Shown here: positions 1-43,550 of the stretch, one piece after another | How positions within the stretch are numbered: position 1 is the first letter of the stretch | How the letters are laid out: each line of letters starts with the position of its first letter | DNA from: a virus | IMG/VR virus record: IMGVR_UViG_3300025280_000055 | Span: 1 to 43,550 of that record | DNA length: 43,550 bases | Reading direction: 5' to 3' (one strand) | The notes under the pieces: generated by a model | What the model was told of the DNA's origin: nothing | The model's database searches: none | Seen by the model: the letters and a program-made list of their open reading frames with translations, nothing else | Translations under genes and position numbers: made by a program

Positions 1-7
1 GAATAAT

Positions 8-319
8 ATGGAAGAAGAAAAAAGAACAAAGATAGAGCTTAGGTTAGCACACCTACGGCAAGAGGCTGTGTCTTTGGGAGACTCTTTAACAGGGAGCGAC
101 CCAGAGTATATGCAAACTCTTGATGCGTGGTATGATGCAGTCAGAGAGATTGAAGAGATTGAATATGGAATGAGACCTCCATTTCTTTCTGGATACCTTG
201 CAATACCTAAAGGCATGGTGGTATTAAGAGGTGGAGACTATCCATTAATGGAAGGTCTTATTGATGAGAACTGCAAACTTGTGGTAACAGAAGAAGCTTT
301 AAAGAAAGCAAATCCATAG
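8..319 (+). CDS. Hypothetical early phage protein, 103 aa
   Basis: I do not recognise this protein. The N-terminal half is charged and helical (residues 1-55, rich in E, R and L). The C-terminal half contains a short hydrophobic stretch with FLSGYLAIPKGMVVL. Only seven bases precede the ATG, so the ribosome site cannot be judged. If the molecule is circular, an in-frame ATG lies at 43537 and a TGA just before it, so the protein could be at most eight residues longer. It is the first gene of the plus-strand early block and is followed by the structured tRNA region. Confidence 0.6.
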   Translation: MEEEKRTKIELRLAHLRQEAVSLGDSLTGSDPEYMQTLDAWYDAVREIEEIEYGMRPPFLSGYLAIPKGMVVLRGGDYPLMEGLIDENCKLVVTEEALKKANP

Positions 320-324
320 AAGCA

Positions 325-390
325 ATGCCTGAATGTCCTAGCAGAGTATCGCTGAATGACCTAGGTAAGCTTAAAACAGCTATGGATTAA
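325..390 (+). other. Short 21-codon ORF or hairpin-rich spacer
   Basis: An ATG at 325 opens 21 codons ending in TAA at 388-390 (MPECPSRVSLNDLGKLKTAMD in two pieces: MPECPSRVSL, NDLGKLKTAMD). There is no good Shine-Dalgarno sequence. The same stretch has two inverted repeats: CCTAG 337-341 with CTAGG 361-365 (CAG 342-344 with CTG 352-354 inside), and GCTTAA 369-374 with TTAAGC 387-392. It may be leader RNA rather than a gene; I cannot decide between the two. Confidence 0.25.
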
Positions 391-439
391 GCAGGGGGGA
401 AGAGCCTCATGGGCAGGTCCCGTGGACGAACTCCCCTGC
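391..439 (+). ncRNA. GC-rich nested hairpin upstream of tRNA-Cys
   Basis: The outer stem GCAGGGG (391-397) pairs perfectly with CCCCTGC (433-439). An inner stem CATGGG (408-413) pairs with CCCGTG (419-424), with one T-G wobble, around a five-base loop. Counting 391-440, 34 of 50 bases are G or C, against roughly one third in the rest of the window. No T-run follows, so it is not an intrinsic terminator. It lies six bases before the tRNA and may be a small structured RNA or a processing signal; no known family was recognised. Confidence 0.45.
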
Positions 440-444
440 ATTAT

Positions 445-516
445 AGACGAGGGACTGATTGGATAGGTGCTGGTCTGCAAAACCAGTTTAAGCGGGTTCG
501 ATTCCCGTCTCGTCTT
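445..516 (+). tRNA. tRNA-Cys (anticodon GCA)
   Basis: The cloverleaf can be drawn completely. The acceptor stem AGACGAG (445-451) pairs perfectly with CTCGTCT (509-515). The D stem is ACT/GGT. The anticodon stem CTGGT/ACCAG (470-474/482-486) holds the loop CTGCAAA, giving anticodon GCA (477-479), which reads TGC/TGT. The T arm (492-508) has the loop TTCGATT. The discriminator base is T516 and CCA is not encoded (TCAA follows), so host CCA addition would be needed. It is the only tRNA I found in the window. Confidence 0.95.
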
Positions 517-527
517 CAAAAGTATTA

Positions 528-625
528 GGCAGAGTTGAGAGTTGATACCGTGAGGTCAGCCAAGGGCTTTAGATAGGGTAACTTTCATTGCCCACTCGAA
601 TTGTAGTCCTTTTTGAGGCTCTGCC
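528..625 (+). ncRNA. Structured region closed by a 7-bp stem, downstream of tRNA-Cys
   Basis: GGCAGAG (528-534) is an exact complement of CTCTGCC (619-625) and would close a domain of about 98 nt. Inside, TG..ACC and GGTCA around 543-558 can form a short hairpin with a GTGA tetraloop, and GGGC/GCCC can form a second one. No convincing ORF covers it. The 3' edge sits about ten bases before the Shine-Dalgarno of the next gene (AAAGGAG, 637-643), so it may be a leader that influences that gene. The size and closing stem resemble a tRNA-like domain, but no T arm can be found. Confidence 0.35.
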
Positions 626-648
626 GACATTAAGTAAAGGAGAATAAA

Positions 649-942
649 ATGAAAAAAGCTGACTTTAGTGGAAAGCTAAAAGAACAAAAGATAGACAGGT
701 TAAATGATTATATATTTGAACTGGCATCTTGGTGTTATAATGTAGAAGGTAGTGCTTATATGAAAGAGATGCACGAAAGAACAGAAGAAACTGACCCTGG
801 TGGTTATGCTATAGGTAAGTTTCGTGATATGCAGAAAGACTTTGTGTGGTGGTATGGTGGATTAGATGCCGAGCACAGAAGACGATTAGCTAAAATAATA
901 TATGAAAGGAGGCAGAATCGTTATGAGCAAGAAGATAGATAA
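649..942 (+). CDS. Hypothetical early protein, 97 aa
   Basis: Preceded by a good ribosome site (AAAGGAG six to twelve bases before the ATG). The protein is small, charged and probably helical, with an aromatic middle (FVWWYGGLD near residues 64-72) and a basic C-terminus (RRRLAKIIYERRQNR). No family was recognised. Its last 20 bases overlap the start of the next gene, whose AGGAGG ribosome site lies inside this coding region, so the two are probably translationally coupled. Confidence 0.7.
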   Translation: MKKADFSGKLKEQKIDRLNDYIFELASWCYNVEGSAYMKEMHERTEETDPGGYAIGKFRDMQKDFVWWYGGLDAEHRRRLAKIIYERRQNRYEQEDR

Positions 943-1195
943 AGACAAGATAGTTGAGGGCTTAGAAGCAGCAAAGACTATATATCCTGAGATATTTGGA
1001 ACAAGTAGTTCTTTTGTTGATGACTTCAATAAAATGCTGGAGGTTATAGGACATAATCCTTCAGATAAAATGAAAGAAAAGTTAGAAAACCTAACAGAAG
1101 CGTCAGATAAGATGCTTAAACAAGAAGAAAAAACAAAACAATCAGTCAAAGCAGCACAAGCTGAGATTGATAAACTAAAGAAAGAAGGTATATAA
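923..1195 (+). CDS. Hypothetical coiled-coil early protein, 90 aa
   Basis: The start at 923 was chosen over the in-frame ATG at 902 because AAAGGAGG (906-913) lies at normal distance from 923 but after 902. The C-terminal half (about residues 50-90) is a run of K, E, Q and A with heptad-like spacing, suggesting a coiled coil. No enzyme motif is visible. The stop overlaps the next start (TAATG at 1193-1197), the usual sign of coupled translation. Confidence 0.75.
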   Translation: MSKKIDKDKIVEGLEAAKTIYPEIFGTSSSFVDDFNKMLEVIGHNPSDKMKEKLENLTEASDKMLKQEEKTKQSVKAAQAEIDKLKKEGI

Positions 1196-1734
1196 TGGGA
1201 TTTGATTTATACGGAGAAAATCCAAAAATGCGTAAACCTGCAGACAAGTTTCCTGTCTATGGCAAGTATGTAGATATGGGCTTTCAAGAAAAACAAAAGG
1301 TCTTTAAAAAAGATGAAGCTCTACAATCTATGTATTACAAAGAGATGTCTGAGTATGAAGAAGCTAACCCTGGTTTCTATTTTAGGAACAACTGTTGGTG
1401 GTGGAGACCATTGTGGAATTATGTTTGTGAAAACTGTCAAGATTTCCTTGATGATGATGATTGCGAAGCAGGTGGCTATAATGATGGTAAAATAATCAAC
1501 CAACGTAAAGCAGGCAAAATTGCCAAAAGGTTAAACTCTATGCTAGATGAAGGGATTGTCAAAGAGCATGAAGTTATGCATGAAGCAGAAAGACTTGCTG
1601 CTAAAGAGAACAATAAAGGCAAGGAGATTGATGATGAAGGTTACATGTGGGGAGCAAGCTATCCGTTCTGCGAAGATAATGTTAGAGAGTTTGCTAACTT
1701 CTGTGCTGAGTCAGGTGGTTTCAGTATATGTTAG
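1195..1734 (+). CDS. Conserved-looking phage protein with tryptophan-rich core, 179 aa
   Basis: Starts with MGFDLYGENP, an opening I have seen in uncharacterised phage proteins, followed by a distinctive core FRNNCWWWRPLW near residues 63-74. Cysteines in the middle (CENC) and C-terminal part (CEDN, CAES, C-terminal C) could bind metal or form structure, but the spacing does not match a known zinc finger. The role is unknown. It overlaps the previous stop by one base and the next small ORF by seven. Confidence 0.75.
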   Translation: MGFDLYGENPKMRKPADKFPVYGKYVDMGFQEKQKVFKKDEALQSMYYKEMSEYEEANPGFYFRNNCWWWRPLWNYVCENCQDFLDDDDCEAGGYNDGKIINQRKAGKIAKRLNSMLDEGIVKEHEVMHEAERLAAKENNKGKEIDDEGYMWGASYPFCEDNVREFANFCAESGGFSIC

Positions 1735-1802
1735 AAAACATGTTTGGGCTTTTAGTTATCATTCTTATTATACTTACCATTATTGGAAAGGTATTGAGAT
1801 AG
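1728..1802 (+). CDS. Putative 24-residue single-span membrane peptide
   Basis: An ATG at 1728 overlaps the end of the previous gene and opens 24 codons to TAG at 1800-1802. The peptide MLENMFGLL VIILIILTIIGKVLR is almost wholly one hydrophobic helix with a basic end. A weak purine stretch (AGGTGG, about ten bases upstream) could serve as ribosome site. Such small peptides can be membrane modulators or superinfection factors, but nothing proves this one is expressed. Confidence 0.4.
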   Translation: MLENMFGLLVIILIILTIIGKVLR

Positions 1803-1918
1803 CCTTGAGACTAAATAAGACTATTAACGAGTATTAAAAATAATTTTAATATTGCTTGGTATATTAAAGTATTTAATGTATTATTGAATATTGAGATTTG
1901 CTTAAAAAGAGGAGTTAT

Positions 1919-2080
1919 ATGGATACAGAACATACAACATATGTGATTAAATCTATTCCCAGAGACACCTGGAGAAAATTTAAGATAAGGTTTATGGAAG
2001 ATGGATTTGACACATGCAACAAAACGCTGTTAACAATCATAGATAAATATTCCAAAGGTGAGATTAATGTCTCAGGCTAG
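1919..2080 (+). CDS. Small putative ribbon-helix-helix DNA-binding protein, 53 aa
   Basis: The ATG at 1919 is preceded by AAGAGGAG at the right distance; an upstream in-frame TTG at 1898 has none. The protein follows the Arc/MetJ-like layout: a short beta strand (TYVIKSIP, residues 7-14), a helix (TWRKFKIRFMEDG), a turn and a second helix (TCNKTLLTIIDKYS). This is inferred from pattern, not a confirmed family match. It overlaps the next gene by 14 bases. The AT-rich stretch 1803-1918 upstream is gene-free, with several weak -10-like sequences but no clear promoter. It may be an early regulator. Confidence 0.6.
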   Translation: MDTEHTTYVIKSIPRDTWRKFKIRFMEDGFDTCNKTLLTIIDKYSKGEINVSG

Positions 2081-2834
2081 TCCTGTTGATATTGAAGGCA
2101 TTTATAAAGATTACATATCTAAAAAGAACGAAAAAAATAGAGCTGAACGTTACGTAGGCAAGGAAGAATACTACCACGCAAGCAGTACGGGCTCCTGTTC
2201 TAGAAAGATATGGTTTGAATCTATTCAGAAGGCTACGCCAACTGATGAGCCTGACAATAGAGCGCAGAGGCTTCTTCGTTTAGGAACGATTGTTCATGAT
2301 GACATACAAAATGCTTTGTTACAATACAATGTAACAATACATAGTAACAAAGAAAAAGAAAATAATATAAAAGAAAAAGAAACTAAATTCTTAGTAGAAA
2401 AGGAAATTATTTTACCTACCTTGAACGTCAGAGGTTTTTACGACCTTGTGACGTTAGCATCCGAGAAAGTTTACCTGTTTGATTTTAAGACTATGGCAAG
2501 TTATACTTGGAGTAGGAAGTTTGGGCATAACAAAGACCCTAATCCTTCAAGGCTTCACGAAATGCAACTTGGCACTTATGGGCTTGCAGTTAAAGAGGAG
2601 TTTGGTAGGCTTGATGGTATGTATCTTTGCTACTACAAGAAGGATGATTCTAGACTTAAAACTGTCCCTGTCGCTATGACTTATCTTGGTTATGCAGAGT
2701 CATATTGGAGGGATATTAACAAAGAACATAAACTTGGAATCCCTATGTTTAAGGAAGGTATATCACCTGCTTATCCGTGGATGTGCAATTACTGTCAGTT
2801 CAAGACTTTATGTTCGCCAGTAAACCTAAAATAG
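2067..2834 (+). CDS. Cas4/AddB-like PD-(D/E)XK nuclease with Fe-S cysteines
   Basis: 255 residues from the ATG at 2067 (AAAGGTGAG upstream; the GTG at 2058 overlaps that site). The nuclease signature is complete: H77 in GTIVHDD, D126 in GFYD, D139-F-K141 in FDFKT, and Q167...Y171 in MQLGTY. One cysteine near the N-terminus (C44 in GSCSRKIWF) plus C240, C243 and C249 near the C-terminus match the four-cysteine iron-sulphur layout of Cas4 and AddB nucleases. Known members resect DNA ends. Next to Rad52- and SSB-like genes, a role in phage recombination or replication is likely; CRISPR adaptation is not suggested, as no array or other cas gene is present. Confidence 0.85.
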   Translation: MSQASPVDIEGIYKDYISKKNEKNRAERYVGKEEYYHASSTGSCSRKIWFESIQKATPTDEPDNRAQRLLRLGTIVHDDIQNALLQYNVTIHSNKEKENNIKEKETKFLVEKEIILPTLNVRGFYDLVTLASEKVYLFDFKTMASYTWSRKFGHNKDPNPSRLHEMQLGTYGLAVKEEFGRLDGMYLCYYKKDDSRLKTVPVAMTYLGYAESYWRDINKEHKLGIPMFKEGISPAYPWMCNYCQFKTLCSPVNLK

Positions 2835-2842
2835 GAGTAAGC

Positions 2843-3307
2843 ATGATAAAAGAAAAAGACCTAAAGAAACTCCATGCCGAAACGCCTGTTAAAGAGAGGA
2901 AATACAGAGTTGGTAATACTTTTGAGTATAGTGGTAAAAAGTTTGCTAATATGCTTTGTTATGTTGATGCACGATATGTGCAGGACAAGCTTGATGAGAT
3001 TATAGGTGTCGGTAATTGGAGTTCTGATTTTACTGAAATCAAAGGAAGTTTATTCTGTAGGATAACTATTAGTTATCTTAGGGATGATAAAGAAATTGGA
3101 ATTGTTTCAAAGATGGATTGTGGAACAGAATCTAATGTAGAAAAACAAAAGGGCGAGGCTAGTGATGCTTTCAAAAGGGCAGCAGTTCATTTTGGTATTG
3201 GCAGGGATTTGTATAATCTTGATAATAGCAAACATAGAGTTGAAATGATAAAAGGCACTAATGGTAAGTATTACCCGCCCAAGAACTGGAAACCAGAACA
3301 AAAATAA
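2843..3307 (+). CDS. Rad52/Sak-family single-strand annealing protein
   Basis: 154 residues from the ATG at 2843, preceded by GGAG. The hallmark of the Rad52/Rad22 family is present at residues 103-124: KGEASDAFKRAAVHFGIG followed by RDLY. The N-terminal part (YSGKKFANMLCYVDARYV... GNWS) also fits the annealing core. Such proteins anneal complementary single strands during phage recombination-dependent replication and genome circularisation. It is short, lacking the C-terminal Rad51-binding part of eukaryotic Rad52, as is usual in phages. The nuclease upstream would generate its single-stranded substrate. Confidence 0.88.
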   Translation: MIKEKDLKKLHAETPVKERKYRVGNTFEYSGKKFANMLCYVDARYVQDKLDEIIGVGNWSSDFTEIKGSLFCRITISYLRDDKEIGIVSKMDCGTESNVEKQKGEASDAFKRAAVHFGIGRDLYNLDNSKHRVEMIKGTNGKYYPPKNWKPEQK

Positions 3308-3318
3308 CAAGGAGTACT

Positions 3319-3912
3319 ATGGAAGACATGAATGAAGTGTTTAATAGCTCTACTGAAAGCTCTGTTTATATAGAGGGCAATGAAGAGCCTAAGAAAAAGT
3401 TCATTCCAATAGAGCCTGGAGAATACACTGGTCACATTACAGAGTATTCATCTAGAATTGTTGAATGGACAAAGGACGAAGAATCTTTTAAAGCAAGAGT
3501 TCACAACTATAAGGTTGAACTTAAAGTTGCTGACGAAGAGTTTAATGGAAGAATCTTTCGCTCAAGTGGAATATTTCAATTCTTAGAGCCTCAGAAAGGA
3601 GATACGTTTGTTTCTAACAAAGGTGGGAACAAATCTTATCTTAGATTCTGTGAGGATATAGGAGTAGAGTGTGAAGAGGTTGAGCGTGAGGTTGACGGAG
3701 AGAAGCTTAAGGTTAAGCAACTACCTAATCTTACTGAGAAAGATGTGCTTGGAGCACCTGTTATAGGTGTGTTAAATTTTGGTAAATCATATAAAGATAA
3801 AAATGGGTTTACAAAAAAGCCAATGCAGGTCAAATTCATTAAGAAATGGGCTGATGGAGAAAGGTTGGATATTAAGACTGCAAAGGAAATTGAAGATGAT
3901 ATTCCATTCTAA
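3319..3912 (+). CDS. SSB-like protein with acidic DDIPF tail
   Basis: 197 residues, ribosome site AAGGAG before the ATG. The sequence is beta-rich in the middle (VELKVADEEFNGR, SYLRFCEDIGVE) and ends EIEDDIPF. The C-terminal D-D-I-P-F is the classical partner-docking tail of bacterial single-stranded-DNA-binding proteins. The fold itself is not obvious by eye, so it could belong to a phage SSB-like/DUF669 type family. Its position directly after the annealing protein supports a role in coating single-stranded DNA. Its last 17 bases overlap a small helix-turn-helix ORF. Confidence 0.7.
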   Translation: MEDMNEVFNSSTESSVYIEGNEEPKKKFIPIEPGEYTGHITEYSSRIVEWTKDEESFKARVHNYKVELKVADEEFNGRIFRSSGIFQFLEPQKGDTFVSNKGGNKSYLRFCEDIGVECEEVEREVDGEKLKVKQLPNLTEKDVLGAPVIGVLNFGKSYKDKNGFTKKPMQVKFIKKWADGERLDIKTAKEIEDDIPF

Positions 3913-4024
3913 AACATCAAAAAAGTTAATAAGTAAGGTTATGTATGCCTTTGGCGTAAAACCTACTAAAATAGCTAAAATAATAGGCGTATCTAGAGCA
4001 ACTGCTTATAGGTATGTCAAATAA
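3896..4024 (+). CDS. 42-residue helix-turn-helix miniprotein
   Basis: The start at 3896 lies inside the end of the SSB-like gene and has an AAAGGA about eight bases upstream; an alternative ATG at 3941 would leave 27 residues. The C-terminal part VKPTKIAKIIGVSRATAYRYVK (two segments: VKPTKIAKIIGV, SRATAYRYVK) is a very clean resolvase/Hin-type helix-turn-helix. It has no catalytic domain, so it may be a stand-alone DNA-binding regulator or the relic of a recombinase C-terminus. A strong terminator follows ten bases after the stop. Confidence 0.6.
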   Translation: MIFHSKTSKKLISKVMYAFGVKPTKIAKIIGVSRATAYRYVK

Positions 4025-4033
4025 TATTACGTC

Positions 4034-4094
4034 AAAACCTGTTGTGCCCCCTTATGTCCGCACACAATATGCCATAATACGCAACAGGTTTTTT
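4034..4094 (+). terminator. Intrinsic terminator with long, internally paired loop
   Basis: AAAACCTGTTG (4034-4044) pairs perfectly with CAACAGGTTTT (4082-4092), and the T-run continues to 4094. The loop of 37 bases itself has a small inverted repeat, TGTGC (4043-4047) with GCACA (4060-4064). It ends the first early segment (recombination genes) and separates it from the methyltransferase/helicase segment, so it is either leaky or antiterminated, or there is an unseen promoter downstream. Confidence 0.8.
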
Positions 4095-4123
4095 CGTTTC
4101 AACTAAGATAAAAAGGAGAAAAG

Positions 4124-4333
4124 ATGGGTAGAGCAATTTCTATGGAAAATGATATTGATGCCCTTTACAGAAGAGTAAGGGACATTGAAGATAAGGTTGA
4201 CCGCCTTATAACTGCTATGGACTTAATTATAAGTGCTACCGCTAAAAGTTCAGAACCTAATGGTAAGAAGGGAGAGGAAAAAAGTGAAGGGACAAAAGCT
4301 AAGAAAAAAACCGACAGTAAAGGAATTAAATAG
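4124..4333 (+). CDS. Hypothetical coiled-coil protein with lysine-rich tail, 69 aa
   Basis: AAAAAGGAG lies at normal distance from the ATG. Residues 5-35 (MENDIDALYRRVRDIEDKVD...) have clear heptad spacing, pointing to a short coiled coil; the remainder (from about residue 42) is a low-complexity K/E/S tail, probably disordered. No function is recognised. It is the first gene after the terminator and overlaps the next gene by 50 bases. Confidence 0.65.
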   Translation: MGRAISMENDIDALYRRVRDIEDKVDRLITAMDLIISATAKSSEPNGKKGEEKSEGTKAKKKTDSKGIK

Positions 4334-4583
4334 TAGGCTTTGCGACTTAGAAGGGTCTTATGAAAGAACAGTAATGCCTTTGCTAGAGTTTGTTCACAGG
4401 ATGGCACAGTCTACTGATGTGGCTTTTGCTGAATATCTTAGGTCAAAGGATGAGCTTGATGAATTTGTGTCTCACATGAAAAAAGTTAATCAAGATTTAT
4501 CTTCTAAGGATTCTGATAAAAGTGAAGAAGGAGATGATAAGGATGATTCAGACAGAACTGAGGATAGTATATCTGACAAGTAA
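4284..4583 (+). CDS. Hypothetical protein with acidic C-terminus, 99 aa (GTG start)
   Basis: No ATG near the start has a ribosome site, whereas GTG at 4284 is preceded by GGGAGAGG at six bases, so I place the start there. The N-terminus is basic (KGQKLRKKP), the centre is helical, and the last 30 residues are strongly acidic and serine-rich (SDKSEEGDDKDDSD), a DNA-mimic-like or disordered tail. The function is unknown. It lies in a different frame from the preceding gene and shares its last 41 bases with the next. Confidence 0.6.
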   Translation: MKGQKLRKKPTVKELNSRLCDLEGSYERTVMPLLEFVHRMAQSTDVAFAEYLRSKDELDEFVSHMKKVNQDLSSKDSDKSEEGDDKDDSDRTEDSISDK

Positions 4584-4872
4584 TGGTAGAAAATTTTTAT
4601 CAAGAGACCTTGCAGAAGATTATCAAAGATGTTACGATAATGAAAAGTTAGAAGAGGAGCTAAATATGATAGAGCAATTATCTATAGTTCTTGAAAGCGT
4701 TTTAAAGAAAAATAATTGGGGCATATATTATAAGTCAAGCCCTCTTGCAAATTTACCTGTTGATGGTGATGCACCTATATATAAAGTAAATGATGTAAGT
4801 TATGAATCTTTAATTGACGCTGTTAAGAGTGAAATTGTTTCTACGGAGGGAACGGATGATACACAAGGGTAA
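4543..4872 (+). CDS. Hypothetical protein, 109 aa
   Basis: The start at 4543 was chosen because AAGGAG lies about eight bases before it; the in-frame ATGs at 4522 and 4534 are too close to that site. The N-terminal segment YLTSNGRKFLSRDLAEDYQR looks like a short sensor or substrate-type helix-hairpin, but no family is certain. It overlaps both neighbours, indicating a tightly packed, coupled operon ending in the methyltransferase gene. Confidence 0.65.
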   Translation: MIQTELRIVYLTSNGRKFLSRDLAEDYQRCYDNEKLEEELNMIEQLSIVLESVLKKNNWGIYYKSSPLANLPVDGDAPIYKVNDVSYESLIDAVKSEIVSTEGTDDTQG

Positions 4873-5683
4873 TGCCCTTGACGTTCTTCCTACTCTTAAG
4901 AAAAAATCAGTACAAACGATAGTGACTAGCCCTCCGTATTGGGGGCTCAGAAATTATGACAATGACGAGCAGTTAGGGCAAGAAAATAGTCCTGAACAGT
5001 TTGTAGGAAAACTCGTCTCAATTTTTGGTTGTGCAAAAGATATTTTAAAAGATGAAGGAACGTTGTGGGTTAACATAGGAGATACATATTTCGGAGCGAA
5101 GGGAGGCTCTTGGAATGGAGATAACAGTATAACAACAGATAGTACGGGCGAACAATATAGATTAAAAAGAAAAGCTCCCCCAAAACACTCTTATCTTAAA
5201 ACTAAAGACCTTGTTGGTGTGCCTTGGATGTTTGCAGTAGCAATGCAAAAAGAAGGTTGGTACTTAAGGCAAGATATAATCTGGCACAAGCCTGTGCCTA
5301 TGCCAGAATCAGTTAATGATAGATTACAAAAATCTCACGAGCATATATTTTTATTCTCAAAGAAAAAACACTATTACTTTAACGCAGAAGCCATAGGTAC
5401 AAAAAAGAAACATGGAGAAGGCTGGGTTAGACGTCATGACGTTTGGGATATAGCCACATCAAATTATCAAGGAGCTCACTTTGCAGTTTTCCCCGAACCA
5501 CTTCCAGAATTATGTATTAAAGCAGGAAGCAGAGAAGGAGATGTTGTTCTTGATACTTTTATGGGAAGTGGAACGACTGCTTATGTAGCTCAAAGGCTTG
5601 GAAGGAAATGGATAGGCATAGAATTAAATGAAGATTACATTAAAATCATAAAGGACAGAACATCACAAACCGAACTATTTTAA
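4856..5683 (+). CDS. DNA methyltransferase (N4-cytosine/N6-adenine family)
   Basis: 275 residues from the ATG at 4856 (ACGGAGGG upstream). Catalytic motif IV is TSPPYW (residues 24-29). The AdoMet-binding motif DTFMGSGTT is near the C-terminus (233-241), followed by IGIELNEDY (254-262); this order, motif IV before motif I, is typical of beta-class enzymes (Pfam N6_N4_Mtase). SPPY is common in N4-cytosine enzymes, but adenine specificity is possible. No restriction endonuclease partner is adjacent, so it is probably an orphan methylase that protects phage DNA from host restriction or marks it for replication. Confidence 0.88.
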   Translation: MIHKGNALDVLPTLKKKSVQTIVTSPPYWGLRNYDNDEQLGQENSPEQFVGKLVSIFGCAKDILKDEGTLWVNIGDTYFGAKGGSWNGDNSITTDSTGEQYRLKRKAPPKHSYLKTKDLVGVPWMFAVAMQKEGWYLRQDIIWHKPVPMPESVNDRLQKSHEHIFLFSKKKHYYFNAEAIGTKKKHGEGWVRRHDVWDIATSNYQGAHFAVFPEPLPELCIKAGSREGDVVLDTFMGSGTTAYVAQRLGRKWIGIELNEDYIKIIKDRTSQTELF

Positions 5684-5696
5684 AGAAAGGTAATAA

Positions 5697-7034
5697 ATGG
5701 GAAAGGAAAACGACCACAATCTTGTGGCAGAGAAAGCTATTTTAGGTGGCGTTCTTAGAAATGAAGAAAATTTTGACAAGGTTTCTCCTTATCTTAAAGA
5801 CGAAAAAGTGCTTAAAGATTTTGAGACTAGGCTCCTTTGGAATAAAATAAAAGAATTAAAGGAAAGTAAAACGCCTATAGACCTTATAAGCGTATGTAAT
5901 GCCTTAACTAAAGATGACAGACTTTTAGGATTGAATGAAGATTTTGTAGTTGGTTGCTCTGAGATTGAAAGCTTAGAGACAAGAACAGAATCTTATGCTT
6001 CACAATTATACGAGAAATATCTTTTAAGAAAAATTATAAATAAATCAAAAGAAATACAGGAAAAAGCAGAAGGTAATTATCCGAATGTTTATGAGACAAT
6101 TAATGAAGCTCATACTCTTATTGGAAATCTAATAAACATAAAGCCCTCCAGAGAGTTTAGCGTTAATGAACAGTTAACGGAAGCTATCAACGATATAAGT
6201 TCCAAAGAAAAGAAATTAATTGATACAGGATATGAAAGTATTAACAGATTCGCAGGTGGATTAACACGAGGCGAAATAACTATAATAGGTGGAAGACCAG
6301 GACACGGGAAGACGACCTGCATGCTTAACCTCCTTGCAAAAGCAGTGTCGAACGGATATAAGGTTATCTTATTTAATAGAGAACTCCCTAATTCTGAGGT
6401 CTTTAAAAAGTTAATCTGCCTTGAATCTGAAAAATTATCCTACTCAATGGTAAGGAAAGGTATTTACAATCAAAACGATTTAGACGAACTTGAAAGAGTT
6501 AGAAAACTAATGCTCACAAAATACGCTAGTGAAAGGTTTCTTATGTTTGATGATATAAGAGATTTTGCTTCTTCTGTGCCTGAGATTAAAAAGTTTAAAC
6601 CTGATATAATATTTGATGACTATATACAACTTATTTGTACAGATTCTAAAGATGATAGAAGATTTCAGATTGAGAAATTAGTAAACAATTACAAATGGTT
6701 ATCAAAAGATATGCAATGCGCAACTGTTATCGTGTCTCAATTAAATAGGAATGTTGAATATAGAGGAAGTAAGATGCCTTTGTTATCCGATTTAGCTGAA
6801 AGTGGCTCAATAGAACAAGTGGCAGAGAATGTATTCTTTGTTTTTTATGAATATAAGGCAGACCCTAAATCTAAACTTGGAAGTAACGTTATAACCTTGT
6901 GTGCAAGGAAAGTGAGATATGGTGATACAGGTAGTGTAAATCTAGGATATGATGGAGATAAGTGTACAATTTATAATGATTTAAACGAATTAGAAAATAG
7001 GAGGCAAATAACAAATGAAGACATCCCATTTTAA
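5697..7034 (+). CDS. dnaB: DnaB-family replicative DNA helicase
   Basis: 445 residues, close to the usual DnaB length. The N-terminal helical domain (LVAEKAILGGVL) is followed by the RecA-like core: Walker A GRPGHGKT (199-206), catalytic E229 in FNREL, Walker B DIIFDDYIQ (303-311), sensor SQLNR (347-351) and basic finger RKVRYG (404-409). It unwinds the replication fork as a hexamer. No primase or loader gene is visible, so host DnaG/DnaC-type proteins are likely used. It ends NEDIPF, the same tail as the SSB-like protein at 3319-3912, unusual for DnaB. A gene-symbol label is by family only. Confidence 0.93.
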   Translation: MGKENDHNLVAEKAILGGVLRNEENFDKVSPYLKDEKVLKDFETRLLWNKIKELKESKTPIDLISVCNALTKDDRLLGLNEDFVVGCSEIESLETRTESYASQLYEKYLLRKIINKSKEIQEKAEGNYPNVYETINEAHTLIGNLINIKPSREFSVNEQLTEAINDISSKEKKLIDTGYESINRFAGGLTRGEITIIGGRPGHGKTTCMLNLLAKAVSNGYKVILFNRELPNSEVFKKLICLESEKLSYSMVRKGIYNQNDLDELERVRKLMLTKYASERFLMFDDIRDFASSVPEIKKFKPDIIFDDYIQLICTDSKDDRRFQIEKLVNNYKWLSKDMQCATVIVSQLNRNVEYRGSKMPLLSDLAESGSIEQVAENVFFVFYEYKADPKSKLGSNVITLCARKVRYGDTGSVNLGYDGDKCTIYNDLNELENRRQITNEDIPF

Positions 7035-7515
7035 TTATATAGGAATAGACCCTGGAAAGTCAGGTGGAATAACTAGGCTATATAAAGGTTACATTGAATC
7101 TTTTAAATGTCCTGATAGTGCTGAAGGGATGAGTAGCTTATTTAAAAATATGCTACAATTTTGTGATGTAAAGATTCCTTTAAAAAATACTAAGTTAGTC
7201 ATGGAAAGAGTTTGGGCAAGACCAAGCAATTCAACAAGAAGTGCTTTTGCTTATGGGGTTAACTACGGGCAATGGCTTGGTATATTTGCAAGTTATGGAA
7301 TACAAATTAATACAATACTTCCAACAGAATGGATAAGATATTATAACTGTGATAAAAAATTAGAATACAATGAAAGGAAAAGGTGGTTGAAACAAAAGGC
7401 TCAAGTAATTTTAACAAATTATAGAGCTCATTGCTGGAAAGGTGTTGCTACACTAAACCTTGCTGATTCTATCTTGATTGCACATTATGGAAAAAAAGAA
7501 TATTTCAGAAAATAA
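7015..7515 (+). CDS. RuvC-like Holliday-junction resolvase
   Basis: 166 residues, similar to RuvC length. The RNase H-fold acidic residues are seen in order: D12 in YIGIDPGKSGG, E64 in LVMERVWA, and D151 in TLNLADSILIAHY. Such phage enzymes cut branched DNA before packaging. AGGAGG about ten bases upstream supports this ATG; it overlaps the helicase end by 20 bases. The usual paired acidic residues near the C-terminus are not fully conserved (N148 where an acid is often found), so the exact family is uncertain. Confidence 0.8.
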   Translation: MKTSHFNYIGIDPGKSGGITRLYKGYIESFKCPDSAEGMSSLFKNMLQFCDVKIPLKNTKLVMERVWARPSNSTRSAFAYGVNYGQWLGIFASYGIQINTILPTEWIRYYNCDKKLEYNERKRWLKQKAQVILTNYRAHCWKGVATLNLADSILIAHYGKKEYFRK

Positions 7516-7645
7516 GAAGAACCACGATAGGCGTACATCTATTATAAGCAAAGCCTCTGATAACGGAAGGTGTTGGTGGATTAAACAGTATATAATAGGC
7601 AGTATGAATTTCGGAAGAACAAAAAAAAGAGGGGAGAGTTCCTAA
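7487..7645 (+). CDS. Doubtful 52-codon ORF running into the structured RNA
   Basis: An ATG at 7487 inside the resolvase gene opens 52 codons to TAA at 7643-7645. The product is basic (MEKKNISENKKNHDRR at the start, FGRTKKRGESS at the end) with CWW in the middle. There is no Shine-Dalgarno sequence and the 3' end overlaps the stem of the RNA at 7631, so translation and the RNA fold would compete. It may be spurious. Confidence 0.25.
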   Translation: MEKKNISENKKNHDRRTSIISKASDNGRCWWIKQYIIGSMNFGRTKKRGESS

Positions 7646-7710
7646 CTCGTGAGATTAGGAAAGTAGCATTCCTTTCGCTGCTTGGTTTGCTCTCCCCATT
7701 AACTAGGGGA
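7631..7710 (+). ncRNA. Three-way-junction structured RNA with an alternative 3' hairpin
   Basis: An eight-base-pair closing stem GGGGAGAG (7631-7638) / CTCTCCCC (7690-7697) encloses two hairpins: TTCCTAA/TTAGGAA (7639-7645/7655-7661, nine-base loop) and AGTAGC/GCTGCT (7662-7667/7677-7682, one G-T wobble, nine-base loop). GAGA in the first loop could pair with TTTC in the second. TCCCC (7693-7697) can instead pair with GGGGA (7706-7710), which would break the closing stem, a layout seen in riboswitches. A perfect TATAAT (7591-7596) lies upstream but has no good -35. No known RNA class was recognised. It lies before the small nuclease gene. Confidence 0.55.
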
Positions 7711-7786
7711 AATAATAATAACACTCAGGTACATTGCTGATGTATTTGGAAGACTTGAAAGAGAAGTCAATGGGAGGTGGTGCGTC

Positions 7787-8164
7787 ATGACAGACGAATA
7801 TATAAAAGGTTGGGATTTGGATTTAAAGTTCGGAAAGATGGGAGAAGACTTTACAAGAGATGTTTTTGAAGGCAACTCAAAAGTTGAAGTTAAAACTGAG
7901 CGAGACATCTGGAAAACAACTGGAAACATAGCAATTGAAATTAGGTATAAAAACCAACATTCAGGCTTAACTACGACAGAATCAGGTGTTTGGGTTCATT
8001 TATTGGCCTACAATGGTGTCATAGAGGGAGGATTCATCTTTAAAGTAGCTGACCTTAAGGAAAAAATAAGAAGGCTTAAAAAAGAGGGAAACCTAAAAAT
8101 TGTTATGGGTGGTGATGACAATTTAAGCCAACTTGTTCTTCTTCCAATAAAAGATTTATTCTAA
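7787..8164 (+). CDS. Small PD-(D/E)XK-like nuclease, 125 aa
   Basis: Residues 33-36 are VEVK preceded by KFGKMGEDF, the E-x-K arrangement of PD-(D/E)XK nucleases with an upstream acidic residue. The following WKTTGNIAIE, SGLTTTESGVW stretch resembles small phage endonuclease/resolvase-like proteins. It could process branched or degraded host DNA; the substrate cannot be told. A GGGAGGTGG lies about six bases before the ATG. It is the last plus-strand gene; its 3' end overlaps the last late gene tail-to-tail by nine bases. Confidence 0.65.
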   Translation: MTDEYIKGWDLDLKFGKMGEDFTRDVFEGNSKVEVKTERDIWKTTGNIAIEIRYKNQHSGLTTTESGVWVHLLAYNGVIEGGFIFKVADLKEKIRRLKKEGNLKIVMGGDDNLSQLVLLPIKDLF

Positions 8165-11100
8165 TTCCTTAGGTAAATCTCCTAAATATTTCTCTCTAAG
8201 TTTAAGAAGTTCATTGTTTACCCAATCCAAATCTACCTCAGCTTTTTTGAAATCAATTGTCCATAAAGGGTCTGAATCACTTTCCATAACTTTAACTAAT
8301 TTTTTAATTTTTCTTGATTTCTCATAATTAGGTTCATCTTTATAAAGTTGTTCAAAATCATGTTGGGTAACATACAGGTCATGAATTTCCTCAAAAGTCA
8401 TTTGTTTATTACTTACAGGGTCTGTCCAGTAAACTCCATCCTTTTCTTTATAAACCATATTAAATGGGGAACTCTCAGTAGCTAAATACGTATAATAAGC
8501 TCCTATTTTCTCTTCAAAATCATCCACAAATTTAACAATTTCTTCTTGGGTTATAAAATCTAATACATTTTTATCTTCAGTGTCTTTTACTTTAAGATAA
8601 AGATTCCAAAACGTGTTAGACGCTTTCTGTTCTTTTCGTACAAGGTCATTATAAAACTTTTCTCCATCTTTACCATTTCTAAAAATAAGCCTTCCATTTT
8701 TATCTTCTCCTACTGTGAAAGGTGTTAAAATTCTAGGACTGTATGTTCCGTCTTTTCTCTTAAACCATTTTATTGTGCCATTTTTATCTTTGATTAAATT
8801 GAGTCCGCTAATCTCAATCAGGTTTTGAGGGTCTAAAAGTCTAACTGTTTCCTTATAAGCTTTATCTATAGATTTAGAAGAAGGGAGCCCTCCATTTTTT
8901 GTGTAATTTTGTGTATAACTCATAGTCCAATATGTATATATAAGTTTATCTAACTCTTTAGGGTCTAATAACCAAAATCCATCTTGAACGTTCTTTCTAA
9001 ATTGACTTAAGTTTATAACATTAGAATCTTCTGTAAAAAAGTCTTCTAATCCTATCGAGCCATCTGGTTTTGTAACATAATTCCTATTCTTAACCAAGTC
9101 ATAAATATCTGCATCTGCAAGTTCTTGATATGCTTTTTTAATTTTTTCTTTTTGAACAAGCAATGGGTTAGTTTTAAGACCTTCGTAAAGAAGTTTTTTA
9201 ACATGCCCATAAGTTTTAAATATTTTAGAAAGAGATTCGTCAGCCTGTTGATAAATATCTTTTCCAGCTTCCCTTGGATTATTCCAAGAACGTATTAAGC
9301 CAGCTACACCTACCCATGTATCATGAAGTCCACTGAGCTGAGGTATTCCTAAAACTTGTTGCCAATCGCTTCCTGAGAAAGAAGCTTGAGTTATAGGCCC
9401 AAGCATACCAATAAATCCTTCTCCTTGAACAATATTGTTTAGAATCATTTTAGTATTATCATCTTGATGGTCAGGAATTTTTCCATACATTCCATAGGAC
9501 ATGGCTGCAAGTATTGAGGCTCCAAATAAACCTCCAGCCATCTGAGCAAAAAGAGGGAATATTGTTCCATTTTTTCTTCCTAGATTAACCATTTTAGCAG
9601 CATTATATGTGCCTTGCATAGCCATCTTCTTAAATAGTAATAAATCGCTAATATAAGCCGTATCCATAAATCTTGGAGTGAACCCTCTAAGCGTTGTTCC
9701 TTGAGTCCTCAAAGAACCCATATATCTAGCTTTTAATACCGTTTCCATATACTCTCTTATTTCAGTGCCTCTTTTGCCTTTATCTTTAATACTAGAGAAA
9801 GTCGATAAATTATCCAATCCTGTTCTTTCTAAAATAATACCATGTTTGGTTAAAAGTTGTATTTGTCTATCATTTAAATTCCACCAAGTTTTAAGCCAAC
9901 GTTTTGATTCTTTTGAATTTTTTTGCATATTAAAAGATTTTCCATTGTAATTTGCAAGATTTATATGTTGCTTTAAAGCTATTATAGAAGCATAATCTGT
10001 AGACCATCTGTTAAACTTTTCTCCAAAAACTGTTCCTCCAAGGCCAAAGCCAAAATCAAGAGGCATTTTTAACCATTTTGATATTTTGCTAGTTCCTGCT
10101 CCTGAGCCTATGTCGTAAATTCTAGTTCCAGCTCCTTCTAAACCCATATCTTTTACATTTTGTCTATAATCTGCTGAGAATGCTTTAAGCCAACCAAGAA
10201 ATGTTGCATTACCATAAGCTGAATAGTTCATCATTTGACCTACAAGAACATTTTTAGCTCCATGGACTAAAGGTATCCCTAAATATGCTTTAGCCACTAT
10301 TCCTGTCACAGGTGTTAATGCTGTCCTTCTTATATCATCAAGAGGGACATCCTTATTGCTCAAGCTTAAAGCCGATTCAATAACCTCAACAGAAGCTTTA
10401 GCTATATTCATAAGCTGAGGGTCTTTTTTAACAAGAGAACTTTTTAGTATTGTTCTAAAAACAAACTCAGATGACTTTCTACCTGACACTCCTTCTATAG
10501 ATACAAAATCTGGAAAATACTCCATCGCTGATAGTAATCTTCCCATTGAATATGTGTAACCACCAATAATGTAATCAAAAGAATTTGGCCCTATTTCATA
10601 AGTAGAATGTTCTGATGTTGCTCTATAGCCTTTGGGAAGAATTTTATTCAAAATCCATTTTGCTTTAGAAGCTCCAGGACCTCTAAAATTAGGAGAACTC
10701 ACATAAGATAAATCAAGCTCTTTCATGCTTCTTCTTTGTAAAGGGTCGGCAGTAATTTCACTAGGAGAGAACTGCATTCTAGAAGCAAGGCTTATTTCTA
10801 TATTTTCTCTAGCAAGCTCAGCTGCTGATTGAAATGTGCCCTCTTTTTTTATGGAAAATTGCATTTTCTCTTGTGTTGTCATGTTTCTTATTTCAGCATC
10901 AGTTAAACCTGATTTTTCTCTTATAATTTTATTAACCTCTTTAGGAAGCTCTTTTTCAACAAATGCTTCATAGAAATTGTTGCCTTTTTTGAAATGATTT
11001 TTAAACTCACCACTTACCCTTAAATGACCATAGTTTTTAATCCATCTTTCTCCATTAACTCCATATTGCTTGATAAATTTCCCATACTGTTTAACAGTGA

Positions 11101-14100
11101 ATGTTCTTTTTGCAACCTCTCCTAGATTAATCTTCCATCCATCATACCAGTTTTGCAAGACATCTAAAGCAAGGCCTTCAACAGTATCTTTTCTATGTTC
11201 CCATGTTTTTGTATCATAAGCTTTTTCTATCACCTCTATCTGCCTTTTACCATAAGCTCCATATTTCTTCTCAACAAACCTCATATCAGAAAACTTTTCG
11301 CCTTGTCTTCCCGGTTTAACACTTATCCCAGGCTGCTTACTATTTTGGGTATAAATTTTTTGAGCTAAACTCACATCTTTGATTGATGCTAAAATGCTAA
11401 GCATATCCTTACTCTTAAGCCTTGCAAGCCAATAAGAAACAGGATTTTTTATAGGCCTCCATACTTCAGTTTTAAACACAGGGTCATAAACACGCTCACT
11501 TGCTAACGCTGTTATTAACTGCCTTCTTATTATACCATATTCCCCCTGATACCTTCCAAGAGATGAAGTGTAAAGTTCTAATTTATTCGCTAAACCTGGT
11601 AATCCTATAGCTCTTAAAAAATCATTTCTAGGCATAAGGAACCCTGCACTCTTTGCCCCTTTTCGTGTTATTTCTGAAATTAAATCACTTATCTTTTTAT
11701 GGCCAGGCGAGCTTGATATTCTTTTAATTTCAAGCATTTCTTTTTTAGCTTGCTCTACAACAGAAGATTCACCTCTCATAATCTCAGGGCTATTAAGATA
11801 TTCAGTTAATAATTTTATTTGAGTATTATTTGCAAGTTCAACCCTTCTATTTCTTACGCCAAACATATCTAAAATTTTATTCCAACTTCCATCTTGGATG
11901 CCTCTCGCTTTTCTTGTAAGTTTAATATCAGAAACTTTCCTCCAAAATGCAGGCTTTTTATGTAACTGAGCTTTATTTGAAGCTTTAAAATCTTCAAAAG
12001 CTATTTCAAACTTTATTATATCTGATATATCTGTCTTAGTGTTATTTTTAAGAGAGAATCCAGAGCCTTGAGAAATATCAATACCTGCAATTTCAGCTAT
12101 AATATGTTTCATTTCATCGATTTCAACTTGAGTCTGTTTCCCTAAGTAGTTTTTAACGTAACTGAAGAACTTTGCTCTTACATTATTTATAACTTCAAGC
12201 CTTACCTTTTCAACCAAAGCAGGGTCTTTAGATATTTTATACGCCTCGTTAGCAAAATCATCCAAGAGCTGCTCATTTTCTTTTTTCTTAAATTCTGGAT
12301 TTTCAGCCATTATCATAGATTTTAAATCTTGTATGTGTTCTTTGGCTGTTTTAATACCCAACGAAGTTACCTTTAAAGCTGAATCTACCGCTATCCACAT
12401 TTGAGCTGGAAGTTTAATTAATTCAGCCATACCTATATCAGCACGAAGAGCATTATCGAGAGATAGAGATTTTACAAACTTTCTAGCAGCATCTATTCCA
12501 GGTAATATAGAAGGATATTCTCTAACGATATCAAAGAAACTTACACCCTTTTCTTTTGACCTTGAAGCTAACTCTTGGGACCATTTTTTCTGTATTTTTT
12601 CATAACTCTTTTTACCTAAGACTTCAATAATTCTTCTTTGAATCTCTATATCTTGAGTGAGAGCTTTTAGAAAGTCATTGCTTATATCTCTAACATCCCT
12701 TTTAACTAGTGAATTAACTAAATTTTTCCTAATCCTCTCAATCGCCTTTCCTACAGAAGGATTTTTCCCCCAATCTTTTACCATTTCAGAGGTCATCCTA
12801 AAACCACTTATAAGTGAAGATGTTGGGGCTTTTAATAGTGCAATAATAGATTGCGTTGAAATATTTCTCTCTTTAGGGTTTACGTATTCAAAAAGCTTAT
12901 TTAATCTTTCCCCAATATCAAAAGAAAGGATTGCGTCAATAAGATTTTCTGGAGATTTGATTTCACTTTTATCTAAATCCCTCTTTACTCTTTGAGCGTC
13001 AACTTCTATTTGAACATATTTTTTAAAAGCTTTTATTGCTTTTATAGTCTGAAATGCAGAACTGTTGTTACTTATTAACCAAGCCTCTAATTTAGCAACC
13101 TCTTTAGGGTCAACCCCACTTAAAAGAGCCTCTTGGTATTTTCTGTATACTGCCTCAATATTACCAAGATTTCTATTTGCCTTATCAAATTCCTTTTTAA
13201 TCCAGTTTGTTATTTTTGTTCTGAATTTACTCTTTTTTGACGCAGTGTCTCCCATCTCTTGCTTAATTTCAACAACATCTCCCTCAACGTATCCTTTTTT
13301 ACTAATCTCTCTTCCTCTTATCCTATTAGTAATAAAATCAAGCTCCTGAGGTTTAAGTTCTCTGTAAAATTCTGTAACAAATTTTTCAGGAGTAATTTTA
13401 CCTTGCATTAAATCACGAATAAGCCTCTGTGATACTTCAATAGTCTTCTTTTTTCCTCCTGCTAAACCTTCATACCAAACCTTTAAAACATCCCTTTGCC
13501 CTATAGCATACTTTTCTCCAATCATTCTTTTGAAAACTTGTTCTAAATTTGCACCGTCCGAAGGAGCCCCAATCAAATCAAAAAGACTTCTTATTTCTTT
13601 CATATGGTCTGTAAATCTTTGTACCACTTTTTTTCTTAACCAGCCAAGGGATGCCGATTCTGTCATACCTTTTAATATTGTCCCTCTAAAACCAACTTTA
13701 CCTATAGTGCCAAACAAATCTAAAATAGTTTCTCCAGCTTTATTAAGTTGAAATTTACTTACAGCCTCATCAAGCTTTACAGTCATTTTTCTACCTGTTG
13801 CTTTATTTGTTACTGTGATTTTTCCATCAAAAATCTTTTGATTTTCGCTTATCCCTCTTGACTTATAAAAATCAATAAGGTCATTATATAACTCTTTACT
13901 AATCTCTACCTTCCACATCCCAGTTCTTGCTTCACCTTTTGGCTTCTTTACTCCAGGAGTTATATCAATATAATATTTCCCATCTATTTCTAAAATAGCT
14001 TTTCTCGTTAAGTTATTCATCTCTGAAATTCTTACAGCAAAAGATTCACTAGCCATCATAAGTCTAAGCCTTAAATTGGCAGCATTTTTAAGCATATCTC

Positions 14101-16927
14101 CACCTTTTTCATAGGTTACATTTATGCCTCTTATACCCTTTTTTACCATTGTTTCTGCAAAGGAATATATTCCTTCTTTAAATCTAGCAAAAGCTGGCTT
14201 TAACTTCCCAATTAATTCACCTACTTTAGCTGCTCTTCCTGCCCTATAAACCTCTTGCTCGAAAACTTCTTCAAATTTTCTTATATGCCTTTGCTCAATA
14301 AAATCTGTACCTTTCTGACCTGTCAATGATGGGCTTTTATGGATATAATTAAAGAATTTTTTAAATCCTTGAACCATTTGCATGTGAGAACCAGTTTGGC
14401 CTTTTGCTTCATAAAACTCTATAATAGCTTCCATATCTGCTTTAAACCCGTGAATATCGTTCTTGGTTAATTCAAGTAAATTTCTACCTTTTTTTGAAAA
14501 TTTATTTGCAAGATTAATAAGAGCTCTTTGGACAGGCTCTGAAAGTTTTAACTTATCAACAATAAGTTCAATAACTTCAGCATTTTTATTCTTCTGAGGC
14601 CCCTCAAGAGTAGGTAACTCTCCTCTATTCATTCTTTCACGCATTTTAAGGCTAGGCTTATGAGGCTCAAGTGAAGGGTCTTCTTTAACTATACGGTTTA
14701 TCTTTTGGGTAACAGTTTCTTGCCCTCCTTCCCCTTTGCCTTTTTTTGATTTACTTGCTTCAAGAGCATTCTTCTTTTTTATCTCCAAAAGCTTCCCGTT
14801 CTGGCCTTCGTAAGAATTTTCAATTACATCTTTTTTAGCTTTTGATTTATTGCTAGAGATATTTTTATCAGCACCATCAATTATAGACTCTATTTCAGCT
14901 TTAGTTTTAAGCTCATTGTTAATGTAATGGCTAATCTTATCAACCTGTTCAAATATATCTAATTTTTTTAATTTTTTCCACCAATCTGCGCTAGGCGTAA
15001 ATTCAGATTTTAATGTTTTAAACCTATTCTTAATTTCATTAATCCAAGTCAAAGCCATTTCTTTATCGTTAAATATATTTTTCTTCCCTAGTTCCGTCTC
15101 ACTACCAGGCTTTCCTCCTTTAGTCGAATGGGAATTCATCTCTGCCACCAATTGGTTAACTCTACTATTTTTTCCTGATAGGGAGGCCATCGTATTATTA
15201 ATCCAACTCTCAGGGAGTTTAACATCATCAGCGATATTATTATCTTTTCTAATTTTTGATTCAACAGCTTTTCTAAACTCGGCATCATTTTTAATAAGGG
15301 CTTCAATAGGCTCTGATGTCAGCTCTAAGAATCTTATTATCTCTATCATTTCTTTCATTCCATCATAGTTTCTTGATATATTTTCAACTGAGTCTAAAAA
15401 CTTACCACTAAAAGGATTTAATTTATTTGCTATCTGTAAAAGGTTTTTTAAATATGTTATTTCAGCCTTATCTACAGCTATATCTTCAGCCATTTTTTCA
15501 ATAGCCTTAGGGTCAAGTTTAACAATATTTCCATCTACATCTTCTATCGTCTGGTTCATCTTATCATATGATTCTTGTTTTATTTTTAAACCTTTCGTAA
15601 GTTCACCTCTCTTCACAGATAAGGCTAGCTTACCAAGCGTTAATGATGTTTTGATAAAGAATTGATTAGTTTTAAATCCTGCAATTATTGCAGTATTACT
15701 AAAAAGACGATGAGTAAAATAATCAAAATAGTTGTCATATTTCGTTTTATCGTAAGCATGCTCAAGCTGGAAGCCTTCATTATATAAATGATGGAATTCT
15801 GTTAATGTTGTCATTTGCAAACCTTCGATACCTAATCTAGGAAGTTTTGAAAGCCCCCATTTCTTAAGCATATCCCGCCCAGGACTTTTACTAATATTTT
15901 TAGCTAAGTTTTTACTTGCGTTAGCCTGTATTTTAGATAATGTTGTTGAAGTTAATCCTAATGTTAAACCTATAAAGCCATCAGTTAAAGATTGTTTAGA
16001 TGCATCTCTTATTGCTGCCCATCTATTTAATTCTTTATCTGGGTCACCAGCTTCTATATTAGCCATCTTTTGGTTAGTAAGATTAGAAAGATAATGACCT
16101 CCAAGGCTAAATCCGTACCAACCACCAAAATGACTCCCTGCGCTTTCAAATTTACTTAATGTCGCAGGAATAACTTTATCATCAGCAAAGTTCATAACTT
16201 TAGACTTAGACCATTGAGCAAGCCTATTAGTGTAATTCTTTTTTAATAACTTTTTACTTAATTCTCTGTTTGCAGCATTAAAACCCTTTCCTAATCCTTT
16301 GAAACCCAATTTGCCAATCCCACCAAATGCCATTTGTCCACCGAGCATTGATAAAAAACCATATGGGTCAGCCATTGAAACAGCAAAAGCTGCAACTTCA
16401 TCGTAAACACCAGGTTTGTAATCTCCAAGATGAGGATAAGCCTGCCTTCCTGTGTTATGAAAATATGCTTGAGCAGCCCATGCTCCAGATAAAGCATAAT
16501 CTCTACTCTCACCTTTCAACCTAAAAAGGTCGGCCATTTTTTCAGATGACCATCTATCTTCATGCATTGGGGCTTTTGCTAATATATTACTAATTTCATC
16601 GTTTGAAGCTTCAGATATAACTTGGTCGCTTTGACTTCTGTCATTATAATTTTTTTGTATTTGAGCATAACTTATTTGTTTTTGATTCCCAAAATCTTCC
16701 CAATTTGGAGGCATGAAGCGTACATCTCCACGACTCTTTTGGAATTTTTTATCTTCTCTCCATTTATCAATCTGATAATTATAAAGCTTTCTATGCGCCC
16801 CAAGAGTGTCTCCTTGAAATTCTTCTAGAAATTCCTGATACTTATCAGGAAAAGCAGACGCAGCTAAGTCAATATAAAAGTCTCTATCAAAGACATGATT
16901 TAGATTTTGTTGGCTAATACCTGCCAT
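8156..16927 (-). CDS. Giant virion/ejection protein, 2923 aa
   Basis: One uninterrupted frame of 2924 codons, about 20% of the window. The AAAGGAG ribosome site is inside the previous gene and the start overlaps its stop (TAATG). The size and last position after tail genes match internal virion (ejection) proteins of podoviruses. Most of it is basic helical repeats (lysine-rich 690-780). Glycine-rich hydrophobic stretches near 186-215 and 2457-2480 could insert in a membrane. Residues about 803-1150 resemble a tyrosine recombinase: SAM-like helices, R966 in AVRISEM, R1098 in LGWLRKK; the box II histidine is replaced by G1095. I saw neither clear RNA-polymerase motifs nor a lysozyme motif. The function is inferred, not proven. 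Confidence 0.75.
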   Translation of the reverse strand: MAGISQQNLNHVFDRDFYIDLAASAFPDKYQEFLEEFQGDTLGAHRKLYNYQIDKWREDKKFQKSRGDVRFMPPNWEDFGNQKQISYAQIQKNYNDRSQSDQVISEASNDEISNILAKAPMHEDRWSSEKMADLFRLKGESRDYALSGAWAAQAYFHNTGRQAYPHLGDYKPGVYDEVAAFAVSMADPYGFLSMLGGQMAFGGIGKLGFKGLGKGFNAANRELSKKLLKKNYTNRLAQWSKSKVMNFADDKVIPATLSKFESAGSHFGGWYGFSLGGHYLSNLTNQKMANIEAGDPDKELNRWAAIRDASKQSLTDGFIGLTLGLTSTTLSKIQANASKNLAKNISKSPGRDMLKKWGLSKLPRLGIEGLQMTTLTEFHHLYNEGFQLEHAYDKTKYDNYFDYFTHRLFSNTAIIAGFKTNQFFIKTSLTLGKLALSVKRGELTKGLKIKQESYDKMNQTIEDVDGNIVKLDPKAIEKMAEDIAVDKAEITYLKNLLQIANKLNPFSGKFLDSVENISRNYDGMKEMIEIIRFLELTSEPIEALIKNDAEFRKAVESKIRKDNNIADDVKLPESWINNTMASLSGKNSRVNQLVAEMNSHSTKGGKPGSETELGKKNIFNDKEMALTWINEIKNRFKTLKSEFTPSADWWKKLKKLDIFEQVDKISHYINNELKTKAEIESIIDGADKNISSNKSKAKKDVIENSYEGQNGKLLEIKKKNALEASKSKKGKGEGGQETVTQKINRIVKEDPSLEPHKPSLKMRERMNRGELPTLEGPQKNKNAEVIELIVDKLKLSEPVQRALINLANKFSKKGRNLLELTKNDIHGFKADMEAIIEFYEAKGQTGSHMQMVQGFKKFFNYIHKSPSLTGQKGTDFIEQRHIRKFEEVFEQEVYRAGRAAKVGELIGKLKPAFARFKEGIYSFAETMVKKGIRGINVTYEKGGDMLKNAANLRLRLMMASESFAVRISEMNNLTRKAILEIDGKYYIDITPGVKKPKGEARTGMWKVEISKELYNDLIDFYKSRGISENQKIFDGKITVTNKATGRKMTVKLDEAVSKFQLNKAGETILDLFGTIGKVGFRGTILKGMTESASLGWLRKKVVQRFTDHMKEIRSLFDLIGAPSDGANLEQVFKRMIGEKYAIGQRDVLKVWYEGLAGGKKKTIEVSQRLIRDLMQGKITPEKFVTEFYRELKPQELDFITNRIRGREISKKGYVEGDVVEIKQEMGDTASKKSKFRTKITNWIKKEFDKANRNLGNIEAVYRKYQEALLSGVDPKEVAKLEAWLISNNSSAFQTIKAIKAFKKYVQIEVDAQRVKRDLDKSEIKSPENLIDAILSFDIGERLNKLFEYVNPKERNISTQSIIALLKAPTSSLISGFRMTSEMVKDWGKNPSVGKAIERIRKNLVNSLVKRDVRDISNDFLKALTQDIEIQRRIIEVLGKKSYEKIQKKWSQELASRSKEKGVSFFDIVREYPSILPGIDAARKFVKSLSLDNALRADIGMAELIKLPAQMWIAVDSALKVTSLGIKTAKEHIQDLKSMIMAENPEFKKKENEQLLDDFANEAYKISKDPALVEKVRLEVINNVRAKFFSYVKNYLGKQTQVEIDEMKHIIAEIAGIDISQGSGFSLKNNTKTDISDIIKFEIAFEDFKASNKAQLHKKPAFWRKVSDIKLTRKARGIQDGSWNKILDMFGVRNRRVELANNTQIKLLTEYLNSPEIMRGESSVVEQAKKEMLEIKRISSSPGHKKISDLISEITRKGAKSAGFLMPRNDFLRAIGLPGLANKLELYTSSLGRYQGEYGIIRRQLITALASERVYDPVFKTEVWRPIKNPVSYWLARLKSKDMLSILASIKDVSLAQKIYTQNSKQPGISVKPGRQGEKFSDMRFVEKKYGAYGKRQIEVIEKAYDTKTWEHRKDTVEGLALDVLQNWYDGWKINLGEVAKRTFTVKQYGKFIKQYGVNGERWIKNYGHLRVSGEFKNHFKKGNNFYEAFVEKELPKEVNKIIREKSGLTDAEIRNMTTQEKMQFSIKKEGTFQSAAELARENIEISLASRMQFSPSEITADPLQRRSMKELDLSYVSSPNFRGPGASKAKWILNKILPKGYRATSEHSTYEIGPNSFDYIIGGYTYSMGRLLSAMEYFPDFVSIEGVSGRKSSEFVFRTILKSSLVKKDPQLMNIAKASVEVIESALSLSNKDVPLDDIRRTALTPVTGIVAKAYLGIPLVHGAKNVLVGQMMNYSAYGNATFLGWLKAFSADYRQNVKDMGLEGAGTRIYDIGSGAGTSKISKWLKMPLDFGFGLGGTVFGEKFNRWSTDYASIIALKQHINLANYNGKSFNMQKNSKESKRWLKTWWNLNDRQIQLLTKHGIILERTGLDNLSTFSSIKDKGKRGTEIREYMETVLKARYMGSLRTQGTTLRGFTPRFMDTAYISDLLLFKKMAMQGTYNAAKMVNLGRKNGTIFPLFAQMAGGLFGASILAAMSYGMYGKIPDHQDDNTKMILNNIVQGEGFIGMLGPITQASFSGSDWQQVLGIPQLSGLHDTWVGVAGLIRSWNNPREAGKDIYQQADESLSKIFKTYGHVKKLLYEGLKTNPLLVQKEKIKKAYQELADADIYDLVKNRNYVTKPDGSIGLEDFFTEDSNVINLSQFRKNVQDGFWLLDPKELDKLIYTYWTMSYTQNYTKNGGLPSSKSIDKAYKETVRLLDPQNLIEISGLNLIKDKNGTIKWFKRKDGTYSPRILTPFTVGEDKNGRLIFRNGKDGEKFYNDLVRKEQKASNTFWNLYLKVKDTEDKNVLDFITQEEIVKFVDDFEEKIGAYYTYLATESSPFNMVYKEKDGVYWTDPVSNKQMTFEEIHDLYVTQHDFEQLYKDEPNYEKSRKIKKLVKVMESDSDPLWTIDFKKAEVDLDWVNNELLKLREKYLGDLPKELE
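13478..14530 (-). other. Tyrosine-recombinase-like segment within the giant protein
   Basis: Residues about 800-1150 of the 2923-aa protein. A possible core-binding SAM-like domain (ELTKNDIHGFKADM... near 819-860) is followed by a segment with the XerC/D-like pattern RLMMASESFAVRISEM (955-970), a KPKGEARTGMWKVEIS turn (995-1010) and later LGWLRKKVVQ (1094-1103). The first catalytic arginine and the second arginine are present. The histidine of HxxR is missing, and the nucleophilic tyrosine is unclear (Y1140 or Y1152), so it may be catalytically dead. Confidence 0.35.
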
Positions 16928-19900
16928 TATTTATCTCCTTTTTTCAAACTCTTTCCGTATAATGGGCTCCATGGGGATTTAAAAAGAATATCATCCATTC
17001 TTTTGCCTAATTCTTTTTGTTTTTTAACTTCTTCCTCTCCTTGAGCTGTTCCGAGAAACCAATGAAATGATGATTCGAGACCTTCTGTTGGGTCTTTTAA
17101 TTTATCAATAATATTGTTATTCTTCCATCCTGTTAAGAGTTTATAAGTTTCATTTGTATTATAATTTTCAAGAAGTGTTGCTTTGTTTGGGCTTACCCTT
17201 CTAAATAAGGAATAATCAAAATCAGAGCCATATACAGGATGAGGCCCAAGTCTTGCGTATTGAGTACTTATGACTTGAGATGTAGAATGTTCAGTTCTTT
17301 TTGAACCATGAATATCACCTACGCCTTCTTCCCAATCATGTTTACCTCTCTCAGCCCATTTCCCATATTCGTAAGAAAAATTAACTCCTTCTTCATAAGT
17401 ATTGCCTTCTTTTTTATATCTTAAATAAGGAGAGTTACCATCATATAAATTTGCATACTCATCATCGCTCATAGTTGAAATTCTGTGAAGGTCTTCCCAT
17501 AATTCTTTTGGAAAAAAAGCAGGAGGAGGTGTCATTGTTTTCCATATTTCATTTTCCGAAGTCTGGCCTCTTGTCATTCCAATAAGATTTAATCCTCCTA
17601 AATAAGAATTAGAAGCAGATAAATACCTTTTTAAATGTCCTTGATAATCATTTCTTTTCATTCTCTCATAAAACAATCTATTATACACTTCATTTCTCTC
17701 TTCATCACTTGTTGCTTGAGTAAAATCTTTATTTCTTCTTATAGAAGAATCTATTTCTAATCCTAAATTTTCTAAAGTTAATGCTTCTTTTTGATATTCA
17801 AAATGACCCTCAACAATGCTATTTGCAATACCGTCATATACATTCATTGCCTGAGAATGCTCAAAGCTAAAATCTCTTTGAATTTCAAGAATCTTATTCT
17901 TATCCATTCCAAGCATCCACTGGTCCCAACCTGTTAATTCAAGGGCAGGTTTTGCAACACTAAAAATTGGTCTACTTCCAATGTATGTTCCAGAACCTTC
18001 ATATCCTTGAGTTCCAACAGGTGCTTCCCATCCAAGGGAAATAGCTACATTTCTTAAGTCCTCATCAACTATTGTAGGCTTATCATCACCCCAACCTCCA
18101 TGCCACAGTCCATTAACTATATCTGGAATCATTTCAAGAATTTCAGGACCTAGAACTATTGCAGCCCCTCCTCTAAGTCTTGGAGAACGTAAAGTTCTTC
18201 TTCCAGCATAACTCGTAGCCCTTTTTATTTTAGTTCCAAGCCCTAACTTTATCTCAGAATTTATAACAGCTTGTCTTGCAAACCATTGACTTAAATTTTT
18301 AACTCTTCCGTCATATATGCCTTTATAATAAGGGAGACTATATCCACCAGAGGTTCTAAAATCTCCATGCTTAGGGTAAGATGGTCTGTATCCACCTTTT
18401 TCCGTCCAACCCTTTCCTTTGACTTTACTTATCATCTTGTCGTAAGGCAATAACCAAAACATAGGAGTCCAATATGACTCTCCTGTTATTTCCCCCGAAT
18501 CAAAGCTATATAAAGTGCTGTGAACATTATCTGTAAGTAAATGACTTTTTATAGCATATTTCATTAATTTCTTTGTTTGATTTATTCTGTCTTTCAAAAG
18601 CTTGCCATCAATGAATTTGTTGTCAATTTGCTGTTGTTCGCTGAGATTGTTTCCAAATATAGGGCTTTCTTCTCCTTTGTTTGTTTTGAACGTAAGCCCA
18701 TCACCCCAATTAAGAATATTATTGATAGTTGATTCAGTTTTTGTCATATATGAATGATATGATTCGTCATCCCCAGCAATAAAATCATTTGAATTTTTGC
18801 TATATCTCATATCTTTAAAATTATCACCTACAGATAATTGGTTGTTAATCTTTCCTTCTTCAATATAAGTATCAACAAAATCTTTTATTTTTTTAAATCC
18901 ATCATTATGGAACATTACAGCTTCTCTTGAGCCAAGATTTCCAGAACTTGGACTTGTAAGACCTAAATTATAATCCAAATATGTTTCAGATAAATCTTTT
19001 GTCCACCAATAAGGAACAAGAACTTTATTGTCAGACAAGTATGATTCTAATTCGTTTTGAAAAACATTTCTTATAATATGGTTTTTTGCTTGAAGATACT
19101 CATCGCTACCTTTTTCAATACCTAATAGAACGGCATTATTTAACTCTTCAGTTACCTTCTCAAGCATTCCATTTCTTCCCATTACTCTATTTTTAGCTAT
19201 ATGGTCTACAGCTCTATTCATATTATGCCTAAAAGGCCCAAATGTATCAGTAAACCCATCTAATTCATCAACAAGCATTCTTCCAAAGAAATTTTCATCA
19301 TTATACATACCGTCTTCATTTTCATCAACAAAAGATTCACCTTCATCCCAAAATCCACTTTGATTAGAATCAGTAAAAGGTTCTCCTGTATTCTTTAAAT
19401 CTTCTGCCATTTGATATCTTTGAAAGCCTCCTCTATTGTTTAATACATCAGGCTCTCTTTTTAAAATTGTTTGTACTAAACGATTATCCATGTAGAATTC
19501 TTTATTTCCATATTTATTCTCAGTGCTACCCCAAGCTTCAATTGATTCATTTTGATTTGCAGCCATAACGTCAGAAGACTGATTATAACTTGCGCCTTTT
19601 TCAAAATTAGAATATACTTTTTCAGAAACATAATCAGATAAGTTTAATATAGAATGATACTTTCCTTCTGTATCGAAAAACCCATCCATATCATACTTAT
19701 TGTTATACCAAGAGCCTATAGACATATAGTTTCCAGGATTATGATACTTTACGCCTCCATCGTAATAAGCAAAGCCTCCATCAGGCATTTCAACTTCATC
19801 TAATTTATTTAAAGTGTAAAGGTCTTGTTCGCTTATTTCGTTTTGGTTAACAAGTTGCCCAGAAATAGGGTCTCTATGTCCTTGAACGGCTTCATTGGTA

Positions 19901-20271
19901 TAACGTGTATCAATCTTAACTGAATCATTTAATTGTTTTTCGCCTTCTTTTGTTATAAGCCCACTATTCTCGTCATGAATTGACCCTTGATTGATTTGAG
20001 TCTTCATTGCAAACTTGTAGTGTAAATAATTATTAAAAGGAAAGTTGTTGAGGTTACCTTCTTCTTTGAGTTTTGAAAGATGATTGAATGTAAATTCATA
20101 AAATGAATCATCCATGCCATCAGCCTCTACGTTTTGAATGAAATGCCTTAAATCAACAGCATTCATAGATATATGCTGACTCATTACAGAGTCGAATTCT
20201 GTTCCTATTAAGCTATTTACGCTTAATTCTAAAGGGTTTATTTTCCAATCAAAATTATTTCCATTTGACAT
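16927..20271 (-). CDS. Large internal virion/ejection-like protein, 1114 aa
   Basis: I do not recognise the family; position between the 419-aa and 2923-aa genes suggests an internal or ejected virion protein. Residues 296-326 hold two tandem acidic repeats, GEPFTDSNQSGFWDE and GESFVDENEDGMYNDE, which look like dockerin or EF-hand-type calcium loops (D-x-N-x-x-G). The middle is rich in aromatic and asparagine residues. A glycine-rich, hydrophobic segment (RGGAAIVLGPEILEMIPDIV) lies about two thirds along. The start directly abuts the stop of the previous gene, so translation is probably coupled. Confidence 0.65.
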   Translation of the reverse strand: MSNGNNFDWKINPLELSVNSLIGTEFDSVMSQHISMNAVDLRHFIQNVEADGMDDSFYEFTFNHLSKLKEEGNLNNFPFNNYLHYKFAMKTQINQGSIHDENSGLITKEGEKQLNDSVKIDTRYTNEAVQGHRDPISGQLVNQNEISEQDLYTLNKLDEVEMPDGGFAYYDGGVKYHNPGNYMSIGSWYNNKYDMDGFFDTEGKYHSILNLSDYVSEKVYSNFEKGASYNQSSDVMAANQNESIEAWGSTENKYGNKEFYMDNRLVQTILKREPDVLNNRGGFQRYQMAEDLKNTGEPFTDSNQSGFWDEGESFVDENEDGMYNDENFFGRMLVDELDGFTDTFGPFRHNMNRAVDHIAKNRVMGRNGMLEKVTEELNNAVLLGIEKGSDEYLQAKNHIIRNVFQNELESYLSDNKVLVPYWWTKDLSETYLDYNLGLTSPSSGNLGSREAVMFHNDGFKKIKDFVDTYIEEGKINNQLSVGDNFKDMRYSKNSNDFIAGDDESYHSYMTKTESTINNILNWGDGLTFKTNKGEESPIFGNNLSEQQQIDNKFIDGKLLKDRINQTKKLMKYAIKSHLLTDNVHSTLYSFDSGEITGESYWTPMFWLLPYDKMISKVKGKGWTEKGGYRPSYPKHGDFRTSGGYSLPYYKGIYDGRVKNLSQWFARQAVINSEIKLGLGTKIKRATSYAGRRTLRSPRLRGGAAIVLGPEILEMIPDIVNGLWHGGWGDDKPTIVDEDLRNVAISLGWEAPVGTQGYEGSGTYIGSRPIFSVAKPALELTGWDQWMLGMDKNKILEIQRDFSFEHSQAMNVYDGIANSIVEGHFEYQKEALTLENLGLEIDSSIRRNKDFTQATSDEERNEVYNRLFYERMKRNDYQGHLKRYLSASNSYLGGLNLIGMTRGQTSENEIWKTMTPPPAFFPKELWEDLHRISTMSDDEYANLYDGNSPYLRYKKEGNTYEEGVNFSYEYGKWAERGKHDWEEGVGDIHGSKRTEHSTSQVISTQYARLGPHPVYGSDFDYSLFRRVSPNKATLLENYNTNETYKLLTGWKNNNIIDKLKDPTEGLESSFHWFLGTAQGEEEVKKQKELGKRMDDILFKSPWSPLYGKSLKKGDK

Positions 20272-21531
20272 TTACTGACCTTTCAGCCCTTTTACGTAAG
20301 TTTTTACGTAAGCATCCCAATCTGCATCTCCAGTTGAAGTAGCTTCCATAATCTTCATTACCTCTTCGCCTGATGGTCCTTTAAAATACTCTCCAGCTCC
20401 ACCTACAGCTATAGGGACTCCTGACCAAAATACATGCTCATAATTTGCTGACAACATAGACGTTTTTTGTTTATTTATAAGGGTTTCATAATACTTATTA
20501 ACAAGTTCCCTCATTGCATCTTCATCAACCACTATAGGACTCCCTGTTTCATCAGTAAATATATTTTCTCCTAAATCAAATGCATTTGTATCATATTGAA
20601 AATCACCACCTATAGCTATGTCTTCATACCAAGTTTTGTCTATAATAGACAAACCACCCGCTCCATCATCTGATATTACACCTATATCTTTTAAATATTT
20701 ATAGTTTTGGTCACCTTTTGCTTTAGTATATCTATCAAAGTTTCTTTCAGCTCTATTAAAGTCTTTATACGCAGTTTGGGATTGTTTAAGCGCTTTTTTC
20801 TCCAAACCTTCCCAATCCCCATTTAAGATAAATTGTATATCTTGTTCAGTAATTCCTGGGAATGCTTTTTTGAATAAAGGGCTATCTTCTGGGATATTAG
20901 TAAAAACGTCCCCATATTTCTCAAAACCACTTGCAGGACCACTCCTAGCTAAATCTTTATAAGCAGCAAGGACTATTCCTGATAATTTTTGAAGCTCAGC
21001 TATAGTTTCTTCATGTTCCCCTCTCATAAAGTTCAACCCTCCTGGATTTTCATTGCTCTGAGGAAAGGCCTTATCAATATGCACCATAACCTCCTGAATA
21101 TTGTTAAGAAATTGACTAGCATCCTTAATAGTCCATTCTTTCATAATTGCAAGAGAAGCTTCAGTATCTCCTGCTAAAAATGTATCTTTAACATTTATAG
21201 GGTTTGCGTTGTCGCTTATTTTGACATTTGTGCTTATTAGTTGATTAGCTCTTAAGATAGATTGATTGTATTGAGTGTGAGCTTCTTTTCTTTGGTCCAA
21301 CCTATCTTTTGCTGTAACTTGAGCCATACGAAATGTAGGATTTAAGCTTTCAGGCCCAATTAATGTGGTAGCTAACTCAAATTCCTCTTCAGTATCAATC
21401 TCACTTAAAAAATCTTCAAACATAGTTGTTAGGTTAGTTGTTCTTGTATTCCAATAATCTTGATTACGTGCGCTAGGGTCAGCAATACCATCAAGCAAGG
21501 ATTGAATATTTTCTGGAATTTTTACAGCCAT
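20272..21531 (-). CDS. Probable structural/internal virion protein, 419 aa
   Basis: The ATG at 21531 directly follows the stop of the preceding gene. The sequence is mostly helical (RNFDRYTKAKGDQN and long K/E/A stretches) with no signal peptide, membrane helix or enzyme motif. It is placed between the 290-aa and the 1114-aa genes in a run of coupled late genes, consistent with a smaller internal virion or ejection protein. The exact role is unknown. Confidence 0.6.
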   Translation of the reverse strand: MAVKIPENIQSLLDGIADPSARNQDYWNTRTTNLTTMFEDFLSEIDTEEEFELATTLIGPESLNPTFRMAQVTAKDRLDQRKEAHTQYNQSILRANQLISTNVKISDNANPINVKDTFLAGDTEASLAIMKEWTIKDASQFLNNIQEVMVHIDKAFPQSNENPGGLNFMRGEHEETIAELQKLSGIVLAAYKDLARSGPASGFEKYGDVFTNIPEDSPLFKKAFPGITEQDIQFILNGDWEGLEKKALKQSQTAYKDFNRAERNFDRYTKAKGDQNYKYLKDIGVISDDGAGGLSIIDKTWYEDIAIGGDFQYDTNAFDLGENIFTDETGSPIVVDEDAMRELVNKYYETLINKQKTSMLSANYEHVFWSGVPIAVGGAGEYFKGPSGEEVMKIMEATSTGDADWDAYVKTYVKGLKGQ

Positions 21532-22404
21532 TTAACCGTCCGCTCTTTCAGAGGACATACCGATTTCTTGTAAAATCTGATTAGCAGCATCTCTATAAGC
21601 TCCACCTCTCCAGTTTCCAAATTCACCTGTAAGTTTAGTTTGCATATTTTTTTTCATAGTATCTAAAAGCTTCTCAACTCCAAAACCCCCACCTCTCCTA
21701 GCCGTTGAAAATGTAGGTGTAAATTCATCAAATAAAGCGTCTTTATCTTTTAATACATCAAGGCCTTCTTCTTTTATTCTTGATAGTATATTAGGTCTAT
21801 TTTTCATTATATAAGGGAGAATGTCTCGCCAATTACTATAGCCTAAAGTTTGAAGAAGAAAACCTAAATCTTCCTCGTTACCTTCAGAAAATATCTGAAC
21901 AATTTCTCTAGAATCTATTTCCCCAGGGTCTTCTCCATGTTCTTCCCAAAAATCTTCTATTCCAGGCATTTGTTGCGTTAACCTTCCTCTCTGTATTTGT
22001 GGAGACTTTGTAGGCTGTACAGCACTTGTATATGCACTTCTTAAGGATTGCCCAAATTCTGGGTCATCCGATAATAATTCTAATCTTTTTGAAAACTTTG
22101 GAGTTAAATGCTTCAAACCCATATCCCCTAATCCTCTAAATACTCCTGCCGCAAGATTACCTAAACCTAAACCTCTCTGTCTCCCAGGCTTCCAAGCTTT
22201 AAGAGAAGTAGGAAGTTTAAAGGCTTTGTGAGAAAAGATATCTCCAGCTTTATCTCCAAACTTGCCCAATTTTGGTAATATATGTTCACGTAAACCTAAA
22301 CCTCTCTGTTTAAATGGTTTCCAACCCGGAAAATGTTTTTCACCCCACTCAGTTGCTTCTTTTTTCATATTAGCGCCTTCAAATAATCTACTTAATAAAC
22401 TCAT
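21532..22404 (-). CDS. Structural-region protein with WKP..QRGLGL repeats, 290 aa
   Basis: An AAAGG site lies about six bases before the ATG. The N-terminal third is basic and glycine-rich and contains two near-copies of an eleven-residue unit: WKPFKQRGLGL (28-38) and WKPGRQRGLGL (71-81), 43 residues apart. The C-terminal part is acidic and helical. The family was not recognised. Its position suggests a virion protein, possibly a DNA- or membrane-contacting one in view of the basic repeats, but this is inference. Confidence 0.6.
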   Translation of the reverse strand: MSLLSRLFEGANMKKEATEWGEKHFPGWKPFKQRGLGLREHILPKLGKFGDKAGDIFSHKAFKLPTSLKAWKPGRQRGLGLGNLAAGVFRGLGDMGLKHLTPKFSKRLELLSDDPEFGQSLRSAYTSAVQPTKSPQIQRGRLTQQMPGIEDFWEEHGEDPGEIDSREIVQIFSEGNEEDLGFLLQTLGYSNWRDILPYIMKNRPNILSRIKEEGLDVLKDKDALFDEFTPTFSTARRGGGFGVEKLLDTMKKNMQTKLTGEFGNWRGGAYRDAANQILQEIGMSSERADG

Positions 22405-22431
22405 AATCTAACCTTTCTTATTTTAAACAAT

Positions 22432-23211
22432 TTAATCACTTGATTTGCTCCCATAAGGCGTAAACGTACCTTTAGACTTTCTACCAAAATAATCAATATC
22501 CTTTGTGCCTTCTTTTAATTTCTTAAAATCTAACCAATCATCAGGCATTTTAATTCCTAAAGTGTTATCCAGTAACGACTTTAGAAAAGAGTCAGTTTTT
22601 TCCCACACCCATTCTTCAACCTCTGCGGACTTTTCTTCCCAACCTTTCGCTCTCCATTTAGCTAAAAACTCATCAGAACGCTTAACTTCAGAAATTTTAT
22701 CTTTAAATAAGTCGCTTGCAAGATACTCGTCAACACTTGTAATTCCTTTATCTTCAAACTCTCCACTCTCTATTCCCTTTAAAAGGTCTTTATCATCCAT
22801 CAAGAGGGTCTTTGCTTCGTTTTTGGCTTCTAAACCTTTAGATATTTCTGTTGTTCCTACTGTTAATAAAGAACTAAGAAGATTTATCTTACTCTGTCTT
22901 CCTACTTTCTTATCAAAACTCTCTACAGCTAATTGAGTCTTTTCGCCTAAATACCCAAGCCCTTCAGTATGGCCTATTTTTTTTGATTCATCATGTGCGT
23001 AATCTATAGCCATTGAAATAGCCATTATCAAAGGGTTTCCTGATTTTTTACCAGCATCAGTCGCAAGGTTTAGAATTACGTCTAAAAACTCATTTCCGCC
23101 TTCCATCTTATCCTGTAAATTCTTCTGTGCTTCTCTTACATTTGTATCCCACCCTACAGAAAAATCACTAAATTCTCTACTCCAATCTATTCGTCTATCT
23201 GCGTCACCCAA
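22432..23211 (-). CDS. Helical structural-region protein, 259 aa
   Basis: GAGG lies six bases before the ATG. The protein is rich in D, E, K and W and probably all-helical; a mildly hydrophobic stretch (NPLIMAISMAIDYA, about residues 57-70) is too polar to be a clear membrane span. No motif was recognised. It is the first of five consecutive large genes after the fibre gene, and a candidate promoter lies just upstream, so it may begin a separate transcript for the ejection proteins. Confidence 0.6.
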   Translation of the reverse strand: MGDADRRIDWSREFSDFSVGWDTNVREAQKNLQDKMEGGNEFLDVILNLATDAGKKSGNPLIMAISMAIDYAHDESKKIGHTEGLGYLGEKTQLAVESFDKKVGRQSKINLLSSLLTVGTTEISKGLEAKNEAKTLLMDDKDLLKGIESGEFEDKGITSVDEYLASDLFKDKISEVKRSDEFLAKWRAKGWEEKSAEVEEWVWEKTDSFLKSLLDNTLGIKMPDDWLDFKKLKEGTKDIDYFGRKSKGTFTPYGSKSSD

Positions 23212-23254
23212 TTTATACCTCTTTCTTCTATATCTGTATATTTTTTGTCATTTA

Positions 23255-23283
23255 AATATAAAAATAATTGTTAAAATTTACAA
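23255..23283 (-). promoter_or_regulatory. Candidate internal late promoter (minus)
   Basis: On the minus strand TTGTAA (23278-23283), a 17-base spacer and TATATT (23255-23260) resemble a sigma-70 promoter. It lies in the 77-base gap between the fibre gene and the 259-aa gene, one of the longest gaps in the late block. The region is very AT-rich, so a chance match is quite possible. Confidence 0.35.
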
Positions 23284-23288
23284 AACAT

Positions 23289-24779
23289 TTATCTTGTTAT
23301 GAATTTCAATGTTAAACTTCCTAAAAAACTATCAAAACCTGCACCGCCATTCTTTATTGTAGGTATTACAATTGAACCAGCTGTTAAATCTACATCATAA
23401 TCTTCATTAAATTGCACCCCTACTTCTGATGTGCCTATAGTTACATCTGTATCTGAACCTGCTTTAGTAAAAGTAGTAGATGTTGTATCTGTTTGAATAT
23501 TAGTTTGCAAACAATACCATACATTAATAATTACATCATCTGTAGAGCCATCATTAGCTACAATACCTCTCATATGCTTTAATGTACAATCTTCAGGAAC
23601 TACATAATGCCCATAAATCCTTCCATAAACAAGAACCATATCAGCATCAAATTCATCCCATTTTCTAAAGTCTTCAGGGTCATCATTATCTCTGAAATAA
23701 AATCCTCTTGAAGCTGTTATTGAAGAAGCAATAAAAGGAAATGATTGCCATATAACTGCTCCTGCTGTAATTCCATTTGTACCATTAACAGCAAGACTTC
23801 CTGCAAGAGTAGCACTAGATGATGCTACAGTAGCATTAGGATTTATATAAAAATGATTTACATGACTTCCTGATATTTTGTTACTAAAGCTAAATATATT
23901 ACTTCCAGCTGCATCTGCTGCTGATATTTTCCATTCATCTGCATTATCTTCTCCATCATCTGCTATTATAAACATTTCAGCGACATATCCTGAAGCCCCT
24001 TTAACATATAAATCTCCTCCGTCTACTTCTACATCGCCTTTCGCAGTAAGTTTTAAATCATCATCAATAGTCATAGCGGTAGCATAAGCATTTAAAGAAC
24101 TTCCTGAGCTCCCTCCATCTGCAACATATAATTTAATGGAACCACCACTACCTGAACCTTTACCTCTTCCTGCATAAAGAGATATATGGCCTCCCGCTAT
24201 ATCGTCAGTAGTCCCTGCAGTAGTATTTCCAGCTAGTATAGCTAGATTTTTTCCTACAGTATCATGAGCAGATGCATCAATTGCTATATTAGAAGAAGCA
24301 GCATCAAAATTAATATCATTACCATTTACTTGTAAATCACCTACTGAAACATTTCCTGTAGTATCAATAGTACTTGAACCTATATCTATATTACCAAATC
24401 CACTTGTGATACTACCACTATCTAAAGCTCCTGTGGTAACTATACTCTCCCCTATATCGCCTGCAATTTGTTTTCCATCTCTATATTTAATAACTCCACT
24501 ATCTGATACTAAAAACTTGTCTGTATCATCTTCTGCTTGATTGATTGTCTTAACTTTTAAACCTTCATCGTTCTTAAAAGACATATTTTTAATTGGATTT
24601 AATGTCAATGAGTTTTCAAATTTAGCTAACTCATCTCCTTTTGGGTTTCCTTTCAATCTAAGATGCTTATTCAATTGAACCCAATCTCTATTTATTTTAA
24701 AAAATAAAATAACATTTTCATTACTCTTCCTAAAGACAGCAAAATCCCCACTGCTTCCTAATTTAGGATTTGGCATCAT
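23289..24779 (-). CDS. Tail fibre/appendage-like protein, 496 aa
   Basis: The middle (about residues 95-300) is a run of short G/S/D/T-rich beta repeats with patterns such as GNVSVGDLQVNGNDINF and SSATLAGSLAVNGT, typical of trimeric beta-helical fibre or appendage proteins that contact the host surface. The C-terminal part (about 340-496) is non-repetitive and probably forms a head domain. It follows the nozzle protein. Two tandem ATG codons begin the frame and neither has a good ribosome site, so the start is uncertain by one residue. Confidence 0.65.
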   Translation of the reverse strand: MMPNPKLGSSGDFAVFRKSNENVILFFKINRDWVQLNKHLRLKGNPKGDELAKFENSLTLNPIKNMSFKNDEGLKVKTINQAEDDTDKFLVSDSGVIKYRDGKQIAGDIGESIVTTGALDSGSITSGFGNIDIGSSTIDTTGNVSVGDLQVNGNDINFDAASSNIAIDASAHDTVGKNLAILAGNTTAGTTDDIAGGHISLYAGRGKGSGSGGSIKLYVADGGSSGSSLNAYATAMTIDDDLKLTAKGDVEVDGGDLYVKGASGYVAEMFIIADDGEDNADEWKISAADAAGSNIFSFSNKISGSHVNHFYINPNATVASSSATLAGSLAVNGTNGITAGAVIWQSFPFIASSITASRGFYFRDNDDPEDFRKWDEFDADMVLVYGRIYGHYVVPEDCTLKHMRGIVANDGSTDDVIINVWYCLQTNIQTDTTSTTFTKAGSDTDVTIGTSEVGVQFNEDYDVDLTAGSIVIPTIKNGGAGFDSFLGSLTLKFITR

Positions 24780-24806
24780 TTTTAATATATGAACATTAGG
24801 TTTCAG

Positions 24807-27800
24807 TTATACTCCAATCTTTGGACTTTTAACTCTATAAACATAGGTTATATCATTAATTTCAAAATCTTCAGGTATAGTGTTTCCTCCTATACTTAAC
24901 TGAAAAGAATAGCAATCTATCGGAGTTGTGGATATTAATGAAGCAACAGCCCATTGCCCACTTGTATCATTTAAAGAATTCTCATAGTTAGAACCTGTAC
25001 GATTTGTAGGAAAAGAATCAGTCTCATCGTCAGCCCCATCTGTTCCAAATTTTATATCAATATTAGAGTCTCCTGTGCATCGATATGTTAAATATATTTG
25101 GTATATACGCTTTTTATTGTGAGGCTTCCCAAAGTCTTCATCTTTAAGAGATATATTTAAAATTGTATCTTGGTCTCCACTTTCAGGTCTATCTTTCCAT
25201 TTATAAACTTTATGATTACTTTCAGTAGATATTCTATAAATCATATCTCCTTTGCCTGTATTTACTATATTAGACATACATTGAGAAGCAGAAAACCCAG
25301 AAAATGAACCCTGATATGTTCCAATATTTGAAGACCATGTTTTAGATAAAAAGTCATAAAGGAAAATTCTTCCTTCATGTTCCGTGCCTACATGTTTATT
25401 TCTTGCATTATATTTTATAATAAGTTTTTTAAATTCACCCGTATAACCAATAACTGGAATAATATTATTAAAATCTGCATTAATATCCCAATAGTATAAT
25501 TCTGAATTATTATTAACCCAACCTTGGTCATCTCTTGATATCATTCCATCAATAAGATTAATAACCTTTTCTCCATCAAAAACAAAACAGCCCATATTGT
25601 TTGCCCATACTACTCCAAATTCTGTTTTTAATGCTTGACATTTGTGGCGAATCCCATTATTGGGAAGTTCAGCAAATACCTCTACAAGATTCCCATCTAT
25701 AGATAAAATAAAAGAATTCTCTTCTGTTAAAACTACAAGATATTTTTTAAATCCAAACATCTCAATAATAGAATGAATTTCTAATCCAGGAATAGTTAAA
25801 ATTTCAGATAAAGGAAAAACATCGTTCATAGCCGAAGCAGACCTTAGTATCCTGCTAGGGCCTTCTTGGTAATTCTTATTCATAGCGTAACCATTAAATT
25901 CATTAGGTTCTTCTGCTTCATTTATAACAACACCCCCAACATATTCAACTCCATCAACAGATGCTCTAGCATTATATTTAACGTTACCCTGCCCTTCTTC
26001 GTTCCACTTATAACCAGTAATACCGCTAAAACTAAAAGTATCATCAGGCGGCTCAGGATAAGTAAAATTCATATCTTTCCACTCTTGATTAAATTTAGGA
26101 TAAGCAAGACCATCTGTAGTATTTGGATACCCAATAGCATGAGCTGCGGAACCATTAGCATCGTTTAATGTGGTAGTATAAATAATATCATCAGCAATAG
26201 TCTCCTGAGATAAATCTCTAGATGTCCAAGGAATCCATTCTTGCTTTTCACCTGCTTGTTTGGAACCTTTAATCCAATCCATTTCAAGCATTTCATGTAT
26301 TTCGGTAGGGTCAGAGCTATCACCAGCGCTAAACTTTCTTTTAAAATATATTTTTGCGCCTGTGATTCTTTTATCCATCATATTATATCTATCTCCATTT
26401 GATGAAAAACAAACAACTGGCCATAACTTAAATACATAAGCATTATCATTATCATCCTCTTCATGAGAGAAACTTACCTCTCCAATTTTTGTTGCTGTTG
26501 TTTCTTGTATTCCTAATCCCTCATCATATAACCATGTAGTATAAAATTCATATTCTGCATTATCCCAACCCCCAGTAAACGTATCATTACTTATCATTTC
26601 TTTATAAGCTCCAACCGTTTGCTTCACGAATCCTATACCTAATGTATTAAAACTATTTGCAGCGTATACTGATACATCGCTAATTTTTCCAGACCAACCA
26701 CTATTACTTGGCGTGAATGTTACCAAAGGGTCAGACAAATCAAAATCATCTCCTGATGCGACAAGAACTCTCGCTTTATAATAATTAACTCTTCCATCTG
26801 TAGCTGCTGTATCATTATCGTTGGCAATAACTCTTGTTGAAGTACCACCTAAATTTTCGCCCCCACTAACTCTTATATCTAACCCACTACCTGTAGGGCC
26901 AGCACAATCTGTTAATGTAAATTGAACAATCCATGAATAATCTGTAGGTGGAGCAGAAGTTTTGGGGTAATAAGCTAAAGAATATACGCTACTTCCAGAT
27001 TTTTGTATATAACTTTTATTTGTTGCATGTGGAACCCATGTCCAATCATTAGTCCCACTTGTATCGCAATCACCTTTATTACCGCTATTTATAGTATGCC
27101 AATAGTGAAGTATTTTTTTATCAGCAGCCGCAGTTGTGTTTTCTGCGTCAGCCTTATTATAAAGCATACCTCCATCATAAACTAAATTAAATCCTGGGAG
27201 GGTTTTTGAACCAAAGAAAGTGTTAAAATAAGTTATTACCTGATGGGCATTATTAATTTGTTCATTTCCAATAGCATTATATAGCTGATAAAAATGAACA
27301 TTTCCTGACATATCTCTTTGATTAGTCACAGCATTTGCTTCAGTGAATATATTAGACTTTGGCCATATTTCATTATCTGTTAAACTAGCATCATGCTCTA
27401 ATGGCCCTGTTTCCCAAGAATAGTCATAATAAACTTCAGCTGGATTAGCGTTTGTACTTAATGCTCCAAAGTTATTAGTTCCACCTCCATGAGTAGTGGG
27501 CTTTCTAAGATTAGCCTCTGTGTAATACCATTCATTTATATATGTTGATAATCCATCTCTTCCAAAAAGATTATTCCTATTAATATACCCTAACCATCTA
27601 ACGCTTGAATTTCTTCTACTATCAGCAGGGCTTGCTTTAACATTTCTTGCAGTTGCTAAAATTCTTAATGCATCATTAGTGAATCTAAAATAAGGTTTAA
27701 CAGCATAAGTTATCCCATTTTTTTCAGGCCAATTATTAAAATTGGAATCAATACCTAAATCTGCATCTGTTTGTGCTCTTAAACCTATAGCTCCAGTTCC

Positions 27801-28619
27801 GTCACTTTCTAAAAGTCCATAAGTGCCAGGAAGAGCCCATGACTTACTAAATCTATTCGCAGAACCTTCTTCATCATAATGTAAATCAAAACACTCACCA
27901 TCTTGCATTGCTATATATCTTGTAAAAGAATGTTTTGGTATAGTTTTAAAGTATCCACCATGATTAGACCTACTATAATCTGCTGAAGACCTTGTAAACT
28001 TCGTTATATTAACATCTGTATCAGAACCGTCAACTACATTAACTAAATACATATAACCACCTATGCCAGATGTTATAGTATCTCCATCAACTTTAAAATA
28101 ACGATTATTAAGCTCATGAACTGGACTCCCTGTTGCAGTATCAGCGTCATTTACATTAATTCCCCATATGTAAATATAATCGCCATCATTAACCTCAATA
28201 GTATAGTTTTCTGCTCCAAAAATTGGTGTAGAAGCCGCAGCTTCCAATTTCAACCTATTGCTTACAGTCCCACCAGTATCATTAGCAACCGATTCTATTC
28301 TTCCAATCTGACCATAAGACCATCTTGACGAAAAACTAAAAAGGCCACTTCCAGGGTCAATTAATGGGCGATTAGTTCCCCTTGATTTACCTAGAACATC
28401 CGTTGAGGCATCAAGAGCTCCTCCTACAGAATCTAAATATCTATAAGTAAGCCCTTGTCCAGTAACATGGCTTGCTTTTCCCATTAATCGCAAAATCCCT
28501 GGTTTGTCATAAACAACTCCTTGAGATTTAGCTAAAGTATGGTCTTTTAAATCCTTTGGAGAAACATAACTATTATATCCTCCACTGAATACAGTTATAC
28601 TTTTAGTCTTCTTTGCCAT
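24807..28619 (-). CDS. Tail nozzle/stabilisation protein, 1270 aa
   Basis: The N-terminus (ITVFSGGYNSYVSPKDLKDHT) and the C-terminal third (LEIHSIIEMFGFKKYLVVL, NSFILSIDGNLVEV, VWANNMGCFVFDGEKV) resemble the beta-propeller-like tail tube B/stabilisation proteins of podoviruses (T7 gp12, P22 gp10 types). The central 600 residues are beta-rich, asparagine- and tyrosine-rich and probably carry an insertion or appendage. At 1270 residues it is longer than the T7 protein. Its place between small head-tail proteins and the fibre gene fits a nozzle at the tail tip. The assignment is from pattern and position. Confidence 0.65.
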   Translation of the reverse strand: MAKKTKSITVFSGGYNSYVSPKDLKDHTLAKSQGVVYDKPGILRLMGKASHVTGQGLTYRYLDSVGGALDASTDVLGKSRGTNRPLIDPGSGLFSFSSRWSYGQIGRIESVANDTGGTVSNRLKLEAAASTPIFGAENYTIEVNDGDYIYIWGINVNDADTATGSPVHELNNRYFKVDGDTITSGIGGYMYLVNVVDGSDTDVNITKFTRSSADYSRSNHGGYFKTIPKHSFTRYIAMQDGECFDLHYDEEGSANRFSKSWALPGTYGLLESDGTGAIGLRAQTDADLGIDSNFNNWPEKNGITYAVKPYFRFTNDALRILATARNVKASPADSRRNSSVRWLGYINRNNLFGRDGLSTYINEWYYTEANLRKPTTHGGGTNNFGALSTNANPAEVYYDYSWETGPLEHDASLTDNEIWPKSNIFTEANAVTNQRDMSGNVHFYQLYNAIGNEQINNAHQVITYFNTFFGSKTLPGFNLVYDGGMLYNKADAENTTAAADKKILHYWHTINSGNKGDCDTSGTNDWTWVPHATNKSYIQKSGSSVYSLAYYPKTSAPPTDYSWIVQFTLTDCAGPTGSGLDIRVSGGENLGGTSTRVIANDNDTAATDGRVNYYKARVLVASGDDFDLSDPLVTFTPSNSGWSGKISDVSVYAANSFNTLGIGFVKQTVGAYKEMISNDTFTGGWDNAEYEFYTTWLYDEGLGIQETTATKIGEVSFSHEEDDNDNAYVFKLWPVVCFSSNGDRYNMMDKRITGAKIYFKRKFSAGDSSDPTEIHEMLEMDWIKGSKQAGEKQEWIPWTSRDLSQETIADDIIYTTTLNDANGSAAHAIGYPNTTDGLAYPKFNQEWKDMNFTYPEPPDDTFSFSGITGYKWNEEGQGNVKYNARASVDGVEYVGGVVINEAEEPNEFNGYAMNKNYQEGPSRILRSASAMNDVFPLSEILTIPGLEIHSIIEMFGFKKYLVVLTEENSFILSIDGNLVEVFAELPNNGIRHKCQALKTEFGVVWANNMGCFVFDGEKVINLIDGMISRDDQGWVNNNSELYYWDINADFNNIIPVIGYTGEFKKLIIKYNARNKHVGTEHEGRIFLYDFLSKTWSSNIGTYQGSFSGFSASQCMSNIVNTGKGDMIYRISTESNHKVYKWKDRPESGDQDTILNISLKDEDFGKPHNKKRIYQIYLTYRCTGDSNIDIKFGTDGADDETDSFPTNRTGSNYENSLNDTSGQWAVASLISTTPIDCYSFQLSIGGNTIPEDFEINDITYVYRVKSPKIGV

Positions 28620-28807
28620 TAACTGTCAATTAAAGCTTTTTTAACGACATCTTCAACACTATCCCAAACAGCGTCTAAGATTTTTGCTTCAGTTTTTTCA
28701 GAAATAAATGGAATATCAACATTCTCATTCATTTTCTTTATTAACTTTTCTTTCATTTCGTCATTGAATATATATCCAGCAACTATTTGTCCGAAACTAT
28801 CAGCCAT
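28619..28807 (-). CDS. Small helical protein, 62 aa
   Basis: AAAAGGAG precedes the ATG. The sequence is amphipathic and helical throughout, with IVAGYIF near residue 8 and repeated acidic/basic pairs; it has no membrane span. Similar short proteins occur before tail genes in many phages without known function. It overlaps the start of the nozzle gene by one base (TAATG) and is therefore likely co-translated with it; a chaperone-like or minor virion role is only a guess. Confidence 0.65.
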   Translation of the reverse strand: MADSFGQIVAGYIFNDEMKEKLIKKMNENVDIPFISEKTEAKILDAVWDSVEDVVKKALIDS

Positions 28808-28826
28808 TATATCTCCTTTTTATTTG

Positions 28827-29309
28827 TTATGCTCCTGCAATAAATATCTCTAAATCGCAACTTGCCGTATCTGCATCAGCTTGAATATTTGTTAAATCTC
28901 CTAGGTTTGTACTGGAAGCAGCATCAGCATCTTGAGTTGCGTTCATAACATCTACCATACCACCTGAATTGTCACCATTCCATACCATCGATTGTCCGGC
29001 ATCTAATTTTATAGCAACTTCATCATTATCTTGGTTTCTAAATGTTAATGTGATAAAATTTGTATCATCAAGATTAGTAAACCTTAAATATTTCACATTA
29101 GCAGCAATATATTGTCCTGCTCCAATTATTGATGATAACGTCATTATCACAGCTTCAGTAGTTGTTATAGTTTCAATTCTACGAGTAACATTTCCTATGC
29201 TTGAAAATGTCCAAGTAGATTCTCCTCCATAATCTCTTCCATCGAGAGTTAAGCTTTCAGTTAACTTCACAGTTAAAGTGGCAGCAGAAAAACCTGTCTT
29301 TCTACTCAT
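28827..29309 (-). CDS. Probable minor virion protein, 160 aa
   Basis: Beta-rich, T/S/N/D-rich sequence (ESLTLDGRDYGGEST, FITLTFRNQDNDEVAI, GQSMVWNGDNSGGMV) of the kind seen in phage decoration, collar or fibre-anchor proteins. It has no cysteine-based or enzymatic motif. It overlaps the preceding gene's stop by eight bases (ATGAGTAG), so expression is coupled. Composition and place support a structural role; the exact position in the particle cannot be told. Confidence 0.6.
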   Translation of the reverse strand: MSRKTGFSAATLTVKLTESLTLDGRDYGGESTWTFSSIGNVTRRIETITTTEAVIMTLSSIIGAGQYIAANVKYLRFTNLDDTNFITLTFRNQDNDEVAIKLDAGQSMVWNGDNSGGMVDVMNATQDADAASSTNLGDLTNIQADADTASCDLEIFIAGA

Positions 29310-29523
29310 TATTTTCTCCTTTTATTTTATAATTACACTTAAAATTTTTAGGTGAATGCGCCACTTCTTCTAATAATTTAAGGCGATTCTCCAAATTCTT
29401 TACCTTTCCATCTAATTCGTTATCTTCAAATACATAGCTCATAATCTTATCTAACTTGAAATGTTTAGTTAATGCGTTTGCTACTGAATTTATAAGCATT
29501 TTAGGTATTATCATTTTATCCAT
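29302..29523 (-). CDS. Small coiled-coil-like protein, 73 aa
   Basis: The ATG lies inside the end of the 49-residue membrane ORF. The N-terminal part is mildly hydrophobic (MIIPKMLINSVANAL) and the centre KVKNLENRLKLLEEVAH is a short coiled coil. No family was recognised. Given the neighbouring small membrane protein it could be a lysis accessory or a minor virion component, but nothing in the sequence decides. Confidence 0.55.
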   Translation of the reverse strand: MDKMIIPKMLINSVANALTKHFKLDKIMSYVFEDNELDGKVKNLENRLKLLEEVAHSPKNFKCNYKIKGENNE

Positions 29524-29660
29524 CTTCCAAATAATTTTTTACCTATTAAAACTAAGCCTATAATAAGAAGAACACTAAATACATCAATTGCATGATTACC
29601 GCTATCACTTTCAATAGAACCTATAGGTGTTTCGATTTTAAATTGTTTAGTCTTATTCAT
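29511..29660 (-). CDS. Small membrane protein, 49 aa (possible holin/lysis accessory)
   Basis: A short ORF from ATG at 29658-29660 to TGA at 29511-29513. It overlaps the stop of the previous gene (ATGAATAA) and shares 13 bases with the next. AAGGAA lies about eight bases upstream. One clear membrane helix, AIDVFSVLLIIGLVLIG (residues 24-40), is followed by a basic tail (KKLFGRWIK), so the C-terminus should face the cytoplasm. Together with the membrane proteins at 30485 and 31573 it forms a cluster typical of phage lysis functions. Confidence 0.6.
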   Translation of the reverse strand: MNKTKQFKIETPIGSIESDSGNHAIDVFSVLLIIGLVLIGKKLFGRWIK

Positions 29661-30492
29661 TAGGTATTCCTTCTTTTTCTAACCATTTTATAACATCTTT
29701 AATCTCGTCTAGTACTAATTGTTCATTTTCTTCATGAGCTTCCCACTCTACAGAAGGCACTTTTTCAAAAACCTTATTTAGTAAACTTACTAAAAAAGTC
29801 GATGAACCAGCAGGAGTCTTTTGGCTTACTTCTTTTAAAATGTTTATAAAGCTTTCTTTTTTATCAGGTTGATGTTCTACGCCATATGCTCCTTCACTAT
29901 GAACTGTCGCATCACCATACTTATCCCATTGTCTTTTCCACTCTGAATAAAGAGAATCTCTAACTGACTGAGGTTGATTCCCCCATTGCTTTGCATGGCC
30001 CATTTCTGCAAGCCACTGCTCAAAATAACGCCTTGGCGACATAACTATAGTGTCTTTGGAAAATTCTCCAAGGTCTCTTGAATCTATTCTATAATAACTT
30101 CTACTAATACCATAATGGTCGTCTTCTTTCGTAGACCTTAAAAAAGGATTTCCATGTTTTCTCATTACAGAATCAATTGCAAAATGTGCATTTTGCCAAT
30201 CAGTAGAATAAGTAGATGTGCCATCTTCTCCGTACAGCATATCAGAAACTTCTTTTATTTTATAATTGATGCTATTTGGATTATCTACGCCCCAACGACT
30301 TCCCTTCCAATTAACATTACCTTCATCATCATAAAATTCTCTAAGTTTCCATTCAATACTAGGTTTAGTAAGAGAGCCTTTTATACCACTAAGTGGATTT
30401 ATATTAAATGTAGGATAATCTGATAAATGTTCAAATATATAGTTGTCAACTACCTTATTTAGCATCGTCTCTTGACTTAAACCATTACTCAT
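29653..30492 (-). CDS. Putative zincin-like protein, 279 aa
   Basis: Two short motifs resemble a metallopeptidase family seen in other phages: FEQWLAEMGHAKQ (157-169) with E163 and H166, and, 30 residues later, HSEGAYGVEH (198-207). In canonical zincins the first motif is HExxH; here the first histidine is an alanine (A162), so activity is doubtful or the metal site is built differently. I found no signal peptide. It lies between the holin-like genes and small structural genes and could be a virion-associated or morphogenetic protease. The function is uncertain. Confidence 0.4.
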   Translation of the reverse strand: MSNGLSQETMLNKVVDNYIFEHLSDYPTFNINPLSGIKGSLTKPSIEWKLREFYDDEGNVNWKGSRWGVDNPNSINYKIKEVSDMLYGEDGTSTYSTDWQNAHFAIDSVMRKHGNPFLRSTKEDDHYGISRSYYRIDSRDLGEFSKDTIVMSPRRYFEQWLAEMGHAKQWGNQPQSVRDSLYSEWKRQWDKYGDATVHSEGAYGVEHQPDKKESFINILKEVSQKTPAGSSTFLVSLLNKVFEKVPSVEWEAHEENEQLVLDEIKDVIKWLEKEGIPNE

Positions 30493-30793
30493 CGTTCATT
30501 CCACCTTTTTCCATAATTCTTAGGAATTTATCTCTTAATCCATTCCCTGATAATCGTGCCATTATCTCTACCTGTGCTTTGAATATACCATTTAACTTCT
30601 TCTGTTCCATTTGAACTTGCTTCTGTTGGTCTATAAGTTTAATAATAATACCTTCCAACCTCTTGAAGTCTTGGTCTAGTTCGTTCATAAGAGTAGATTG
30701 GATGAACCGATTTTGTTTCCAAATAAAAAACCCGAACGCCATCGCTACCGCTACAGGTATTCCAAATTGTTCCATAATCGCTAAGATATCCAT
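30485..30793 (-). CDS. BhlA/UviB-like holin, 102 aa
   Basis: An N-terminal membrane span FGIPVAVAMAFGFFIW (residues 10-25) is followed by a charged, coiled-coil stretch (about 30-75, LDQDFKRLEGIIIKLIDQQ...). This is the layout of small BhlA/UviB-type holins, in which one N-terminal helix anchors a cytoplasmic coil. It overlaps the phosphoesterase stop by one base and the next gene by eight, so it belongs to one coupled lysis-like unit. The endolysin is far away in the terminase cluster. Confidence 0.65.
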   Translation of the reverse strand: MDILAIMEQFGIPVAVAMAFGFFIWKQNRFIQSTLMNELDQDFKRLEGIIIKLIDQQKQVQMEQKKLNGIFKAQVEIMARLSGNGLRDKFLRIMEKGGMNDE

Positions 30794-31569
30794 TACTTAT
30801 TCCCATTTATTAACTCACCCCATAATGAGGTTCTTCCGTTTATTATTTGTATTATATGCACTGTAAATAATCCTTTTGCATAAAAATCTACTATTGCAAA
30901 TGCATGTGCCCAGTTAATTGGCCTTCCTCCAAGCCAAGTATTTGCCTCTTCCTTCATATCTTTTAAGCACCCTATACTCCAAGCGCTTTTAGGGCCATCC
31001 ATATGGGTTGCTGACATTTGTTGTATATCATGCCAGTGCCCATACATAACATTACAACCTAATTTCCTAAGATGATTAGCAGTATGGTATTGACCACCAT
31101 ATTGATGGCCGTGATAAAAGTAAAGTTTTCCCATTTTAAGACACTTCCCAAACTTGTAATACGTGTACCCCCTATCTTTAAGATTAACAGCATTAGCAAA
31201 TTTATACTGAGGTATATAGGGATATTTTTCAACTGCCATATTAAGCCAGTTATCATGATTCCCCTCAGTAATATACTTTTCCTTACAGCCCGACTTGTCC
31301 AATGACTCATCGATTTGGTCCATTCCTTTATTAACGTCTTTAATGTCTTCATCAAACTCCTTTATTAAAAATTCAAGTGGTGGTGCCTTTTTTCGTTTGT
31401 ACTTCCAAGCTGAAAATGCATTCCATTCCCCAACATCTCCTAAATCTACATAAGCATCAGGTTTTACTATTTCAATTGTCTTCTTAAGACAGTTGATTGC
31501 AGGTTGGTCGTGAAGTGGAAAGTGTTTATCTGGCGTTACAATTACTCGTTTAACGACACCTTTATCCAT
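30793..31569 (-). CDS. Calcineurin-like metallophosphoesterase, 258 aa
   Basis: All five blocks of the family are visible: D14-K-H16 (TPDKHF), DLGDVGEW (42-49), EGNHDNW (102-108), HGHQYG (153-158) and YGHWHD (176-181). The enzyme would hydrolyse phosphodiester or phosphomonoester bonds using two metal ions. The DNA-repair type (SbcD/Mre11) is possible, yet the gene lies between two small membrane-protein genes in the late block, not with the recombination genes, so cell-envelope, nucleotide or polysaccharide phosphate is also possible. The substrate cannot be told. Confidence 0.85.
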   Translation of the reverse strand: MDKGVVKRVIVTPDKHFPLHDQPAINCLKKTIEIVKPDAYVDLGDVGEWNAFSAWKYKRKKAPPLEFLIKEFDEDIKDVNKGMDQIDESLDKSGCKEKYITEGNHDNWLNMAVEKYPYIPQYKFANAVNLKDRGYTYYKFGKCLKMGKLYFYHGHQYGGQYHTANHLRKLGCNVMYGHWHDIQQMSATHMDGPKSAWSIGCLKDMKEEANTWLGGRPINWAHAFAIVDFYAKGLFTVHIIQIINGRTSLWGELINGNK

Positions 31570-31572
31570 ATA

Positions 31573-31734
31573 TTATTCCTTAAGCTGTTTACGTATCAAA
31601 GCTATTTTATATACAAAGTATACTATAGTAGCAATTCCAACCCCTACTTTTACAATCTCTGGCAAAAAGTCCATAAATTGAACAGTTATGCCTCCTCCTC
31701 CAACTATAGCTGACTTTAATGTATCTAAATCCAT
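31573..31734 (-). CDS. Small membrane protein, 53 aa (holin candidate)
   Basis: Found by reading the gap between 31569 and 31744. The ATG at 31732-31734 is preceded by AAGGGGG four bases upstream; the TAA stop is at 31573-31575. After a glycine-rich start (VGGGG, 11-15) comes one hydrophobic helix, EIVKVGVGIATIVYFVYKIAL (26-46, split as EIVKVGVGIA and TIVYFVYKIAL), and a basic C-terminus (IRKQLKE). Single-span proteins of this size beside lysis genes are often holins or antiholins. The product has not been assigned to a family. Confidence 0.6.
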   Translation of the reverse strand: MDLDTLKSAIVGGGGITVQFMDFLPEIVKVGVGIATIVYFVYKIALIRKQLKE

Positions 31735-31743
31735 CAATCCCCC

Positions 31744-32256
31744 TTAAACATTATCTATTATAGCTGCTACTATGCATTGTATTTTATTACCTCCGGTACC
31801 TGCTCCCGATTTTTGCCCAGATATACAATGAATATCAGCTACTGTTACACCATTAAATTTTCCATACCAAGATTCATTTGGAGCTATTTCTATCGCATCA
31901 GCTAAATTGTGAGCTGCTGTTCCAGCGTCTAAACATAAATAAACACTATCTGCTGTATTTACTGTTGACCCATCATCTCTATATCCCGTATGTTTTATTA
32001 ATAAAAATTTTACTTTATCTGCTGTTGCAACTGCATGCATTGCTGTTCCAGTGTCTTCACCTGTTGAAGCTCCAAACTGTAAATAAGTATTTGCGGCTAT
32101 TAAGTCGGCATTACTTGTAGTTACATCTGTTAATTTATAATACCAACCTTCTGTCCCATCAACTGGAGTATACTGCATAGTTAATCCACTTAAAGTTTTT
32201 GATATTTCATCTGGCAATATTGTTGCCGATAAAGTCATTGTTGCGCCATCTGCCAT
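31744..32256 (-). CDS. Probable virion decoration/structural protein, 170 aa
   Basis: Beta-rich, threonine- and alanine-rich sequence without charged coil or enzymatic motif: TMTLSATILPDEIS, TYLQFGASTGEDTG, DSVYLCLDAGTAAHNLAD, PNESWYGKFNGVTVADIH. Similar composition is seen in the 160- and 162-residue proteins of this window, suggesting related surface roles. It begins just after a good AAGGAG site. The name is by composition and location only. Confidence 0.6.
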   Translation of the reverse strand: MADGATMTLSATILPDEISKTLSGLTMQYTPVDGTEGWYYKLTDVTTSNADLIAANTYLQFGASTGEDTGTAMHAVATADKVKFLLIKHTGYRDDGSTVNTADSVYLCLDAGTAAHNLADAIEIAPNESWYGKFNGVTVADIHCISGQKSGAGTGGNKIQCIVAAIIDNV

Positions 32257-32265
32257 TACATCTCC

Positions 32266-32661
32266 TTAAATCCTAGGTACACCAAGTTGCCTTACGCCTG
32301 ATTTGCGTAAAGGATATTGGCTATACATTTTTTTAAACATTTGTCTATAATACATAGCTTTTTGCATATCACCTAAATCTTCAAATAATCTAGATTTTAC
32401 ATAACATACCAAGCAAGGAATAAGCCCTTTATCTAAACCAGTTACTGTCATAATATTTTCATCAACATCTTCAATTTCTCCATACTGTTCATGAAAATGA
32501 TATCTTAATCCATTAAGGACTTGATTGCCATTATATGTATCATATTCTCCCGATTTAAGCCCGTTATCTTCATCAGTTTCAGTTATAAGCACAACAATTC
32601 CAAGTTTATCTCCCTCAGTATACCATGCAAAATAATCATTTGGATAATCTATTTTAGCCAT
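32266..32661 (-). CDS. Probable head-tail connector/adaptor protein, 131 aa
   Basis: Mixed alpha/beta protein with YPNDYFAWYTEGDKLGIVVL at the start and a helical, lysine-rich C-terminal half (CYVKSRLFEDLGDMQKAMYYRQMF). The helical region FEDLGDMQKAM..RQMFKKMY is like the C-termini of small podovirus head-completion proteins. Its stop precedes the following ATG by about ten bases and its start overlaps the previous stop by one base. The assignment rests on size and place between the adaptor-like protein and the decoration gene. Confidence 0.5.
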   Translation of the reverse strand: MAKIDYPNDYFAWYTEGDKLGIVVLITETDEDNGLKSGEYDTYNGNQVLNGLRYHFHEQYGEIEDVDENIMTVTGLDKGLIPCLVCYVKSRLFEDLGDMQKAMYYRQMFKKMYSQYPLRKSGVRQLGVPRI

Positions 32662-32945
32662 TATGTATTATCCCCTTTCAATAATAAATGAGGGTCTGTT
32701 AATTTTGGAATCACATTATATCTTCCATTGGTATCCTTTATTTCAACTCTTGTAATATCAATAATATTACCATCAAGATTATATAATCTTTGGTCTTTTT
32801 GTAAATTTTCAGTAAAATTACCTTTTTTAAATTGCCTTGTTGAGCCTATTTCTGTTAAAGCATCATTCATTAATCTCATTATATATTTTTTAGGTTGTCT
32901 CCCAAAAAGATGTTCAATTTCACTAATTAATTCCTTAACTTTCAT
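32661..32945 (-). CDS. Probable small head-tail joining protein, 94 aa
   Basis: Helical N-terminus (KVKELISEIEHLFGRQPKKYIMRLMNDALTEIG, in the two parts KVKELISEIEHLFG and RQPKKYIMRLMNDALTEIG) followed by a beta region (LYNLDGNIIDITRVEIKD). The layout, a helix for docking with a strand pair, resembles small connector proteins, and it sits directly between two other candidates. The family was not recognised with certainty. Confidence 0.5.
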   Translation of the reverse strand: MKVKELISEIEHLFGRQPKKYIMRLMNDALTEIGSTRQFKKGNFTENLQKDQRLYNLDGNIIDITRVEIKDTNGRYNVIPKLTDPHLLLKGDNT

Positions 32946-32946
32946 A

Positions 32947-33723
32947 TTATCCCTCCGAATATTTATCTATAAGTTCTCTAAGTTGTTCTGCTGTTTTTGC
33001 TTGTGATGTCCTTTTAATTCCACCTTCTTTAGATTGCTTAAAAGCTGCTCCAAATTGAGATAAATATAATTGAAGAGATAATTGATAATCCTGTTTTAAA
33101 GAAGTTAACAATGGAACATATATATCCTCATCTTGTTCATTCTGTAATAAATATGTAGCAGCTTTAATAGAGGCACACAACACAATTAAATGGTCAACTT
33201 CATTTGGAATTGCTACAGGAGAAGATTCAGAGTCTGGGTCATAATTTAACGAATTCATATTTAAATAAGAGATTTTTATATATGTGGGGGTGTCATTAAT
33301 GTGTTCTAAATGTGTTGGAAGGGCCTTTACTGTCTGAGCAGAAGATGGGCCATTAAGTCCAACGGTCGCAGGTTGAATATAATATACAGGGTCAGAGATA
33401 GTTGCATATTTAACGCTACTAGACTTCGCAGCCTCGAATGCATCAATATGATTTATTTCCCTGCACTCGAAAATTTTATCTACATTCACAAAGGTAGCAT
33501 CAGTAGAGAAAATAACACCTAAAATTGGCTCAGAAATTGCTTCTCCTGCATATGAAAAAGCAACTGCTGTTTGAGTTGCATATCTAAATTTTTCTGTTCT
33601 TGGTATAGAAGAATAAACCTCTCTTATAGAATCTTGTATCCAATCTTGTATATAAGTTTGAATAGTGGCCCCTGAAGTATCTATGCCCGTTAATGAACTT
33701 ATTCTTGAATCTAATGTCGCCAT
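32947..33723 (-). CDS. Probable tail-tube/adaptor protein, 258 aa
   Basis: Starts with a helical region (SGATIQTYIQDWIQDSIREVYSSIP) and contains a central beta region (YIKISYLNMNSLNYD) and helical C-terminal segment (VDHLIVLCASIKAATYLLQNEQDED), the order of podoviral adaptor (tail tube A/gp4-like) proteins that bind below the portal. A hydrophobic run ASIKAATYLL lies near residue 187. The assignment is by pattern and by its place after the capsid genes. The start codon has only a weak purine site. Confidence 0.5.
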   Translation of the reverse strand: MATLDSRISSLTGIDTSGATIQTYIQDWIQDSIREVYSSIPRTEKFRYATQTAVAFSYAGEAISEPILGVIFSTDATFVNVDKIFECREINHIDAFEAAKSSSVKYATISDPVYYIQPATVGLNGPSSAQTVKALPTHLEHINDTPTYIKISYLNMNSLNYDPDSESSPVAIPNEVDHLIVLCASIKAATYLLQNEQDEDIYVPLLTSLKQDYQLSLQLYLSQFGAAFKQSKEGGIKRTSQAKTAEQLRELIDKYSEG

Positions 33724-33724
33724 C

Positions 33725-33913
33725 TTATTTTCTCATTTTCTCTATAGATTCATCCATAGTTGTAGTGTTAAATTCTAATTTAGTTGTCCCACTCCAAGTT
33801 GTACGCATATTTACATAATTTTTAGTATTATTACGTGTCAATTCAAATTCATGGTCACAAGAATTAGGTTTAATAACCTTTTTACATTTATCACAATAAA
33901 TAAAAATTGCCAT
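33725..33913 (-). CDS. Small CxxC protein, 62 aa
   Basis: One cysteine pair is present near the N-terminus (CDKCKK, residues 7-12) plus a C-H pair (SCDHEF, 18-23), which may bind one zinc ion. The remainder is threonine- and asparagine-rich. It could be a small zinc-ribbon adaptor or a minor virion protein; no family was recognised. Its start overlaps the stop of the preceding gene by one base. Confidence 0.55.
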   Translation of the reverse strand: MAIFIYCDKCKKVIKPNSCDHEFELTRNNTKNYVNMRTTWSGTTKLEFNTTTMDESIEKMRK

Positions 33914-34527
33914 TATTTTACATTCAAATAATAATTTCTTAATTTTTCAAAATGCTCGCTTGAGTCTGGTCTACTCATTGCGTCTTCAAGTAAATTGTTA
34001 AATTTAAGCCATTCTTTAGCAACTGAATCTGCTTTTTCATCGGCCATAGGGCCATGCAAATCAGTTCCCGGTCCATAATGTTTTACGTAATTTACTATTT
34101 GTGAGAGAGTGGAATTTTCTAGAAACTCTATCATTTCATCTGTAACAGAATATTTAGTTGGCATCCCCTGTCGACCCGATTCTTGGGCCATACTTTCTAT
34201 TACACTTTCTGGAATCTCCCCACCATTAACATATTTTCTAATTATTCCTCCACCTTCGTATCCCATTCCTTCCTCAACAGGTGCTTCCATTTCATCAAGA
34301 CCTAAATCTGGAATTTCAACATCAGGAGCAATAGGCTCTCCATATTCAAAATTATCACCCATTGGAGTTGTTGTTTTCCTATCCATTGCATTTGAAGCAG
34401 GATAATTATATTCAAGTTCCCAACTAGGGTTACTGTCAGCTATAGTTGATGCTCTATTTATACCTTCTTCATTATAAGGTTGTCTAGAGACAACATCACC
34501 ACTTACTTTATCTTTTACTGTTGGCAT
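33913..34527 (-). CDS. Hypothetical virion-region protein, 204 aa
   Basis: The start at 34525-34527 was chosen because AAGGAGG lies about seven bases upstream; the in-frame ATG at 34551 overlaps that site and the previous gene. The first 90 residues are polar and proline/glutamate-rich, and likely disordered. Residues about 90-106 (GYEGGGIIRKYVNGGEIPESV) are glycine-rich. The C-terminal half is helical (DEMIEFLENSTLSQIVNYVKHYG, in two segments: DEMIEFLENS, TLSQIVNYVKHYG). It has no known motif. It may be a minor head protein. Confidence 0.6.
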   Translation of the reverse strand: MPTVKDKVSGDVVSRQPYNEEGINRASTIADSNPSWELEYNYPASNAMDRKTTTPMGDNFEYGEPIAPDVEIPDLGLDEMEAPVEEGMGYEGGGIIRKYVNGGEIPESVIESMAQESGRQGMPTKYSVTDEMIEFLENSTLSQIVNYVKHYGPGTDLHGPMADEKADSVAKEWLKFNNLLEDAMSRPDSSEHFEKLRNYYLNVK

Positions 34528-34528
34528 T

Positions 34529-34783
34529 TTAGCCCCTCCTTTTTGCAGCATCTATCACTGGAACAGTATAATTACTATCCTTGCTTTTATGCTTTTTAAC
34601 TATTTCGTAATCATCAGGATTTTGATTTAAAGCTAATAAATTCTCTTTATGCTTTCCTGATGCGTTATTTTTGTTCTTATTAATAATAATTTCACCACCT
34701 TCTGCTTCAATGAGTATTCCTCCTTTAGCATGAGATGAGCCAATCAATTCACCACCTTTTGGATATTTTTTCTTTTTATACAT
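34529..34783 (-). CDS. Small glycine-rich head-region protein with HAKGGI.EAEGGE motif, 84 aa
   Basis: Basic start (MYKKKKYPKGGELIG) followed by SHAKGGILIEAEGGEIIINK (17-36). I have seen this motif in uncharacterised phage structural-cluster proteins, but its role is not known to me; a virion glue-like or maturation role is only a guess. The tail is lysine-rich. It overlaps the stop of the cement-like gene by one base. Confidence 0.6.
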   Translation of the reverse strand: MYKKKKYPKGGELIGSSHAKGGILIEAEGGEIIINKNKNNASGKHKENLLALNQNPDDYEIVKKHKSKDSNYTVPVIDAAKRRG

Positions 34784-35061
34784 TATAAATAATATGCTAT
34801 AACACTACCGCTATCTAACTCAATAGAAGCAAATTGTCCGTAAATAGTTGCGCCTGATGGAATTTTAAAAGTAGCTGGTATAGTTGCTGTTAACCATGTT
34901 ACATCACATTCTGATGTGTCTACTACTGAATCTTCCAAGGCTGTTAATGCAATAAATGGTCCTGTTATTTCAGCTGTTCCATCTATTATAATTGCTCCAT
35001 TTTGCCCTAATTGATGGTTTTGAGCTTCTATTACTGTAAAATTACGTATTCCTTTTGCCAT
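34783..35061 (-). CDS. Probable capsid cement/decoration protein, 92 aa
   Basis: The start at 35059-35061 was chosen for AGGAGG five bases upstream; an in-frame ATG at 35094 overlaps no site. The product is a small beta-rich protein (AIIIDGTAEITGPFIALTAL, then SVVDTSECDVTW, SGATIYGQFASIEL). Size, composition and position after the major capsid gene fit a small surface cement protein. This is inference. Confidence 0.6.
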   Translation of the reverse strand: MAKGIRNFTVIEAQNHQLGQNGAIIIDGTAEITGPFIALTALEDSVVDTSECDVTWLTATIPATFKIPSGATIYGQFASIELDSGSVIAYYL

Positions 35062-35127
35062 TTTTACCTCCTGCCCTAAGCACTGACTATGCATGAATGG
35101 GCTCGTTAAATTTTAAAGTTATGTTAC

Positions 35128-35177
35128 TTGTAGATTCGGGGGTTACCCTTTATACGATAACCCCCATAGTTCTACAA
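35128..35177 (-). promoter_or_regulatory. Strong two-part hairpin between capsid-region genes
   Basis: TTGTAGA (35128-35134) pairs with TCTACAA (35171-35177) and, inside, GGGGGTTA (35138-35145) pairs with TAACCCCC (35158-35165); all 15 base pairs are perfect with a 12-base loop. There is no T-run on either side, so it is not a standard terminator. It lies between a highly expressed capsid-region gene and the next gene, and may act as an RNA-stabilising or processing element. Confidence 0.5.
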
Positions 35178-35219
35178 ACTATTAAGCTTTATTGATTTAG
35201 CTTATTCATTACCTATACA

Positions 35220-35708
35220 TTAAGAGAATATATGAGTTGCTGTGCCATCACCAAATGTGTCGCCACTAAGAACCCATTTAGATTCTGATATGCATTGGAA
35301 TTTTACCATACCACCGATAAATCTTCCATCTGAATCTGCATCCATTGTAAGAATGTAGTCAGCTGCTGCTGGGAAATTCCAGCCATCAGTATCTATATTT
35401 TCATTTAACGCTTTAACAGTTCCAAGATGGTCCTTATCATGTATTGCAACAGCACCTTGATAAGTATCTGCACTTGAAGCAGCTGTTATTGTTAATGTAC
35501 CAGTAAAGGTAGTCCCTATATGAAACTCATATACTAAACCAGCCTCTGCAGCTGGAAGAGTAATTGCTATTCCTGCTGCTAGATTTAAATCATAAACTGT
35601 ACCTGAATCTGCTGCTAACACAGTATATGTTGCAACATCAATATTTACAATTTTTTGATTAGTTTCACCATAGTCACCACTATTTGAATTTAATCTATCA
35701 CTTCTCAT
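35220..35708 (-). CDS. Probable capsid decoration/head fibre protein, 162 aa
   Basis: Beta-rich with alanine/threonine-rich strands: NLAAGIAITLPAAEAGLVYEFHIG, FTGTLTITAASSADTYQ. It sits immediately downstream of the major capsid gene and has AAGGAGG before the start. Such proteins, of about 160 residues after the capsid gene, often decorate the shell. No enzyme motif. The call is from composition and context. It is followed by a long hairpin and a 158-base gap without a gene. Confidence 0.6.
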   Translation of the reverse strand: MRSDRLNSNSGDYGETNQKIVNIDVATYTVLAADSGTVYDLNLAAGIAITLPAAEAGLVYEFHIGTTFTGTLTITAASSADTYQGAVAIHDKDHLGTVKALNENIDTDGWNFPAAADYILTMDADSDGRFIGGMVKFQCISESKWVLSGDTFGDGTATHIFS

Positions 35709-35719
35709 TCATAACCTCC

Positions 35720-37105
35720 TTAAATCGCTTCAAAGTTGTACAAACAATGTGATTCTGGAAGAGTTATTTCAAGACCTGCTTCTGTAAGAATCATGTCTTT
35801 ACGTAAATCTTCATCTGCTTGTTGTACGTTTGTTATAATGTGAGTATCACGATTTATACCATTTCCTACAAGAGGTCTATAACTGACTTTACTCATGTCA
35901 ACTATAGCCATGTAAGAATTAGAAAAACCTCTAAATAAAGGTTCTCTAACTAAGTTTAAATCGCCGTGAATAGTATTAATTGCAAGTAGCTTATGTCCAT
36001 AAGAACCGTTCACATACTCTTTATCAATATTATATTGTTGGTATGTGTTAGCATCATTAGTTTCTTTAATTAAACCACCTGCTCCGAATTTATTAAATAA
36101 ACTCATTACAGGAAGTCCAGCTAAAGCTAATTTAGCAGATGAACCTCCACGAGCTGGGTCATATATAACTTCAAAATCAGTAAGAAGTCTATCATAAGTA
36201 AACTCCCCTTCTGCTAAAGTTCTATTATATGAAACTCCGGGAGAATATGATAAATTCCCATCTCCAGAAGTAGGGGCAGAATTAGCAACTATGTGCCCTA
36301 CCATTCCTTCTGAATATTGAATTCCATCTACTCTTGCTCGTTGTCCAAAAAGCATAGCTCTTTCTATATCTACTTTATGCTCTCTTAGTTTTAAGTTCCA
36401 GATTCGTTGCCATTCATTTGCATATCCTCTGTAATTTGTCGCAATTGCAGTATTCGTCATTTCTGCGGCCGTTTTAAAGATTTGAGTATAACCGAAGTCA
36501 TCATCTAATCCTTTTGACCAAACATCAGGAGAACCAGTACCTTCTTCAAAAGAAGTACCTATAACTTGACATTCATTATTATTTGATAGAACATTATACC
36601 CTGTACTAAAATCAGAACTTGGTAATGATACTATCCTACCTGTGAATGTATTTGAACTTCCTGCGTCAGTCACAGCACTATCAACTCTAACTGTTACATA
36701 AGCATTTCCAATCGCAGCGTCTAAAACTTGAACTGCGAAAACCATACCCTTTTGAAGCCAATTAACATCAGTTGCACTACCAGAAGAACTATCATCAACA
36801 GTAAACGCATATTGTAGACCAGCTGTTACAGCTGATTCTCCATTTACGTGTGCTGCTAATTGAAAAGTTCTAGTAGTCCAATCGATTTTTGACCGATTCT
36901 CTAAGAATCTAAAAACAGGGTCGGTTGTCGATGCTTTCGACATCTTACTTAAATATACAAAAAATGGAGACTCGTCTGGTGATAATTCAGCAACTCTATC
37001 GCCAAAGTCATATAAACGTCTTTGGTCAGGGGCTTGGCCTACGCCAGCCGTAGTGGCTGCTGCTGTAATGTCAGAACTTTTAAGTTGTCCCGCTGTAATT
37101 GCCAT
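35720..37105 (-). CDS. Major capsid protein, 461 aa
   Basis: GGAG lies six bases before the ATG. The position after scaffold and portal, the length and the sequence (DESPFFVYLSKMSKAST, VDIERAMLFGQRARVDG, LTEAGLEITLPESHCLYNF) fit a HK97-fold major head protein. It is the most likely shell protein of the virion, and there is no other gene of that type. Its N-terminal arm lacks an obvious protease cleavage site, so maturation may use no cleavage or another route. The fold itself cannot be seen by eye. Confidence 0.85.
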   Translation of the reverse strand: MAITAGQLKSSDITAAATTAGVGQAPDQRRLYDFGDRVAELSPDESPFFVYLSKMSKASTTDPVFRFLENRSKIDWTTRTFQLAAHVNGESAVTAGLQYAFTVDDSSSGSATDVNWLQKGMVFAVQVLDAAIGNAYVTVRVDSAVTDAGSSNTFTGRIVSLPSSDFSTGYNVLSNNNECQVIGTSFEEGTGSPDVWSKGLDDDFGYTQIFKTAAEMTNTAIATNYRGYANEWQRIWNLKLREHKVDIERAMLFGQRARVDGIQYSEGMVGHIVANSAPTSGDGNLSYSPGVSYNRTLAEGEFTYDRLLTDFEVIYDPARGGSSAKLALAGLPVMSLFNKFGAGGLIKETNDANTYQQYNIDKEYVNGSYGHKLLAINTIHGDLNLVREPLFRGFSNSYMAIVDMSKVSYRPLVGNGINRDTHIITNVQQADEDLRKDMILTEAGLEITLPESHCLYNFEAI

Positions 37106-37168
37106 ATCGACACTCCAAATTTAACCCTCTATCAACTGTATAAACCTTCAAGTAGGGCTGTTATTTAA

Positions 37169-37861
37169 TTAAAACTTGTTATTGTCGCTGGCGCCCATAA
37201 TCCCTTTCCACATAGTTTCATCGTCTGAATCAGTTTGTGGTGTTTGACCATTTAGAATACCTCCAGTAGTTGGACTACTTTGAGTTGTTCTAACATTTTC
37301 AAGAGGGCTTTCAGCGTCAGCTGCCGTAAAAGCTCGATACATTTTAAGAATACCATCAATACCATATTCAGAAGGGTCTTTGTCAGCAAACTCAATAAAG
37401 CCATTGATTTCTTCAGGCGACATTCCACGAGACTGTAATTCGCCTCTGAGTTTAGTCATAGACTGTTCCTGTTCTAATCGTGCTGTTTGAGCACCAACTT
37501 GTTGATTCACTTTTGAATTTATAGTACTTTCAAGTTCTTGTTCTCGAAACTTAAACGAGTCAGACTTTGGGTCATTATAGGCTTCCCATGGGTCAAAATC
37601 TTTAGGTCTTTCAACCTTTGGTACTTGATTGGCATTTGGCTTTCCAGATAACTTTCCCTTGATATCTTCAACGATATCAGGTCTAGCCTGAAGAACTTTG
37701 CCAAGTTTCTCATACTGTTTAAGATTTTTATTTTCCTCAAAGAGTTTATCCTTTTCAGACTGAAAATATTTCGCCTGACTTTGCCAAGAATTCTCTTGTT
37801 GGTCTCCACCTTCGTCTTGCCCTGTGATTTGACCTTGGTTATCAAGATTTTCACTATTCAT
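37169..37861 (-). CDS. Scaffolding protein, 230 aa
   Basis: AAAGGAG before the ATG. The sequence is very acidic, glutamine-rich and coiled-coil-like (QAKYFQSEKDKLFEENKNLK near residues 29-48), and carries no membrane segment or enzymatic motif. Between the portal and the major capsid gene this is the typical place for the scaffold that templates the procapsid. The C-terminus is polar and flexible (TTGGILNGQTPQTDSDDETM). Its assignment is by context and composition. Confidence 0.75.
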   Translation of the reverse strand: MNSENLDNQGQITGQDEGGDQQENSWQSQAKYFQSEKDKLFEENKNLKQYEKLGKVLQARPDIVEDIKGKLSGKPNANQVPKVERPKDFDPWEAYNDPKSDSFKFREQELESTINSKVNQQVGAQTARLEQEQSMTKLRGELQSRGMSPEEINGFIEFADKDPSEYGIDGILKMYRAFTAADAESPLENVRTTQSSPTTGGILNGQTPQTDSDDETMWKGIMGASDNNKF

Positions 37862-37902
37862 TTTTTTCTCCTTTTTGATGTCTTTTGTTCAGTTTGACTA
37901 CG

Positions 37903-39915
37903 CTATTTTTTTGCTTTGTCGTCTTCGATAGCATGTTTACGTAATCTCTGTTGTTCTAGTTTCACCGCATCATTCAGTCTACCGACTTGAATTTTTGAGT
38001 TGGCCTTTTGGCCTAATTCTACTTCTTTTAATCTTCCTTTAAACTTTTCTACCTCAACTTTTTGGTTAGATTGCACAGTTTCTCTTTGAGCTGTTTGTAA
38101 ATCTCCAGAAAGGTTTTTAATTTGTTCTTCAGCTTGTTGTAGCATATTTTGTAATTTAGCCATTTCATCTGTCCTTTGTAATACTCCTGCCTTATCAAAT
38201 ATTTCTGTTTTCTTAAGCGCTTCAAATCTATCAATCATACCTGCTTGATATGCTTGCATATAAATTTCCCATTCACCCCATTTATTTGAAGGCATTGTTG
38301 AGTTCCCTATTACACGAACATCAAATTGACCTACAGTTAAATCATTTTCAATAGCTTGCAATTCTTGGTTTTTATCATCATATAATCTTTTATTGACAGT
38401 ATATTCTGTTAAGTCATTATTAGGTTGCACAATTCTAAATGTTTTTTCAAAATTATAGTGAGATTTAGATAAATTATAAATACACCTACCTAACCTTCTT
38501 AAACTTCCTTCTATGTCTCTTAATTTAGAACGACTTCTTCTTTGCCCTAAATCTTCCATCATCATTGTAGCAGAATAAGTTCTAGGCGCTGCTTCGCTTT
38601 GCCCTTGCATCATTTCAAATATACCCATATTTAAATCAATATATCTCTCAATAAGTTGTGGTAATTGCATTATTGAGGAAGCTAAAGGCTGAGGCGAAGG
38701 AAAATGTGGTTCCCCAAAAGACGGGTCATATTCTATGGTAGCGTTAGGATTTGCCCAATCTCTTTCTAACTCTTCTATATCATGGACACTTCCTTGTGGA
38801 ATTAAGAGTTTGAGTCCAGAACTTGCTTGTGCGTGTGATGTGATAAGTGACACCACCTTATTGAGGAACCTTTGAAAATCTTTATTCTTTCTAACATCAC
38901 TCATTGGATATGGAGTGTTAGTCCATATATTAGGAACAGGAACTATAGGAAATATATCTGTTTCCAATATTTTTTCATATAGCACTATTTGTCCTAAAAT
39001 GCATGTTAATTTAATTCTTGTTTGAGGTATTTCAACAAAATCAATTAATTTTAATTTAATTTTTCTTTTTACAATAGGGTCGTTAATAAATTCTTGAAAC
39101 TTTTCAGGTGATATAATTGTTTGTTGCCCAGTCTCTGAATTGGCTATACGATAATAATTAACCTTTATTTTTGAATAATACTCAATAAGTCTATACTTTT
39201 CAGCTCCTGCACCAAAATCATAATCTTTAACTACATCAGGAGTATAACTTCCTTTTGTTCTTGAATTGCCAGCGCTAGGGTAATCATCATCATCTAATTC
39301 AGATTCTATAGAGTCAATTAAAGGTTTATCTTCTCCTTCAGGTATTTCAAGTAATTCAGGATATAAATCACCTAATTGAAACTTTGTAAATATTGTAGAT
39401 ACCATAATACCCGAAGCATCATCAAAATATCTATGTCTAGCATTAGGGTCAACAGCTACTCTGAAAGGATTTAAATGAGTAAACTTAACTTCTCCACGAC
39501 CATAATCAGATTCTTTATCTACATATGCATAAAAATACCCAAGACCCGTAACAGCATAATCATGTATGACTTGCTTAAAAGTTTCGTCTCCATCAGATAT
39601 ATCCCATATATATTCAAGTATAGTTTGCCATACTTTTGAAACTCTTACATCAGAATCTTCTCTTGCAATAGCAGAGAATTTAGGGGGCTTTGAAGTAACA
39701 ATAGCTTTAAACTGCTCTATAGCAGAATAAAGCCTATCCATTGGAACAGAAGTCTGATTCCTTGTTTGAAGTTCGTCTAATTCGTCAGCAGAAAAATGAT
39801 TGCCGAGATAAAAATCTATATCATTTCGTGCATCAGTATCCCAATCTTTACGTGCATCAGTCCACCTTCTGTACAATTCTTTTATATATTTTACTGTACT
39901 ATCTTCTTTAATCAT
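37903..39915 (-). CDS. Portal protein, 670 aa
   Basis: The N-terminal half fits a P22-like portal protein (KELYRRWTDARKDW, SVPMDRLYSAIEQFKAIV, HLNPFRVAVDPNARHRYFDD). The last 88 residues (583-670) are a helical coiled-coil tail rich in Q, K and E, as in other podoviral portals. It forms the dodecameric ring through which DNA enters and leaves. The position directly after the large terminase and before the scaffold supports this. The ribosome site is weak (TTAGG). Confidence 0.88.
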   Translation of the reverse strand: MIKEDSTVKYIKELYRRWTDARKDWDTDARNDIDFYLGNHFSADELDELQTRNQTSVPMDRLYSAIEQFKAIVTSKPPKFSAIAREDSDVRVSKVWQTILEYIWDISDGDETFKQVIHDYAVTGLGYFYAYVDKESDYGRGEVKFTHLNPFRVAVDPNARHRYFDDASGIMVSTIFTKFQLGDLYPELLEIPEGEDKPLIDSIESELDDDDYPSAGNSRTKGSYTPDVVKDYDFGAGAEKYRLIEYYSKIKVNYYRIANSETGQQTIISPEKFQEFINDPIVKRKIKLKLIDFVEIPQTRIKLTCILGQIVLYEKILETDIFPIVPVPNIWTNTPYPMSDVRKNKDFQRFLNKVVSLITSHAQASSGLKLLIPQGSVHDIEELERDWANPNATIEYDPSFGEPHFPSPQPLASSIMQLPQLIERYIDLNMGIFEMMQGQSEAAPRTYSATMMMEDLGQRRSRSKLRDIEGSLRRLGRCIYNLSKSHYNFEKTFRIVQPNNDLTEYTVNKRLYDDKNQELQAIENDLTVGQFDVRVIGNSTMPSNKWGEWEIYMQAYQAGMIDRFEALKKTEIFDKAGVLQRTDEMAKLQNMLQQAEEQIKNLSGDLQTAQRETVQSNQKVEVEKFKGRLKEVELGQKANSKIQVGRLNDAVKLEQQRLRKHAIEDDKAKK

Positions 39916-39959
39916 GCCTAATAATATAAAAAACTATTTGCCTAAAAACTAATAATATA

Positions 39960-41525
39960 TTAAATTCTTGCCCCTGTTACCCAATTATACTTCTTTTTCC
40001 TTGAAACCCACCTGCCATTCTTCTTTATTTTTTTACTTTTTCCTGCTTTTGGATTGCCTCTTGCAAATTGTGTAGAAAGCCAAAAAGCATCAATTGTATC
40101 ATCATGCGAGCCTTTAGGAAAATCAAGAAGTTCACCAATAAATTCATGCATATCCTTTTTTAAATGAACAGCCCCAGCTTTAAACATAGGCTGCAAACCT
40201 TCAAATAATCTATCTTTTTTCTTTTGTTGTCCATAACCTTTTATGCCTTTTTCAATACCAGGCAAGAAAAATCCTTCCTTTTTACTTCTTTTCATTACAT
40301 AATCTCTAAGCATCTCTTGATATGCTATTGTTTCAATATTTATTCTTTTAATTGGCTTATATCGTTTTGCGATTTTAAATATCTCATCGGCACACTCCAT
40401 TGGTAAGACTCTTTTTCTCCAATATTCAAGAACATAATAATCATAATCAGCAGTAACACCAATAACCATAATAACACTATAATCATTCCTAACCCCAAGT
40501 GTCGAAGCAGGGTCAACACCGATATAAATATTAATGTATTCTTTCCTATCATCCAAATGTTTGATATACCATGAACCAGTGTCTTCTTCAAATCTAACAT
40601 AACCTTTATAAAAGCCATTTGTAATATCCTCCTCATTAAAGATTTCATCTTCAGGTGATTTGGCTTGATTCATATATTCTTGATAAAATTTAGCTGGAGT
40701 TCCTGAATCTATATAAAATTGTTTTCTTTCTTGTAATTTTGGTAAAGGCCAACGACTTGGCCATAAAGGTTGACCATTTTCTAATATCGCCTTATAAGAT
40801 AAAACATCCCAAGAATAATCTTCACCTGTATTATCAGCATCCTGCTTTCCTTTTAATAGGCCATTAAGGAAACTATCATAATGTACCACTGTTCCATTAC
40901 ACCATAAAAACCCACCTTTATCAAAATCTATCGCAGGATACACAGCAGCAGTAACCCAATTCTTAATTTGAAGTCTTGATTCTGGAGTTTTCGTATTTAA
41001 CTCTGATTCAAAGTCATCAAGTATCATTCCTGTATATCTTGTAGATAATTGCTTTTTTCCTCTTAATCTTTGTGATGTACCCTTTGCAATCATTCTACAG
41101 CCATTTTTTAATATAATTTCATTCTTTGTCCACTTATTACCCTCAAGGTCTCCAAAATAATAATGAATAGCAGGATTCTCTAAAATATGATTAGCTATCC
41201 AAGCCAAGTTATCACAAGCTTGGTCTTGAGCTTCACCTATCCAACATATAAATTCAGGAGATTCTTTTGTTGCAAACAAGAATCTATGAAGCACTGCTGT
41301 TGATGCTAAAGTTGATTTTGCATGGTCACGAGGCAAAACAAGAGCTAATTGCTTATTTTCCTTGTCAATTAGTCTTTTACCCACTTCCACATGGAAGGGG
41401 GGCGTCGCAGACGCCAAAAAATCCTGTGGAGAAAAAAGTTTACCGAAGGCAATCAAGTCCTTATAAGCTATCTGTAGAACCTTTTCCTTTTCGGAAACAT
41501 TCCCATTAAGGTTCAAATTAGCCAT
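39960..41525 (-). CDS. terL: Terminase large subunit, 521 aa
   Basis: ATPase motifs: Walker A PRDHAKST (65-72) and Walker B MILDDFE (167-173). Nuclease motifs with metal-binding acids: YIGVDPAS (334-341, D338), NIETIAYQ (396-403, E398) and HDDTIDA (474-480). The enzyme pumps DNA into the procapsid and cuts the concatemer. It starts one base inside the endolysin stop (TAATG), so the two are translated together. The length of 521 residues is normal for this family. The packaging strategy (pac or cos) cannot be deduced by eye. Confidence 0.93.
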   Translation of the reverse strand: MANLNLNGNVSEKEKVLQIAYKDLIAFGKLFSPQDFLASATPPFHVEVGKRLIDKENKQLALVLPRDHAKSTLASTAVLHRFLFATKESPEFICWIGEAQDQACDNLAWIANHILENPAIHYYFGDLEGNKWTKNEIILKNGCRMIAKGTSQRLRGKKQLSTRYTGMILDDFESELNTKTPESRLQIKNWVTAAVYPAIDFDKGGFLWCNGTVVHYDSFLNGLLKGKQDADNTGEDYSWDVLSYKAILENGQPLWPSRWPLPKLQERKQFYIDSGTPAKFYQEYMNQAKSPEDEIFNEEDITNGFYKGYVRFEEDTGSWYIKHLDDRKEYINIYIGVDPASTLGVRNDYSVIMVIGVTADYDYYVLEYWRKRVLPMECADEIFKIAKRYKPIKRINIETIAYQEMLRDYVMKRSKKEGFFLPGIEKGIKGYGQQKKKDRLFEGLQPMFKAGAVHLKKDMHEFIGELLDFPKGSHDDTIDAFWLSTQFARGNPKAGKSKKIKKNGRWVSRKKKYNWVTGARI

Positions 41526-41920
41526 TAATAGTCCCTAAGTTCAAAATGTGGTAAATCTTTAAAGTTTGTATCCTTTACTTCTGTGTTGTCGTTCCAGTCG
41601 CCTCCCCAGCGTATAGGTATCCCTAATTTGAATGCAACTCCCTTAACAAAGCCTGCAAAGTAGTACATTCTGTCTGTATCTTTCCAATCTATAGGATAAG
41701 GCACAACATCCACAGCATTTGAAGGACTAGCATTATGGCGTCCATTTGGGTACTTAAGCTTACTTTTTCCTTCATCAAAGTACTTATTTTGTTCTTCTTT
41801 ACCTCTATGGCCTTGAATTACAGTACAATCAAAATATTTAATCACTTGATTGAATAATTCTTGTAAATCTTCATGGCAAGTGTCAAGATTTCCTCTTGAA
41901 CGTCTTCCAAATCTAGGCAT
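41525..41920 (-). CDS. M15-type peptidoglycan endopeptidase (endolysin), 131 aa
   Basis: The pattern RHNASPSNAVDVVPYPIDW (61-79) has H62 and D71, and the C-terminal LPHFEL (123-128) gives H125: the H-x(8)-D ... H zinc layout of the VanY/L-alanyl-D-glutamate peptidase family. RWGGDWN (104-110) is also typical. There is no signal peptide, so export through a holin is expected. It is unusual that the lysin sits between the small and large terminase genes, about ten kilobases from the small membrane proteins. It overlaps both neighbours by one base. Confidence 0.85.
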   Translation of the reverse strand: MPRFGRRSRGNLDTCHEDLQELFNQVIKYFDCTVIQGHRGKEEQNKYFDEGKSKLKYPNGRHNASPSNAVDVVPYPIDWKDTDRMYYFAGFVKGVAFKLGIPIRWGGDWNDNTEVKDTNFKDLPHFELRDY

Positions 41921-42156
41921 TATGCTTCTCCTCTTATTTCTTCTGCACCCATTAAATCGATGACTCTTTCGTTAAAATCGAATTCAGTTCTACAAAAAGG
42001 GCACAACCAACCAATAACATCGTCTCTATCATCCAATAACCCAACTCTTTTACTTATATCCGAATTTAGGTATAAATTTTTATCGCAAGCAGGACATAAA
42101 TCCTTCAATTTGCTATTTTTTTTCTTTATGGGCGATAATTTCTGTTTTTGGTCCAT
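41920..42156 (-). CDS. Small zinc-ribbon protein, 78 aa
   Basis: The start at 42154-42156 was chosen because GGAGG is eight bases upstream; a longer frame to 42303 is mostly antisense-like sequence overlapping the terminase gene. It contains two cysteine pairs, CPAC (about residues 20-23) and CPFC (about 51-54), forming a clear four-cysteine zinc ribbon. Its start overlaps the small terminase by 44 bases. Such small proteins in terminase clusters may assist packaging or regulate late genes, but no function is known here. Confidence 0.7.
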   Translation of the reverse strand: MDQKQKLSPIKKKNSKLKDLCPACDKNLYLNSDISKRVGLLDDRDDVIGWLCPFCRTEFDFNERVIDLMGAEEIRGEA

Positions 42157-42853
42157 TATTAAGTGCCTCCAGTTGCTCAGGTGAGAACCCAGCCCACACT
42201 GTAAGTTGTTCTTTCTTTTGTTCTGTGTCAAATAGTCCTGATATTTTAGATAATGCATCCAAAGAACGCAATTTGTCAGTATCTCTCTCTGATAAAGCCA
42301 CAATGTCTCTATATTTGCCTATTATCCACTCAGGTGTAACACCTTCATTAGCTAAAACTTCTTTAATTTCTTCTTTTATCATATTTTGAACACTTTCCTT
42401 TTGTAATAATCTTTGAGTCTTTTCTTTAATATAAGAATCTTTTGTAGCTTTTGGGTAAACTTTCTTAAAAGCTTCAATTGTATCAATGCCAGCAGCTACA
42501 TATCTAGCAAATAATACCTCTCTTGAGTTTTGTTTATTTTTTTTCCAATTTTGTATTGACTTGTAATTTCCAGAAAAAGAATAGATATTCTCTACAATCC
42601 CTTCATCTCCAAGCATTTTAACTTTCATATTGTCAATAATGAACATTCCGAGCACAGTCCTTACAAATGTCTTTATTCCGATATGGCCTTTCTTAAGAAT
42701 TTGGCAAATATAACCATCATCAGAAAGAATCCAATCACCTTCATTAGCATGACGCCAATTTTCAACATATAAAGTACCAGGCTTTATTGCTTCCAACTCT
42801 TTAACATTATCATAAAGATAATGATAAGAACCTTTTATGACTTTGAAATCCAT
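42113..42853 (-). CDS. terS: Terminase small subunit-like protein, 246 aa
   Basis: Residues about 115-215 (RYVAAGIDTIEAFKKVYPKATKDSYIKEKT... GVTPEWIIGKYRDIVAL) have the helix-turn-helix and helical oligomerisation pattern of small terminases, which recognise viral DNA. The N-terminal 100 residues (GTLYVENWRHANEGDWILSDDG) form an extra domain with no clear match. It is the first gene of the late block. A promoter overlaps its 5' end; only GGAAG at 12 bases upstream could serve as ribosome site, so translation may be leaderless. Confidence 0.7.
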   Translation of the reverse strand: MDFKVIKGSYHYLYDNVKELEAIKPGTLYVENWRHANEGDWILSDDGYICQILKKGHIGIKTFVRTVLGMFIIDNMKVKMLGDEGIVENIYSFSGNYKSIQNWKKNKQNSREVLFARYVAAGIDTIEAFKKVYPKATKDSYIKEKTQRLLQKESVQNMIKEEIKEVLANEGVTPEWIIGKYRDIVALSERDTDKLRSLDALSKISGLFDTEQKKEQLTVWAGFSPEQLEALNNGPKTEIIAHKEKK

Positions 42854-42859
42854 ATTTAA

Positions 42860-42888
42860 AATATACTTCCAAAAAAAATATTTGACAA
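42860..42888 (-). promoter_or_regulatory. Candidate leftward late promoter
   Basis: On the minus strand TTGTCA (42883-42888), a 17-base spacer and TATATT (42860-42865) precede the small terminase ATG by six bases. A transcript would begin at or next to the start codon. The -35 box overlaps that of the rightward promoter. The region is AT-rich, so the leftward promoter is less certain than the rightward one. Confidence 0.45.
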
Positions 42889-42909
42889 GAATTAAAATAT
42901 TGTTATATT
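42882..42909 (+). promoter_or_regulatory. Strong rightward sigma-70-type promoter
   Basis: TTGACA (42882-42887), a 16-base spacer and TATATT (42904-42909) are close to the bacterial sigma-70 consensus. An A-rich stretch just upstream (42871-42878) could act as an UP element. Transcription should start near 42915 and run into the hairpin-rich region and, if the molecule is circular, into the early genes. It is the best promoter match in the window. Confidence 0.75.
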
Positions 42910-42911
42910 AA

Positions 42912-43178
42912 GACTCTTGCATATATGTAAATTGGTTAAAGACTTGTTCCGTATATGTTTACTTGGCTAGAACAAGGGGTAACAAAGCCACAACGCAAGT
43001 CGAAGGTGAATAAGCGTGTTAAAAGTCAAAGCAGACTAAAATATAGTCACCCATTTCAAGAAGTGCTTTATTCTTGATTGTCCTCTTCAGGCTCCGAAGA
43101 AACAAGGACAGGACTACCACTCCACATCTCAGTGGAGGGGGTAGATAGTCTCTGTCCCATACTCACCAAAGAAACAAG
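42912..43178 (+). ncRNA. Candidate structured non-coding RNA or long leader
   Basis: This stretch begins at the predicted start of the promoter at 42882. Hairpins seen by eye: GAC..TTGC/GCAAGTC (42912-42920/42995-43001) enclosing CTTGTTC/GAACAAG (42943-42949/42970-42976); TCAAGAA/TTCTTGA near 43058; and a long stem with GGACAG/CTGTCC (43106-43111/43152-43157), GACT/AGTC, ACC/GGT and CTCCAC/GTGGAG around a six-base loop. The direct repeat AAGAAACAAG occurs at 43097-43106 and 43169-43178. A 40-codon ORF (42955-43077) without ribosome site overlaps it. No known RNA class was recognised. Confidence 0.5.
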
Positions 43179-43269
43179 TATAAAGTAATGTAACAGTCAA
43201 TTTCCTAAAAAATTTTCCAAATTTCAAAAAATAGCGTTAGAATGAGTGAGAGGGTTTTTTATGCAAAAG

Positions 43270-43302
43270 CCCACCCCCAAGTTGGCTCGAGGGGGAGTTG
43301 GG
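43270..43302. other. GC-rich hairpin
   Basis: CCCA (43270-43273) and CCCCC (43274-43278) pair with GGGGG (43291-43295) and TGGG (43299-43302) across a 12-base loop with a three-base bulge. A four-T run follows on the minus strand only. It could be a weak leftward terminator or part of the structured leader on the plus strand. AGCCCACC within it is also the complement of GGTGGGCT in the repeat at 43449. Confidence 0.4.
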
Positions 43303-43410
43303 ATTTGGTTGAAAAATTGGTTAGTAATTATAACAATATATCCATCATTTAGAATAGAGAGAGTAATTAAGGGCAACTAATAACCTAATGTCCTATCAAT
43401 ATAATTTAAA

Positions 43411-43446
43411 TAAAAGAAAAACGCCCAACTAATAAGTTGAGCGTTT
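43411..43446 (-). terminator. Intrinsic terminator, leftward
   Basis: AAACGC (43419-43424) and CAACT (43426-43430) pair with AGTTG (43435-43439) and GCGTTT (43441-43446), with one C-A mismatch and a four-base loop. On the minus strand the stem is followed by TTTTTCTTTT, an ideal U-run; on the plus strand only three T follow. It would stop transcripts arriving from the right edge, before the late promoter region. Confidence 0.7.
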
Positions 43447-43448
43447 CA

Positions 43449-43470
43449 AGGTGGGCTAATAGGTGGGCTA
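43449..43470. repeat. Tandem direct repeat AGGTGGGCTA
   Basis: The ten-base word AGGTGGGCTA occurs at 43449-43458 and 43461-43470, 12 bases apart, about one helical turn. Just after it TATGATA/TATCATA can form a small hairpin. The place beside the terminator and before the early genes (if circular) suggests a protein-binding site, such as an operator, but nothing shows what would bind. Confidence 0.45.
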
Positions 43471-43550
43471 TATGATACGAGGCCTATATCATATTATTAT
43501 ATCTTAGTATTATAACTACAATTACAAGTATAGTGAATGCTAATTCCTTC

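What the first reader, a model, noticed from the sequence alone, without database searches (positions are those of the whole stretch)
42882..43178. Best promoter in the window drives a hairpin-rich RNA rather than a gene
TTGACA-16-TATATT is followed within a few bases by about 270 nt with at least four hairpins, one of 19 pairs, flanked by a ten-base direct repeat (AAGAAACAAG). No gene with a ribosome site occurs for about 630 nt, even across a circular junction. This may be an abundant early regulatory RNA, a decoy or an antitermination leader.
Basis: partly seen in the sequence, partly recalled or inferred. Interest (0 to 1): 0.65.

Follow-up and report, generated by a model that had tools for sequence, protein, structure and literature searches.

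The report
New phage RNA matching its own DNA
A strong viral promoter drives a new kind of folded RNA, shared by unrelated uncultured phages, in which two stretches of sequence always change together as if one part of the RNA must pair with the DNA of its own gene; how phages use it is unknown, but starting DNA copying is a serious possibility.

Summary
TTGACA-16-TATATT (42882-42909) precedes about 260 nt of non-coding sequence. More than 50 viral contigs carry the same RNA. Its stems and two pseudoknots are conserved through compensatory changes: 20 of 25 tested pairs change on both sides, and 94% of cells pair. It matches no Rfam family, no cultured phage or plasmid, and no true bacterial locus. 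One phage with an unrelated terminase has it, and a divergent clade has it beside replication/annealing genes.

The ten-base repeat is the key. It differs between phages, yet its two copies agree within a phage. Mismatches in the 3' arm are 27 of 28 G (copy 1) against A (copy 2). No complement exists inside the RNA or, where repeats were long enough to test, elsewhere in the phage. The simplest partner is the template DNA strand at copy 2. UAUCC precedes both copies and can pair alternately with one strand between them.

Best explanation: a cis-acting RNA whose loop (copy 1) replaces nascent copy 2 on the template, leaving an R-loop. This works like ColE1 RNA II's persistent hybrid and may prime replication or recombination. 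RNA family: shown. R-loop: inferred. Replication role: speculative. Antitermination leader: unlikely.

The parts
42882..42909 (+). sigma-70-type promoter, TTGACA-16-TATATT
   Evidence: the same element is conserved in L004-L007
42916..43180 (+). non-coding RNA, predicted extent (start a few bases after the -10 box, end at or just after copy 2; both ends inferred)
42919..42958 (+). hairpin P1 (GCATATATG 42919-42927 with CGTATATGT 42950-42958); its loop holds the conserved TTGGTT (42932-42937)
   Evidence: 8 of 8 tested pairs with double changes; coordinates
42943..42976 (+). pseudoknot PK1: CTTGTTC (42943-42949) with GAACAAG (42970-42976)
   Evidence: 7 of 7 pairs in all 42 sequences read, 8 distinct strand pairs
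42964..42990 (+). hairpin P2: TGGCT (42964-42968) with AGCCA (42986-42990)
42994..43017 (+). short hairpin P3 (CGC with GCG) with the conserved loop TCGAAG
43005..43051 (+). pseudoknot PK2: GGTGA (43005-43009) with TCACC (43047-43051)
   Evidence: 5.8 of 6 pairs over 17 distinct strand pairs
43056..43077 (+). variable hairpin P5 (TCAAGAA...TTCTTGA)
43079..43083 (+). first TGTCC (UAUCC in most members), can pair with GGACA 43106-43110
43090..43106 (+). core 1 GGCTCCG (43090-43096) and repeat copy 1 AAGAAACAAG (43097-43106)
43106..43157 (+). last hairpin P7 (GGACAG...GGGGGTA...TCTCTGTCC); its 3' strand contains the second TGTCC, 43153-43157
43163..43178 (+). core 2 TCACCA (43163-43168) and repeat copy 2 AAGAAACAAG (43169-43178); its template strand is the proposed pairing partner of RNA copy 1
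43179..43238 (.). AT-rich stretch after copy 2 (77% A+T here)
   Evidence: mean 78% against 66% for the loci as a whole

Best explanation
It is a stand-alone, promoter-driven, pseudoknotted phage RNA of about 260 nt (shown by comparison) that carries a copy of the sequence at its own 3' end. Proposed mechanism (inferred): the 5' domain folds first; the segment UAUSC-linker-core-copy 1 is presented as a loop closed by pairing with the middle strand GGAUA. When the polymerase has transcribed UAUSC-linker-core-copy 2, the middle strand can switch to the second UAUSC, and the freed first segment, same in sense and sequence, takes the place of nascent copy 2 on the template DNA strand. This leaves a persistent RNA-DNA hybrid (R-loop) at copy 2, next to AT-rich DNA. 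Least certain step (speculative): host RNase H and DNA polymerase, or phage annealing proteins, use this hybrid to start phage DNA replication or recombination.
For: Fold under selection: 94% of cells paired, 121 compensatory cells against 38 in shuffles. The two copies change together: 8.0 of 9 matches with own copy 2 against 4.3 with that of other loci, 0 of 20,000 permutations; a divergent clade with another core and repeat keeps the rule, with one member showing the same one-base deletion in both copies. 27 of 28 mismatches in the 3' arm are G in copy 1 and A in copy 2, which pairing of RNA copy 1 with the T opposite that A would tolerate and the reverse would not. No complement to the repeat inside the RNA (6.34 against 6.47 expected) nor elsewhere in 9 of 12 records. 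No gene shared by all carriers, which favours a partner present at the locus itself. UAUSC before both copies with a middle strand that fits either. AT-rich DNA after copy 2. In G014 and clade L the RNA stands divergent from an operon with replication-initiation-like and annealing genes. Precedents: stable hybridisation of RNA II to DNA and RNase H processing (PMC3640518); R-loops at T4 origins (PMC3016281).
Against: No transcript or hybrid has been seen. GC skew does not change at the RNA in G014. Relatives without the RNA keep the same DnaB, Cas4-like and RuvC-like genes. The G/A asymmetry may partly reflect A-rich surroundings of copy 2 and inheritance within clades. In clade A copy 1 can be partly paired in the RNA. 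The switch fits clades E and I less well and linker lengths correlate only modestly.
Confidence: 0.38

Rival explanations
1. The two copies are binding sites, in RNA or DNA, for a fast-evolving phage or host protein (operator-like or immunity-like), so both change when the protein's specificity changes.
For: Explains concerted change without any complement; relatives lacking the RNA have short repeats at the same place; the RNA of G014 lies near a repressor-like gene.
Against: No protein is common to all carriers; no reason for the one-sided G/A mismatches; spacing between copies varies.
Confidence: 0.22
2. Same pairing, other purpose: copy 1 displaces nascent copy 2 from the polymerase's 9-10 bp hybrid and so arrests or ends transcription, defining the RNA's 3' end without a U tract.
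For: Repeat length is near that of the hybrid in RNA polymerase (general knowledge); no canonical terminator follows copy 2 in the window on this strand; hairpin just before copy 2.
Against: No 3' end is mapped; the elaborate 5' domain would be unnecessary.
Confidence: 0.15
3. The RNA is a ribozyme-like two-site machine: copy 1 and copy 2 occupy the same place in turn and the piece between them is excised or circularised.
For: UAUSC-linker-core-repeat is duplicated and can dock on one strand; constant core beside the variable repeat.
Against: No guide complementary to the repeat in the RNA; no group I match.
Confidence: 0.1
4. It is a guide RNA for a host-encoded effector acting in trans on DNA.
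For: RNA-DNA covariation of a loop, as in bridge RNAs (PMC11208160); constant core beside a variable arm.
Against: No TnpB/Cas12f-type, IS110 or reverse transcriptase gene in 13 records; both arms correspond to one strand, unlike a bridge RNA; match found only to its own locus.
Confidence: 0.07
5. Antitermination or regulatory leader, or decoy.
For: Position right after a promoter, strong structure.
Against: Downstream genes converge on the RNA in several relatives and in G014 it runs against an operon; co-varying copies unexplained.
Confidence: 0.05

Closest known systems
ColE1 RNA II and its persistent hybrid with template DNA (reviewed in PMC3640518; Masukata and Tomizawa 1990 cited there)
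   Same: Promoter-driven structured RNA without a gene; stable hybrid with its own template DNA proposed; needs only host factors
   Different: No sequence match; no invariant G stretch; here the matching segment is A-rich, variable and co-varies; antisense regulator not established; priming untested
Bacteriophage T4 R-loop origins (PMC3016281)
   Same: Phage transcript annealed to its origin, proposed analogue
   Different: T4 origin transcripts are not known to me to carry a structured RNA family with co-varying repeats
IS110 bridge RNA (PMC11208160)
   Same: Loop of a structured RNA co-varies with DNA beside it
   Different: No recombinase; both arms here correspond to one strand, bridge RNA loops pair with both; no mobile element seen
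Phage P4 / P1 immunity RNAs (from general knowledge)
   Same: Direct repeats in a phage RNA
   Different: There a complementary segment pairs with the repeats; here none was found
GOLLD, ROOL, OLE ornate RNAs (PMC12286853)
   Same: Large ornate non-coding RNAs, some phage-borne
   Different: No Rfam match; smaller; self-copying segment

Membership tests
Any Rfam 15 family | Match at or above gathering score | tested here: not met
   Only a tRNA in the window; permissive search gives chance-level hits on the other strand
ColE1 RNA II type primer | Promoter-driven structured RNA without a gene | tested here: met
ColE1 RNA II type primer | Internal segment identical in sense to a later stretch, able to pair with its template strand | tested here: met
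ColE1 RNA II type primer | G-rich loop against a C-rich template | tested here: not met
   Segments are A-rich and variable
ColE1 RNA II type primer | RNase H cleavage and extension by DNA polymerase I | not testable with these tools
   needs experiment
IS110 bridge RNA | IS110 recombinase encoded with it | tested here: not met
   PF01548 absent from 13 records
IS110 bridge RNA | Loop sides pair with opposite DNA strands | tested here: not met
   Both arms same sense (rule)
Group I intron | Conserved catalytic core (RF00028) | tested here: not met
TnpB omega RNA | TnpB/Cas12f-type protein encoded with it | tested here: not met
   PF07282 absent from 13 records
Reverse transcriptase template RNA (retron, DRT) | Reverse transcriptase encoded with it | tested here: not met
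   PF00078 absent from 13 records
P4/P1-type immunity RNA | A complementary segment that pairs with both repeats | tested here: not met
   None in the RNA beyond chance; none elsewhere in 9 of 12 records, while 3 records with repeats of only 5-8 nt give hits not examined further

The most novel reading that the evidence does not exclude
A new class of self-guided phage RNA: a pseudoknotted RNA that presents a rapidly diversifying copy of its own 3' end, swaps it by a built-in RNA switch for the nascent copy on the template DNA, and so marks or starts replication (or immunity) specifically on DNA of the same phage, without a dedicated protein.
Probability: 0.25. Interest if true: 0.93.

Novelty: categorically new. 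Interest (0 to 1): 0.76.

Why it matters
It is a conserved, strongly covarying RNA family absent from the RNA library searched and carried by phages with unrelated terminases. Its same-sense repeats that evolve in step point to RNA pairing with the DNA of its own gene. Natural RNAs with RNA-DNA covariation are, as far as I know, mostly guides of nucleases or recombinases; none of the tested ones is encoded here. If it forms an R-loop it would be a sequence-specific switch linking transcription to replication in phages without a dedicated protein, testable with two compensatory mutations.

Tried and rejected
Rfam, gathering and permissive: nothing. Group I intron idea: rejected (no internal guide). 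TnpB, IS110 and RT partners: none. P4-like antisense targets: no complement in 9 of 12 records; three records with short repeats (5-8 nt) give hits, as expected for such short words, not examined further. Gene exclusive to all RNA+ phages: none; the RNA- records are partial. Bacterial genomes: six pattern hits, all chance on reading. Cultured phages and plasmids: nothing or only short low-scoring matches. GC skew in G014: no support for an origin. Two first attempts to extract helices automatically failed and were replaced. An antisense promoter beside copy 2 (ATTATA follows it in many clade B members) was seen but not tested.

Full report
OBSERVATION. The promoter TTGACA-16-TATATT is at 42882-42909 and is the best of its kind in the region. 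The following RNA folds better than shuffles (z -2.5) and its last hairpin has 19 pairs. AAGAAACAAG occurs at 43097 and 43169 and nowhere else unmismatched. A ten-base repeat arises in about 5% of shuffles of this RNA, so the single sequence proves little.

HOMOLOGUES. The gene left of the promoter encodes a small-terminase-like protein (phrog_51). Its relatives have at the same place either the RNA (L004-L007, L028-L030) or a short stretch without it. Pattern scans of IMG/VR and a covariance model bring the family to more than 50 contigs in about a dozen clades. Among the full records searched, each carrier has one strong match and the records without the RNA have none. L071/G014 is a phage with another terminase and almost no gene in common with the rest. 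Clade L (L137, L145, L159, L160, L163, L171, L184) carries the RNA away from a small terminase gene. In G014 and clade L the RNA is divergent from an operon that includes a replication-initiation-like protein and, in L171, a Sak annealing protein. Cultured phages, plasmids and bacterial genomes gave no true match.

STRUCTURE. On a MAFFT alignment not fitted to the structure, 94% of cells pair, 20 of 25 pairs have double changes, 121 cells show compensatory changes against 38 in shuffles, and sliding the partners destroys the signal. PK1, with strands fixed by anchors only, pairs 7 of 7 in all 42 sequences read (8 distinct strand pairs); PK2, whose 3' strand was chosen as the best match in a short interval, pairs 5.8 of 6 over 17 distinct strand pairs. 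The RNA is therefore real and its fold is under selection.

THE REPEAT. Copy 1 follows GGCUCC[G/A], copy 2 follows CNCCA in most members (clade L: CUCUG and C[U/A]CUA). The sequence after the core differs between phages but the two copies agree: AAGAAACAAG, AAAGAGUAAU, AAAAUGCAA, AGAGACUA, AGAGUCUA, GACACAAA, AGUACAAAG, AAAAACCAGU, AAGAGGAAGCA, CAGAAACUA, AUAAAACAG, AAGGUUGUA. Own copies match at 8.0 of 9 positions, those of other loci at 4.3 (0 of 20,000 permutations); the arm before the core shows the same more weakly (4.2 against 2.9 of 6). These permutations ignore relatedness, but close relatives also differ in both copies at once (L044 and L045; L140 and L187). L171 lacks one base in both copies. 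Of 28 mismatches in the 3' arm 27 are G in copy 1 and A in copy 2. A G in RNA can pair with the T opposite that A, but the reverse pairing would not work. The RNA holds no complement to the repeat beyond chance. In 9 of 12 records the rest of the phage holds none either. The other three (G003, G005, G011) have repeats of only 8, 8 and 5 nt and show 5, 3 and many reverse-complement occurrences; hits to words that short are expected and were not examined further. The partner that is always present is the template DNA strand of the locus.

SWITCH. UAUSC stands before both copies, and a strand between them (GGAUA, GGACA in clade A, GCAUA in clade L) can pair with either, in step across clades. Thus the segments UAUSC-linker-core-copy 1 and UAUSC-linker-core-copy 2 look interchangeable. 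Clades E and I fit this less well, and linker lengths correlate only modestly.

MECHANISM. Shown: RNA family, fold, co-varying same-sense repeats, direction of mismatches. Inferred: copy 1 takes the place of nascent copy 2 on the template strand, giving an R-loop beside AT-rich DNA (78% against 66%). Speculative: this primes replication or recombination, as ColE1 RNA II does (stable hybrid and RNase H: PMC3640518) and T4 origin R-loops do (PMC3016281). Against the replication role: no skew change at the RNA in G014, and the same replication genes in relatives without the RNA. The same pairing could serve transcription arrest instead. A protein that binds both copies is the main rival.

KNOWN SYSTEMS. 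It works most like ColE1 RNA II but is not a member (no G stretch, no Rfam match). It is not a bridge RNA (no recombinase, both arms correspond to one strand), not a group I intron, not an omega or RT-template RNA as far as partner genes tell, and not in Rfam.

Noticed in passing
window 43225-43330: A block (AAAAAATAG..TTAGAATGAGTG..T-run..C-rich..GGTTGAAA) is conserved also in relatives that lack the RNA; perhaps a cos/pac site or an origin beside the small terminase gene.
   Followed up: partly
L008-L027, stretch upstream of the small terminase gene: Relatives without the RNA have a promoter-like site followed by short repeats (TATAGAGATA, GTTAACAG) at the same place, which differ between clades.
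   Followed up: partly
window 43447-43418 (-): Intrinsic-terminator-like hairpin pointing left, which suggests leftward genes beyond the contig end.
   Followed up: no
window 320-645: Non-coding stretch with a tRNA-Cys (445-517) and flanking sequence with inverted repeats (GGCAGAG/CTCTGCC) that may be another structured RNA.
   Followed up: no
L047, L054, L056 and other clade B loci, just after copy 2: ATTATA (TATAAT on the other strand) follows copy 2 in many members; a possible antisense -10 element.
   Followed up: no
G009:22778-22951 and similar loci (L029, L040, L060, L061, L067): A small ORF (MKVKGIDLKDLTKKQQNAMKRHSVHHTGNH...) is inserted right after the RNA in several relatives.
   Followed up: no
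G003:41415-42921 and G008:26206-27776: The large terminase match is split into two frames; sequencing error, frameshift or insertion not resolved.
   Followed up: no
window 8156-16927 (-): A single open reading frame of 2923 aa.
   Followed up: no
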